IMG/VR virus record: IMGVR_UViG_3300011440_000033
Coordinates: 1 to 42,684 of that record
Direction: 5' to 3' (one strand)
DNA: 42,684 nucleotides
Source of the DNA: a virus
The notes under the pieces are model-generated. The model was not told the origin of the DNA, did no database searches, and was given only the letters and a program-made list of their open reading frames with translations. Below, piece by piece: positions 1 through 42,684 of this stretch. Position numbers and translations under genes: made by a program. How positions within the stretch are numbered: the first letter of the stretch is position 1; the number at the start of each line of letters is the position of its first letter.

Positions 1-129
1 CTTTCGAGCACGACCCCAGACCGTCCAGCCGACCCATCCACAGGCGCAGAGGTACTTGCGCCCGGCAAACTGATCGCTGGCGAACACCCTCATGTTCTTG
101 TAGAGGTCACGGGATGGTTCGTCGGTCAC
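1..129 (-). CDS. Partial hypothetical protein (N-terminal 43 residues)
   Basis: Only the N-terminus is in the window; the gene runs off the left edge. I place the start at a GTG (codon at 127-129) because it overlaps the TGA of the upstream gene as GTGA, the junction style used throughout this operon. The visible part begins MTDEPSRDLYKNM and contains a CACGW Cys pair that could be half of a zinc site. Not recognised. It is the last visible gene of the left-hand operon. Confidence 0.6.
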   Translation of the reverse strand, partial: MTDEPSRDLYKNMRVFASDQFAGRKYLCACGWVGWTVWGRARK

Positions 130-329
130 GTCGTCACCTTCCGTTCGTCGAGTAGTTCCTGGCACCGGTAGCAGAGGTCGACGCTGGGTGGCGAGTCGGG
201 GACACGCCAGCCGCCGAAGCCACCCCACGCACCGCAGATCGACCGGCGGGTGCCGGCCTCGAAGTAGTGGGCGCTGAGGGCGTAGGTGGGCCATCCCCAG
301 CCGGCCACGAACACGTCGTCAGCGGTCAT
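126..329 (-). CDS. Small Cys-containing protein, putative zinc-binding
   Basis: 67 aa, starting MTADDVFVAG. The ATG overlaps the upstream TGA as ATGA at 326-329, and the stop overlaps the next gene as GTGA. The pattern is a His-Tyr-Phe near residue 21, then RRSICG at 29-34, and a CYRC pair at 53-56, so a small zinc-knuckle fold is plausible (H/C plus C..C). Small proteins with an RRSxCG then CxxC layout are common in actinobacteriophages, without assigned function. An upstream extension of this frame is Arg/Pro-rich non-coding-type sequence, so the short form is preferred. Confidence 0.75.
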   Translation of the reverse strand: MTADDVFVAGWGWPTYALSAHYFEAGTRRSICGAWGGFGGWRVPDSPPSVDLCYRCQELLDERKVTT

Positions 330-625
330 CGCTGCGCCACCGCCTCTTCGTGGGCGGCGAGGGCCATCACGACGCCAGGGTCTCGGTAGCCGGGGCGGGT
401 GAACCGATCGTCGCCGTAACCGTGACGGTTCAACTCGGCGGCCAGTCGGTCGGCGTCTGCCTCGGCGTCCGCCAGCCGACGAGTCAGATCCTCCACGGCG
501 TTGGCAAGGGTGAACACCCACCGGTCGGTGTAGTAGCGAAACCAGAATTCTTCGGTGCACGTCCAGCCATAGGGTTCGAGGGCGGCGGCGAGTTGTGCTT
601 CCCCTGCGTTCTTAATGGCGTGCAT
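326..625 (-). CDS. Hypothetical protein with C-terminal coiled-coil segment
   Basis: 99 aa beginning MHAIKNAGEAQLAAAL. The ATG shares one base with the preceding TGA (TGATG at 623-627), which decides against a start 10 codons further upstream. A central aromatic stretch (EEFWFRYYTDRW) is followed by a heptad-like acidic/leucine region, VEDLTRRLADAEADADRL. The stop is coupled as ATGA to the next gene. Not recognised. It sits in the translationally coupled distal part of the replication operon. Confidence 0.75.
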   Translation of the reverse strand: MHAIKNAGEAQLAAALEPYGWTCTEEFWFRYYTDRWVFTLANAVEDLTRRLADAEADADRLAAELNRHGYGDDRFTRPGYRDPGVVMALAAHEEAVAQR

Positions 626-726
626 CAGTCGGGGGTCAGTTTCACGATGAACCACACGACAATGACGAGTATCGCAGTGATGAGCATGATCTGGCCGTAC
701 TCCAGTGCGGTAAGGGTGGCGGTCAT
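625..726 (-). CDS. 33-aa single-pass membrane microprotein
   Basis: MTATLTALEYGQIM is followed by a strongly hydrophobic helix (LITAILVIVVWFIV) and a short KLTPD tail. It has TGATG junctions on both sides (stop/start overlaps at 724-728 and 623-627) and a GGGAGGG Shine-Dalgarno just upstream. These coupled junctions, rather than length, support it as real. Topology is probably N-out/C-in or the reverse with almost no soluble part. Function unknown; a holin-like or inhibitor micropeptide role is only a guess. Confidence 0.65.
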   Translation of the reverse strand: MTATLTALEYGQIMLITAILVIVVWFIVKLTPD

Positions 727-821
727 CATCCCTCCCGTAGCGCAGCCAGTGCGGCGGCGATCTCAGTGAGCAGTTGAATGATCTTATCCAGCTTCTCGTG
801 CAACTCGGCCTCGGCGCTCAT
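726..821 (-). CDS. 31-aa coiled-coil microprotein
   Basis: MSAEAELHEKLDKIIQLL continues as TEIAAALAALREG: one amphipathic helix with a regular heptad pattern of Leu/Ile. The ATG overlaps the upstream TGA as ATGA (818-821) and its own TGA overlaps the next ATG as TGATG. Probably a small oligomerising helix, perhaps a partner of the adjacent 33-aa membrane peptide. Not recognised as a family. Confidence 0.6.
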   Translation of the reverse strand: MSAEAELHEKLDKIIQLLTEIAAALAALREG

Positions 822-1876
822 CGTTGGCCTTTCTCTGCGAAGACAGGAAGCCGCTGAACGACTCCGTTCTCAGGAGTGATGAAGAACATGGCCTGCTGTG
901 GGCGCTCGAAGCCGAATCCGCCGTCCTTGGCGTACTCGTCGTAACCCTTCAGCGAGCCGTTCACCACGAAGTCCTGGCCCCAAAGCAGTTGGTGCCAGTG
1001 TCCGATGAGCGCCAGATCGAAAGGCTTACCGACCGCCCCGTAGAAGGCGTGCCGGCGTAGGAGCCACTTCAAGAGGCTCGGATAGAGCCCGCCGACCCCG
1101 CCGGCTGAGCGGAACGAGTCGCCGTGCGAAAGCAACAAGGTGGTGTCATACACCTTCATCTGTTGCTCGGCCGAGGTGCTGATCTGGAAGGTGATGCGAG
1201 GATCGTCCCGCACCGTGTCGGCGAGCCAGTTGTAAATGATCCAAGCGTTCGAGGACTCAGCCCGCTTCTTCTTCGGCGTTTGCTTGTAGGTACGGTCGTG
1301 GTTGCCGTCCACGGTCGGTACATGGACCGCCCCGAACTCGTCAGCCAAGTACCTTAGCGCCGAGGCCAGGGCGGGCATCCAGTGGACGATGGTTGCTGGC
1401 ACCGGCGCAGCATTGGTCCGGGCCAACTCGTCGTGGATGTCGCCTGTGATGATGTCGCCGAGCAGGGGCACGATGATCCCCTGAAGTGACACCCCGTTCA
1501 CGTAGTTCTTCGCCAAGTCCGCCGCCCCGTTGACGATGCGCTCCAGCCTGCCGTGGGCTATGTCCCGGTCGTAGGCGTTTACACCGTCCATCTCGTCCAG
1601 GTCGACCACCTCGTCGAGGTGAAGGTCGCTTAGCATGAGCACTGGCGTGGCGACGTGAACTTGCTTCGACTTGGGTTTGGCGATCCAGGCCACTGGCCGA
1701 AGGTCGGCCGCACGCACGTAGGCGTATCGTTCAAGCCTGGCGTTGAGCCGCTCGACTTCCTGCTCAGAATGGCCTAGCTCACGACGAAGACGCTTGATCT
1801 CGTTCCAGCGCTCGTCAGCGGTGGCCGTGGCCGTGGCGAGAGACCGAACGGTCTTCGCCATAATGTCGTCAGTCAT
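818..1876 (-). CDS. Calcineurin-like metallophosphoesterase
   Basis: 352 aa. All metallophosphatase motifs are visible: DLH at 84-86, LLGD at 138-141, GNHD at 191-194, SHGD at 250-253 and GHWH at 292-295, binding a dinuclear metal centre. Residues 25-50 form a charged coiled coil, so the enzyme may oligomerise or act on DNA ends. I start at MTDDIM (1876), 8 nt inside the previous gene; longer in-frame extensions are Pro/Ser/Arg-rich shadow sequence. Known phage relatives include SbcD/Mre11-type nucleases and phosphodiesterases. Nuclease versus nucleotide phosphatase cannot be decided here. A GTGTAAACG element lies at codons 98-101 (GVNA). Confidence 0.9.
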   Translation of the reverse strand: MTDDIMAKTVRSLATATATADERWNEIKRLRRELGHSEQEVERLNARLERYAYVRAADLRPVAWIAKPKSKQVHVATPVLMLSDLHLDEVVDLDEMDGVNAYDRDIAHGRLERIVNGAADLAKNYVNGVSLQGIIVPLLGDIITGDIHDELARTNAAPVPATIVHWMPALASALRYLADEFGAVHVPTVDGNHDRTYKQTPKKKRAESSNAWIIYNWLADTVRDDPRITFQISTSAEQQMKVYDTTLLLSHGDSFRSAGGVGGLYPSLLKWLLRRHAFYGAVGKPFDLALIGHWHQLLWGQDFVVNGSLKGYDEYAKDGGFGFERPQQAMFFITPENGVVQRLPVFAEKGQR

Positions 1877-2783
1877 CTCCCCGCACCTTACTGCGGTCGT
1901 CGGTGCCCAGCCCACGGATGCTGAACGTGGCGAGGGCAAGGGCGTGCCAGGTGACGGCGATGATATGCCGGCTATCGGTCTCCCCGTCCCAGTCCTCTCG
2001 GTCCATGAACTGCGCCAGGTGGCGCCCGAGGGCGGCGATGGACAGGCTCCAGGGGTAGCCCTTCTCCCAGTTCCGGTCCTCGTATTTCTCGGAGCCGGCA
2101 CCGTACAACTCGGCCAACTCCCAAAGAGCGTCCGGCGGAATGAGATCGAAGCGGGCCAGCTTGGAGCCTTTCTCACCGCCGGTGTCTGGATCCGTGAACC
2201 GCACCTCGCCCGGGGCGTAGCCATCGGTCCACGTGCTGGACCAGAGGATATCTTCCTCTTGACCGGGCGGCAACGAGTTCTGCATAACCCTTAGCGCCCG
2301 AGCCTCGTACTCAGGCTGGCCGTAGAGATAAGGTGCGAGCAGGCGATCGCCTGGGCAGTAGTAGAGGACCTCCAGCCCGCACGCCTTGGCCGCAGCCAAC
2401 TCGGTCGCCACGCCCGAGGACTGCTCCCAACCGGGCAAGAGCACGACGGCATCCGACTCAGTGATCCGGGCCAGGTCCCAGCGCAGCGCCTTCTCCAGGT
2501 TGAAACGAGGCAAGCCCTCAATATCGCCCTCGTCGTAACCGGGATCATCCACCGAGACAGTGCCCGTATTGAGGTCATGCGCCGCCGGGTTATGCACGTG
2601 CCAGCCTTCGCCAACGAGGTAGTGCTGGGCCTGGAAGAACAGCGGAAAGTTGAACTCCGGGATTCCCCGCATCGGACCGGCGATGTAGCACGAGCGGCCT
2701 ACCGTAGAGCAAGACGGCTCAGGTTGGTATAGGCCGGTGTAGTACTTCACCCTGGTGCCGGAATGGGTCTCGGTACCGATCAT
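1869..2783 (-). CDS. Fusion: DUF4406/deoxyribosyltransferase-like domain + dATP/dGTP pyrophosphohydrolase-like domain
   Basis: 304 aa. Residues 31-145 carry a YIAGPMRG opening and a later DAVVLLPGWEQSSGVATELA segment, the signature of the nucleoside 2-deoxyribosyltransferase-like DUF4406 family. From about 205 on, KLARFDLIPPDAL...YGAGSEKYEDRNWEKGY...HIIAVTWHALAL matches phage dATP/dGTP diphosphohydrolase (MazG/DUF5664-like) proteins. The natural inference is nucleotide-pool remodelling: removal of a base plus hydrolysis of dNTPs. The ATG overlaps the endonuclease VII stop (ATGA). In many phages these two domains are separate genes. No adenylosuccinate-synthetase-like PurZ lies in the window, so a 2-aminoadenine genome is not supported. 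Confidence 0.85.
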   Translation of the reverse strand: MIGTETHSGTRVKYYTGLYQPEPSCSTVGRSCYIAGPMRGIPEFNFPLFFQAQHYLVGEGWHVHNPAAHDLNTGTVSVDDPGYDEGDIEGLPRFNLEKALRWDLARITESDAVVLLPGWEQSSGVATELAAAKACGLEVLYYCPGDRLLAPYLYGQPEYEARALRVMQNSLPPGQEEDILWSSTWTDGYAPGEVRFTDPDTGGEKGSKLARFDLIPPDALWELAELYGAGSEKYEDRNWEKGYPWSLSIAALGRHLAQFMDREDWDGETDSRHIIAVTWHALALATFSIRGLGTDDRSKVRGDD

Positions 2784-3118
2784 GATGTCTCCTTGTGGAG
2801 TAGCCCGGCAGCGCCGGGGGAGTCGGGCGTGTAAACGGGCCGGCCGACGACGCCTCGAACGACGAAGGCGCCGACCTTGATGTGATCGGCTGCCTTACGC
2901 AGCCAAGCGACGTCTTCGTGCAGCAGGCCGATCGTGGTGTTGCAGTAGGCGCACAGCAGCCCCCTGACGGCGCCGGTCTTATGGTGGTGGTCGACCTGCG
3001 GGGGCCGGCCAGGGCGGAAGCGCTTGCCGCAAATCCGGCAGCGGCCGTTCTGCTTCAGGAAGATGAGATCGGCCTCCAACTCGGTGAGTCCGTAGGCGGC
3101 GTGCTGGGTGACCTTCAT
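2780..3118 (-). CDS. Endonuclease VII-family HNH nuclease
   Basis: 112 aa. CRICGKRF (C27, C30) and LLCAYCN (C56, C59) form the structural zinc site around a DHHHKTG catalytic segment (43-49), followed by the conserved Asn60. This is the recombination endonuclease VII / HNH arrangement that resolves branched phage DNA before packaging. Start MKVTQHAAYG at 3118: GGAGG lies 5 nt upstream and the ATG overlaps the polymerase stop (ATGA). A GTGTAAACG element is embedded at codons for VYT near residue 95. Confidence 0.92.
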   Translation of the reverse strand: MKVTQHAAYGLTELEADLIFLKQNGRCRICGKRFRPGRPPQVDHHHKTGAVRGLLCAYCNTTIGLLHEDVAWLRKAADHIKVGAFVVRGVVGRPVYTPDSPGAAGLLHKETS

Positions 3119-4986
3119 GCGGACCTCCATTGCTTGCCCTCGAACCGGAGGGGAAGGCTGAACGGGTTGACATCGACCAGGATAGCGTTGAGCAGGTCGA
3201 GGACCACCGTGCCGAGACCGGGCTCCAATTCCATGACGAACGAGTCGTGAACCTCCAGCAGCAACTCGCCCGGCCTAGCCCGCTCGTACTCGACCAGCAC
3301 GTCGCCCATCACCGTGCCGACCCCGCCCTGGACGAGCGAGTTGAGCACGGCGTAGTCAGGCACCTGGCCGAAGCGGGAGTTGACGTGCCGATATCGGCCT
3401 GGCGTGGTAAGCGGCACCTTGCCTACTCGCTTGGCTGTACGGCCAACGATCTTGGTCGCCCGGTGGTAGCCGGCGAACATCTCCTTATGGGCGGTCAGGA
3501 TCTCCTCGGCGACCTTGGCCGCCTCCTTGGGACCGAGGCCGGCCTTGGCGCAGAAACGGGCGATCTGCTCGATGCCTGCGCCGTAGGGGATGCCGTAGTT
3601 CACGTTCTTCGAGAGGGTGTAGAAGCGGCTGGCATGGTCCTTCGTGCCGAACAACTTGAAGGCCATCTCCTCGTGCATGTTCCGGCCTTCCACAAGAATC
3701 GCAGTCAGGGCCGGATCCTTGGTGATTGCTGCGCCTACCCACAGTTCCGCCGAGGCCAGGTCGTACTCCCACAGTTCCAGCCCGTGCGCCGGCCGGAATG
3801 ACTCCCGGACGCCGGGCAACGTGGACTCCTTCGGGATCTGTTGGAGGTTGGGCAGCGAACACGCCCGCCGGCCGGTGACGGTGCCCACTGGATTGAACTC
3901 CGGGTGGATTCGCCCGTCCATTGAGGTGCGGTCGTATTCAAACAGCGGCTTCACGTAGGAGTTGAGCGCTTTCAGCATCCGCCGGTGCTCCAGCACGTCC
4001 TCGATCACCGGGTGGGCAGGCAACAGTTCGAGAGCGTTGCGGGCGGTCGAAGGCACGCCGGTCTTGGGCGAAGATTCCAGCACCGGTAGGCCCAGGTCCG
4101 TGTAAACGAGGCGGATGATCTCGGAGGTTCGACCCAGTTCGTAGTCGGGGTACTTGGCCTGGATTCGATCGGCGGCGATCCGGTACTCCCGGCCGGCCCG
4201 CTCCAGACGCTCCGGGTCGAGGGTGATCCCCCGTTGGCGCATCCGGTACAACACCTCCTGAATCCGCATCTCCCGAGCCATCGTGGTCGTCCACGTCGTG
4301 CCGAAATATTCGGCCAGAGCGTACGTATCGGTCGCATCGGTGCCGGCGTAGGGCGCCATTTCCTCCGGATACAGGTCACCCCAGGAGAGATCCCTTGCAG
4401 CACTCCTAGCTTTCGGCTGGACCCACTTCATAACGGGCATCTCAGGATACTCGGCCTTGATCCGGTCCTTCATCTCCGTGACAGTCGGCCGTCCCATGAT
4501 CTCGGCCAGGGCCTTCTTCTCGGCCCGGCTGTTGCCGCCGAGGTACAGGTCGGACAGATCCTTCAGCCCCTTGGGCCGATTCTCGTCGTCCAGCCACGCC
4601 CGAGTGATGGTGTCGTTCGTGTTCCACCGGTGCTTGAAGCCCGTGTCGTGCTCCAGAATCGCCCAGTCGTACTGGGCATGGTGCATATCGTGTCGAGACC
4701 GGGTGCCGTTGAGCGCCTCGATCACCCACCGCACGCCAGAGGGGTCGGCTTGTCGGCCCAGCCGATGGTTAACGGGGATGTAGTAGCCGTCAACGCCGAA
4801 GGAGATAGAGAGCCCGGACATCTCCGCCCCGTTCCAGGGCATGAACGTCCGGGGCTTGTCTCCGATCTTGCCGTCGCCTCGGTGGAAGGTCTCCGTGTCG
4901 ATGGCGACGTGATCCGCTGGCCCTAGGCGAGAGATTTCCTGGGCGAGTGTTCCAAGTTCCTCGCTGTCTCGGAGAAGGTGAATCAC
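3115..4986 (-). CDS. Family A DNA polymerase with 3'-5' exonuclease domain
   Basis: 623 aa, the phage replicative polymerase. The exonuclease motif DTE is at 30-32 with a downstream HHAQYDW (exo II-like). Polymerase motif A is YDLASAELW with Asp409. The O-helix is SKNVNYGIPYG (K460; Tyr464 at the E. coli F762 position, as in T7). Motif C is EVHDSF with Asp581. Motif C has Ser where most family A enzymes have Glu. The start is GTG at 4986, overlapping the prim-pol stop as GTGA; longer starts add shadow-type sequence. It lies between primase and endonuclease VII in the coupled operon. A GTGTAAACG element is embedded at VYT. Confidence 0.95.
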   Translation of the reverse strand: MIHLLRDSEELGTLAQEISRLGPADHVAIDTETFHRGDGKIGDKPRTFMPWNGAEMSGLSISFGVDGYYIPVNHRLGRQADPSGVRWVIEALNGTRSRHDMHHAQYDWAILEHDTGFKHRWNTNDTITRAWLDDENRPKGLKDLSDLYLGGNSRAEKKALAEIMGRPTVTEMKDRIKAEYPEMPVMKWVQPKARSAARDLSWGDLYPEEMAPYAGTDATDTYALAEYFGTTWTTTMAREMRIQEVLYRMRQRGITLDPERLERAGREYRIAADRIQAKYPDYELGRTSEIIRLVYTDLGLPVLESSPKTGVPSTARNALELLPAHPVIEDVLEHRRMLKALNSYVKPLFEYDRTSMDGRIHPEFNPVGTVTGRRACSLPNLQQIPKESTLPGVRESFRPAHGLELWEYDLASAELWVGAAITKDPALTAILVEGRNMHEEMAFKLFGTKDHASRFYTLSKNVNYGIPYGAGIEQIARFCAKAGLGPKEAAKVAEEILTAHKEMFAGYHRATKIVGRTAKRVGKVPLTTPGRYRHVNSRFGQVPDYAVLNSLVQGGVGTVMGDVLVEYERARPGELLLEVHDSFVMELEPGLGTVVLDLLNAILVDVNPFSLPLRFEGKQWRSA

Positions 4987-5621
4987 GTCAGCACGATCTC
5001 CACGTCGGGCCTCGGGTCGTACCGGGCGATGGAAGCGGCAGTCTGGAGGACTTCCTCCCGAGGGAGCGGCTCCTCCAGGAGGATTTCGTTCAGGACGACG
5101 AGCGCACGAGCGATGGCCGTCGCCGAGGCGCCTTGCTTGCGCAACGCCCCGCCCACGGCGGCCAGGGTGTTGTTGCGCCGGCCCTCGCCGACACGATCCC
5201 ACTCCTGGCTGACTCCGCTCGGGCCAGAACGAGCGGCAGGCAGCCAGGAGGGGTTGAAGGGTGCAGGCAGAATGGAGTGGAGTATTATCCGGTCGGGGGC
5301 GTCGGGCGCCACTATGTAGGAGCCTCGGCCGGCTCGAATGTCCACGCCAGGGAAGACGCCGACCGCCGGCCCCTCGGGGGAGCCGGGCGTATGCCGGTAG
5401 ATCAGGTGCAGCCCCCTGGGTGTCCGCACCGTCAAGGTGCGATCCATCTCGGAGCCATAGGCGAGAGCCTCGTCACTGTCGAAGTCGACCACCACCAGGC
5501 CGTCGCAGCGCATGCCGTGCCAGTCGCCCGGCTTGTGCTCGACGCCCTGGTATTCCGGGGAGGACCAGCCGTTGACGGACGGGGTCTTCTCACCCGGTCG
5601 AAGTGGAATGTAAACAGGCAC
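4983..5621 (-). CDS. Bifunctional primase/polymerase (prim-pol) with C-terminal PriCT-like segment
   Basis: 212 aa. The archaeo-eukaryotic-primase-like catalytic DFD is at 46-48, the TPRGLH segment with the catalytic His at 67-72, and DIRAGRGSYIVAP at 94-106 is the third hallmark of the prim-pol N-terminal domain. Residues 140-205 (EGRRNNTLAAVGGALR) look like the primase C-terminal PriCT domain. Its usual helicase partner is not fused here; the P-loop ATPase at 39077-40390 may supply that role. The GTG start is preceded by GAGGAGGAG. The start region carries an ATGTAAACA near-match to the dispersed element (VYI). Confidence 0.92.
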   Translation of the reverse strand: MPVYIPLRPGEKTPSVNGWSSPEYQGVEHKPGDWHGMRCDGLVVVDFDSDEALAYGSEMDRTLTVRTPRGLHLIYRHTPGSPEGPAVGVFPGVDIRAGRGSYIVAPDAPDRIILHSILPAPFNPSWLPAARSGPSGVSQEWDRVGEGRRNNTLAAVGGALRKQGASATAIARALVVLNEILLEEPLPREEVLQTAASIARYDPRPDVEIVLT

Positions 5622-5653
5622 TACTCCTCCTCGGAGCCCTCCTAGACGGCGCC

Positions 5654-5687
5654 GCCGGCCGGGGGGAGGAGGGAACCCCCGGCCGGC
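5654..5687. terminator. 12-bp GC-rich hairpin between DUF669-like and prim-pol genes
   Basis: Perfect arms GCCGGCCGGGGG (5654-5665) and CCCCCGGCCGGC (5676-5687) with a 10-nt loop, in the only sizeable gap (73 bp) of the left operon. No T-run follows on either strand, so it may attenuate transcription or protect/process RNA rather than terminate fully. Confidence 0.55.
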
Positions 5688-5694
5688 GCTTCGC

Positions 5695-6204
5695 TCAGCC
5701 TAGCGGCCGAGGATTGACGACCTCGTTGAAGCCGTTCTTGATGTCGAGGTCGGCTGTGATGACCGTACCCCGCTGCTTGTTCAGCGCCTCGGCGGACAGA
5801 CCGACCGGCTGGCCGGTCTCCGTGTCGATCCCGATGCCGATGGCCTCCAGGATCGCCACGGTGAAGCCCGTGCCCTTCCCGGAGCGCATGTAGCGCTTGA
5901 CCACCTTCCGGCCCATGATGCCTTCGACGGGGGAGACCACCTCGAAGGTGAACTTCAGCATGGGCTTCCCCTCCTTCGACACGTCAGGCTCCCACGCCAG
6001 GAAACGCAGGTCGTAGACGCCCTTCGGCACGGGCTTGATCATCTCGGACAGGTCGAGGGTCATATCCTCGACGCTGGCCTGAGCGGCGGCGATGAGCGCC
6101 TCGTAGTCGTCACCCTCGGCGATGCCGAGATCCTCCTCGACCTCCTCGGGGGCAACGCCCTCGTCGTCGGTCATATCCTCGGGCTTGGGATTCCGAGCGG
6201 TCAT
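5695..6204 (-). CDS. DUF669-like protein, probable ssDNA-binding/recombination accessory
   Basis: 169 aa. An acidic N-terminus (residues 1-45) is followed by KGVYDLRFLAWEPDVSKEG, KFTFEVVSP and GKGTGFTVAILEAIG, the layout of phage DUF669-type proteins. These usually sit directly next to a RecA-like phage nucleotide-binding ATPase, as here: the ATG overlaps its stop (ATGA, 6201-6204). An OB-fold-like single-strand-binding role is an inference from that recurrent neighbourhood. The C-terminus is NPRPLG. Hairpin 5654-5687 lies just downstream. Confidence 0.75.
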   Translation of the reverse strand: MTARNPKPEDMTDDEGVAPEEVEEDLGIAEGDDYEALIAAAQASVEDMTLDLSEMIKPVPKGVYDLRFLAWEPDVSKEGKPMLKFTFEVVSPVEGIMGRKVVKRYMRSGKGTGFTVAILEAIGIGIDTETGQPVGLSAEALNKQRGTVITADLDIKNGFNEVVNPRPLG

Positions 6205-6995
6205 TGGTCTGCCTTTCTGGCCGTGGCGGCCGGTTGGGTGGGCTTGGTGTAAGCCCGGGAGATGGCCTTCTTGATGTTGGGGATGGTCGGGTTGACCATG
6301 GATGACTTCAGCACCGAGCGCCAGCGGTTGGCCGTGCGCCGAGTTGGGTCGTCAGGCAACCAAGAAAGCACACGCTGCTCGGGCTTGCCTTCTACACGAA
6401 CGATCTGATACTCGCCGTAAATGTTGGCCCAGTCTTCGACCTCCTTGCGGCTGGCTGCGTTCATGGCCGGGCCTCGCTTGTACTCGCCCTTCTGGGGGTC
6501 AGGCTGAAGCGTGTGGGCGAGGAGGATGATGTCCTTGCCCGAGCGAGCGAGGAGCAGGAGGAAGTCGTGCAGGGCCGTGGCCGCAGCCAGGTAGTCCCGC
6601 TGCTCGGCGACGCCCTGGCCGATGTTGACCATGCCGGCGCCGGGCTCCCGAGACTTCGAGGCCCAGGTCATGACCGACTGGCGAATCAGCCAGGCGTTGA
6701 GCGAGTCGACCTGGTCGATGACCCAGGTGTCACGGTCCCGGTCGTTGGACTTCATGGCGAAGTACAGCGAAGCCAGGTCGGGGTACTCGTCCGGCGTCCA
6801 CTGGAGGGCGTCAAGATCCTCCGGGACCGCCTCGCCTTCAAGGCCGAAGTTGGTGTCAACGACGAGCGGGCGACTGGCCGTCAAGGCCAGGGCTGTCTTG
6901 CCTACACCCTTCTCGGCGTAGATGCACGCTCGGATAGGAGGCCGCTTGCGGACCACAGGGGTGGGTTCGTCCCGAAGGACAGGTACTCCAGTCAT
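6201..6995 (-). CDS. RecA-like phage nucleotide-binding ATPase (AAA_24 type)
   Basis: 264 aa. Walker A is EKGVGKTA (28-35) and the Walker B-like segment is WVIDQVD (Asp94). A conserved LLAHTLQPDPQKGEYKRGP region follows, typical of the Sak4/AAA_24 family used in single-strand annealing or recombination. I start at MTGVPVLRD because this ATG overlaps the WhiB stop as ATGA; the longer version adds residues from that gene's overlap. Together with the DUF669-like protein and the Cas4-like nuclease it makes a recombination set. Confidence 0.88.
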   Translation of the reverse strand: MTGVPVLRDEPTPVVRKRPPIRACIYAEKGVGKTALALTASRPLVVDTNFGLEGEAVPEDLDALQWTPDEYPDLASLYFAMKSNDRDRDTWVIDQVDSLNAWLIRQSVMTWASKSREPGAGMVNIGQGVAEQRDYLAAATALHDFLLLLARSGKDIILLAHTLQPDPQKGEYKRGPAMNAASRKEVEDWANIYGEYQIVRVEGKPEQRVLSWLPDDPTRRTANRWRSVLKSSMVNPTIPNIKKAISRAYTKPTQPAATARKADQ

Positions 6996-7663
6996 GGATC
7001 TCCATTCGACTGACGTAGGTGGGTCGGTACCCACGATGCTACCGCCCCCGGCAGGCGCCTCCGCACGTAGTATCGAGTGTGGCCGTTGTCCCCCACCTTG
7101 CGCTCAGGCGGCCCGTGAAGATCGAGCGTGCCGTCCGCCACGAATGCGTCGAGGACAATCCGGAGCGGCCCCGGCATGCAGGGGATGGCTTCACAAACCG
7201 CTGTCTGCGACGGTACTCGACCACCCTCTGGAACGTTGACGGCGAGCCAGCGCAAGACCTTGTGAGCGAGGGTGGTGTGATGTCGGCTCCAGCGGTCGCC
7301 CTCGTCAGGGATGGGCGGTACGGAGCGGCCGTTCTGTGTGCCGGCGATGAGGTCGAGCGGGTCTGCACCTTTCAGCCCGCCACGCTTCTCAATACTCCAG
7401 CGCTGCGCAGGCGTGAGACCGCCCCGGATACCCACCCTTTCGAGAGAATCCACGGCTAGTCCTTTCTCCTCGTGAAGTGCATGATCAGCACACTCGTAAC
7501 GGACAGGACAAAGAGCGCAAACCGCTCGGGCAACAGCAACGCCGGCCGAGTTGGGGTTCCCATCGTCGTCCTCCGTGTCCTCGTAGAAGATGGCCGGCGG
7601 GGCGCCTCGACACGCTGCCCACTCCAGCCAGTCGAAGTCGTTTCGCCAGGCGTACGACCTCAC
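6992..7663 (-). CDS. WhiB-family Fe-S transcription factor fused to a C-terminal winged-helix-like domain
   Basis: 223 aa. Residues 10-90 are WhiB: WLEWAACRG (C18), then AVCALCPVRYEC (C49, C52, C58), the four cluster ligands, then VGIRGGLTPAQR in place of the usual G[VI]WGG turn. WhiB proteins are restricted to actinobacteria and their phages and bind sigma factor region 4. Most are 80-130 aa. Here about 130 extra residues follow, with a helix-turn-helix-like stretch (RVPSQTAVCEAIPCMPGPL) and a beta-wing-like end. The GTG start (AGGAAAGG upstream) overlaps the previous stop as GTGA. The position inside the replication operon is unusual for a regulator. Confidence 0.88.
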   Translation of the reverse strand: MRSYAWRNDFDWLEWAACRGAPPAIFYEDTEDDDGNPNSAGVAVARAVCALCPVRYECADHALHEEKGLAVDSLERVGIRGGLTPAQRWSIEKRGGLKGADPLDLIAGTQNGRSVPPIPDEGDRWSRHHTTLAHKVLRWLAVNVPEGGRVPSQTAVCEAIPCMPGPLRIVLDAFVADGTLDLHGPPERKVGDNGHTRYYVRRRLPGAVASWVPTHLRQSNGDP

Positions 7664-7815
7664 AGCCTTTCCTGGCGTAGGCCGTACCAGCCGTCGCCCA
7701 CAACGAACAGAATGGCGTCCGGGCCAAACTGGCCAAGAAGTTCTTCGTCACTCGGCGGCGAGTTCAGCGGCCAGTAACGGCACTCAACCGTGTCGGGAAT
7801 CTGGTGGCCCTTCAT
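7660..7815 (-). CDS. 51-aa hypothetical protein
   Basis: MKGHQIPDTVECRYW continues with a short acidic stretch and ends DGWYGLRQERL. The ATG shares a base with the nuclease stop (TAATG), and its TGA overlaps the WhiB GTG. A longer upstream frame is Arg/Gly-rich and rejected. No recognisable family. Confidence 0.7.
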   Translation of the reverse strand: MKGHQIPDTVECRYWPLNSPPSDEELLGQFGPDAILFVVGDGWYGLRQERL

Positions 7816-8783
7816 TACTCCTCCTCGTCTTCGTCCATGGCGATGAAGCCGTAGTCCTCGCCGTCCGTGCCGAGCAGCTTGCCCCAGCACTCCGCCCGAG
7901 CGCCACACCAGCCGCAGTGCTGGCCGATGTTCGGGATGGGGATGCGATCACCGTGAGAAAGATTGGCTCGGCGCATGATGACTTCACGCACCACCTTAAG
8001 CGCCTGTTCGATCTGCTCGGGCGAACGATCCACCCAACGGCGGTCGAAGGACTCGGCCGGCGGACGCTCGATGCCCTCGCCAGCGGCCTTCATGACCTCG
8101 ATGCTGTCCTTGGCGACAAGGCGCAGGTCCTTCTTCGTGATGGCCCGCTTGCCCTCCAACTCGACGGCGATTCGTTCCATCATCTCGGCTTGCGTCGGAT
8201 AGGTCGGCTTCCAGCGCTGCGTGTAAACGCCCTCGAACATGACGCCGTGGACCGGCCGTTCGAGCAGCATCGAGGCGCCGTAGACATACAGCGTCTCCTG
8301 GAGCGAGACCTGAAGCAGCTTCAGCCGTTGCCTGCTACCGTAGGTCTTGTCTTCAACGACCCACAGCCGCCCCTGATCGTCCTCGCCGACGTGGTCGATG
8401 TGGAAGGTGAAGTCGACGCCGGGCACCGGGCTGGGGATGCGCCCCTCCAACTCGGTCGCCACGAGGTTGAGGCCAGTGCTGGCCTTCGGGTCGGTGCCGT
8501 AATGCGCCAGAAACCGTGATGCCAACCACTGGACGTGCTCGATCTCCTCGACGGTCATTCGCCGGCTGAGATCCACGCTCGGGGTCCATACCGTCCATGC
8601 CGGCCCGCCGGGCTGCCAAATGAAAGCACCGTCCCACCAGTAGCCGAGGAACTCGTGGAAAGCGGTACCCCGACGCAAGCCTTCACCGTCGTCGCCCTCC
8701 TCAACCCGGCCGTAGAAGGCGCCCCACTTCTCCTCGCACTGGGCGAGGGTGGACACTTCAGAGAATCCGATTGTGTCGTTCAT
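7815..8783 (-). CDS. Cas4/RecB-like PD-(D/E)XK exonuclease with Fe-S cluster
   Basis: 322 aa. C16 in TLAQCEEKW plus a C-terminal CGWCGARAEC cluster (290, 293, 299) give the four cluster ligands of Cas4/AddB-type nucleases. RRGTAFHEF supplies His43. The nuclease core is FHIDHV (Asp130) then VVEDKTYG (Glu144, Lys146). It probably resects DNA ends for the adjacent recombination proteins. No cas1/cas2 or repeat array is present, so this is a phage recombination nuclease rather than CRISPR adaptation. It has an ATGA junction upstream and an acidic C-terminal tail, MDEDEEE. A GTGTAAACG element is embedded at VYT. Confidence 0.92.
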   Translation of the reverse strand: MNDTIGFSEVSTLAQCEEKWGAFYGRVEEGDDGEGLRRGTAFHEFLGYWWDGAFIWQPGGPAWTVWTPSVDLSRRMTVEEIEHVQWLASRFLAHYGTDPKASTGLNLVATELEGRIPSPVPGVDFTFHIDHVGEDDQGRLWVVEDKTYGSRQRLKLLQVSLQETLYVYGASMLLERPVHGVMFEGVYTQRWKPTYPTQAEMMERIAVELEGKRAITKKDLRLVAKDSIEVMKAAGEGIERPPAESFDRRWVDRSPEQIEQALKVVREVIMRRANLSHGDRIPIPNIGQHCGWCGARAECWGKLLGTDGEDYGFIAMDEDEEE

Positions 8784-8980
8784 GATGTCAGCCTCCAAAC
8801 GAGAACTTGGCCGTCAGCCCGCTCAGGCCAGGCCGACCCGAAGGGTGGGTAGGTCCAGTCAATCTCAGCGCCGGTCGCCTCCTCCTGCTCGCACTCGTAC
8901 CCCCAGTTGCCGACGACAGGGACGTCGTCGAACTCCTCGGGGATGGAAGCCAGGGCCTTCTTCAACTGTCCAACGTTCAT
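8780..8980 (-). CDS. 66-aa hypothetical protein
   Basis: MNVGQLKKALASIPEEFDD, then VPVVGNWGYECEQEEATGAE, ends WRLTS. The opening resembles small phage proteins of the type MNVGxLKxxLxxxPDDxxV, which recur in many phages without assigned function. Both ends overlap neighbours as ATGA. It lies between helicase and nuclease. Confidence 0.75.
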   Translation of the reverse strand: MNVGQLKKALASIPEEFDDVPVVGNWGYECEQEEATGAEIDWTYPPFGSAWPERADGQVLVWRLTS

Positions 8981-10350
8981 GCGTTGCCCTTCACTAGGTC
9001 CTGCCAGGGCTTCCCGGTCAGGAGTTCCTTGACGTCACGCTGCTCGGCGTTGGCCTTGGCGATCACCTGATCGTAGGTGTCCGCAGCGGCAATCACCCAG
9101 ACATTCACGGCGCCGGTCTGCCCCGAGCGGTACAGCCTACCGATGGCCTGGCGGTTGACGTCGTAGACGTCGTCCAGGTCGACGAAGATCATGTCCCGGC
9201 TGGTGCCCTGGAGTCCATCAACGCCGGTGCCGAGAGCGGCGATCGTGCCGACGAGAGCCGGCGAGCGGCCGGCGACGAAGTCAAGTCGGGCGTCTTCCCG
9301 AGCCTCCGGCCGCATGCCGCCCGTGTAAACACGAGAGTCGTCGATGGCCTCGGCGATGCGGTGAGCGGTCGCCCGGTACTTGGTCAGAATGACTACCGGC
9401 CGGCCGATGTCCTCGGCCAGGTCGACGGCCGCCTTGGCCTTAGAACCCAGGCCCTTGTCGGGCAGCAGGCCGCCCCAGTCCGAGCCGAGTTGCAGGAGCC
9501 GGGTACGCTTGGCGATCTCCAGGTCGGCCACCTCGATGCCCTCGGCGAAGGTCTCCTCGGTCCAGCCGTGCTTCGCCATCTGGTCGTACTGCCGACGCTC
9601 GGCCGGCGTCAACTCGATGCGCAAGGTTGACACGATCGGCTCGTCACCTAGCTCGGGCAGGAGGTAGGCCAGCGGCCGAATGAGTAGGCGCCCGAGCAGT
9701 TGCGCACGGACGGTTTCCTCGGCCCCCGGCCGCAGCTTGCCGACGACCCGCACTGGCCGAGGACTCGTGCCGAAATGCCGCAGGGCGACGTAGAAGTGCT
9801 CCTCAGCCCAACGCCAGTACGAGGGGTATGCCCGGTGGTCGATCATGTTGAGCATCGACCAGAGTTCCTCGGCCCGATTCATCACGGGTGTGCCGGTGAT
9901 GTGAGTCAGGTATCGGGCTTTGCGGGCGAGTCCTGCTACGGCCAGGGTGGTCTGCGTGCGCCGACCCTTGATTCGGTGTGCCTCGTCGAGAATCAACTGG
10001 GCGAACGCAGCGTGCTTCAGAATGTCGGCGTCTCTGCGCACGGCCTCGTAGTTAGTCACCAGGGCGCCGCCGTTGTCCAGCCACGACTCGATGGCGACTC
10101 GGCGCTGCTTCAGCGTGTGCGAGCCCCGGTACATGGCGACGGGGTAGCCGGGTGTAAACGCCTCAGCTTCACTGGTCCAGTGAAGTAGGACGTTCGCCGG
10201 CACAACGATGAGCGTACGGTCGCCGGTGCGTGCCGCCAGGCTGAGCCCTACGGCCGTCTTGCCGGTGCCCGGCGGATCACCGTAGATGCAACGGCCCCCC
10301 TCGATGAGGAAGTGCAGAGCCTCCAATTGGGTAGGCCGAAGTGCGGTCAC
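8977..10350 (-). CDS. SNF2-type superfamily 2 helicase/ATPase
   Basis: 457 aa. Walker A is YGDPPGTGKTA (24-33), motif Ia-like VPANVLLHW, DEAH at 122-125, motif III-like HITGTPVMN, and the C-terminal lobe has FVAGRSPALVGTIAALGTG and QAIGRLYRSGQT (motif VI). Compact SNF2-like helicases are common in phages, for fork remodelling or recombination. The GTG start lies about 20 nt from the tRNA-Met, making it the first gene of the coupled left operon. Two GTGTAAAC elements lie inside (VYT and AFT codons). Confidence 0.93.
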   Translation of the reverse strand: MTALRPTQLEALHFLIEGGRCIYGDPPGTGKTAVGLSLAARTGDRTLIVVPANVLLHWTSEAEAFTPGYPVAMYRGSHTLKQRRVAIESWLDNGGALVTNYEAVRRDADILKHAAFAQLILDEAHRIKGRRTQTTLAVAGLARKARYLTHITGTPVMNRAEELWSMLNMIDHRAYPSYWRWAEEHFYVALRHFGTSPRPVRVVGKLRPGAEETVRAQLLGRLLIRPLAYLLPELGDEPIVSTLRIELTPAERRQYDQMAKHGWTEETFAEGIEVADLEIAKRTRLLQLGSDWGGLLPDKGLGSKAKAAVDLAEDIGRPVVILTKYRATAHRIAEAIDDSRVYTGGMRPEAREDARLDFVAGRSPALVGTIAALGTGVDGLQGTSRDMIFVDLDDVYDVNRQAIGRLYRSGQTGAVNVWVIAAADTYDQVIAKANAEQRDVKELLTGKPWQDLVKGNA

Positions 10351-10368
10351 CGGGCGCCTCCTTCAAGT

Positions 10369-10442
10369 TGGTGGCGGGAGGGGGACTCGAACCCACCGGC
10401 TCCGGGGATATGAACCCCAGGCCATCTGACCTGATTCCCGCA
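10369..10442 (-). tRNA. tRNA-Met (CAU), initiator-like, CCA encoded
   Basis: The minus-strand cloverleaf has a TTCGAGT T-loop, an anticodon loop TTCATAT (anticodon CAT) closed by GGGG/CCCC, an acceptor GCGGGA/TCCCGC of six pairs, discriminator A and an encoded CCA. Position 1:72 is a U-C mismatch, and the three GC pairs next to the anticodon loop are present; both are initiator hallmarks. The D-arm is slightly short and the T stem has one mismatch, so it is a somewhat degenerate phage tRNA. Confidence 0.85.
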
Positions 10443-10458
10443 CGACTGCGTATCAGTG

Positions 10459-10530
10459 TACCCCCCGTGGGACTCGAACCCACATCCCCGGTTGTTGAGA
10501 CCGGTGGCTCTGCCGTTGGCCTAGGGGGGC
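10459..10530 (-). tRNA. tRNA with anticodon CAA (nominally Leu) but short variable loop
   Basis: The acceptor is GCCCCCC/GGGGGGT (G-U at 1:72), the D stem GGC/GCC, the anticodon stem CCGGT/ACCGG with loop CTCAACA (anticodon CAA), and a perfect 5-bp T stem GTGGG/CCCAC with TTCGAGT. The discriminator is A; CCA is not encoded. A Leu tRNA should have a long variable arm; here the variable region is only about 4-5 nt, so the amino-acid identity is uncertain. Confidence 0.8.
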
Positions 10531-10580
10531 AAGTGCAGAACCGGGCGCTGTGTGGCCCTCTACGGAATCTGCGTCCGGTT

Positions 10581-10614
10581 GTACCGGCCGGGCGTCTGCG
10601 CCAGCGGGCGGTAC
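10581..10614. terminator. Imperfect hairpin between lysis-type genes and tRNAs
   Basis: Outer arms GTACCG (10581-10586) and CGGTAC (10609-10614) enclose an inner GGCG-TCTG-CGCC hairpin (10591-10602). It lies just downstream of the minus-strand holin-like gene and upstream of the tRNA genes, so it could be a leaky terminator or a processing site. No T-run. The rest of the 88-bp gap shows nothing else. Confidence 0.4.
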
Positions 10615-10618
10615 CTTC

Positions 10619-10948
10619 CTACAGGACTGAGGGCTCGTTGGCCGCTAGGAGGTCAAGGACTTCCTGGGCCGTGGCGTCGCCCTCGCCGGCCAACTGCTTC
10701 AGGGCCACGACTTCGGCCCTAGCGGCGACCTCGACGGCCTTCTGCGCCCCCTCGGGGAAGGCGGGGGACACAAACTGGCGCACGAGCGCCAGAAGCACGG
10801 TACCTACAGCGCCGACCACGGTTGCCTCGGGAGGCAGCGTCTCTAGGACGGTCAGGACGGCGGTGATAGCACCGAGGGCCACAGCCGTGGCCGCAGGCAC
10901 CTCGTTCTTGACCCGCTTCAGGAAGGTGATGATCTGAGCAACACTCAT
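10619..10948 (-). CDS. Small membrane protein, candidate holin
   Basis: 109 aa. MSVAQIITFLKRVKNEVPA is followed by two hydrophobic segments (about 20-40, AVALGAITAVLTVLE, and 45-62, VVGAVGTVLLALVRQFV) and an Ala/Glu-rich soluble C-terminal half. Two close membrane spans and a charged tail fit a class II holin-like protein. The neighbouring coiled-coil membrane protein supports a lysis cassette, though no endolysin is adjacent; the transglycosylase-like gene lies 11 kb away. Function is inferred from topology and context only. Confidence 0.55.
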   Translation of the reverse strand: MSVAQIITFLKRVKNEVPAATAVALGAITAVLTVLETLPPEATVVGAVGTVLLALVRQFVSPAFPEGAQKAVEVAARAEVVALKQLAGEGDATAQEVLDLLAANEPSVL

Positions 10949-10957
10949 GCTGACAGC

Positions 10958-11464
10958 CTACACACCGATGAGCCGGATGAGCAGACCCACCACCGTGCCG
11001 CCGATCAGGGCGCCGAAACCGGCCAGGGCGAGCGCCCGACCCTGAAGGCTGGCGACGAGCGACTCTTGCCGGGCCAGGCGCTTCTCCATGTCGCCAAACT
11101 GCTGATTGGTGGCCAACAGGGAAGTGAGTCCGTTCTCGTTGCGGCTCAGTCGTTCCTCGATGGCGGACACTTGCTGAGCAACGACGGTTCGCTCGGCGTA
11201 CTTGCGAGCCTCGTCGGCCTGCTGCGCCCGGAACTCGTTGAGCAGGGCCAGACGCTTCTCGGTCGCCTCCCGCTCGGCCCCGGCCGCCATCGTCCCTGCC
11301 CGCTCGGCCTTGTCCACCGCCTCCTTGGCGGCCGTCATGGCGATCAGGACTCGGGCGTCACGGTCAAGGATCGTGTCGGTGAGCCGGCGATCGAGTTCGG
11401 CTAGGCGGGCGTCGAAGTGGTCTCGAAGGGAGACGTAGAGGTCGGTATTAGGTCCGTTGGGCAT
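10958..11464 (-). CDS. Coiled-coil protein with C-terminal membrane anchor
   Basis: 168 aa. Residues 8-140 are almost continuous charged coiled coil (FDARLAELDRRLTDTI, AIEERLSRNENGLTS, MEKRLARQESLVASL). The C-terminus is one hydrophobic helix (ALAGFGALIGGTVVGLLIRL). Tail-anchored coiled coils of this kind sit next to holin-like genes in many phages and may bridge the envelope or regulate the holin. It could also be a virion or membrane adaptor. No catalytic motif. Confidence 0.65.
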   Translation of the reverse strand: MPNGPNTDLYVSLRDHFDARLAELDRRLTDTILDRDARVLIAMTAAKEAVDKAERAGTMAAGAEREATEKRLALLNEFRAQQADEARKYAERTVVAQQVSAIEERLSRNENGLTSLLATNQQFGDMEKRLARQESLVASLQGRALALAGFGALIGGTVVGLLIRLIGV

Positions 11465-11479
11465 GATTAGCCCAGATTA

Positions 11480-14400
11480 TCAGGGCACTGGATACTGAAT
11501 AGGAGGCATGCGATCCCTCGCTTTCGCCTTTGCATCCAGTTCCTCCTGGGTGGTGAACTGCCCGGTATCGGGATCCCTCACCGGCTCTGAGGCGGGCTCA
11601 TCGGGGGTGTCAGTTGCACCAGCGGCCTTCTCGGCCCGTTTCTTTGCAGCCTCAGCCTCTCGCTTGTCCCGAGCCGCCTTCGCAGCAGCTTCCTCCCTAG
11701 CCTTCTGTTTGTCCGACTTCGGGTTGAGACGAGACTGTGCCTTCATCACCCGCTCCCGAATAGCCGTCAGTTCCTCCTCCGAGTACACCCGGGGCGCACC
11801 CATGAAGCGAGTGAGGGCGTCCTTCAGGCCAGGGTCTTGGCCGTACACGTCCTGGCCGGTGATCGCCTGTTCGCCGAGCCGTACGAGCGGCACGTTGCGG
11901 ATGGTCTCCAGGATGTCAGAGATCGGGTCGGTCTCCGGCATGGCTCCGCCGGTGGCGTTCATCTGGTACTGGTCGACGAAGCCGCCATCTGGCGCCCCAA
12001 GCATCGCTCGCACCATCGCTTCAACGAAGGGGTTGACGGCATCGGCGATCCCGTGGGGGGTAGTCAGCGAGCCAGCATCGAGGAAGGGGTTCCACGACCG
12101 AGTGTTGTAGCCCTGATCGCCAGCCAGCACGAGTCCTTCGTACGCACGGGGCAGTTGGCCGGCGAACTGGTCCTTCAGAAGTTCCTCGTGCATGACGCCC
12201 AACTGCATCATCACAGCGGTCGCTATCGTGTGGTCGGCGGGGAAGCGGGCGATCAACTTGACCATCCCCTTCTGCCAGGCGTAGAAGGGCAGCACAGAGC
12301 GGATGAAGCCTCGCTCCAACGGACCCAGGTCGCCGTAGTCGACCAGGGCGGCGTAGGCCCGCTTCAGGGCGGCCTCTCTCGTGGCGCCGGTGCGCATCGC
12401 TCGGTCCATGACGGCGGTACGAGAGAACTCGTCGACCACTTCGTTCAGGCGGGTCACCCGTGCCCGCAGTTCGGTGGCCGCCGGACGAACACCCTCCCGG
12501 CGAGCGGTCGAGCCGACGCCTCGATTCAGGATCGTGCCCTGGCCTCCCTCGAAGGACGTAATTGACTGGCCGACGATTTCCTGCGGCATGGTGCCATTGC
12601 GGTACTTGCGCCAGGCCGACAACCAATCTCGGGGACGGACGCCTTCGGCCGTGGCGAGCATGGTGTTGCCGAACAGGTTGTTGACGTACCACCTCGGGCT
12701 GAGGGTCAGTACGAAAGTACGCCACGGGCTGGTCAGACGGGTAATCATGCGGAACGCCCAGTGGTCGTACTCCCGGCTCATCGAACGCAGCGCCGTCTTG
12801 ATTTCCTTCGGCACGATGTATTTCGTGCTCTGGCCGGTGATCTCCTTGATTGCCGTGGGCGACGCCTCGGTCCCGGTGAGCATCCAGGTGCGCTCAGGAT
12901 CCCACGCCACCCAGCCCGGAGGGATGACGGCGTTGGCGTCGATGGGCCTGGCGTAGGAATCCTCGATGTGGTCGATGAGGGCGTTGGTCTGGCGTTCGTG
13001 AGCCACCTCGGCCACGGCCGAGGCCAGGGCCTCGATGGATCGGTCGGCCGCTCCCTGCTTGACGAGGGCGCCGGTGCGAGTCTTACGGGTGCCTGCCTCG
13101 ACGGCGTTCTCCATGCCCCGCTTGCCAAGCCCGAGGTTGCCGAACAGCGTGCCCTGAGCGTTGGCCCAAGTGACGTCCTTCAGGTGGGTCGGCCGGAAGC
13201 CCCGCTCGGTGGCGAGTTGGATGACCTCGACGAAGGTCTTGGGGACGTCCTGAAGCATGTCGGCGATCACGCCCGTCTCGTCGAGGCGGGCTTCCTCCAT
13301 GAGCGTGTGCCAAGCGTCGTACATGGGCTGCCAGGCGGCGTCGGCCGGCCGGCGATTCACAAGGTGCCTGTCGAGCGTCGCCATCGAACGTTGCGCTCCC
13401 CGCTCCAGACGAGCGGCGGCCGCCTCGGAACGGGTAAGTCCGTCCATGGCGTCGAGGATGCGCACCTGGCCCTTCTCCAGGGTTCGGATCATGGCTTGCT
13501 GGTGAGCGATCTTGACGCCCAAGGTTTCCCGCATCTGGCGGGCCTCGCCAAGCTGTCGAGATCGCTGCATGGACTCGAATTCGGTCTCCCACCTATAGCG
13601 CTTCGTTTCTACCGGGTGAGGCATCTGGCCGGCCAACGGCGAACGCAGCATCTCGCCGGCCTCGGTCGGCGGAGCGAACATATCGTCCCAGAACTGACGG
13701 ATAGGTTCGGGCGCCTCGCCGAGCACGGAGTTAAGCATGGGTCCGTAGGTCTGCTCCAGACTGGCGGCGATCTTGCGGAAGACGTTGTCGAGTCCACCCC
13801 GAGCGGACACGAGCGTGCCTCGGCTGGACAGGTAGCCCATGAGTCCGCCTACGAAGTTCTCCTCGGCCAGGCGCTTGCGGGCGGTCATGCCCTTGTCGAC
13901 TAGGCCGGGGTAGACCTTGTGCAAACGAGCAACGTCTGCGTCAGGAAGCAACTGTCGCAGGAGGTGAGCGCCCTCGTGGGTGAGCGTGCCGAGGTTGGCG
14001 TCCTGGAACAGGCGCACGACCAGCCGGGCGTCCTTGCCCTTGGGCATGACCATGGCGCCTAGCAGCTTCTCGTTAAACGCCTGGTGTAGCTCACCGATGG
14101 ATCCCCGCTCGGGGAGGCTGGTGACCTCGTTGGGCGGTGGCACGTTGCGCAGCCGATTGGACTTCAACCGGGCAGCGGCCAGCGCCTGGCTAGTGCTGGG
14201 CTCGGTCATTGAGCGGATACCTTCGACCGCCATCGAGCCCCCGGACGGCCCGAGCAACTTCGAGCGCCAGCCGGCGGCGTAGTCGTTGAGAAGCCTGGTG
14301 GCCTCGGCGCCATCTCCTCGGACTACAGCCTCCTGGATCTTGGCGAACACGTCCTGCCAGATATTGTAGGAGTCCAACTTCTGCCCGAGGATCTTCGAGT

Positions 14401-17400
14401 CGTCGGCTACCTGGAATCGGTTCTCGGCCGTGTAAACGTCATCCCCCTCGGGCAGGGCGGCGATGTTCTCCCGATCCATGGCGGTGACCACGGTGTCCTC
14501 GATCGGGCTGGCGACATCGGTCGACTGAAGCCGGGCGTACTCGGCCGCCAGGTCCCCCGGCACCTCCTCGCCGTGGCGGGCGTAGTCCCGCACCTTGGCC
14601 TGGACAACCTGACGCTCCTGACGGATCCGCTGGGCGGACTCGGACCAATCGAGTTCCTCGGACCAGTAGTCCCGCAGCGGATCGTCGATGCGGCGGCCCT
14701 CAGAGATGCCCTGAGCGATCTCGTCCAGAGCGAAGTCGTGGTGAGCCAGGAATCGACCCCAATCCTGCCGGCCGACCTCCTGCTTGGCGAAGATCCACAG
14801 AAGCGCCTGCACCTCGTGCGGGCGCACGTCCCGTCCGAACTGAGCGGACAACTTGGCAGCCGCCTCCCGTATGTCCCAGGCGTACATGCCGTAGGTGCCC
14901 CCGCCGGCCCAGTCGGTGCCGTCGATGCCGAACAGGTTGGCCATGACGGTGTCAAGAGTGACGGTCGTGCTCTCGGCCGGGCGGGCGAGGTTGTCCCGGA
15001 AGGAGCGCAGCTTGGCGAGCGCCTTCGAGCCGTGGTACTCCATGATGGCCGCCTCATAGGCGTCGTGGATCGCAGGCACCTCCCGCCGCAGCCTGGCCTC
15101 CTCGGCCAACACGGTACGGGTGTCCCGAGCCAAGTCAGCCCCCCGGCTAAGTCCAGCCATCCGCTTGGCGTCCGCTGGGGTGTAGCCAGCCTCCTGGTAC
15201 GCCTTGACCATGCCCCTCTTGTCCAGAATCTCCGTGTGCATGGCGGCTACTTGTCTGTACGCCTCGATGGCTGCCGGATCGCCGGCCGCCTCCAGGTGAC
15301 GCATGACGTCCTCTCGGGGGAGGTTGGCGTCACCCAAACCCTTGTTCGTTCCGGTCCACGCCTCGGGCAGGCGGGAGATGTCGGCGGTCGTCGCCTCGTC
15401 GATACGCAACGTGCCGGTGAGAATGTCAACCACGTTCTGCTTCGGGGAGGCGATCATGCTCGTCGACTCAGTGAGCGCCCGCAGTTCGGGAATGTCTACG
15501 AAACGCTGGGCGACGAGTTCGGTCGTGGCGAAGCCACGGGGAGTCGGACCCCGGCCAGGGGGCGTGGTCTCCAGGCGCTTCATCAAAGCCTTGGCCGCTG
15601 CCATTGCGTTGGCCTGACCCTTGCGGAAGTCGCTCATGTTGGCGACGGCCATCATGGCCCGCCCGAGGTTCTGCTTCGGATTCGCCATGACGGAAGTGGC
15701 GGCCAGCAGATCGTAGAAGACGTCGGCCGAGTCCCGCACCGTGCCGTTAAGCAAAGTCATCGGCTTGCCCCGGTACAGCGCCTCGACGTAGTCGTGCGAG
15801 TCGTAGTACCAGGCCAGGCTGTCGCTCACGTCCTTGGACGACAGCGTGCCGAGCGCCCTGCTGGTCGCCTCCTCGACGGAGAGGTTGAGCACGGTCTGGG
15901 CCAGGAACTCAGCGTTGGGCCGGTTGGTTCCGGTCTCGACCGTGGCGTTCTTGAAGAAGGTCCCGAGCGGCGTGCCCTTCGAGGCGTGCATCCCGTAGTC
16001 CCAGTTCATCCAAACCTGCATCACCTCGTCGGCCGCCTGAGCACCTATGCCTGCCTCCTTGGCTGCATCGGCTGCCTCCCGCCACACACGCAGGAGCGGA
16101 GACGACGTCGGGTTCTTCATGGCCTCGTTGTGGTAGATGCGGGCGAGCGCCTGCATGTCGGGGTTGCCCGACAGCGTCAGATCGCCACCCTCGGCGATGT
16201 CGTAAAGCGCCTGTTGGCCCCGGGCTTCGCCCATGAGGATCGCCAACTCCCGGTTCTCGACGGTCGTTGAGACATCACCGGCCACTCGGGCGATCCCGTT
16301 GTCGTCGGTGTAACCCCACAACCCGAGCCGAGCGTCGGGGTGGTACCAGACCTCCATGTTGTCACGAATGACTTCCTTCAGCAGTGCCTCGGCGTTGATA
16401 GCGAAGGCGTCGGCCGGAATGTCGAACAGGTCCCGGCCGCCGCCCACCATCCCGCCCACGGCGTAGCCGGCGTCGGCGTAGGAGACCTGACCGGTGCCGA
16501 CGTCAAAGGTCGTCCCGCCGTTCTCAACGAAGTCGGCGATGATCGCTTGAACAGTACGGTCCATGTTGCGGACGCCGGGCGGGACCGGGCGATGTAGTTC
16601 GGACACCCGCACAGACACCTCGTCGAGCCTACGGCGCAAATCGGCCGCCGCCCCACGACGAGTCTCGATGACGCCTTCCAGCTTGACCCGCTTGGCGTCA
16701 AGAGCCAGGCGCTCGTCCGGCACTCGCCTGCGCAACTCGGCCGCCCGACGCATGTCCCGCCGTGCCCGGTTGAACCGCTTCAAATCCCTACCGGTCATAA
16801 GTGGAGCATCTGTTTCGAGAATGGCGTCCTCGACGCCGAGCGCACCCTTGCGGCCAGCGATCAACTGCTGGAGGTTGGACTGCCGCTCCATGCGCCAGGT
16901 CTCTGCTGCGGCGTCGAGCGTCTGCTCCAGAGCGGCCAGGCGTTCCGGCCCCAGCTTGTCCTTGACGGCCTGGCTGAGTCCGACGAAGCCACGACGAGCC
17001 TGGCCCCGCAGCGCCATGGCCGCCTCGGGGCTGCCGCCGTCCCTGATGACCGACTCGAACCAATCGGTCCCATCGAGACGTGCGCTGATCTCCTCACCGA
17101 CGATGCGAGAGATAGCGAAGCGGTCTAGCTCGGGCACGGCGGCCATGATCTTCTCAGCGGCGACCCGAGAATCGACAACGGCTCGGGAGGATTGGGCGAT
17201 GCGCTGCGCCATGCGGACGTTGCGGCCCAGGTCGGCGGCGACCTGCTTCAGCCGATGCCGGCGGACCATCGGCGCTGCGACGGCCAGGGCTCGGTTGACG
17301 GGGTCGGGCAGCTTCGAGGTGATAGCTCGTGCCCACGGGGCGGGCGGACGGTTGGCAAGTGCGGACCCGAGTGTAGCTGTCTCAGGATCCGGCACGGCCG

Positions 17401-18445
17401 CCCTGGCCGCTTCGACGGTACGGGCGACGGCCGCCTTGCCCGCCGCCATACGGCCGGGGTCGATCGCTTCGGCCTTGGTGATGCCGGGGGCAGCCCTCGG
17501 ACTGGAACGCTCGGCGGCGCTGAGCGCCCGTGCGGCTTCGTCACCGGCCGGGGTGAACCCGTCAGCGGCAGCTATGACCTGACCGGCCCGAGCGCCACGG
17601 GCAGCGCTTTCGATAGCCACACCCGGTCGAACCCTGTTGGCTGCGGCGATAGCCAAATCCGACCCGGTTCGGGCTGCGGTCTGGTACGGATGGGCGACAC
17701 GATTCAACGCCGAGGCAGCGCTCTCCAAACGACCGGCGGTACCAGTAGCGCCGGCACGAGCGGCGAGTCTGGATCCACCGGTCAGGGCGACTCTGCCAGC
17801 GCCGGCCACGATGGCCGTATTGCCTACGTCCTCCACCAGGGCGGGAAGCAGACCTCTCTCCGCCATCTTCTCGCCGAAGTCCTGCGGCCGGTAACCCTCG
17901 CCGATGATCTGCTCGGACAGGTCGGTGTAGCGCTCCCTCAACGAGGCGTCTTCACGCTGACCCTGCGGCCCCCCTCCGCCGCTCCGGCCAACAGCGCCCA
18001 GGTCGAAGTTGACGTCGGGCACAGCATTCTTGATCGTGCCCGAAAGCGAGTTAGCGATGCTCAGCCCGGCCTCGGGCAGCCTTGACCGCTGGCCGCCGGG
18101 CCAAGCCGATACGCCAACCTGAAAGGCGCCGGTGACGCCCGAGCCGATTTCCCTGAAGACCTGGCCGAGCCCCAACTTGAACCCGGTATCACGCTGCGAA
18201 CGAACCGGAGCGGGTTGCTTCAACTGGCCGCTGACCTTGCCTCTCGCTTCGGTGCCAGCCAGGCGGGACGGGGGCGCCGGCCGAGGAGCAGGAGCCGGCA
18301 CCTGCCTCGGGGCAACGGCCGGCCGAGCGGGAGCGGCCCTCGGCTTGGCGCTCAACCACGAGTACGACTTCGGGGCGACTCGGGCCGCCCGAGACCGGGC
18401 CATGAACTGGGCCAGGGCGGGGTTCAGGCGGACACCGGCGGGCAT
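11480..18445 (-). CDS. Giant 2321-aa polyvalent internal virion protein with HExxH motif
   Basis: By size and neighbourhood this is an internal (ejected) core protein of a short-tailed phage. The first 100 residues are basic and Pro/Ala-rich. A long helical region follows, with Arg/Glu coiled coils around 560-620. HEGAH at about 1490-1494 is a zinc-protease-type motif. The segment ITRLTSPWRTFVLTLSPRWY followed by NNLFGNTMLA (around 1900) is the conserved patch of phage large polyvalent proteins. The last 100 residues are a Lys/Ala/Glu coil ending PPIQYPVP. Likely jobs are forming the ejection conduit and delivering enzyme activity into the host. Polymerase motifs were not seen. A GTGTAAACG element is embedded at VYT near residue 1338. 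Confidence 0.85.
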   Translation of the reverse strand: MPAGVRLNPALAQFMARSRAARVAPKSYSWLSAKPRAAPARPAVAPRQVPAPAPRPAPPSRLAGTEARGKVSGQLKQPAPVRSQRDTGFKLGLGQVFREIGSGVTGAFQVGVSAWPGGQRSRLPEAGLSIANSLSGTIKNAVPDVNFDLGAVGRSGGGGPQGQREDASLRERYTDLSEQIIGEGYRPQDFGEKMAERGLLPALVEDVGNTAIVAGAGRVALTGGSRLAARAGATGTAGRLESAASALNRVAHPYQTAARTGSDLAIAAANRVRPGVAIESAARGARAGQVIAAADGFTPAGDEAARALSAAERSSPRAAPGITKAEAIDPGRMAAGKAAVARTVEAARAAVPDPETATLGSALANRPPAPWARAITSKLPDPVNRALAVAAPMVRRHRLKQVAADLGRNVRMAQRIAQSSRAVVDSRVAAEKIMAAVPELDRFAISRIVGEEISARLDGTDWFESVIRDGGSPEAAMALRGQARRGFVGLSQAVKDKLGPERLAALEQTLDAAAETWRMERQSNLQQLIAGRKGALGVEDAILETDAPLMTGRDLKRFNRARRDMRRAAELRRRVPDERLALDAKRVKLEGVIETRRGAAADLRRRLDEVSVRVSELHRPVPPGVRNMDRTVQAIIADFVENGGTTFDVGTGQVSYADAGYAVGGMVGGGRDLFDIPADAFAINAEALLKEVIRDNMEVWYHPDARLGLWGYTDDNGIARVAGDVSTTVENRELAILMGEARGQQALYDIAEGGDLTLSGNPDMQALARIYHNEAMKNPTSSPLLRVWREAADAAKEAGIGAQAADEVMQVWMNWDYGMHASKGTPLGTFFKNATVETGTNRPNAEFLAQTVLNLSVEEATSRALGTLSSKDVSDSLAWYYDSHDYVEALYRGKPMTLLNGTVRDSADVFYDLLAATSVMANPKQNLGRAMMAVANMSDFRKGQANAMAAAKALMKRLETTPPGRGPTPRGFATTELVAQRFVDIPELRALTESTSMIASPKQNVVDILTGTLRIDEATTADISRLPEAWTGTNKGLGDANLPREDVMRHLEAAGDPAAIEAYRQVAAMHTEILDKRGMVKAYQEAGYTPADAKRMAGLSRGADLARDTRTVLAEEARLRREVPAIHDAYEAAIMEYHGSKALAKLRSFRDNLARPAESTTVTLDTVMANLFGIDGTDWAGGGTYGMYAWDIREAAAKLSAQFGRDVRPHEVQALLWIFAKQEVGRQDWGRFLAHHDFALDEIAQGISEGRRIDDPLRDYWSEELDWSESAQRIRQERQVVQAKVRDYARHGEEVPGDLAAEYARLQSTDVASPIEDTVVTAMDRENIAALPEGDDVYTAENRFQVADDSKILGQKLDSYNIWQDVFAKIQEAVVRGDGAEATRLLNDYAAGWRSKLLGPSGGSMAVEGIRSMTEPSTSQALAAARLKSNRLRNVPPPNEVTSLPERGSIGELHQAFNEKLLGAMVMPKGKDARLVVRLFQDANLGTLTHEGAHLLRQLLPDADVARLHKVYPGLVDKGMTARKRLAEENFVGGLMGYLSSRGTLVSARGGLDNVFRKIAASLEQTYGPMLNSVLGEAPEPIRQFWDDMFAPPTEAGEMLRSPLAGQMPHPVETKRYRWETEFESMQRSRQLGEARQMRETLGVKIAHQQAMIRTLEKGQVRILDAMDGLTRSEAAAARLERGAQRSMATLDRHLVNRRPADAAWQPMYDAWHTLMEEARLDETGVIADMLQDVPKTFVEVIQLATERGFRPTHLKDVTWANAQGTLFGNLGLGKRGMENAVEAGTRKTRTGALVKQGAADRSIEALASAVAEVAHERQTNALIDHIEDSYARPIDANAVIPPGWVAWDPERTWMLTGTEASPTAIKEITGQSTKYIVPKEIKTALRSMSREYDHWAFRMITRLTSPWRTFVLTLSPRWYVNNLFGNTMLATAEGVRPRDWLSAWRKYRNGTMPQEIVGQSITSFEGGQGTILNRGVGSTARREGVRPAATELRARVTRLNEVVDEFSRTAVMDRAMRTGATREAALKRAYAALVDYGDLGPLERGFIRSVLPFYAWQKGMVKLIARFPADHTIATAVMMQLGVMHEELLKDQFAGQLPRAYEGLVLAGDQGYNTRSWNPFLDAGSLTTPHGIADAVNPFVEAMVRAMLGAPDGGFVDQYQMNATGGAMPETDPISDILETIRNVPLVRLGEQAITGQDVYGQDPGLKDALTRFMGAPRVYSEEELTAIRERVMKAQSRLNPKSDKQKAREEAAAKAARDKREAEAAKKRAEKAAGATDTPDEPASEPVRDPDTGQFTTQEELDAKAKARDRMPPIQYPVP

Positions 18446-18462
18446 GGCCCGAGGCTAGCCGG

Positions 18463-19224
18463 TTACGACCGGTAGACGAGGCCGCCGGCTCCGGTGGTCC
18501 GCTTCTTCGGCGCTCCGTACACAAGGCTGTACTGCCGGCTGCCGGTCGAGGGCGGGGCCGGCATACGAGCGGCCGCAGCACCACGCATAGCTTCGGCCGC
18601 TGCGATCTTGCTGGCAGTCTCACGAGCGTCAAGGTTCCTGGTCTGGTTGAGAAAGTCCTTACGAGCCTGCGAGGTTCCGCTACGACCCCCGCCCCCACGG
18701 CGACCGCCGCCTCCTCCGCCGCCTCCGCCCCCGCCGCCTCCGCCTCCGCCGCCTCCGGCCATAGCGTGAGCGAGGTCGTTCTCGTAACCCCACTCCGATT
18801 CGTACTGCTTCTGGTAGATGTCCTGGAGACGCTGGTCGAGCGCCGTTTCGGCCTGGCCAGCGGCGTTGCGCAGCATCCCGCCACGCTCGGACAGAGCGGC
18901 CTCTCGCATCTGGGTCATGAACGGATCGGTGCTAGCCGACTGCGCCGTGTTGGCCTGGAGCATCGCCTTCAACTGATCGACGCCGGTGTACTGCGTGCCC
19001 GGCCGCTGCTGCGACTGGGCGGCTGCGCTCGCCTGGTCGAGGGAAGCCAGGGCGGGCTGGTACGACTGCTGGAGCGCCGCCGGCATGGCGGCCTGAACCG
19101 CAGCCGAGCGATCGCCGGACGCTCGCAGGTCGGCCAGGGCGAGGGCCAACTGTCCCTGGATTCGGGAACGGGAAGCGCCGAGGCTATTGGCGAACTGCTG
19201 GTAATAGAGATCCGATGCGGCCAT
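18463..19224 (-). CDS. Internal virion-type protein with 18-residue polyglycine run
   Basis: 253 aa. The first 140 residues are Gln/Ala-rich helix (LGASRSRIQGQLALALADL; QPALASLDQASAAAQSQ). A pure glycine run then leads to a basic RRGGGGRSG hinge and a second helical part, ending GAGGLVYRS. The Gln/Ala-rich helical composition and place between the giant protein and the 231-aa protein fit a podovirus inner-core component. The polyglycine is encoded by an imperfect GGN run at 18712-18765. Confidence 0.75.
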   Translation of the reverse strand: MAASDLYYQQFANSLGASRSRIQGQLALALADLRASGDRSAAVQAAMPAALQQSYQPALASLDQASAAAQSQQRPGTQYTGVDQLKAMLQANTAQSASTDPFMTQMREAALSERGGMLRNAAGQAETALDQRLQDIYQKQYESEWGYENDLAHAMAGGGGGGGGGGGGGGGGGGRRGGGGRSGTSQARKDFLNQTRNLDARETASKIAAAEAMRGAAAARMPAPPSTGSRQYSLVYGAPKKRTTGAGGLVYRS

Positions 19225-19233
19225 GACCAGAGC

Positions 19234-19929
19234 CTAAACCAACATGCCGATCGAAGCGTACGTGCGCTGGCGGGTGAAGTCGTCCAACTTACGCTGCATC
19301 TGGGAGTTGAGGTCGAACGTCTGATTGGTGAACTGCTGTCCAGCCTGCTGCGTGGCCTTGTCGCCGGCCGTCCCGTAGAACTGCCCGGTAGCTCCGAGGG
19401 CGCCCTTCAACTGCGGCATCGTCTTCTGCTGGAACTGGTCGGTCAGCCGGCCGACCTGCATGCCGGTGTCCTGACGGGCCTGCTGTTCGCCGACGCCGAT
19501 CTCGGCGAGACGCTGGTGGATCTGAGACTGGCCCTGAATGCCGGGGACCTGAAACTCGTTGATCGTTCCGCCGAGACCCTCGTACTCCTTCACTCGGCCG
19601 AGCGACTGATCACGGGCGGTGCCGTACATGCCCTTAGCGTTGGGATCCTGCGTGACCTGGAACAGGCGATCGAACTCGTCGGCCTGCGCTTGCTGCTGCT
19701 GCTGTGCCACCCGGTACATGCCCTGCGCCCGCAGTGCGTCATTGGACGAATACAGGCTGGCGTTCGTGAGCATGTGGCTGAAGTCGGCGACCTTCTGCGC
19801 TGCCTGCTTGGCGGCCGTGTCGTACATGGCCTTGGCGTTGGGGTCGGCAGTCTGTGCCGCCAACTGAGCGAACTGCGCCTGCCGGGCGGCGTACCAATCT
19901 CGGGAGGTCGTGTAAACGTCAGCAGACAT
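19234..19929 (-). CDS. Internal virion-type protein, Gln/Ala-rich
   Basis: 231 aa. Mostly alpha-helical and Gln-rich (VAQQQQQAQADEFDRLFQ). A short motif recurs: DPNAKAMYDTA near 29 and DPNAKGMYGTA near 97, suggesting an internal duplication. It lies directly downstream of the connector gene, as core proteins do in short-tailed phages. A GTGTAAACG element overlaps codons 5-7 (VYT), only 10 bases inside the gene. Confidence 0.75.
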   Translation of the reverse strand: MSADVYTTSRDWYAARQAQFAQLAAQTADPNAKAMYDTAAKQAAQKVADFSHMLTNASLYSSNDALRAQGMYRVAQQQQQAQADEFDRLFQVTQDPNAKGMYGTARDQSLGRVKEYEGLGGTINEFQVPGIQGQSQIHQRLAEIGVGEQQARQDTGMQVGRLTDQFQQKTMPQLKGALGATGQFYGTAGDKATQQAGQQFTNQTFDLNSQMQRKLDDFTRQRTYASIGMLV

Positions 19930-19931
19930 GA

Positions 19932-20573
19932 TCAGTCATCGTACCAATCATCGACGATCTCATGATGCCCCTCGTGGCGGAAGGCGAGGATGAAGTCCAT
20001 CATCGACTTCACCTCCATCTGAAACATCTTGTCGAAGCGCTCGGCCTCCTTGGGGTTGCCGTCGTCGCCGTAGGCCAGGCTCAGCATGCCGTTGACGAGT
20101 AGCCGATGGAAAGGCTCCGGCCACACGGGTTCGCCCGTGGTCGCCAGGGCAGCCGGCGCCGAGACGTATTCGACCCGCAGGGAGGTGTTGACGTCGACCA
20201 TCGGGTACAACTCGATCGTGCCGGCCCGCAGCCGATAGGTCTCAGGGGCGCCTGTGCCGGCGCCGGCCGTCAGGTCGTAGGCGTGCCCCTGAACGATGCG
20301 GCCCTGGAGCGGGGTGAGGGCGTAGCCGTGGGTCAGGTCATAGACGTTGTGAACCTGGAGCGTGTCGGCCGGCAGGGCGATCGAACGGGTGTTCGCTAGC
20401 ACGGTGACCGTGTCGCTGGTGCCCTCCAACCACGGCCACAGCGGACTCCTGGCGTTGACCTCCTGGTACCTGGTGTTCAGGTACACCGACCACTCGGCGG
20501 CGGAAAGGATCTCGTTGGCTGTGTCCTTGAAACGAGACTCGGCCTCGTCCACAAGCTGGTCGTGGGTCGTCAC
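19932..20573 (-). CDS. Head-tail connector / tail tubular protein A-like (P22 gp4-like)
   Basis: 213 aa. A helical N-terminus (QLVDEAESRFKDTANEILSAAEWSVYLNTRYQEV), a WPWLEGTSDTVTVLANTRSIALP beta segment and a C-terminal helix form the pattern of the podovirus adaptor that docks under the portal. The GTG start lies 4 nt after the stop of the 504-aa nozzle-like gene, so the two are produced together. Assignment rests on fold-like layout and neighbours. Confidence 0.75.
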   Translation of the reverse strand: MTTHDQLVDEAESRFKDTANEILSAAEWSVYLNTRYQEVNARSPLWPWLEGTSDTVTVLANTRSIALPADTLQVHNVYDLTHGYALTPLQGRIVQGHAYDLTAGAGTGAPETYRLRAGTIELYPMVDVNTSLRVEYVSAPAALATTGEPVWPEPFHRLLVNGMLSLAYGDDGNPKEAERFDKMFQMEVKSMMDFILAFRHEGHHEIVDDWYDD

Positions 20574-20577
20574 AGGC

Positions 20578-22092
20578 TCAGCCTAGATTGCGGGCCGGGG
20601 CTAGTCCGATCCGAATGCGGTTGATAAGCGCAGCTTCGGTGTCCTCGCCGGACGTGTTCCAGGCCACGGTGATGTACTGGTGGGACGATCCCGAGTTAGG
20701 GAACTTGAACCGGTTGCGCTGTCGAAGGTTAGCGGTCTGATTGAGCACGGAACGGGCAACCGAGCCCCCGCCGTCCTGATTGAATCGAGTCACGGTAATG
20801 TCGTTGGCTGTGGCCGCTCGGGTCTCCCACCAAATTTCGACCTCCCGGATCCTGGCGTCGCCGCCCTCCCTGGTGGTGAACGGAGCGCTCGTCCACGAGC
20901 ACGAGGGTGCTCGGTCGGTGGCCGACGAGTCGTACATGCGGAAGCGCACCATCGTGGCGTCGGCAGCGTCCTCCAGGCTGGCCCCCCACACCGAGTTCGA
21001 GGAGTAGTCGGGCAGCCACAGGTCCTTGTTATCGCTGTCCGGCTGCGAGATCGTAAACCAGGCGCCAGTGACCATGTCCTTGACGAGGCCGCCGCCGACG
21101 AACAGGAAGTCCTTGGCGAAAGCGGTCATGGCGACGATCTTGCTCTCTGACGAACCCCCGGCGATACGCACGACGTGCGGCGACGAAATGGTCTCGCCGA
21201 GGTCCTGGAAGTTGCGGCCGTCCGTCAGATAGACCGACCCGAGTCCATCGACGAAGACCATGCCGCCCGGCGCCGGCTGCGGCTTCAACGGTCGAGGACC
21301 GGCGGGGTGGGTGCCGACGAGTTCCCGGACGACTGTATTCGGACTTGAAATGTCACCCTGAATAGAAACCCAAGAGGCTCCAGACTTTCCAATCAGAATG
21401 TCCGAGGGCTCCTGCGAAGACAGGGCGGTGATGTCAGCGCCAGGTCCACTCGGAGTGACGTCAAGGAAGTTCTCGGTGGACTCGATAGAGCCAACCTCGG
21501 AGTAGTAGAGCCGAGGCGTGTTGGCCTCGGAATACATCCAACGGCCCTGATTGACGATGAGTCCGGTAGGTTGCGCCGACTTCACGAGCGTCACGGCGCC
21601 GTTAGTGAAAGCGATCTTCCAGATCCCTCGGCCAGTGCTGGCGCTCGTGCCTCCGTAGTTCAGCGCCATGAGCATCCAGCGCACGCCGGCTGCGTCAATG
21701 AACGTCTCGAAGAACGCCTGAGTCCAGGTGTCGGCACCGGTGGTGTCGAAGGAATCGGCCAGGAGCGTCCACGAGGAAGCACCGGCCGTCTCGTCCATGC
21801 GGTAGAGCCGGACCTCGTTATCGCTGTCGTCGTACTTCACGACGTACATATCCCGCAGGCCGTTGATTACATGCTGGCCGATGCCGATGATCCGGTTGCC
21901 GGCCGAAAGGTCCAGGTTCGTGGTGGTCACAGAGATGTCGTCGTAGAACGGCCGCATGCCTCCGCCCTTCAAGGGGTAGGCATCGACCATCGCCTGGGCG
22001 GCGTTGTATGGCATCTGACTGCGGTTACGGGTCCACAGGCCGGGAGTGAAATCGGCGATCTCCAGCCACTCCAGGTGATCGGAGTTGGGCAT
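20578..22092 (-). CDS. Tail nozzle / tail tubular protein B-like
   Basis: 504 aa, beta-rich. It opens with HLEWLEIADFTPGLWTRNR and contains several propeller-like repeats (RWMYSEANTPRLYYSEVGS, GGMVFVDGLGSVYLTDGRN), typical of the hub/nozzle protein below the connector. The start MPNSDHLEW is fixed by a TAATG overlap with the preceding transglycosylase-like gene; a 65-residue extension is shadow sequence. It probably forms the lower tail tube through which the internal proteins and DNA pass. Confidence 0.8.
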   Translation of the reverse strand: MPNSDHLEWLEIADFTPGLWTRNRSQMPYNAAQAMVDAYPLKGGGMRPFYDDISVTTTNLDLSAGNRIIGIGQHVINGLRDMYVVKYDDSDNEVRLYRMDETAGASSWTLLADSFDTTGADTWTQAFFETFIDAAGVRWMLMALNYGGTSASTGRGIWKIAFTNGAVTLVKSAQPTGLIVNQGRWMYSEANTPRLYYSEVGSIESTENFLDVTPSGPGADITALSSQEPSDILIGKSGASWVSIQGDISSPNTVVRELVGTHPAGPRPLKPQPAPGGMVFVDGLGSVYLTDGRNFQDLGETISSPHVVRIAGGSSESKIVAMTAFAKDFLFVGGGLVKDMVTGAWFTISQPDSDNKDLWLPDYSSNSVWGASLEDAADATMVRFRMYDSSATDRAPSCSWTSAPFTTREGGDARIREVEIWWETRAATANDITVTRFNQDGGGSVARSVLNQTANLRQRNRFKFPNSGSSHQYITVAWNTSGEDTEAALINRIRIGLAPARNLG

Positions 22093-22580
22093 TAGAGTCC
22101 CCGCTGGTAGTCCACAGTGGCGTCCCAGACAGCCCGAGCAGCGGCGTCCATGAACTGTCGATGGGACCCGTTGAAGAAGGTCGTCCACAGCCGGTAGTCC
22201 GAGCCGCCGGCCGAAATCGACTTGGCGTAGACCGAGGAGCAGAGCATCTGGTCGGCGCAAGCTGTAGTGATCCTGGCCCGGTGCCACCAGTTGTTAATCT
22301 GCCAACCGCCCTCGTCGTACGACATATGGGCGGGCGAGTTGAGGTTGTAGACGAGGTTACGGGCGTTGTCGTCACCACGAGATTCCGCCCAAATCACAGC
22401 GACGCCAGTAACCGGGTCACGGAAGCCGACCCGAATAAGAACCCACGCCCATTCGTACATCGAGTGCCTCGTGACGTCGGGATCCGGGTGCGGCGGCCGG
22501 CCGCCGTCGTGGACAGGCGGAACGCAGGCGAGAGCCAGGAAGGCCAACAGGGCGAGCAGGACAGCGAGCAGTCGGCGCAT
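22092..22580 (-). CDS. Secreted lysozyme/SLT-like transglycosylase
   Basis: 162 aa. A classic signal sequence (MRRLLAVLLALLAFLALAC) ends in a lipobox-like LALAC. Next comes a lysozyme-fold signature, VAVIWAESRGDDNA with catalytic-type Glu66, and GGWQIN (91-96), equivalent to the GLMQI motif of SLT transglycosylases. Four Cys could form disulfides outside the cell. It would cut host peptidoglycan, either as a virion lysin or as an exported endolysin. A signal peptide on a gene in the tail block is unusual, and favours export from the infected cell. Confidence 0.78.
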   Translation of the reverse strand: MRRLLAVLLALLAFLALACVPPVHDGGRPPHPDPDVTRHSMYEWAWVLIRVGFRDPVTGVAVIWAESRGDDNARNLVYNLNSPAHMSYDEGGWQINNWWHRARITTACADQMLCSSVYAKSISAGGSDYRLWTTFFNGSHRQFMDAAARAVWDATVDYQRGL

Positions 22581-22589
22581 GCTCGGAGC

Positions 22590-23075
22590 CTAGCGCTTCA
22601 GGTCGGTGCGGTCTCTGGTGCCGGGCATACCACGGAAGATGTTAATTGGGTTGTTGCGGTCGTGGTCGAGGCGGAGGGCATGCTCGATCATCTCGGAGTT
22701 GACCTCTTGATACGCCTTGGCGGCTGCTGCCTCTAGGGCGGCGTTGTGTGTGTCGATACGATCCTCGACGCCAACATGGCGGGGGCGACCGGGATCCATG
22801 ACAACCAGATCGGAAATGACCTGCATGACCTCGTCCATCGACCAGGTGCCCACGATGGCATCGGTGCCATCCTCGTTGTGCCGCCAGACTTCCAGCCGGC
22901 GGGCTACGACGTCTCCCTTACGCACGTACTTCTTCTTCTGCTCGGAGTAACCCGAGCGGCCGGCGGTGACGACACCGAGTTGGACCGACAGGCGAGGGTC
23001 ACCAGGCCAGCCCGAGGTAGGTACACCTTCCCTCACGTCCTTGTCCAACTGACGGTACTCGGCTTCGACAGGCAT
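22590..23075 (-). CDS. Hypothetical structural-region protein
   Basis: 161 aa from MPVEAEYRQLDKDV (a start 2 codons upstream is possible; this ATG has better spacing to the G-rich ribosome site). It contains KKKYVRKGDVVARRLEVW, a compact beta segment, and a helical acidic C-terminal half ending GTRDRTDLKR. Not recognised. It follows two hairpins that separate it from the secreted pair, so it may begin a new transcript that runs into the tail genes. Confidence 0.75.
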   Translation of the reverse strand: MPVEAEYRQLDKDVREGVPTSGWPGDPRLSVQLGVVTAGRSGYSEQKKKYVRKGDVVARRLEVWRHNEDGTDAIVGTWSMDEVMQVISDLVVMDPGRPRHVGVEDRIDTHNAALEAAAAKAYQEVNSEMIEHALRLDHDRNNPINIFRGMPGTRDRTDLKR

Positions 23076-23100
23076 GAACATCCCCCCATCGTAGCGAGAA

Positions 23101-23124
23101 GGCCGGCCCCCGAAGGGACCGGCC
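23101..23124 (-). terminator. Strong UUCG-loop hairpin, probable minus-strand terminator
   Basis: On the minus strand a 10-bp stem GGCCGGTCCC/GGGGCCGGCC is capped by TTCG and followed by TTCTCG. The single irregular pair is a G-U wobble only in minus-strand RNA (C-A mismatch in plus RNA), and the UUCG tetraloop also forms only in that direction. Confidence 0.65.
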
Positions 23125-23161
23125 TAGCCGCTGACGGCGCTGGCACGATCTGCTCGCCTTA

Positions 23162-23191
23162 GCCCCTGCCTAACTTCGATCGGGCAGGGGC
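23162..23191 (-). terminator. 9-bp hairpin downstream of the secreted pair
   Basis: Arms GCCCCTGCC (23162-23170) and GGCAGGGGC (23183-23191) with a 12-nt loop, 11 bp after the stop of the minus-strand gene 23202-23564. With the UUCG hairpin it makes a tandem terminator-like block. The rest of the gap is featureless. Confidence 0.6.
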
Positions 23192-23201
23192 ACCGTCCCG
23201 T

Positions 23202-23564
23202 TCAGGGTCGGAGGGACCATCTCTTGGGTGGGCTGCCGTACCTCGGATACTGACAGTACGAGTGATTCACCCCAGAGGTATTGGATGTCCCGCTCCGGGA
23301 GTAGTTCAAACGCCAGGCGTTGACGCCTTCAACGGTGTACCTGAGGGAGCACAGCACGAGCACGTACGGCCACTGACCGATGAGGTGAATGGACGGCCCT
23401 TGGTAGACGACTCCGTTCACCAGGATCCACCGATAGCAGTCGTTTCTCGTGCAGGGCAAGTGGTTGTGGAGCGGCCCGCTGGCGCCGAAGCTGTGGGCTT
23501 CGGCCGGGGTTGCCCAGACCAAGGAACCCACCGAGACCAAGAGCGCCAAGAGGGCCGCTCGCAT
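23202..23564 (-). CDS. Secreted protein, distal paralogue of a tandem pair (mature N-terminal His)
   Basis: 120 aa. The signal peptide MRAALLALLVSVGSLVWA is followed by TPAEA and then HSFGASGPLHNHL, so cleavage after AEA would leave His24 as first residue. It shares with its upstream neighbour HSFGA-GP-H-HL, CYRWIL-NG, QGP--H--GQ, YVLV-CSL and a late Cys. Conserved are H24, H33, H35, H60 and four Cys (38, 43, 72 and one near 107), consistent with two disulfides and a metal site. The ATG is coupled to the paralogue by TGATG. Function unknown; see findings. Confidence 0.85.
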   Translation of the reverse strand: MRAALLALLVSVGSLVWATPAEAHSFGASGPLHNHLPCTRNDCYRWILVNGVVYQGPSIHLIGQWPYVLVLCSLRYTVEGVNAWRLNYSRSGTSNTSGVNHSYCQYPRYGSPPKRWSLRP

Positions 23565-23944
23565 CAGGGACGCTTAGGCCAGGCCGTGCCGTTGTAGACC
23601 GGGCTAATGCAGTACGGGTACTGATTGCCCGGCGAGCCGGACGAACCCCATGGATCAGGATTCCACGTCCATACGTAGGCGCTGCCGTTCCAGTCCTTCA
23701 GGCTGCACATCACCAAGACGTACCCGAGTTGCCCAGCGAAGTGATGCCAGGGACCCTGCATGATGGCCCCGTTCTGAAGGATCCACCGGTAACAGTTGCT
23801 ACTCGAACAGCCGGGGTTGGTGAGGTGAGTGTGGGGCGGACCCTGTGCCCCGAAGCTGTGTGCGGCTGCCGAGCCGCTTGTGCCGGCGACCGTGCCGGCG
23901 CTCAGGGTGAGGGCGGCAACCGCTGCCAGGATGAGACGCTTCAC
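23564..23944 (-). CDS. Secreted protein, proximal paralogue of a tandem pair (mature N-terminal His)
   Basis: 126 aa. The start is GTG at 23944 (MKRLILAAVAAL), chosen because GGAGG lies 5 nt upstream; a TTG four codons earlier overlaps that site. A signal peptide runs to GSAAA, giving mature His29 in HSFGAQGPPHTHL. Conserved positions are H29, H38, H40, H68 and four Cys (46, 51, 80 and one late). Trp/Tyr-rich (NGSAYVWTWNPDPWGSS). It lies between capsid-side genes and the hairpin pair. The products would act outside the infected cell or be loaded on the virion after export. No family recognised. Confidence 0.85.
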   Translation of the reverse strand: MKRLILAAVAALTLSAGTVAGTSGSAAAHSFGAQGPPHTHLTNPGCSSSNCYRWILQNGAIMQGPWHHFAGQLGYVLVMCSLKDWNGSAYVWTWNPDPWGSSGSPGNQYPYCISPVYNGTAWPKRP

Positions 23945-23992
23945 TTGGACCTCCAAGGTCGGGTTAGGTCGAGGGATCTCGACGCCCCCAGC

Positions 23993-24076
23993 CTAGCCAG
24001 CGAGCGCACCGAACACGCCCACCTTCCAAGCGATGAGAATGACGAGAACGATGACGAAGATCCACCAGCCGTTCAT
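23993..24076 (-). CDS. 27-aa single-pass membrane microprotein
   Basis: MNGWWIFVIVLVILIAWKVG followed by VFGALAG: one hydrophobic helix after a short polar start. The ATG lies 4 nt after the capsid TGA, allowing re-initiation; the ribosome site is weak. The hydrophobicity is unlikely to be chance. The immediate neighbour is the secreted pair. Function unknown. Confidence 0.55.
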   Translation of the reverse strand: MNGWWIFVIVLVILIAWKVGVFGALAG

Positions 24077-24079
24077 GGC

Positions 24080-25312
24080 TCAGAAGGTGGGTTCGGCCAC
24101 CGTTACGGTGACGTGGGCGTTGCGGACCAGCGCCTCCAGGTTGAAGTAGCTCTTGTACCTGGCCTCGATGGCATCGGAGCCGTCCAGGGCCTTGTACAGG
24201 ACCTTGCCGTCATCCTCGTCCCAGGTCCAGTCGTAGCCGATGAACCACTCCAACTCCGCCGTGGTGAGGCCGAAGATCCGAGTGGCCGGGCAGAATCGAT
24301 CGACCAGGAGCACGCCCTGGGCGACTTGCAGGCCCTTCCAGCCGGCCTTCAGGGTCATCTCCCGACCCTCGTACCGCTTCTGGGTCTGCATCTGGCTCGC
24401 CAGCTTACGCCGCTGAACCTGCTCAGAGATCCAGAGGTTCGGGCTGGAGCCGTCGCCGTCCGTCTCGACCTTCTCCTGGGCCTCCTCGAACAGGACCTCG
24501 GAGACCCCGACCGACGAGGAGCCGGCGGTCAGGCCGTTCCACACCGGGTTCGAGGCCGCCGTGATGCCGGCGTAGTTCTGGGTGCCGATCAGGAAGGGCA
24601 GGCCGTTGATCTCGTTCGAGCCCGAGGCGTAGTTACCCTGGCGGAACAGGTAATCGTCGTCAGCCGTGGCGCCGTCGTCGTCCACGGTGATGGTCGGGAC
24701 GCCGTTGGCGCCGACCGCCGTAACCACCATGGCCGCCTCGGAGATCGCACCGGTCCCTGGGGTGACGGCGTCGATGATCTCGTTGACGAAGAACGGCCTG
24801 GTGATGTTGGAAGGCGCCGTCGAACCGAAGTAGTCGACCGTGATGACGTTGGCCGCCGGGGCGCCGTTGACCTGAGCCAACGGACCGTTCGCCAGCACTG
24901 CGTTGATCGTCTGAGCGGTGTTGAACATCTGGCGGGCGAGGTCGTTCTTGACGTCCTTCTCGGCCCCCTTCAGTTCCGACTCCAAAGCCCGAAGAAAGGC
25001 GCCGGTGTCGTTACGGGTGAGGTGCTTCGCCTGGCCCGACACCTTCACGGTGTGGTACATGTAGGCGAGATCGTCACGAGGAGCGATGTACCGCTGGCGG
25101 TCCGCCGTGGGCAGGGCGGCCAGTTCGGCTCGGTTACCCGTCGAGGTCGAGCGCCCGGCGTGCACCGACCAAACCGCTTGGCGGCCGACGATGTCCTCCC
25201 GGTTGAAATGAACCTCGGTCAGAATCGGGTGGCTGTTGTTCAGGGCGTTCCGCAGTCCAGGACCGTAGTTGTCCTTCAGCGCTGCGTCGAAGAATGCGAG
25301 GGACTGGGGCAT
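24080..25312 (-). CDS. Major capsid protein
   Basis: 410 aa, directly downstream of scaffold and portal. N-terminal arm MPQSLAFFDAALKDNYGPGL; an E-loop-like region QAVWSVHAGRSTSTGNRAE; a helical spine (FLRALESELKGAEKDVKNDLARQMF); an inserted acidic beta region (ITVDDDGATADDDYLF); and a C-terminal P-domain-like part (WFIGYDWTWDEDDGKVLYKALDG). This fits an HK97-fold capsid of a short-tailed phage. The upstream sequence has no good ribosome site immediately before this ATG, but a GGGAGG-c-ATG-TAA lies 20-30 nt upstream (see findings). Confidence 0.88.
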   Translation of the reverse strand: MPQSLAFFDAALKDNYGPGLRNALNNSHPILTEVHFNREDIVGRQAVWSVHAGRSTSTGNRAELAALPTADRQRYIAPRDDLAYMYHTVKVSGQAKHLTRNDTGAFLRALESELKGAEKDVKNDLARQMFNTAQTINAVLANGPLAQVNGAPAANVITVDYFGSTAPSNITRPFFVNEIIDAVTPGTGAISEAAMVVTAVGANGVPTITVDDDGATADDDYLFRQGNYASGSNEINGLPFLIGTQNYAGITAASNPVWNGLTAGSSSVGVSEVLFEEAQEKVETDGDGSSPNLWISEQVQRRKLASQMQTQKRYEGREMTLKAGWKGLQVAQGVLLVDRFCPATRIFGLTTAELEWFIGYDWTWDEDDGKVLYKALDGSDAIEARYKSYFNLEALVRNAHVTVTVAEPTF

Positions 25313-25349
25313 GTCCGTGATCGTAGACCACGTTTACATGCCTCCCTGC

Positions 25350-26192
25350 TCAACCTTGCGTTCGGGCCATCTTTCGCACTCTGGCAATCGCCTCGGCGAT
25401 GCTTTGCGCCTCGCCCTCCTGCTCCTGGCCGGACGAGGATGTGCTCGACCGTCCGCCCACATTGGTGGGCAACGAGTCTCGGGTTTGGCGCTTGCCGGCC
25501 AGGTACGCCTCGCTGCCTTTCTGCACGAGAGCCACCGTGTCAGCGTGTCCCCGCATGACGGCCCGGGAGATGTTCTGCGGATCCCAGTCGTCAGGGTGGA
25601 GGTACTGCTGGGCGTTCTGGATGACCAGGTGACGCATCGACTCATCCTTGACACCGAGGTATTCCAGCGTGGACTGCACCGAAGCGGTGGCCGCTGTCTG
25701 GCGCTGTTCCTCGATGGCATTCTCGACCGGCCCCATACTGCGAGCGATCTCCTGCTGGGCGTAATACTGCGCCATCTCCTTGGCCTGAGCGACCGTGAGA
25801 ACCTCACCGTCTTCCAGGTCGGCGTAGGGATCGGGCGGAGCCTGCTCCTCCTCGTCGCCGCCCTCGGTGAACAGGCTGTTGACGAAGTCACGATCGAAAC
25901 CGAGAGCAGCGAGCGACTCGACGGCGACGGCCGTGATGCCCTGCTCGGTCTCGAACGCCTGCATCGCCAGCATGGCGTCGGCAACCGCCTGGCGCCCACC
26001 GAACTCAGCATAGATGTCGTCACTCGCAGCGGACGGCACCGGGAGGGGTTGCCCCGCCGGGGCTTCCTCCCCGGCGGGGACTTCAGTGCCCTCGGTGCCC
26101 TCGGACTCGACCCGAGGGAACTCTTGCGCCTCGGTCTCGGGCGGGGGCGTGTGGGAGTCGGTGACCGACTGGGGGGTATCGTACATGCTCAT
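25350..26192 (-). CDS. Capsid scaffold protein
   Basis: 280 aa, acidic, Glu/Gln/Pro-rich. The disordered N-terminus (SVTDSHTPPPETEAQE) is followed by helical segments (VLTVAQAKEMAQYYAQQEIA) and a basic C-terminal helix, QSIAEAIARVRKMARTQG, as in scaffolds whose C-terminus binds the capsid shell. It lies between portal and capsid, as expected. A protease function is not evident. Confidence 0.82.
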   Translation of the reverse strand: MSMYDTPQSVTDSHTPPPETEAQEFPRVESEGTEGTEVPAGEEAPAGQPLPVPSAASDDIYAEFGGRQAVADAMLAMQAFETEQGITAVAVESLAALGFDRDFVNSLFTEGGDEEEQAPPDPYADLEDGEVLTVAQAKEMAQYYAQQEIARSMGPVENAIEEQRQTAATASVQSTLEYLGVKDESMRHLVIQNAQQYLHPDDWDPQNISRAVMRGHADTVALVQKGSEAYLAGKRQTRDSLPTNVGGRSSTSSSGQEQEGEAQSIAEAIARVRKMARTQG

Positions 26193-26194
26193 GA

Positions 26195-26410
26195 TCAGCC
26201 TTCCTGGTTACGGGCGATGGAGGCGATTGCCCACATCACGGCCTGTTCGAGATTGGTGAACGCCAACGACTTCTCTCGGGAATCCGGGCAGAACTCGTCA
26301 ATCGTCCTCGCCACTTCCTTGGCGACCCTCCGAATCGCCTCGAAGCGAGCGATCACCTCGTGACCCGAGGGCGGATGGTTGGTCAGGTTCTTCTCAACGT
26401 CGTAAGCCAT
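26195..26410 (-). CDS. Acb2/Tad1-like small helical protein, candidate cyclic-nucleotide sponge
   Basis: 71 aa. The signature is NHPPSGHEVIARFEAIRR, then CPDSREKSLAFTNLEQAV, then MWAIASIARNQ. This matches the compact helical hairpin family now called Acb2/Tad1, whose studied members form oligomers that sequester CBASS or Thoeris signalling nucleotides. Genes of this type often sit in phage virion blocks, as here between portal and scaffold, 2 nt from the scaffold ATG. The binding residues of this copy cannot be verified from sequence alone; older annotations would call it hypothetical or capsid-associated. Confidence 0.75.
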   Translation of the reverse strand: MAYDVEKNLTNHPPSGHEVIARFEAIRRVAKEVARTIDEFCPDSREKSLAFTNLEQAVMWAIASIARNQEG

Positions 26411-26425
26411 CGGAATCTCCTTAGA

Positions 26426-28549
26426 TCAGCCGCCCATTGAGGCGGCCTGGTTATCGGCAGGAACACCAGGAACCCTACCCGGCTGCCCGGTGCCCCCAAT
26501 GCCAGCCTGATTATAGATGCCTTCCGACGTGACCGGGGATGGACCCTGGCCGCTAGCAGACATCAGAGGATCTGGCGTGGTGCCGGTCATCGGATCGGTC
26601 ATGTAAGCACCGCTGTTCTGACTCGGAGCGACCGAACCCCGAGCCGATCGCTGACGAACGGCGCCGGCCGCAGCGCCGGCCGTCTCGCCGTACGGCATCG
26701 ACGACTGCGGCATCGGAATGCCGGCCTGCGCCATGACCAGTTCCTCGTGTGCGCCTGCGTGTGCGTCAATGCGAGCCCGCACAGTCTCGGGCAGTTCCTC
26801 GTATTCCTTTGTCTTGCGGAACCGGTTGATCTGGGCCAGGTGGATGGCATGGTCGTCGAACGCCGAGATCTCACAGTCGATGCCCTGAAGGAGCATCCCC
26901 AGTTCCCGCTTCTGCTTGCGCACGTCCAGGTCGGCGTCCCGAGTGATGAAGTCGGTGCCGGGCAGATCGAGGATCTTCAAGAGATCCTGATTCGAGGGAA
27001 TGACGCCCCGGGCGTGCAACTCCAGGCCCAACTGAGCCCGAGCAGCCTTCGAGCGGGGCAGGGCCGACTCGCTGGAAACGTGGACGTCGAACTTGTTACC
27101 GACGTCAGAACCCCGATAACGGAAGACGTCAAGCGCTCCGGCATCCTCGGAGAATACCCGGACGGTGCGCTCCTCGGTCCAGAACTGGCGGGTGAGGAAC
27201 AGGACGTGCTCGCCCACCTCGGCGGTGAAGGCGGCGAGCATGGTGGCCGTGACCGCTAGCTTCGTATCGTCGGCCTCTTGCAGAGCGAGGATGGCAGCGG
27301 CCGGCGTCGAGGCTCCCGCCTGGCCGGCGCTGGCCTCGTTTACACCAGCCCGCTGACCCATCTCGGAATCGGCCCGAGCCATGACTGCTTCCTGCTGCTG
27401 CATCCAGCCGCCGTCCGGGATGAGCCACTTAGGCTCGAAGCCGGAGGGGGCGACGGGAATCATCTCGATCCGGGAGTTGACCCGCTGGGGGTCTATGGAG
27501 CCGGTCGAGTAGACCAGCTTCGGGATAAGCGTGCGTCGCATCGTGGATTCTCGGGAGCGGGCGTCGTTGTAGTCCGCCTGCATTGGGATCAGGTCATCGA
27601 CCCAGGTGCGCCCGTGGGGGGTGCCGAGCGGCGGCAGCCAGTGCATGGGCACGAAGGGCAGCCGCTTGTGGTCGTACGGGAAGTTCTTGCGAGACTCCAG
27701 GATGGTCTCGCCGGCCCAGGTACAAACAAGCCCCTTCTTGGCCGCACGGCCGGGGAGCATCCAAATCTGGTGGACGGAGACCAACTGCTCTGAATCGGAA
27801 TGGTCCTGGCGGTCGGCCATCTGAAGGACGTCGTCCACGAGGGAGCGGCTAGTGGAGTCACCCTCCAGGAGAACACCCCATTCCTCCCAAACGGCTTCTC
27901 GGGACATGACGACGGTGCGCACGGCCCAACGAGCCTTGCTGTGCTTCCGCCCTCCAGGGTCGACAGCCAATTCGTTGGCCGGCACGATCTCCAAATCGAC
28001 CTCGCCCATATGCAGAGCACGCTCGTCCTCCTCGTCGGCCTCGGCCAGGAGGTCGCCGGCATCGGGATCCCAGAAGATGTGAGCGTAGGACCAACCGATG
28101 GCGGCAGGCCAGAACAGGAACTCGGTGAGCCACGGCCGCCAACGAAGGCGGGCCGTCTCGTGCGCCAAGATGCGGGTGGCGACCCTGGCCGCCGAGATAT
28201 CGCTGTCGTCATCGGACACCGGCCGGGCCTCAGGCACGGGGGCGCTCTTGGTCAGCTTGGCGACGATGCGCTCCACCAGACCGCCGATCTTGTTGGCAGT
28301 GATGCGGATGGGGGCGTTGGGGTTGCCGGCCTTGACTGCCGGCTTACGGAAGCGGTTGGCCTTGTTGTCCCAGGTGAGCCACTGGTGACCGAGCACGAAC
28401 GCCAGGTTCAACTTCATGGCGTACTCGGGCATGGGCGCACGCCCGGCCTTGCGCTTCTCCTCCAGCCAGGTAATCAGCGCCTTCTCATCGCTCGGGACGA
28501 CGAACTCGTTCTTGCCCGTCGTGGAACGCAGGAGGTCAAACAGGGCCAT
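26426..28549 (-). CDS. Portal protein
   Basis: 707 aa. Recognisable portal layout: a helical clip/wing domain with IRITANKIGGLVERIVAKLTKSAP; PFVPMHWLPPLGTPHGRTW; SRESTMRRTLIPKLVYSTGSID; a stem helix (PAAAILALQEADDTKLAVTATML); and a Pro/Gly/Met-rich disordered C-terminus (from about 600). Large size and the connector-type neighbours favour a P22-like podovirus portal. A GTGTAAACG element is embedded (GVNE) near residue 402. Confidence 0.88.
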   Translation of the reverse strand: MALFDLLRSTTGKNEFVVPSDEKALITWLEEKRKAGRAPMPEYAMKLNLAFVLGHQWLTWDNKANRFRKPAVKAGNPNAPIRITANKIGGLVERIVAKLTKSAPVPEARPVSDDDSDISAARVATRILAHETARLRWRPWLTEFLFWPAAIGWSYAHIFWDPDAGDLLAEADEEDERALHMGEVDLEIVPANELAVDPGGRKHSKARWAVRTVVMSREAVWEEWGVLLEGDSTSRSLVDDVLQMADRQDHSDSEQLVSVHQIWMLPGRAAKKGLVCTWAGETILESRKNFPYDHKRLPFVPMHWLPPLGTPHGRTWVDDLIPMQADYNDARSRESTMRRTLIPKLVYSTGSIDPQRVNSRIEMIPVAPSGFEPKWLIPDGGWMQQQEAVMARADSEMGQRAGVNEASAGQAGASTPAAAILALQEADDTKLAVTATMLAAFTAEVGEHVLFLTRQFWTEERTVRVFSEDAGALDVFRYRGSDVGNKFDVHVSSESALPRSKAARAQLGLELHARGVIPSNQDLLKILDLPGTDFITRDADLDVRKQKRELGMLLQGIDCEISAFDDHAIHLAQINRFRKTKEYEELPETVRARIDAHAGAHEELVMAQAGIPMPQSSMPYGETAGAAAGAVRQRSARGSVAPSQNSGAYMTDPMTGTTPDPLMSASGQGPSPVTSEGIYNQAGIGGTGQPGRVPGVPADNQAASMGG

Positions 28550-28558
28550 GCCCGGAGA

Positions 28559-28816
28559 CTACTCGTCCTGCTCGTTGTATAGCCCCGTGCCCGTGGCGTC
28601 TGGAAGCCAGTCGTCCTCGGGCTCTGGCAAGTGAGCCGGCATGGCGACGGGGCGAACAGTCCTGTACTCGCTGAGCGAGGATGACTGAAGTCGGTCTTCG
28701 AGGGCGTCGATGCGCTCCTCGGCCGCAATGCGCCGAGACCGCTCAGTGAGGTAGGCAGACAACATCGTGAAGAAGCCAGCTAGCAACCCAGCTAGGGAGG
28801 GGACGAGCGTTTCCAT
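28559..28816 (-). CDS. Small membrane-anchored coiled-coil protein
   Basis: 85 aa. METLVPSLAGLLAGFFTMLSAYL is a membrane helix; ERSRRIAAEERIDALEDRLQ is a short coiled coil; the rest is an acidic Pro-containing tail. The ATG is fixed by a TGATG overlap with the upstream gene. It resembles small portal-adjacent membrane proteins of unknown role. It might interact with the membrane during assembly or lysis. Confidence 0.65.
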   Translation of the reverse strand: METLVPSLAGLLAGFFTMLSAYLTERSRRIAAEERIDALEDRLQSSSLSEYRTVRPVAMPAHLPEPEDDWLPDATGTGLYNEQDE

Positions 28817-29178
28817 CACACTTCCGCCGTGCTCTGCCAGGAAGCCATCGCTCGGCCGAACGTCTCCAGGTCGGCCTTCAACGCAGCGTTCTCGGCTTGG
28901 AGCCGCTCGTTCTCTCGCCGCTCCCAGGCCAGGTCTTCCTGGTACTGGCGCTCGTCGGCGGCCCAGTCCTCGATGAAGTGCCAGCCCATGACGCCGGCCA
29001 TCTCCAGGAGCGAGGCCCGTCCGATGAACAGGATGCCCTCGCCCTCGATGATGACGCCGGTGTCGATGCCGGCAGTCGCCATGCCGGAGATGTAGTCGCC
29101 GTTGCGGGCGTGGCGCCAGTTGGGCTGGTCCATCTTGGTGAACATGCCATTGGACCGAATCAGGGGGAGGTCGGCCAT
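28816..29178 (-). CDS. Hypothetical protein with C-terminal coiled coil
   Basis: 120 aa. The N-terminal half has MDQPNWRHARNGDYISGMATA and a compact beta patch (GVIIEGEGILFIGRASL). The C-terminal half is coiled coil (ERQYQEDLAWERRENERLQA, ENAALKADLETFGRAM). It lies between terminase and portal genes. Not recognised. Confidence 0.72.
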   Translation of the reverse strand: MADLPLIRSNGMFTKMDQPNWRHARNGDYISGMATAGIDTGVIIEGEGILFIGRASLLEMAGVMGWHFIEDWAADERQYQEDLAWERRENERLQAENAALKADLETFGRAMASWQSTAEV

Positions 29179-29188
29179 TTCGGACTCC

Positions 29189-30832
29189 TTAGAGTTGATC
29201 GGGGACGCCTGTGACGGCGTCGACGGGCTCTGCGTTCCTCTGCCGGTGAAGTCTCTCCCACATGGCGTCGGGGCTGTGATCGACAGCGTATCCCTGTTCG
29301 ACGACCCAAGAGCCTTCAGGCTGAGCGTTGGGGTCCGGGAGGTCCTCGGAGTAGGCGTAGGCGTACATCACGGCGTCGGCTCGGTCAGGGCTGTCGAGGC
29401 CCCGCTTGCGCATCTCCGTCTTGGTCTCGATACGGATGGCGCCCTGCGGCGTGATCGAATAGGTCATCTGGGTCAACTGGGCATCCAACTTCGGGTCCCG
29501 CACCATCATCGAAATCTTGCCCCGCTCGAAACGCCGACGTAGCGCCCACCACCAACCGGAACGCTGGTTGAGATAATGGTCTACGACCTTCTTACCTCCC
29601 CGAAAGCCGATGACCTGCGAGGTGGAGAGCATGTGTCCTTGCTTGACAGCCCAACCGTGCAGGCGCTCGAAATCACCGATGGCGCCCGAACCGACGCCGT
29701 CAGCGTCGTAGATGATGTAGGTCGGCCGATAGCGGACGACGAGCGAAGGTAGCGAGGCATTGGGGTCGACCTGTTGGTTCTCGTGGACGAACGACGCCGG
29801 ATCGCCCAAGATCAGGTGGTCGGTCCGGCCGGCGGGAAACGCCTTCAAGGCGAGCAGCGTGTCGCCTTGTCGTACGGCCACGACCGACTCAGACGTACCG
29901 TACGGAGCAAGGTCCACGCCCAGGGCGAAGATCGAGGAAACGTCAGAGTCCCGCTCCTTGGCGGCGTCAACCCAGGCAGGGGCGATCAGGTTGTCCTCGC
30001 CCATGTCCCAGAACTGGGCCAGCACACGGGTGGTCCACTCGTACGAACCCGGCCCCATGCCTTGCGCCTCCAGGTCCATGAGGAACTCGGGCGTGGTGAG
30101 GTTAGAGCCCTCGGGGACGTGCTCGCCGGTGAAGTGCGGCGTGTCGAAGGCCGTGATGCGGATGACGTTTACACGGGGCGACCTAGTCATTTGGGCGGCG
30201 TAGGTCTCGGGCGTGGTCGGGTTGAACACGAGCAGTAGTCGAGTGTCGCCAGTTGCCATGAGGCTGGTGATACCTCTCGCCACGTCCTCGGAGACGGAGG
30301 TGGCTTCGTCGCCGATGATCAGCTTGTGGGCGGCGTGGTAGCCCTGCATCCCCTCCTCCTTCGTGGCGACCTGGCCACGAAGGAAGTGGTTGCCGGCGGA
30401 GTCCTCCAGAAAGGTCTCGACGGGCGCAAGACGTCCCGGAATTTCTACCCCTCTCTCTGCGGCTTCACCGATTGCGAGCCTTATTTCGCCCCACAAGTTG
30501 TCCCGAAGGTGGGTTTCTTTCGAGGAGGTGGTCAGCACCTTGGACCCACGACAACCGCCCTTGGTGCCGGTGGGGTCGCAGGACACGCACGGCGTGCCGG
30601 GGGTGTAGGCGTCGTAGAAGGCCAGGGCGAGGCGGGCTGCCAGGTGGGTCTTACCCGAGGCGTTGCACGACGGCACGGCCACCCGGGCTCGACGAGTGGA
30701 CATAGCGGTAGCAATCTGCTGCTGAATCGACCACAGTTCCCGGCCAGTGGCGGCCTCAACCCAGGATCCCAGGTCGAGCATGCCGAGTTGACGGAGGCGG
30801 TCTCGGGTGGAAACCGTTTCAACGGCGGTCAT
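29189..30832 (-). CDS. terL: Terminase large subunit
   Basis: 547 aa. ATPase: Walker A SCNASGKT (55-62), Walker B LIIGDEAT (D175, E176), coupling motif LLVFNPTTPET. RNase H-like nuclease: VDLAPYG (D307), IIYDADGVG (D376/D378) and DSPDRADAVM (D483/D486). It packages DNA through the portal. An extra Cys-bearing loop PCVSCDPTGTKGGCRG (82-94) sits just after the Walker A helix, which is not usual. The ATG overlaps the fibre gene stop (ATGA). A GTGTAAACG element is embedded at RVNV. Confidence 0.93.
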   Translation of the reverse strand: MTAVETVSTRDRLRQLGMLDLGSWVEAATGRELWSIQQQIATAMSTRRARVAVPSCNASGKTHLAARLALAFYDAYTPGTPCVSCDPTGTKGGCRGSKVLTTSSKETHLRDNLWGEIRLAIGEAAERGVEIPGRLAPVETFLEDSAGNHFLRGQVATKEEGMQGYHAAHKLIIGDEATSVSEDVARGITSLMATGDTRLLLVFNPTTPETYAAQMTRSPRVNVIRITAFDTPHFTGEHVPEGSNLTTPEFLMDLEAQGMGPGSYEWTTRVLAQFWDMGEDNLIAPAWVDAAKERDSDVSSIFALGVDLAPYGTSESVVAVRQGDTLLALKAFPAGRTDHLILGDPASFVHENQQVDPNASLPSLVVRYRPTYIIYDADGVGSGAIGDFERLHGWAVKQGHMLSTSQVIGFRGGKKVVDHYLNQRSGWWWALRRRFERGKISMMVRDPKLDAQLTQMTYSITPQGAIRIETKTEMRKRGLDSPDRADAVMYAYAYSEDLPDPNAQPEGSWVVEQGYAVDHSPDAMWERLHRQRNAEPVDAVTGVPDQL

Positions 30833-31944
30833 AGGCGCACAGTGTAGGAAGCGTTCATCGAGAAGTAATCGACTCCCCCCCCTAGCTGGTAGAAGCTGCC
30901 GTCAGCGAAGGCGGCCAAGAGGCCGTGGGTTTCGGTGCTGCCTGAGCCCGACGACTGGGTCCAGGATTGGTTGCGGGTGAGCCGGCCGATCAGTTCGTCG
31001 GGCAGCGTGAATATGGCGGCCAGGGTGGAGCCGTTGGCTATCACACCTCGGGTCTGGAGTTCGTCGCCGATGAGCCGCCACTCTCCTGGCGTGTAAACGG
31101 CAACGTCCAGATTCTCCCAGCCGTTCTCGAAGACCATCTTCGTCCAGCCGTTGGTACCTGGGGGCGACACGGAGAACCGGATCGTGAACAGGCCGGCGTA
31201 GACGTTGCTGCCGTCGTGGATCCGAATGCCTCCGTCCGGCCGCACCTCCAGCCGACCGTTGACCGCCGGGTTGGTGTCGATGGGGAAGATGAAGCGCTTG
31301 ATCGGCCGGTAGCCCGTGGGGAGGGTGAAGACGTTGGCTGTCGAGCCCACCGTGCCGCCGGTGATTAGCCCCCTGACCTCGACCATGTCGCCGACTCGCC
31401 GGTAAGCAGCAGGCGCCCAGCCGCCACCGAAGTTCGTCCAGGAATTCTCGAAGGCGGTCACGGCCTTCCAGCCGGCGGATCCGTCCGCAGCGACGGAGAA
31501 GCGGGCCATGACATCGGAGTAGTACGGGGCGCCGCCTCGTTGGACACTGATCGTTCCGTCCGAGAGGACATTGAGCCGAGCGTGTGTGGGGCCAGAAGCG
31601 TCCTCGGGGTACAGGTGGTGCCCTACGGGGCGGTAGCCGGGCGGTAGCGTGAAAGCCGTGGCGGAATCCGTGCCATTCTTCATAGTCCCCCTAATCTCGA
31701 CGACATCACCAATGCGCCGATACTGCGCCTCTTGATAGTAGTCCAAGCTGTAGTTCACCCACGAGTTGGTGAAGTAGTTCGTTGGCGTCGAGACTTGGCT
31801 CCACCTTATGTCCTTCTCCCGGAGAAGTAATTGGCGGTCACGTTCCAACAACGTGTTCTTGATCGTCTGGAGGTTCTGAGCAATCTGGGACTGGGCTACA
31901 CCGTCAACGCCCGTCAGGTAGGGGAAGGGGACTCGTTCTCTCAC
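30829..31944 (-). CDS. Tail fibre/receptor-binding protein, paralogue B
   Basis: 371 aa. The start is GTG at 31944 overlapping the TGA of paralogue A (GTGA), which aligns the two N-termini (RERVPFPYLTG versus GPAVPFPYVQG). A short coiled coil precedes three related beta modules: NSWVNYSLDYYQEAQYRRIGD, NSWTNFGGGWAPAAYRRVGD and NGWENLDVAVYTPGEWRLIGD. Each continues as ...VEVRG...GT...FTLP.GYRP. Such modules resemble carbohydrate-binding or trimeric fibre tips. A 50-bp stretch (31352-31401) is identical to 32443-32492. A GTGTAAACG element is embedded at VYT. Confidence 0.8.
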   Translation of the reverse strand: MRERVPFPYLTGVDGVAQSQIAQNLQTIKNTLLERDRQLLLREKDIRWSQVSTPTNYFTNSWVNYSLDYYQEAQYRRIGDVVEIRGTMKNGTDSATAFTLPPGYRPVGHHLYPEDASGPTHARLNVLSDGTISVQRGGAPYYSDVMARFSVAADGSAGWKAVTAFENSWTNFGGGWAPAAYRRVGDMVEVRGLITGGTVGSTANVFTLPTGYRPIKRFIFPIDTNPAVNGRLEVRPDGGIRIHDGSNVYAGLFTIRFSVSPPGTNGWTKMVFENGWENLDVAVYTPGEWRLIGDELQTRGVIANGSTLAAIFTLPDELIGRLTRNQSWTQSSGSGSTETHGLLAAFADGSFYQLGGGVDYFSMNASYTVRL

Positions 31945-33050
31945 GGCAACACCGAGAAGTGCATTCCGCTCAGCGTCAGGTATGTAGACGTGCCAGCCAA
32001 CAAGGAGACTTGACCGTCCGAGGTAATGTCGACTCTGGCGTGGGCATTCGTAGCGTCGACGCACCAGAGATGTTCACGACAGGGGCGGTGACCCTCCGGC
32101 AAGGTGAAGATAGTACCGCTGCCGCCGGCTACCAATCCTCGTAGTTGAACTTCATCTCCGACAAGTCGGTACTCCGCAGGGACGTACAACGAGACGTCGT
32201 AGTTGCTCCAGCCGCTACCAAAGATCACCTTTGTCCAGCCTTCTGTTCCCGTAGGAGACACGGAGAAACGCATAGTAAACAAACCGTAGTAGCTATTACT
32301 GCCGGAAACAGGAATAACATCGCCGTCGGCTTCAACCGTTAGTTCCCCATGTCCAAACGTAACTGCTGAACTATCAGCCGAGAAATGAACAGTCTTAGTC
32401 GGTCTATACCCAGTAGGCAACGTGAAAGCCGCCACATTTAGAGTGCCGCCGGTGATTAGCCCCCTGACCTCGACCATGTCGCCGACTCGCCGATAGGCAG
32501 CAGGCGCATAGCCTCCGCCGAAGTTCACCCACGAGTTCTTGAACCCGATCCCACCAGACACGGCGGTCCACCCCTCGACCCCAACCTCTGATACAGACCA
32601 TCGGGCATGGATGTCGGTATAGGCGTTCGCAGGCACTCTCGGAATGATCTGTCCGTCACTCTGGGCGTCGACACGCCCGTGCGCATTAGCGTTGGAATCG
32701 GTCGGGAACAGGTGGTGACCGCCGCCGGGTCGGAACCCTACGGGCAACGTGAGGGCCGCAGAACCGATGGTGCCGCTCTTTATCATGCCCCGCAACTCGA
32801 CAACATCACCAATGCGCCGATACTGCGCCTCTTGGTGGTACCCGATGCTGTAGTTCACCCATGAGTTGGTGAAGTAGTTCGTTGGCGTCGAGACCTCGGT
32901 GAAGTTCACACCTGCGTCGATGCGATCCGCCCGGCGCTGGAGGGCGTCGAGGTCATTCATGATGTCGGCGAAGTCTTGGGCCAACTCATCCTGGGGCTGG
33001 GGCTCCAAACCCTGGACGTAAGGGAAGGGAACTGCCGGACCGACTGCCAT
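31941..33050 (-). CDS. Tail fibre/receptor-binding protein, paralogue A
   Basis: 369 aa. An N-terminal virion-attachment-type segment with a coiled coil (DELAQDFADIMNDLDALQRR) is followed by three beta modules at about 62-160, 171-265 and 275-369. Each has an RRxGD-VE-RG-x-GT-FTLP-GxRP core and a later ARxSV or MRFSV strand. The same layout as paralogue B implies gene duplication. Two host-binding variants made in one coupled unit could broaden receptor range or form a hetero-trimer. Confidence 0.8.
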   Translation of the reverse strand: MAVGPAVPFPYVQGLEPQPQDELAQDFADIMNDLDALQRRADRIDAGVNFTEVSTPTNYFTNSWVNYSIGYHQEAQYRRIGDVVELRGMIKSGTIGSAALTLPVGFRPGGGHHLFPTDSNANAHGRVDAQSDGQIIPRVPANAYTDIHARWSVSEVGVEGWTAVSGGIGFKNSWVNFGGGYAPAAYRRVGDMVEVRGLITGGTLNVAAFTLPTGYRPTKTVHFSADSSAVTFGHGELTVEADGDVIPVSGSNSYYGLFTMRFSVSPTGTEGWTKVIFGSGWSNYDVSLYVPAEYRLVGDEVQLRGLVAGGSGTIFTLPEGHRPCREHLWCVDATNAHARVDITSDGQVSLLAGTSTYLTLSGMHFSVLP

Positions 33051-33059
33051 GGCCCGACC

Positions 33060-33773
33060 TTAGTGCCCGACGTACAGGCCGGCCCGGTTCCGCCGCCACT
33101 TGTACGGTTCGATTACTACCCCGCCCGACTGGACAAACTCGACCCCCAAGCCCTGCCAGCGGACGTTGCTGGCCCAAGTGGCCGTGCCTGTGGTCTCCAG
33201 GGCGAGGCGGTGCTGTGCTTCGCTGGAGGAGTTCGGAGTGGCGAAGGGGTGGTCGCCTATCTCGGTCCAGGAGGCTCGGGGCGTGACGGCCTCGTTGGCC
33301 CGGTGGAGGAAGAAGTCCGAGAGGATGTTGTTGGCCGAGCCCACGGCGCCGAAGGTGACCGTGCCAGTGGTCCCGGTCAGGCCGGTGGCCGCTGACACGA
33401 CGTTTCGCACGGGCGTGGCTATGTCGAAGTCGGTGATCTGAATGACGTGCCAGTGGAAACCGGTAGCCGTTACAGCGCCCACGGTGGTAAGCGTGATAGT
33501 GCCCGAACCCGGAGAGGCCCCAGCAGTCATGTACCCGGACATGACCCGAGAGATGCCGTCAACTTGGTCGTGCGTGTTGACGCCTCCGGGGGAAACGATG
33601 GTCATGCCCGAGAGGGCCGTGGTGAGCGTGATGGCGGGGGCAGTCGTGGCGTGCCGGGTGGCGCACCAGATCCACAAGAACGAGTTGGCAGCCGGACTCA
33701 CACTGGCCGTGGCGGCCGAGGTGCCATCGGTCGTGATTCCGTTGCTCGTCAGGAGCGTCAGGGCGATAGTCAT
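33060..33773 (-). CDS. Hypothetical virion surface protein
   Basis: 237 aa from MTIALTLLTSNGITTD (start chosen so it does not run into the upstream stop at 33781). Thr/Ala/Gly-rich beta protein with VSPAANSFLWIWCAT and GTVTFGAVGSANNILSDFFL, the type of composition seen in phage minor tail or decoration proteins. It lies between fibres and the large repeat protein. No enzymatic motif. Confidence 0.72.
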   Translation of the reverse strand: MTIALTLLTSNGITTDGTSAATASVSPAANSFLWIWCATRHATTAPAITLTTALSGMTIVSPGGVNTHDQVDGISRVMSGYMTAGASPGSGTITLTTVGAVTATGFHWHVIQITDFDIATPVRNVVSAATGLTGTTGTVTFGAVGSANNILSDFFLHRANEAVTPRASWTEIGDHPFATPNSSSEAQHRLALETTGTATWASNVRWQGLGVEFVQSGGVVIEPYKWRRNRAGLYVGH

Positions 33774-33780
33774 GGTCGGC

Positions 33781-36030
33781 TCAGAACTGCTGGACCCAGA
33801 GCGCCACAATCAGGTCGTCGGTGCCTCCGTACTGCGCTGCCGGCGTGCCCTTAGCAACCAGGTGTCCGAAGATGTTGGCCGAGCCGGAGGTGACGAACGG
33901 GGCCGAGACCGGACCGCCGTGCTCCTCGCCTTTGCACCAGGCGCCGGAGACGGTGTTGCGGTAGTCGGCGGCATCAAAGTCAATGACAGCGAACGGGCGG
34001 GCGGTGATGAGGTTGGCGTCGGTGAGATCCCAGGCGCCAGAGTCAGCACTAGCCGCCGTAGGATCTGACTCGAACAACCACAGTTCAAGACCGTTCAAGG
34101 CGGTAACGGTTTCGGTGATGACCGATGCGCCGACGACCATGCCGCCCCGGCCAGTGGCGAGCGCTGCGGCGAAGGTCATCTCGCCGCCGATCTGGTCGTT
34201 GTCGACGTAGCCCGAGGTGGCGATGGTAGGGGTGGCCGTGACTCGTACCTGACGGGCCTGAACGGTAGCGACCTGTCCGCCTTCGAGCGTCAGCCAGATA
34301 TGTGAGACATCGCCGTCGTCCTGCGCCGTAGGAACTGTGGTCTCGACTCGGCCACCGATGAGCACCGGGCTTCCCGAAGCGGCCGTGCCTTCGGCGACGC
34401 TTCCCGACACCGTGACCCCGCCGTCCACGGTGATCGAGCCGCCAGCATCGGCAATGTTCACCGCACCCTTACGAGTACCCCAAATTTGGACCTGGTCTCC
34501 GTCCGCTGACACGTCGCCGGGAGCGGCAGTCGAGGCCCGCACAGAGATCCCAAGCAGACCGCCGGCAAGTGGGGCGTCGGTAGCCTCAAAGCCCTCGACT
34601 TGGCCGGCAACGCTGAAGGGGAAATCGGGGTCGCCGGCCACCCACAAGGATCCGCTGCCCGTAGCGTGAGCAGCAATCCAGTCGCCGTTGGCGGTGACCG
34701 ACGCCGTTCGAGTATCGTCACGGCGCAGCAAGGCGGTTTGTCCCACTGGATCGGCGGGAGTAGCGACGTCTTCGGTATAAGCCGTGATGTTAGAGACGGC
34801 GACTGTGCCGTCAACCGTCAGCGAAGCGCCGTTGTCATCGACGGAGAGCACGCCGGTCGAGTCGTTAGCGATAGTCACCCGCTGAGCAGTAGCTTCAGCG
34901 CCTCCCCCGACCACGGAGAGGACCGGGTTGTCCACGGTGAGCGAACCGGCACCGTCGTCCACACTTAGGGTCGAACCGTTGTCGTCGACGGAGAGCACGC
35001 CGGTCGAGTCCGAAGCGAGCGTGACCCGCTGGGCTGTGGCTTCGGCGCCTCCACCCACGACGGAAAGGACTGGATTGTCGACCGTCAGCGAAGCGCCGTT
35101 GTCGTCGACGGAGACCAGGCCCGTAGAGTCGTTGGCGAGCGTGACACGGAGGGCCGTCGCCTCTACGCCGCCTCCCACAACGGACAGCGCTGCGTTGTCG
35201 ACGGTGATCGAGTTGCCTGAGTCGTGGATTCCAACCTCGTCCCACACCCCCGACTGCGTCACGGCCACGGTGCCGCCCACGGACGAGACGGCCACCGAAC
35301 CGTCGACCGTCAACGAGCTACCGTTGTCAGTGACCGGAATGGCGTCGACATGCTTGACGTACATCTCACCCTTGTCGGTGCCCCGGGCGGCGACGTTATC
35401 GCCGTCCGCCGATGTCTGACCGGAGAGGACGTCATTCCGTATGAGGATCTGAGCGTTGCCGATCGGGTCGGCCGCCGCAGCCGCATCCTCGGTGTACTGC
35501 GTGCCTCCGCCTACGGCGACGGGCGTGCCGCCGGTATCGAGAAGCGTGACGTATTGGGCGCCGAAGTTCGTGCCTCGAACAGCGACGTTGTCACCATCAG
35601 CAGAGGTCAGCCCCGCAGGCGTGTCCTGGCGAACAACGATGGTGGCATTACCGATTGGGTTGGCTGCGGCCGCAGCGTCCTCGGTATATTGCGTCCCGCC
35701 ACCAACGGCGACGGGCGTGCCGCCGGTATCGAGAAGCGTGACGTATTGAGCGCCGAAATTCGTACCCCGGACGGCGACATTGTCGCCATCGGCGTCCGTG
35801 ATTGCTGCGGGAGTATCCGTCCGCACGAACAGCGGAACACCGCCGACAGGGTTACCCGAGGCGACTGCATCTTCGGTGTACTCGGTGCCTCCGCCTCCAG
35901 CCCCGCCTGCGCCTTCCCACAGTTCCTCGGGGCCGGCCAGGCCGCCGACGTCAACGATGACAACCTGACGAGTCAGGCCGTCACGATCTACTGCTCGGGG
36001 GATTGCCTCGGTACCCTGATTGTCGGCCAT
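33781..36030 (-). CDS. Large repeat-containing virion protein
   Basis: 749 aa. The N-terminal third has repeats of about 66 residues (GTQYTEDAAAAANPIGNA, ADGDNVAVRGTNFGAQYVTL, LDTGGTPVAVGG). The middle has short repeats built on DNGASLTVDNPVLSVVGGG, EATAQRVT and STGVLSVDD. The C-terminal third is a unique beta domain (VSAPFVTSGSANIFGHLVAKG). Repeat proteins with this SLTVDG pattern occur as phage tail or head fibre proteins; the unique C-terminus would be the tip. Start MADNQGTEAIPRAVD. Confidence 0.78.
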   Translation of the reverse strand: MADNQGTEAIPRAVDRDGLTRQVVIVDVGGLAGPEELWEGAGGAGGGGTEYTEDAVASGNPVGGVPLFVRTDTPAAITDADGDNVAVRGTNFGAQYVTLLDTGGTPVAVGGGTQYTEDAAAAANPIGNATIVVRQDTPAGLTSADGDNVAVRGTNFGAQYVTLLDTGGTPVAVGGGTQYTEDAAAAADPIGNAQILIRNDVLSGQTSADGDNVAARGTDKGEMYVKHVDAIPVTDNGSSLTVDGSVAVSSVGGTVAVTQSGVWDEVGIHDSGNSITVDNAALSVVGGGVEATALRVTLANDSTGLVSVDDNGASLTVDNPVLSVVGGGAEATAQRVTLASDSTGVLSVDDNGSTLSVDDGAGSLTVDNPVLSVVGGGAEATAQRVTIANDSTGVLSVDDNGASLTVDGTVAVSNITAYTEDVATPADPVGQTALLRRDDTRTASVTANGDWIAAHATGSGSLWVAGDPDFPFSVAGQVEGFEATDAPLAGGLLGISVRASTAAPGDVSADGDQVQIWGTRKGAVNIADAGGSITVDGGVTVSGSVAEGTAASGSPVLIGGRVETTVPTAQDDGDVSHIWLTLEGGQVATVQARQVRVTATPTIATSGYVDNDQIGGEMTFAAALATGRGGMVVGASVITETVTALNGLELWLFESDPTAASADSGAWDLTDANLITARPFAVIDFDAADYRNTVSGAWCKGEEHGGPVSAPFVTSGSANIFGHLVAKGTPAAQYGGTDDLIVALWVQQF
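34780..35860. repeat. Intragenic tandem repeats (about 198-bp and about 120-bp units)
   Basis: The best preserved copies are near 35491-35604 and 35690-35800, offset about 198 bp (66 codons), including an identical run coding for GTPVAVGG and the preceding strand. A second set (34800-35210) repeats the short DNG/SLTVD modules. The DNA is similar enough to allow copy-number change by slippage or recombination. Confidence 0.75.
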
Positions 36031-36036
36031 GGCGCC

Positions 36037-36450
36037 TCAGTTCGAGGCGAACACCGACACGGAGTACGTGATCGAGTCGGCGTCTCCGTGGACAGGGGCC
36101 ACCCGCATGCGGGGGACCAGACCGTGCTGGGCGACCGTGTTGGCGCCGGCAGGAATGCGGGGGTCGACTTTCAGCGTGGTCGTGCCGGTGGCGGTGACAG
36201 CGGCCGAGGCCAGGAGGTCGAACCACTCGTTGGCGGCCTCATCCCAACCTTGGATCGTGAAGACGACCGAGGGCGTGGCGGCGATGGCCGACACATCGAT
36301 GCGGATGGTGATGCCGACAGCCGAGCGGGGCGGGCCGAACTCGGTGTCGACCAGTTGAGCAGCGGTGAGCGTGGCCGTGCGTGCGGCCGAGACGAGCAGG
36401 ACGCCCGCTGCCGGGAGCGTGTCAGCGCCCAGGACCGTGCGGCGGCCCAT
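36037..36450 (-). CDS. Hypothetical virion beta-sandwich protein
   Basis: 137 aa. MGRRTVLGADTLPAAGVLLV is followed by alternating beta strands (VGITIRIDVSAIAATPSVVF, VTATGTTTLKVDP, ITYSVSVFASN), typical of small phage decoration or tail-surface proteins. It is separated by 1 bp from the next virion gene upstream. No family named. Confidence 0.7.
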   Translation of the reverse strand: MGRRTVLGADTLPAAGVLLVSAARTATLTAAQLVDTEFGPPRSAVGITIRIDVSAIAATPSVVFTIQGWDEAANEWFDLLASAAVTATGTTTLKVDPRIPAGANTVAQHGLVPRMRVAPVHGDADSITYSVSVFASN

Positions 36451-36451
36451 G

Positions 36452-36793
36452 TCAGTCTCCGACGAGCAGGACGTCCACGACGAGCGTGGAGAGGTTGGTC
36501 GTGTTCGCCACCTCGGCCATCGCTGCGCCGTCGACCGTGGTGTCCACCCAGAAGACCAAGATCTTCTTGTTGGTCCGATCCCAGACGAAGTGGTACCCGC
36601 CGGTGAGCGGGGCTCGCTGGCTGAAGAAGACGAAGGCGGGGGTGAAGCCGCACAGCGCCGCCAGGTTCACAGCCTCGCCGTTGGTGGGGTACGAGGAGTC
36701 GAACGTGATCGAGTAGACGGCTGTGGGGCGGGCTCCGAGAGCATTGGGTCCGGCCCTGCCCTTCGTGACGCCGGTAGAGACGGTGACGGCCAT
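36452..36793 (-). CDS. Hypothetical virion protein
   Basis: 113 aa. MAVTVSTGVTKGRAGPNALG continues with beta-rich aromatic segments (FTPAFVFFSQRAPLTGGY, KKILVFWVDTTVDGA) and ends VVDVLLVGD. Similar compact beta proteins occur next to decoration-type genes in many phages. Not recognised further. Confidence 0.7.
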   Translation of the reverse strand: MAVTVSTGVTKGRAGPNALGARPTAVYSITFDSSYPTNGEAVNLAALCGFTPAFVFFSQRAPLTGGYHFVWDRTNKKILVFWVDTTVDGAAMAEVANTTNLSTLVVDVLLVGD

Positions 36794-36806
36794 GGGTCTG
36801 AGAGTA

Positions 36807-37169
36807 TCAGGACCCTTCGGTGACCCTGCTCGGCCAGGCGAGGTGGCTCAGCAGACACTTCGAGATGTTCAGCCAGACTTGGTGATCCAGCCAATCTCCC
36901 AGCCCTGGATCCAAATGTGCAAACGCCCATTCCCAGGCGAGGGCTTCATCGGCCAGGCTGCCGGCCTCGACGTCGTATTCGTGGAGAATGTGTCCGAACT
37001 CGTGCAATCCGACGACGTACTTCGTGGCGGTGCCCGGCCGGGGAATCCACACCATCGGAGCGTGGCCGTTGCAGGCAGCGGCCTCGTCGATAGTGCCGAC
37101 CCACTCGATCTCGATGCCTTCGGCAAGCGACTGGAGGTGGGTTACGGCCGTGGCGAGGGGGAACCTCAC
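36807..37169 (-). CDS. Small HExxH zinc metalloprotease-like protein
   Basis: 120 aa. HEFGHILHEYD (H56, E57, H60, with H63/E64 as possible further ligands) is a zincin active-site motif. An N-terminal strand-rich part (EGIEIEWVGTIDEAAAC) and a C-terminal helix complete a minimal metallopeptidase fold. The GTG start overlaps the upstream stop as GTGA. It could process virion precursors or degrade host wall or surface protein; substrate unknown. It is distinct from the HEGAH motif in the giant protein. Confidence 0.7.
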   Translation of the reverse strand: MRFPLATAVTHLQSLAEGIEIEWVGTIDEAAACNGHAPMVWIPRPGTATKYVVGLHEFGHILHEYDVEAGSLADEALAWEWAFAHLDPGLGDWLDHQVWLNISKCLLSHLAWPSRVTEGS

Positions 37170-37894
37170 CTCGGCATCATCCCGCCGGGGCCGGCGGCGT
37201 TCGCCGGGCCAGGTGGCTGCCCCTGCCGGCGGGACATGATCTCGGCCAGCAGGCGGCCGAGTTCGGCTATCTGCATCTGGTCGTCGGTCTGTGTAAACGC
37301 CTGCTGCATCGCCATCTGCTCGGCCGCCCTGGCCTGCGCAGCGGCGTTCATGCCGGCGTCAAAGTCAGCGTCGGACGCACCCGGCCCGAAGCCAGTCTGC
37401 ATCTGCTGAAGGAGGGCCTGCTGATCGCCCGGCATACCTTGCATGTCGGACGGCATACCTGCTCCGGCCATCTGCGGCAGAGCGCCGCTGGCCTGACCCG
37501 GACCGGGCGGAGGGGCTGGTACAGGCATGGGAGGCCCGCCGGGAGGGGCCGCCAGGGGCGGTGTGCCGGCGGGACCCCCCATGCCAGGTGGCCCACCCAC
37601 CCCCGGGGGCACCGGGGGAGAAGGGGTAGGCGGTGGTTCCATTGCGGTCGGCGGGGCGCCCGGAGGACCCATGGCCCCGGCGCCGGGAGGAGGCGGAGGA
37701 GGAGCGCCGAGGCCACCGGCCAACTGATCCATGATGTTAGCAGCACCGGCTGCGGAAGTGCCGGGGATGGCCGGCCGCTTCGGCTTGCCGTCCGAGCCCT
37801 TCTTGCGGGTGCCCTCGGAGTTCTTACCCGGGCGGGGCGGGCGAGCCCTACCGCCGGGCTTCTTCGAGGACGCTCGCTTCTTGGACTCGGCCAT
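37166..37894 (-). CDS. Low-complexity Pro/Gly/Met-rich protein with basic N-terminus
   Basis: 242 aa. Residues 1-45 are Lys/Arg-rich (AESKKRASSKKPGGRARPPR), suggesting nucleic-acid or phosphate contact. The middle is nearly all Pro, Gly, Ala and Met (GAPPPPPPGAGAMGPPGAPP). The C-terminus has Gln/Ala helices (MNAAAQARAAEQMAMQQAFT). Perhaps a flexible virion or assembly linker. Composition makes homology calls unreliable. A GTGTAAACG element is embedded at AFT. Confidence 0.7.
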   Translation of the reverse strand: MAESKKRASSKKPGGRARPPRPGKNSEGTRKKGSDGKPKRPAIPGTSAAGAANIMDQLAGGLGAPPPPPPGAGAMGPPGAPPTAMEPPPTPSPPVPPGVGGPPGMGGPAGTPPLAAPPGGPPMPVPAPPPGPGQASGALPQMAGAGMPSDMQGMPGDQQALLQQMQTGFGPGASDADFDAGMNAAAQARAAEQMAMQQAFTQTDDQMQIAELGRLLAEIMSRRQGQPPGPANAAGPGGMMPR

Positions 37895-37912
37895 GGCTGG
37901 AGCCTACAGCAG

Positions 37913-38158
37913 TCAGCGCTTGGGTCGCCTCGACAGGATCCGTTGGACGGTCGCCTCAGCGTCGGACATAGGCGGTGGCAGCGGCATCGGCTGCCCGTCT
38001 TCGTAACGCCAGGACATCTCCACCGTCACGGTGACGTGCTCGCCCACGCCCTCCCGAATCACCTGACCCAAGCTGCGGCGAAGGGCGCCGGCCATGAGTT
38101 CGTTGGGCGGGCCGGAGACCTTCGCCGTGAAGGTGTAGGTGGTCAGGTCGTCTGCCAT
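37913..38158 (-). CDS. 81-aa hypothetical protein
   Basis: MADDLTTYTFTAKVSGPPNE is followed by an alternating beta/helix pattern (LMAGALRRSLGQVIREG; HVTVTVEMSWRYEDGQP) and a basic tail, RILSRRPKR. It could be a small DNA- or virion-associated protein. Not recognised. Confidence 0.7.
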   Translation of the reverse strand: MADDLTTYTFTAKVSGPPNELMAGALRRSLGQVIREGVGEHVTVTVEMSWRYEDGQPMPLPPPMSDAEATVQRILSRRPKR

Positions 38159-38170
38159 GACCTGAGCGTA

Positions 38171-38452
38171 TCAGTTGTCCCGAGCGGAGAGCCCGTCAGC
38201 GACGTCCGGGGAGACCTGAGCGATGACAACGGTGTCGGCGCCCTCGATGTCGGCCAGGAGCGGGTTGGCCCAGTTGACGTACGCCTCGAACAGGCTCATG
38301 ATCGCTGTGGCGCTGGTCATGAGCGAGTTGCCGACGACCGGATTGTACTGGCCGATCATCTGGATCTGGGTCAACAACCGGAGCATCTCGGCGTTGAGCA
38401 CGTCGTAGAAGTCGGGAATGTTCTCGGGGTTGGTCTGATCAGGCATCGTCAT
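38171..38452 (-). CDS. 93-aa hypothetical helical protein
   Basis: Three ATGs lie in register (MTMTMPDQ); I choose the middle one because it stands 6 nt from GGAGG. The helical core is VLNAEMLRLLTQIQMIGQ; SLMTSATAIMSLFEAYVNW. It overlaps the acidic Cys protein upstream by 14 nt. No recognised family. Confidence 0.68.
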   Translation of the reverse strand: MTMPDQTNPENIPDFYDVLNAEMLRLLTQIQMIGQYNPVVGNSLMTSATAIMSLFEAYVNWANPLLADIEGADTVVIAQVSPDVADGLSARDN

Positions 38453-38588
38453 CGTCATCCTCCAGTTGGTTGGGGTCATCGAACAGGCTACCGGCTGGAC
38501 GGAAGCTATCCCCGCACTCGCAATCTCGGGTGGCTTCGCCGCAACCTTGGCACACCTGGACCACGGGACGACGACGCTCAGCCGGCAT
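38439..38588 (-). CDS. 49-aa zinc-ribbon protein with poly-Asp tail
   Basis: MPAERRRPVVQ, then CQGCGEATRDCECGD supplies four Cys (CxxC...CxC), followed by a linker and EDDDDDA. The ATG overlaps the previous stop region by 11 nt. A longer frame upstream is shadow sequence. A zinc knuckle with an acidic tail suggests protein-protein contact; function unknown. It lies two genes downstream of the Pup homologue. Confidence 0.68.
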   Translation of the reverse strand: MPAERRRPVVQVCQGCGEATRDCECGDSFRPAGSLFDDPNQLEDDDDDA

Positions 38589-38847
38589 CCTCATCGTCCA
38601 GGTATGACAACAGGGCCAGGCGTACGTCCAGCACCACGTCCAGGACCTCATCGACACCGACGAAGCTGCGGCCGGCGAAGTCCCGGATGGCCTGGTCGAC
38701 GACAGCAAGGGCCTTGGCGGTGTCTGGGCTGGCCCAGGTGACCGAAGTGAAGATCTTGTCGTCGGGAGTGGTACGAGACCGAACGTGGTTGCGGTTGGCG
38801 CTGGCGATGGCGCTCTGAAAGCGGGCGATCGGGGTGTACTCGGACAC
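38578..38847 (-). CDS. 89-aa hypothetical protein next to the Pup gene
   Basis: The start is GTG at 38847 (MSEYTPIARFQSAIASANRN), with AAAGGTGG about 8 nt upstream; an alternative GTG at 38859 lacks a spaced ribosome site. Compact helix/strand content: TTPDDKIFTSVTWASPDTAK, VVDQAIRDFAGRSFVGVDE. Acidic C-terminus YLDDEDAG. Its start nearly abuts the Pup stop (38849), so the two are co-translated. No family recognised; it is a candidate functional partner of Pup by position only. Confidence 0.65.
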   Translation of the reverse strand: MSEYTPIARFQSAIASANRNHVRSRTTPDDKIFTSVTWASPDTAKALAVVDQAIRDFAGRSFVGVDEVLDVVLDVRLALLSYLDDEDAG

Positions 38848-38848
38848 G

Positions 38849-39064
38849 TTACTCGCCACCTTTCTGGACGTAGTTCTTAACGAACTCCTCAGCGTTGACG
38901 ATGAGAACCTCGTCGATCTCGGCCAGGAGATCGTCCAATTCGGCGAGATGGTCCACGTCCTGGGCGGGCGCTGAAGCCGGTGCGCTTCCATGCTCGCCTC
39001 CAGCATCATCGCCCTGTCGCTCCACTCGTCCTCGGTCACGGTGCACCCTCGCTTGTTCGGCCAT
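38849..39064 (-). CDS. pup: Prokaryotic ubiquitin-like protein Pup homologue, C-terminal GGE
   Basis: 71 aa. Residues 1-38 are polar and disordered. Residues 40-60 form the Pup helix (AELDDLLAEIDEVLIVNAEE), which in cellular Pup coils with the proteasomal ATPase Mpa/ARC. The C-terminus FVKNYVQKGGE matches the cellular consensus ending YVQKGG[Q/E]. Pup is ligated through its terminal Glu to substrate lysines by PafA; a Gln ending needs deamidation by Dop, a Glu ending does not. No PafA, Dop or Mpa is in the window, so host enzymes would be used. The reading frame of the first 30 residues is questionable: a GTG at 39039 in another frame has a better ribosome site and codon use. Confidence 0.88.
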   Translation of the reverse strand: MAEQARVHRDRGRVERQGDDAGGEHGSAPASAPAQDVDHLAELDDLLAEIDEVLIVNAEEFVKNYVQKGGE

Positions 39065-39076
39065 GATGGATACAGC

Positions 39077-40390
39077 CTACAGGGTCAGTTCGATGGTGAC
39101 TTCGGCGGGGTCGATCCACCGCAGTCGCTTGGTGCCGGGGACGAGTTCTATCTCCTTGCGGGCAGTCAGTTCCTTGATGGCGTGCGGCAGCACGGACATC
39201 TGGCCGGCGGTGAGGATGGCCTGGAACCGACCCACAGCCAGGCCGTCGTCGCCGTGCCGTTGAAGGATCTGGACCACCCTCTGCTCGACGAACTGCTGGT
39301 AGTCCTTGCGATCGTCACGGGCGACAGCCTGGATTCTCGCTCGGTCGGCGTCACGCTGAAGGGTCTTGCGGTGCTCGGACTCCTCCTGGGCCTGGACCTG
39401 CTTGCGCACCCAACCCCTGACCAGCGTGGAGGTCTTCAGCAGGGTGGCAGAATGCCGCCAGTCGCTTTCGGTGACCTTGATGCGGCCGTGCAACAGGGCG
39501 AGGAGGGCGGCCTGACGCATGGCGATCAGGGTGGCGTGGGCGTCGAACGGGTCGATGATCCGGTCGCCGAACCAGATCTCCTCGCTCCGCTCCTCGATGA
39601 CGGTGCGCACTGACGAGGGGAACTCGATCTCGCCGGTGCGGTCCCAGTAGGGACGAATCTGGAGGGCGCCCGGCCAGCCTTTCTTGCGGGCTGCACGAAC
39701 TTCGGGCCGGACGTCCGGGCCGGGGCCGGCGGAGGCCCACACGAAGCGCTGCGGGGTGCCTCCGCCGACCTGGCCGAGGAGGTGGCCGGCGTGCTCGGGC
39801 TGGTAGCCGACGACCATGCCGATTGAATAGGAGCGGGGCGGGAGCATGCGGGAGGTGTCACGGTGGGCGTTGCGCTGGCCGAGGACACCGCCGGAGAAAG
39901 CGGAACGTATGACCGTGTCGAGCGTGGTGCCGTCACGGGCGCCGAGCCGCTTGAAGACCTCGCCTTCGTCGACGTAGAGGAACAGGTTGTGGTGCTCCTG
40001 GACCTTCTGCTTGGTGTCCGGGTCCTTCTCGAAGAACGACTCGATCAGACCCTCGCCGGTGCCGACCGGGATGTCGTCCCGATCCCACAGGTGCTCGGGA
40101 GCGGGGAGCAGCATGCGGGCGATGCCGGCACCGGTGGACTTGCCGCCGCCGGAGGGGGCGATCACGGCCACGAAGTAGTTCAGCGGGGACTCCGGGCCGT
40201 TGATGCCGGGCAGGACCAGGTCGGCGGCTGTGAAGGCACTGAGGCGGGCCAGGACGGAGTGGAGGACGGCGTCGGGGGCGGTGCGCTTGCTCAGGGCGCC
40301 CTGGCGTAGATGCTTCAGGGCGGGGCTGTCGTAGAAGGTCGGCGGCAGGGTCGGGATGGGGGCAGTTTCGGGCAGGTCGTCGAGATGCAT
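39077..40390 (-). CDS. P-loop ATPase, probable replicative helicase/DUF3987-like
   Basis: 437 aa. Walker A is IAPSGGGKST (77-86) and Walker B is LFLYVDEGE (D141, E142). Then comes a sensor-like SYSIGMVVGYQPEHAG and a C-terminal winged-helix-like region (GDDGLAVGRFQAILTAGQMS). This layout matches phage/plasmid DUF3987-type or primase-associated helicases that work with stand-alone prim-pol proteins, such as the one at 4983-5621. It is the first gene after the promoter at 40432-40460 and is followed by pup (12 bp gap). A GGAGG ribosome site lies about 10 nt before the ATG. Confidence 0.78.
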   Translation of the reverse strand: MHLDDLPETAPIPTLPPTFYDSPALKHLRQGALSKRTAPDAVLHSVLARLSAFTAADLVLPGINGPESPLNYFVAVIAPSGGGKSTGAGIARMLLPAPEHLWDRDDIPVGTGEGLIESFFEKDPDTKQKVQEHHNLFLYVDEGEVFKRLGARDGTTLDTVIRSAFSGGVLGQRNAHRDTSRMLPPRSYSIGMVVGYQPEHAGHLLGQVGGGTPQRFVWASAGPGPDVRPEVRAARKKGWPGALQIRPYWDRTGEIEFPSSVRTVIEERSEEIWFGDRIIDPFDAHATLIAMRQAALLALLHGRIKVTESDWRHSATLLKTSTLVRGWVRKQVQAQEESEHRKTLQRDADRARIQAVARDDRKDYQQFVEQRVVQILQRHGDDGLAVGRFQAILTAGQMSVLPHAIKELTARKEIELVPGTKRLRWIDPAEVTIELTL

Positions 40391-40775
40391 GTTTGTTGGC
40401 CTCCGGGGGGGTGGCTCTCACGCTCTCCCTTATTATCCCTGGTAGAGAGAGAGTAGTCGGATTAGTTACCCCTGAGTGTATCGGGGTAAGTTTGTACAAC
40501 CACACACCAACATTTGGAGGGGTCTCGCTAGCGAGAGGGGACCCGACTCGGGCCGGTGGGGGGCCGGTGGCCGGACCGCCCCCCGGGGGGTGGGGCGGGG
40601 GGAGGGGGAGGGGGGTGGGGGTACCCCTCACCACAGAAAATAATGAAGGTGCTTCTTCGCATATTTCATAGTGTGCCTTGCCTTGATGCATCATGTATGA
40701 GTCAGTCATACGACTCGACAACGCAACGCCTCGACAACCTGCGTTAGCCCTGGTAGTGGATGATAGTTGTACTGG
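40391..40775. promoter_or_regulatory. 385-bp intergenic control region with palindromes and G-run block
   Basis: No gene is supported here. It holds the inverted repeat 40466-40489, palindrome TTGTACAA (40492-40499), the 14-bp palindrome TCTCGCTAGCGAGA (40523-40536), CCCGA-C-TCGGG (40542-40552), a G-run block (40585-40621), an AT-rich island (40640-40690), the dyad GTATGA-gtcag-TCATAC (40695-40711) and the direct repeat CTCGACAAC (40714-40722 and 40730-40738). The mix suggests an operator cluster, replication origin or packaging-site region. Confidence 0.6.
40432..40460 (-). promoter_or_regulatory. Predicted sigma-70-type promoter for the virion/Pup operon
   Basis: On the minus strand CCGACT (40455-40460), a 17-bp spacer, and GATAAT (40432-40437) stand about 40 bp before the ATG at 40390. 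The -10 is 5/6 to consensus and sits in one of the few AT-rich spots. A 7-bp inverted repeat (TTACCCC/GGGGTAA, 40466-40489) lies just upstream and could be an operator. Confidence 0.6.
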
Positions 40776-41408
40776 TCAAGTATCGCTGTGCCTCTCAGGC
40801 TGGGGTACCTTCTCCTCCACATCCTCACTCGTGACGTGCAACTCCTCGGTTGCAGGTTCAAGGGCTGCTCGATGGGAGTCGTGGACCACCACGGCGTCCT
40901 CGATGTCCTGGTCACGACCCCTTTCTGCCCGTGTCAGCGCTGCGCTCAACGCACGCTCCACGGCTTCGTCCAGCGCTGAGCGCACCTTGCCAGTGTCCAA
41001 GACCTGCACGCCACGGTCCGCCACCATCGCCAGGCGGGCCAGCATGTCGAGCCCGCCACGGCACTCACGCAGGGCTTTCGTCATCGCATCGGTGGACACC
41101 ATCCGCACCGGTCGACCCCGTGAATCAGTGCCGATGTCCACTCCAGCCTCGACTACGGCCAGGTGGGCAAGCGCTCGGCGGTAGAGGTCCTGGGCCTGGT
41201 GGTGGATCTGACCCGACCGCATCGCCTCCGACTCCGAGGCAAGGTCGACCAACAGCCGAGGTAGATGGCGCTCCTTGTGCCGGCGCAGGGCGTCTCGTTG
41301 CAGCCCGTGGTCACGAGCCAGACCAGCCAGCGATGCCAGGCCGCTAGCTAGGCTTTCGTCGATGATGGCACGGTCGAGGTGAGCGCACACGGTGCATTGC
41401 ATGGGCAT
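40776..41408 (-). CDS. Zinc-finger/HTH DNA-binding protein, terminase-small-subunit-like or regulator
   Basis: 210 aa. The N-terminus QCTVCAHLDRAIIDESLASG, then LAGLARDHGLQRDALRRH and KERHLP form a C-x-x-C...helix-turn-helix...H-x3-HLP module. I associate it with phage terminase small subunits and other site-specific DNA-binding proteins. Central helices (AQDLYRRALAHLAVVEAGVD) could oligomerise; the C-terminus is acidic and disordered (HVTSEDVEEKVPQPERHSDT). GGAG lies 8 nt before the ATG. It is 10 kb from terL but next to a repeat-rich intergenic region that could be its target. TerS versus regulator is unresolved. Confidence 0.7.
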   Translation of the reverse strand: MPMQCTVCAHLDRAIIDESLASGLASLAGLARDHGLQRDALRRHKERHLPRLLVDLASESEAMRSGQIHHQAQDLYRRALAHLAVVEAGVDIGTDSRGRPVRMVSTDAMTKALRECRGGLDMLARLAMVADRGVQVLDTGKVRSALDEAVERALSAALTRAERGRDQDIEDAVVVHDSHRAALEPATEELHVTSEDVEEKVPQPERHSDT

Positions 41409-41512
41409 ACGAGCTACTCCTGCGTGGTGGGTGAGCGGTTCGCTTCAGTCTGCCGCACGGCCACGCACCGCTGCGCTCCACCCACCCCGCACAAAGAGCC
41501 AGGTCAGAGGGG

Positions 41513-41542
41513 TTGACAATCGAGCGGCGTCGTGCGCATGCT
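41513..41542 (+). promoter_or_regulatory. Predicted plus-strand promoter
   Basis: A perfect -35 TTGACA (41513-41518), an 18-bp spacer and CATGCT (41537-41542; A, T and final T match the consensus). It faces the three small plus-strand genes. It is the only TTGACA noticed in this intergenic region. Confidence 0.5.
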
Positions 41543-41749
41543 TGACGCAAGCCGCCACCCCGATCAGGGCGGCCCGTCCAAGGAGGGCCAGAGCGACCGG
41601 GGCGCAGCGAGACCCAGTGGTGTGACCCACGGACCAGTCAGCACAGGCCAAGGCCCAGGACAAGGGGCGGCAGCCAAGGTCACCCGCCACGGCACCCGGA
41701 GAGCGAAAGCCCGGGGTGCCGGCTTAGCTGGACGGGTACTCGTTCCTCT

Positions 41750-41880
41750 CTCCTCAGGGAGCAGGGGCCGATCAACGTGACGCCCTCGCAGGCGGACACG
41801 GGCAGGGAACGGGTTAGTCCTCATCCCTGTTCAGCCCCGGCCTAGTGCCTCTCCGGCATCGGTCCCTGCTCCCTGAGGAG
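41750..41880 (+). repeat. 17-bp perfect inverted repeat with 97-nt loop in the leader
   Basis: CTCCTCAGGGAGCAGGG (41750-41766) is exactly complementary to CCCTGCTCCCTGAGGAG (41864-41880). In RNA it would close a long domain just upstream of the first small gene. The 3' arm contains GAGGAG and abuts the GCGCCGAA hairpin. Confidence 0.7.
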
Positions 41881-41900
41881 CGCCGAAGTTCTTTCGGCGC
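41880..41900 (+). promoter_or_regulatory. Start-associated hairpin 1
   Basis: GCGCCGAA (41880-41887), loop GTTCT, TTCGGCGC (41893-41900), then CTGAGGAGGAG and ATG at 41917. First of three analogous hairpins placed immediately before the ribosome sites of consecutive genes. Confidence 0.65.
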
Positions 41901-41916
41901 CTGAGGAGGAGAAACC

Positions 41917-42063
41917 ATGTACAAGATCATTCGATTTCGTTTCAACGAAGACAGCGTCGTCGTGAAGCGGGGACTCACCCTGGAGCAGGCGCTTGCGCAC
42001 TGCAACGATGAGTCAACGCACGGCGAGGGCTGGTTCGACGGTTTCGAGGAAGACAACGACTAA
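41917..42063 (+). CDS. 48-aa conserved actinobacteriophage-type protein
   Basis: MYKIIRFRFNEDSVVVKRG, LTLEQALAHCNDESTHG, EGWFDGFEEDND. The pattern MYKIIRF...GLTLEQA.AHC...GWFDG is one I recognise from many small actinobacteriophage genes of unknown function. GAGGAGGAG stands 5 nt before the ATG. A short protein with an acidic end; no catalytic motif. First gene of the plus-strand early-type cluster. Confidence 0.85.
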   Translation: MYKIIRFRFNEDSVVVKRGLTLEQALAHCNDESTHGEGWFDGFEEDND

Positions 42064-42068
42064 AGGCC

Positions 42069-42115
42069 GTGCCCGATACTTTCGACGGTGTCGAGCACAC
42101 TGCGCCGTTTGGCGC
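42069..42115 (+). promoter_or_regulatory. Start-associated hairpins 2 (large stem plus GCGCC hairpin)
   Basis: An 11-bp stem with one mismatch and one wobble, GTGCCCGATAC (42069-42079) with GTGTCGAGCAC (42088-42098), is followed by GCGCC-GTTT-GGCGC (42102-42115) and GAGAGGAG before the ATG at 42133. Same order of elements as at the third gene. Confidence 0.65.
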
Positions 42116-42132
42116 TCAGAGAGGAGAAAGAA

Positions 42133-42483
42133 ATGAGACTGCACACGGACATGCTCGACCGGAGGGACGTGCTGGACGCCTTGTCCCGAGCCCGCAGCGC
42201 CGGAAAGGTGACATGGAGCGTAGACTTTACGACGCTCGACTCCAGAGGCTCCCGCAAGCGGGACCATGCGTTCGAGGTTCGCCTGGACGCCGCCGAGGGC
42301 GACGGCCACCGCCGCACCAACTCGGGCAACCGGGGAGCCGGCGAGTACTTCGCCGCTACCTACGACGAGTGGGGCTGGTTCATCGCCGCCCTGTTCGTCA
42401 TGGATCCCGACGCTATCTTCGGCCCATACGACGGGCTGGAGTCGTTCCTGAAGCAAACCAAAGGTGAGTACCAGTACGAGTAA
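42133..42483 (+). CDS. 116-aa conserved actinobacteriophage-type protein
   Basis: The start at 42133 is fixed by GAGAGGAG about 7 nt upstream. Motifs: VTWSVDFTTLDSRGSRKRDH, AFEVRLDAAEGDGHRRTNSG, then EYFAATYDEWGWFIAALFVM and DPDAIFGPYDG. I recognise the combination of RxRDHAFEV with ATYDEWGWF and DPDAI.GPY as a frequent small-protein family in mycobacteriophage-type genomes, of unknown role, often in clusters expressed early. Soluble, alpha/beta; no membrane segment. Confidence 0.85.
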   Translation: MRLHTDMLDRRDVLDALSRARSAGKVTWSVDFTTLDSRGSRKRDHAFEVRLDAAEGDGHRRTNSGNRGAGEYFAATYDEWGWFIAALFVMDPDAIFGPYDGLESFLKQTKGEYQYE

Positions 42484-42502
42484 ACCGCCCCGTCTAGGGG
42501 TC

Positions 42503-42547
42503 GCCTCCTCCCCTTCAACCGGGAGGAGGCACTGCGCCGTTCGGCGC
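42503..42547 (+). promoter_or_regulatory. Start-associated hairpins 3 (10-bp stem plus GCGCC hairpin)
   Basis: GCCTCCTCCC (42503-42512) pairs with GGGAGGAGGC (42521-42530). Then GCGCC-GTTC-GGCGC (42534-42547) precedes GAGAGGAG and ATG 42566. The 17-nt string CTGCGCCGTTYGGCGCT is shared with the second gene's leader. The first stem may also act as a terminator, but no T-run follows. Confidence 0.65.
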
Positions 42548-42565
42548 TAACGAGAGGAGACAAAC

Positions 42566-42684
42566 ATGACAACGGCAACGTTCGCAGCCCCTACCGGTCC
42601 TGCACTCAACTACGACGGATCGGTACGGGGTCACATCGACCCGACCGCTTATGTCGGCAGGAACGTCTACATCGCCCCAACCGC
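42566..42684 (+). CDS. Partial small protein at right edge
   Basis: 39 codons are visible before the window ends: MTTATFAAPTGPALNYDGSV and onward to NVYIAPT. The ribosome site GAGAGGAG and the start-associated hairpin make the start secure. Not recognised from this fragment. Confidence 0.75.
   Translation, partial: MTTATFAAPTGPALNYDGSVRGHIDPTAYVGRNVYIAPT

Follow-up and report, generated by a model that had tools for sequence, protein, structure and literature searches.

Tandem phage genes for predicted secreted proteins with a conserved mature N-terminal histidine

Why would a phage carry, next to its major capsid protein gene, two adjacent genes whose products appear to be exported and to begin, once processed, with a histidine? 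The question arises from an IMG/VR virus record of 42,684 bases (about 64% G+C), called the window here in its full length, in which genes for the terminase, portal and major capsid proteins are recognised. A preliminary description had reported two minus-strand open reading frames at this locus, and both are present in the list of open reading frames and in the sequence (genes A and B, Table 1). From the local sequence, the GTG codon at 23944 is a better start for gene B than the TTG at 23956 given in that list, because this TTG overlaps the Shine-Dalgarno sequence of the gene. The two genes share one base within a TGATG overlap, through which their translation may be coupled.

The signal peptides were judged by hand from the sequence. 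Those of A and B each carry one or two Lys/Arg residues near the start and a hydrophobic region with a mean Kyte-Doolittle value of 2.5-2.8 over 11 residues, and they end in AEA/HSFGA (A) and AAA/HSFGA (B). By the same hand reading, an AxA cleavage site stands directly before the histidine in 5/5 of the full-length distinct members of the family described below; in B only, a cut one residue earlier (SAA/AH) would be possible. Neither A nor B shows a recognisable lipobox or anchor. In agreement with the preliminary description, AxA thus directly precedes HSFGA in both proteins, the mature chains are small (97 residues for A and 98 for B, against about 97 announced), and the two share three further histidines and four cysteines, the histidines being His1, His10, His12 and His37 in A or His40 in B. 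Only some 2.6% of the proteins that carry a signal peptide have His at position +1 (PMC12537917).

Table 1. Features of the gene pair and of its immediate surroundings in the window
Feature	Coordinates	Strand	Details
Gene A, secreted paralogue, 120 aa	23202..23564	(-)	ATG 23564
Gene A, predicted signal peptide	23496-23564	(-)	23 aa
Gene A, predicted mature part	23205-23495	(-)	97 aa, begins HSFGASGPLHNHLPC
His1 codon of mature A	23493..23495	(-)	directly after AEA; invariant in the family
Gene B, secreted paralogue, 126 aa	23564..23944	(-)	GTG 23944
Gene B, predicted signal peptide	23861-23944	(-)	28 aa
Gene B, predicted mature part	23567-23860	(-)	98 aa, begins HSFGAQGPPHTHL
His1 codon of mature B	23858..23860	(-)	directly after AAA; invariant in the family
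Shine-Dalgarno GGAGG of gene B	23950..23954	(-)	5 nt before GTG
Stop of B overlapping start of A (TGATG)	23564..23566	(-)	sequence
27-aa ORF MNGWWIFVIVLVILIAWKVGVFGALAG	23993..24076	(-)	one predicted membrane helix; starts 3 nt after the capsid stop
Major capsid protein gene	24080..25312	(-)	immediately upstream of the pair; phrog_14242, E 8.9e-42
Perfect hairpin GGCCGGTCCC-TTCG-GGGGCCGGCC	23101..23124	(-)	TTCTC after; region folds at z -3.9

A small family conserved from the predicted cleavage site onwards

Relatives of the two proteins were found in eight IMG/VR records besides the window, all of metagenomic origin. The family comprises six distinct sequences, one of them a fragment (a one-residue variant is not counted separately), spread over about four phage lineages in IMG/VR. 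Records G001 and G002 are fragments of one phage, 99.9% identical to each other; G003, G004 and G005 form one lineage of 48% G+C; G006 has 70% G+C; and G007 and G008 are contigs of about 70% G+C, the gene being cut short by the contig end in G008, where its first part alone is present. The tandem pair was found only in the window's lineage, every other record showing a single copy. The identity of A to B is much the same as to the other members (44-54%), which points to either an early duplication or an independent acquisition of A.

A and B are members of a small protein family undescribed in the libraries searched. No significant match to the family was obtained in Pfam, NCBIfam or PHROGs; hmmscan of five members against Pfam-A, up to an E value of 10, returned LPAM_1 alone, at E 0.58. 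Homology to PHROG 5368 (unknown function) was rejected, the match being sub-threshold (E 0.007), restricted to residues 48-98 and obtained with two of the five members only. The sequence search of the PDB brought no relative, nor did 50,697 GenBank phage records, among which one chance match appeared at E 10, or 72,556 plasmids. Pattern scans of GTDB genomes yielded 59 and 20 matches with no relative among them, and the family profile found nothing when run on 12 of the pattern-matched genomes. As these scans detect close relatives only, the absence of the family from cellular genomes is provisional. Viral scans with three further peptide motifs added no new members; two candidates, L094 and L113, share the motif W-x-L-x-NG-xxx-QGP but seem to belong to another secreted family and were set aside.

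Comparison of the members revealed a marked change in conservation along the chain. Averaged over pairs of members, identity amounts to 24% for the signal peptides, 87% for the AxA triplet, 88% over mature residues 1-13 (HSFGAQGPPHTHL in B) and 52% over the rest. Such an abrupt onset of conservation at the predicted cleavage site is what would be expected of a functional, freshly exposed N-terminus; it strengthens the view that the N-terminal histidine is the relevant feature and is the most telling sign that the newly formed N-terminus is important. In the numbering of B, the invariant residues are H1, S2, F3, G4, G7, P8, H10, H12, L13, C18, C23, R25, W26, L28, N30, G31, Q35, G36, P37, H40, G43, V48, L49, V50, C52, S53, W64, N67, G72, G78, Y83, C84, P87, Y89, W94 and P98. 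His1, His10, His12, His40 and the four cysteines are kept in every full-length member and the other histidines vary, His39 in B and His78 in A being unconserved. The Gly, Pro, Trp and Cys columns are as invariant as the His columns, no column of the family alignment is invariant for Asp or Glu, and the mature length ranges from 97 to 102 residues.

Pairwise dN values lie between 0.12 and 0.54 and dS values between 0.79 and saturation (dN 0.13 and dS 2.0 for B and the G004 type; dN 0.12 and dS 0.79 for L010 and L013). As dN is far below dS, these values indicate that the family genes are under purifying selection. Because the pattern of H1, H10, H12, H40 and four cysteines is kept in members from other phages under this selection, the comparison argues that it is more than chance.

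Structure prediction with AlphaFold2 gave a mean pLDDT of 46.5 in a full-length run with five sequences and of 49.2 in a mature-chain run with six. The models are unreliable: little more than a short beta core was built, around residues 23-34, 48-57 and 62-67, and pLDDT is below 50 at residues 1-16 and 31-47, the candidate brace histidines being 10, 12 and 40, all invariant. A Foldseek search with the second AlphaFold2 model, itself of low confidence, returned no match with an E value below 1 and was treated as meaningless.

Genomic surroundings and mobility of the family genes

On the minus strand of the window, the order of genes and signals is capsid, 27-aa ORF, B, A, two strong hairpins, a 163-aa protein and an SLT_3 protein. 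The hairpin at 23101..23124 is the probable end of a capsid-B-A transcript; it was not reported by a scan for consensus terminators, for which a run of T is required, and a promoter scan found no sigma-70-like promoter. The SLT_3 protein, encoded two genes after the pair (22092-22580, minus strand), is lysozyme-like (PF18896, E 7e-13) and carries a lipoprotein-type signal, LALAC.

The family gene has other neighbours in the other phages. It lies in a replication block, upstream of RecB-like nuclease and AAA genes, in G003 and G004; between the prohead protease gene and a glycosyltransferase plus PhyH gene in G006; and downstream of the portal/MuF region in G008. The window phage and G004 are distantly related, with only 27%, 24% and 24% identity between their polymerase, capsid and portal proteins, yet B and its G004 counterpart share 83% identity and are encoded in different modules. 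Because of this disparity in identity and in location, the sequences indicate that the family gene is cargo passed from phage to phage, with no fixed link to virion assembly; differing genome positions in unrelated phages, by which moron or cargo genes are recognised, are indeed what was found. The pair had been described at the outset as lying within a virion block. This is correct locally, as the pair closes the capsid run of the window and is followed by a strong hairpin. In another phage, however, a relative sits in the replication block, so that the placement suits mobile cargo better than a part of the virion.

The carriers are several unrelated soil viruses, probably of actinobacteria, a host assignment drawn from distant matches to actinobacteriophage proteins and from an LPATG-type protein. 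Distant matches link the terminase and capsid proteins of the window to phages of Arthrobacter and other actinobacteria, and the terminase also to phages of other hosts. The LPATG-type protein is encoded in G008 (IMGVR_UViG_3300034149_000104; L022:6288-7019, plus strand), two genes upstream of the family member. It is an exported protein whose C-terminus consists of LPATG, a hydrophobic stretch and an RGRK tail; it has no library profile match and is likely to be a sortase substrate.

Metal binding and the alternatives to it

The amino group and the ring of a free N-terminal histidine together chelate Cu(II) or Ni(II), and a further histidine completes a histidine brace (PMC10952591). An N-terminal His left after removal of a signal peptide chelates copper or nickel whatever the fold, and searches based on a +1 His have brought out secreted copper and nickel binders of several folds, among them DUF6702, with a modelled three-His site that includes His1 (PMC12537917). 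With four invariant histidines including His1, invariant cysteines and no invariant acid, the present family would fit a metal binder better than an ordinary hydrolase; it is the lack of any invariant Asp or Glu column that argues against acid/base hydrolysis of the ordinary kind. We propose, as a reading that we hold to be about evenly balanced between right and wrong, that A and B are mobile accessory genes for secreted, disulfide-stabilised metal-binding proteins with a role in the envelope or outside the cell.

The proposed course of events is as follows. The genes would be carried as mobile, moron-type accessory genes by soil phages, probably of actinobacteria. Their products would be exported by Sec and cleaved by signal peptidase I, yielding a mature chain of about 98 residues that starts with the conserved His and that two disulfides may hold, given the four invariant cysteines in an exported protein. 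A transition metal, Cu(II), Ni(II) or Zn(II), would be bound by the amino group and imidazole of His1 together with at least one of His10, His12 and His40, and the metal-loaded or metal-scavenging protein would presumably work outside the cytoplasmic membrane of the infected cell. Its most likely role would be metal sequestration or delivery, or metal-dependent envelope chemistry, rather than that of a virion part. Metal-transport genes were not recognised in the neighbourhoods examined, and His1 could be conserved for another reason, for instance insertion of the N-terminus into a target. A narrower version, in which the phage protein binds copper (or nickel) in a His1/His10/His12/His40 site within a new small disulfide-bonded fold and starves, poisons or oxidatively modifies the host envelope, is put forward tentatively and is rather less likely to be right than wrong. 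The idea of a metal site had been raised in the preliminary description. Its components (secretion, a conserved N-terminal His and a conserved His/Cys set) stand, the family comparison has strengthened it, and metal binding itself appears plausible; its suggestions of an enzyme, of glycan attack and of a link to the virion found no support, and surface modification or superinfection control is possible.

The main rival to metal binding, in our estimation unlikely, is that a secreted protein without metal coats or masks a host surface structure, as in superinfection exclusion or receptor masking, its N-terminal segment being the binding epitope. It gains some support from the closest match, besides the family itself, between the genes of the window and of G004: part of a tail protein, 128 aa long, is 78% identical, against 24-42% for the other genes, although this sharing of fibre and family gene comes from one phage pair. 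The LPATG-type protein of the carrier G008 suggests that such phages place proteins on the cell surface, and a secreted, membrane-targeted Ltp-like protein has been proposed to confer superinfection resistance in a Cutibacterium phage (PMC11480721). Four conserved histidines, one of them exactly at the cleavage site, would nevertheless be an unusual requirement for simple binding. Another candidate is a copper histidine-brace enzyme that would resemble LPMOs in mechanism though not in sequence and would oxidise glycans of the envelope or outside the cell. The N-terminal and further conserved His, the conserved Trp and Tyr and the possible disulfide cysteines are compatible with such an enzyme, which needs no invariant carboxylate, and the canonical brace requires only His1 and one more His (PMC10952591). 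We regard it as improbable all the same: neither LPMO_10 nor any other Pfam profile matches, hhalign to LPMO_10 gives a probability of 0.4% with thin profiles (2-6 sequences), 98 residues correspond to about half an AA10 domain (183 positions in PF03067), and of the N-terminal-His proteins other than LPMOs that have been tested, most bind metal but show no substantial oxidase activity (PMC12537917).

A processed N-terminus may also act by entering the active site of another protein. In TIMPs, the N-terminal Cys is inserted into the catalytic site of a metalloprotease. By analogy, the family could inhibit a host extracellular metalloprotease and so protect virions or other phage proteins, and its small size, secretion and invariant processed N-terminus near conserved cysteines suit this function. 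One report associates a secreted protease of Salinispora mooreana with reduced phage infectivity (PMC13175485), and another describes phage-derived metzincin/TIMP-like pairs in Listeria (PMC8235301). An inhibitor would leave the invariant His10, His12 and His40 unexplained and the family resembles no Pfam inhibitor family, which makes this explanation a doubtful one of low probability. Least of all do we expect a minor virion or assembly component that passes through the membrane by chance, an explanation we consider very improbable: the pair does directly follow the capsid gene and precede a probable terminator in the window, but all members have signal peptides, the hosts look monoderm, and in G003 and G004 the gene stands in the replication block beside RecB-like nuclease and AAA genes.

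Among known proteins, the metal-binding reading finds its closest counterparts in DUF6702, DUF4198, Ang-1 and Ang-2, identified by signal strapping (PMC12537917), in which His likewise comes first after signal peptidase I cleavage and further potential ligands are conserved. The family differs from them by its four cysteines and the HxH at 10-12, no sequence similarity was found in the Pfam searches, and they are cellular proteins, phages being unmentioned in the main text of that study. None of the Pfam models for YcnI (DUF1775), DUF4198 and DUF6702 matched any of the five members. CopC (PF04234) is also secreted, starts with His and has a mature length of about 95-100 residues. Its alignment keeps His1, Asp85 and His87 and has no invariant Cys, whereas the family has no invariant Asp and lacks the CopC-type Asp/His pair near the C-terminus; no Pfam match to CopC was obtained, and hhalign between the thin profiles gave a probability of 0.1%. 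AA10 LPMOs (PF03067) share secretion, a mature N-terminal His and conserved cysteines, but their domain of about 170-200 residues is twice as long as the family's 97-102, begins with an HGxxxxPxSR-type motif and has no alignable region. The earlier statement that the proteins are not recognisably of the LPMO or copper-carrier families therefore holds, no profile relationship to LPMO or CopC being detectable; the family may still work like CopC, LPMO_10, YcnI, DUF4198 or DUF6702 proteins. As small exported proteins encoded outside the core virion set, A and B recall phage morons such as Ltp of TP-J34 and the Ltp-like gp41 of a Cutibacterium phage (PMC11480721), from which they differ in that Ltp-like proteins are membrane- or lipid-anchored and have repeat domains.

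The family is of phage origin, without database relatives, and belongs to the loose class of secreted N-terminal-His proteins. If its members do bind metal through the N-terminal His, phages would export metal-handling proteins of their own to the host envelope or surroundings, a role undescribed in the literature that we found; if the metal is copper or nickel, no earlier example of such an N-terminal-His metalloprotein from a phage is present in that literature. Being tiny and sharply defined, the family provides a clean small test of a conserved post-signal-peptide His as a predictor of phage metalloproteins, and it may offer a new small disulfide-bonded fold.

Other genes of the window

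The tail protein stretch shared with G004 lies at 34396-34779 (minus strand), inside the gene of a repetitive tail-like protein at 33781-36030; its 78% identity, most shared genes being at 24-42%, suggests exchange of a receptor-binding part. The adjoining gene, 33060-33809, encodes a 249-aa protein with relatives of 36-38% identity in G004 and G006, the G006 relative having one in turn in G007. Near the genes for a family A DNA polymerase, Prim-Pol and AAA_24, positions 1869-2783 (minus strand) encode a protein that joins DUF4406 to the N-terminal domain of a dATP/dGTP diphosphohydrolase (PF18909, E 2.4e-28) and calls to mind the MazZ protein of 2-aminoadenine phages. The idea that the window phage has a Z-genome (2-aminoadenine) was rejected, as a gene for a PurZ-type adenylosuccinate synthetase was not found in the record. 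The window also contains a lone tRNA-Leu (CAA) gene at 10458-10530 (minus strand) and, in its structural half, a gene at 11480-18445 (minus strand) for a 2321-aa protein that is probably a virion protein.

Follow-up and report, generated by a model that had tools for sequence, protein, structure and literature searches.

A prokaryotic ubiquitin-like protein encoded by a phage without a ligase recurs in unrelated phages and may act on host pupylation

A gene for a prokaryotic ubiquitin-like protein (Pup) in a virus raises the question of what a phage could do with a protein tag when it carries none of the enzymes that attach the tag or act on it. In cells, Pup is joined via its terminal glutamate by PafA (PMC8223512), Mpa threads its disordered N-terminus (PMC8755798), and a Pup that already ends in glutamate skips deamidation by Dop (PMC12288473). 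The gene considered here lies in IMG/VR record IMGVR_UViG_3300011440_000033; by “the window” we mean this whole virus record, the 42,684 bases that were analyzed, which is classed as “linear” and is perhaps incomplete.

In the open-access literature searched, we found no paper discussing a phage Pup, in agreement with an earlier sequence-only reading of this DNA, which knew of no described function for one. The two reviews consulted make no mention of phages (PMC8223512, PMC12288473), and the only prior trace of a phage Pup that we found is a database annotation in Streptomyces phage Dagobah. The Pup family itself is known; its viral, ligase-less, and recurrent use appears to be undescribed.

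Identity and gene neighborhood of the phage Pup

The open reading frame (ORF) occupies exactly 38849-39064 on the minus strand (the strand was missing from the sequence-only reading) and is intact, with an ATG start, a TAA stop, and 71 codons. Its G+C content by codon position is 0.82, 0.37, and 0.66, as is typical of a coding frame when the genome is rich in G+C. The translated protein is MAEQARVHRDRGRVERQGDDAGGEHGSAPASAPAQDVDHLAELDDLLAEIDEVLIVNAEEFVKNYVQKGGE, and its C-terminal end is EEFVKNYVQKGGE, with QKGGE as the last residues. The features that the argument needs are as follows:

38849..39064, minus strand: phage-encoded Pup, 71 aa (ORF, PF05639/TIGR03687, PDB match, AlphaFold2)
38849..38941, minus strand: C-terminal Pup module, residues 42-71 (ELDDLLAEIDEVLIVNAEEFVKNYVQKGGE), including the GGE ligation end (TIGR03687)
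39077..40390, minus strand: DUF3987 / DNA polymerase-primase-type protein, 437 aa (PF13148, 31.3 bits; phrog_28894, E=1.6e-41)
38578..38847, minus strand: 89-aa protein of unknown function (sequence; no Pfam match)
29189..30832, minus strand: terminase large subunit (phrog_2, E=6e-18; relatives in actinophages)
26426..28549, minus strand: P22-like portal protein (PF16510, 91.7 bits; phrog_156)
24080..25312, minus strand: major head protein, with relatives in Arthrobacter and Cellulosimicrobium phages (phrog_14242, E=8.9e-42)
6992..7663, minus strand: WhiB-type regulator (PF02467, 46.1 bits)

The sequence-only reading had assigned the protein to the Pup family and named an HMM search as the way to check this. 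That search bears the assignment out: PF05639 matches with E=1e-14 and 55.6 bits against a gathering cut-off of 27, and TIGR03687 matches residues 42-71 with 53.9 bits against a cut-off of 41.45. M. tuberculosis Pup chains in the PDB match with E=3e-8, and PHROGs version 4 holds no family for this protein. Since the PF05639, TIGR03687, and PDB matches lie far above expectation, chance similarity to Pup is ruled out, and we regard the identification as practically certain.

As a cellular example of the family (PF05639/TIGR03687), we take M. tuberculosis Rv2111c. The window Pup resembles cellular actinomycetotal Pups in its length, the length of its N-terminal segment, the helix motif LDDLLxEIDEVL, the NAEEFV motif, and the YVQKGGE end. 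Its residues 44-71 align end to end with the Dop-bound Pup chains 7oy3/7oxy, and the C-terminal module, judged by this alignment, matches the part that folds into two helices on PafA/Dop. In the Dop-bound state, these helices span residues 44-53 and 57-64 of a 71-residue Acidothermus protein (PMC8599861), a numbering that fits the window Pup. At the conserved PafA/Dop-binding positions of the two-helix region, the window Pup shares D44, L47, I50, D51, V53, L54, N57, A58, E60, F61, V62, Q67, G69, and G70 with viral and cellular Pups, despite its unusual A48, I55, and V56. These three lie in helix 1 and the interhelix turn and, unlike in cellular Pup, replace residues that are near-fixed or typical there. 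A further difference from cellular Pup is that no lysine precedes K63, i.e., there is none ahead of the last ten residues; among the 53 viral Pups measured, only the window Pup and its identical copy have this property.

In the AlphaFold2 model, residues 35-67 form a confidently predicted helix, with block means of 92 and 94 across residues 41-60; pLDDT falls below 50 over residues 17-28, and residues 3-18 form a low-confidence helix. By this prediction, the N-terminus may be disordered, and such a helix behind a poorly predicted N-terminal part would be in keeping with Pup. The predicted Mpa-binding helix may be shortened by prolines 29 and 33. The GGE end noted in the sequence-only reading is real, so deamidation by Dop should be unneeded. 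The protein is quite likely to be ligatable by a host PafA.

With respect to its neighbors, the sequence-only reading placed the gene beside two unknown genes, which needs correction: only the 89-aa downstream gene is of unknown function, and the upstream neighbor is the primase/helicase-like DUF3987 gene. The latter runs in the same direction and its stop codon lies 12 nt before the Pup ATG; the GTG start of the downstream gene lies 1 nt past the Pup stop. Because of this spacing, Pup appears to belong fully to a phage transcription unit, and it is likely to be translationally coupled to the 89-aa gene. Further window genes encode a Sak4-like protein, a DNA helicase, a PD-(D/E)XK nuclease, and endonuclease VII. 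The WhiB regulator and the relatives among actinophages point to a phage of an actinobacterial host. The only relative of this phage found is an IMG/VR contig of 9,544 nt (L002), which is identical to the window with zero mismatches; it is the same phage and no independent case.

Three other features of the window were observed. A few genes downstream of Pup (36807-37169, minus strand) lies a 120-aa protein with a zinc-protease-like motif, GLHEFGHILHE, and no Pfam or PHROG match; small HExxH proteins were found at only two further Pup loci. A single protein at 1869-2783 (minus strand) fuses a DUF4406 domain with a dATP/dGTP diphosphohydrolase N-terminal domain, and a tRNA-Leu (CAA) gene lies at 10458-10530 (minus strand).

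Recurrence in unrelated phages without the rest of the pathway

Scanning IMG/VR at the protein level yielded 6 Pup loci, and an alignment scan 15. The Pup tail written as a degenerate DNA pattern (F-V-x-x-[YF]-[VI]-Q-x-G-G-[EQ]-stop) matched 65 stretches, 64 of which end a Pup ORF. Adding the protein-search loci, the window, and the isolated Streptomyces phage Dagobah gives 69 viral loci with 48 distinct C-terminal tails. When loci sharing at least two genes are linked, the 69 fall into 19 groups, a number that short contigs may inflate and in which single linkage joins loosely related phages. All ten other Pups tested (nine viral, one plasmid) pass the PF05639 cut-off. In INPHARED, the full-length query gave no match, probably owing to low-complexity masking, and the C-terminal 30 residues do match.

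The genes near Pup are those of phages. Checked against PHROGs, the genes of ten contig groups and of the window comprise terminases, portals, a T4-type head protein (E=5e-162), a UvsY-like protein (E=1e-34), a UvsW-type helicase, and endolysins, among others. Counting the Dagobah group and every group in which a viral gene was verified in this way covers about 59 of the 69 loci, those outside being L107/L162, L109/L118, L111, L112/L116, L130, L132, and L133. Pup carriage recurs across many unrelated phages. For the window, and for the loci taken together, the verified phage genes and the lack of proteasome-locus genes led us to reject host contamination. One candidate was discarded: INPHARED entry MT835496.1 (L098) is labelled “Bacteriophage sp.” but appears to be bacterial, its Pup belonging to a cellular pup locus with cellular genes as neighbors. 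Separately, a viral contig of 295,848 bases (L133) carries a Pup ending in YIQRGGQ near a single-strand-binding-like protein.

None of the 69 viral loci contains Mpa, Dop, proteasome, or PafA genes, as judged by searches with Dop, Prc, PafA, and neighboring proteins taken from six pup loci of cells. The sole exceptions are two weak matches between one further flanking ORF of the cellular loci and a UvsW-type helicase region. For the window, the sequence-only reading had stated that no ligase or proteasome gene is present, and tblastn agrees in finding no Mpa, Dop, Prc, or PafA in this linear, perhaps incomplete record. A scan of IMG/VR with a PafA/Dop alignment returned 46 candidate stretches and no relatives among them. 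Instead of the complete system (PafA, Dop, Mpa, PrcBA), the window phage carries the tag only, unlike cellular Pup with its Mpa-Dop-Pup-PrcBA-PafA locus. On genome contigs, a motif search placed cellular Pups next to Dop- and Prc-like genes in most loci where the contig allows. Pup was found in 320 of the 395 Actinomycetes genomes searched, and as a single copy in every Pup-positive genome listed, so that extra copies in prophages were not seen among them.

The position of Pup differs from one phage type to another. In T4-like phages, it lies between uvsY and uvsW, which abut in distant relatives. In L008, the gene order is portal, Pup, scaffold, and head protein, and in L006 and L009 it is portal region, Pup, protease, and head protein. 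Several groups have the terminase a few genes downstream of Pup, and in L013, L015, L147, L149, and L157 Pup lies just upstream of it; in the Dagobah group, Pup sits between endolysin and primase, and elsewhere it also follows tail genes. Because these positions vary among unrelated genomes, repeated gain of Pup by phages is suggested. The best tree of viral and cellular Pups has nine label changes, which, with 45 columns and few supported branches, is compatible with a single origin; for the number of acquisitions, we go no further than the 19 gene-content groups.

Two of these phage types allow a closer comparison with the window. Dagobah (MT711977), a phage in isolation, also has an orphan Pup (QMP84414.1; PF05639, 47.8 bits), which its record annotates as “ubiquitin-like protein Pup”, and no ligase among the annotated genes of a 40-kb stretch. 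Unlike the window Pup, its Pup has 78 aa, an extra helical segment, and an FVQVGGE end in which the motif lysine is lost, and it lies between endolysin and primase-polymerase genes. The Dagobah genome paper does not mention Pup (PMC7650747). The T4-like contigs L007, L012, L113, and L163 share with the window an orphan Pup that ends in GGE and closely resembles it in the C-terminal module, but belong to an unrelated phage type, in which Pup lies between uvsY and uvsW and is under strong purifying selection.

Tail conservation, motif lysine, and selection

The Gly-Gly-Glu/Gln end and the key tail residues are nearly always kept in viral Pups. No distinct viral tail departs from F, V, Q, and the last Gly, and all end in E (26) or Q (22). 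As the Glu:Gln ratio is similar in cells and viruses (26:22 in each distinct-tail set), the Glu end is not a special viral trait, and about half of the viral Pups, those with a Gln end, would first need host Dop. Two near-identical phage Pups, in L147 and L149, end one in GGQ and the other in GGE, i.e., a natural switch in Dop dependence. In L006 (6582-6857), the Pup between the portal-region genes and a protease gene ends in QAQGQ rather than QKGGQ and may not be ligatable.

The motif lysine, three residues from the end and equivalent to K61 of M. tuberculosis, is present in 74 of 75 distinct cellular tails and absent from 16 of 47 viral ones, a difference whose small p-value is indicative only, as the tails are related by descent. 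About a third of the distinct viral tails thus have R, A, Q, L, S, or V at this position; the window Pup retains the lysine (K68). In M. smegmatis, di-Pup formation requires this residue, K61, which also serves as the chief site in the poly-pupylation of IdeR (PMC4783102). Since this lysine is lost, some viral Pups may be unable to form Pup-Pup chains.

For the last 30 codons, the T4-like group gave dN/dS values of 0.01-0.13, the terminase-HNH group 0.02-0.09, and the Dagobah-like group 0.10 to about 1, with some dS values saturated. The C-terminal half is therefore under strong purifying selection in the first two groups, and constraint in the Dagobah-like group is weak.

Possible roles of a phage Pup

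We assign a probability of roughly 0.5 to the reading that phage Pup raises or redirects pupylation in the host, serving host-protein turnover. On this reading, the gene is a true Pup that a phage of an actinobacterium has acquired. Upon infection, it would make extra Pup, already glutamate-ended, which host PafA would join to lysines of cell proteins; host Mpa and the proteasome would then be able to degrade the tagged proteins. Consequently, flux through a tag-limited host pathway would be raised or redirected by the phage. The most likely benefit would be faster host-protein turnover during virion building, which would free amino acids and remove inhibitory proteins. Pup levels in starvation depend on tag recycling, and proteasomal amino-acid recycling matters for survival (PMC12288473). 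Supplying Pup but no ligase would suit a host that has enough ligase and too little tag; increased or redirected pupylation is therefore favored.

Several observations count against this reading, namely the Gln-ended viral Pups, the weak constraint in the Dagobah group, the A48, I55, and V56 substitutions, and prolines 29 and 33. In addition, pupylation may be dispensable in the host lineage of the window phage. A published hypothesis points in the opposite direction: the low lysine content of mycobacteriophage proteins may help them to evade pupylation (PMC10665810). In the window, the lysine content is 1.8-3.8% in head and packaging proteins and 0.7% in one tail protein, values from which we draw no claim.

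If phage proteins do avoid pupylation, as is thought (PMC10665810), inhibition of the pathway would benefit the phage, and a flood of Pup could occupy PafA, Dop, and Mpa such that pupylation and degradation of phage proteins by the host are slowed. The PafA/Dop-binding residues are the best-conserved part of viral Pups, and the IMG/VR scan found no viral ligase, both of which would suit such saturation. A dedicated inhibitor, however, would be expected to drop the ligatable end or the N-terminal threader, and loss of GG[E/Q] or of a long N-terminus is rare among viral Pups; moreover, surplus ligatable Pup should normally raise conjugates. We consider saturation unlikely. A pure decoy role, and the pure competitor role that the sequence-only reading had raised, are not favored because the ligatable end, the helix, and the long N-terminal segment are all kept.

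Somewhat less probable still is tagging directed at the virion, in which Pup on scaffold, portal, or maturation protease would time removal or quality control in head assembly. The placement of Pup within head and packaging cassettes in several groups (L006, L008, and L009, and just upstream of the terminase in L013, L015, L147, L149, and L157) speaks for it. Against it, placement varies (uvsY/uvsW, endolysin/primase, after tail genes), the window Pup follows a primase-like gene, and the broad specificity of host PafA implies no target restriction.

That Pup is a passenger, a host gene caught by chance or by mobile DNA with no selected phage role, seems to us very doubtful. The gene is short, donors are common (Pup being in 320/395 Actinomycetes genomes), and an orphan Pup also occurs on a Streptomyces plasmid next to an integrase, but Pup is intact in 69 loci of 19 groups, purifying selection is strong in two groups, and host proteasome genes never adjoin viral Pups. 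An assembly artefact, i.e., bacterial DNA misassigned to a viral contig, has a precedent in MT835496 of INPHARED, with its Pup on an apparent bacterial contig, and is refuted for the window by its gene neighborhood and otherwise hardly credible, given that phage genes surround the Pup of the window, the 9.5-kb L002 matches without mismatch, Dagobah is an isolated, fully sequenced phage, and no locus contains proteasome-locus genes.

Beyond increased or redirected pupylation in a single host, we tentatively propose that actinobacterial viruses repeatedly took Pup as an effector, a host-ligated modifier that would reprogram the tagging of cell or virion proteins, with variants tuned, for example, by loss of the motif lysine. 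Eukaryotic viruses exploit ubiquitin, and we have so far found no description of an equivalent viral takeover of a bacterial tag; phage hijacking of bacterial tagging looks widespread yet unstudied. Bil systems, which are host-encoded and anti-phage, use a beta-grasp ubiquitin-like protein and E1/E2-type enzymes. Hor et al. (2024) reportedly present Bil as bacterial ubiquitin-like conjugation against phages. The phage Pup is, like the Bil tag, a small protein tag at the phage-host interface; unlike that beta-grasp, host-encoded tag, it is helical/disordered and phage-encoded.

The recurrence of Pup in unrelated phages without a ligase makes phage-host conflict or cooperation over the actinobacterial proteasome directly testable. 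Dagobah grows on Streptomyces coelicolor (PMC7650747), for which the literature describes ARC, dop, pup, and proteasome mutants (PMC8223512).

Outside the viruses, an orphan Pup was observed on a 676-kb linear plasmid of Streptomyces anthocyanicus (NZ_CP109572.1; L207:8851-9069), near an integrase and transposases. It matches PF05639 with 59.1 bits and has an FVQKGGQ end, and a similar match lies on a second plasmid, NZ_CP109229.1.
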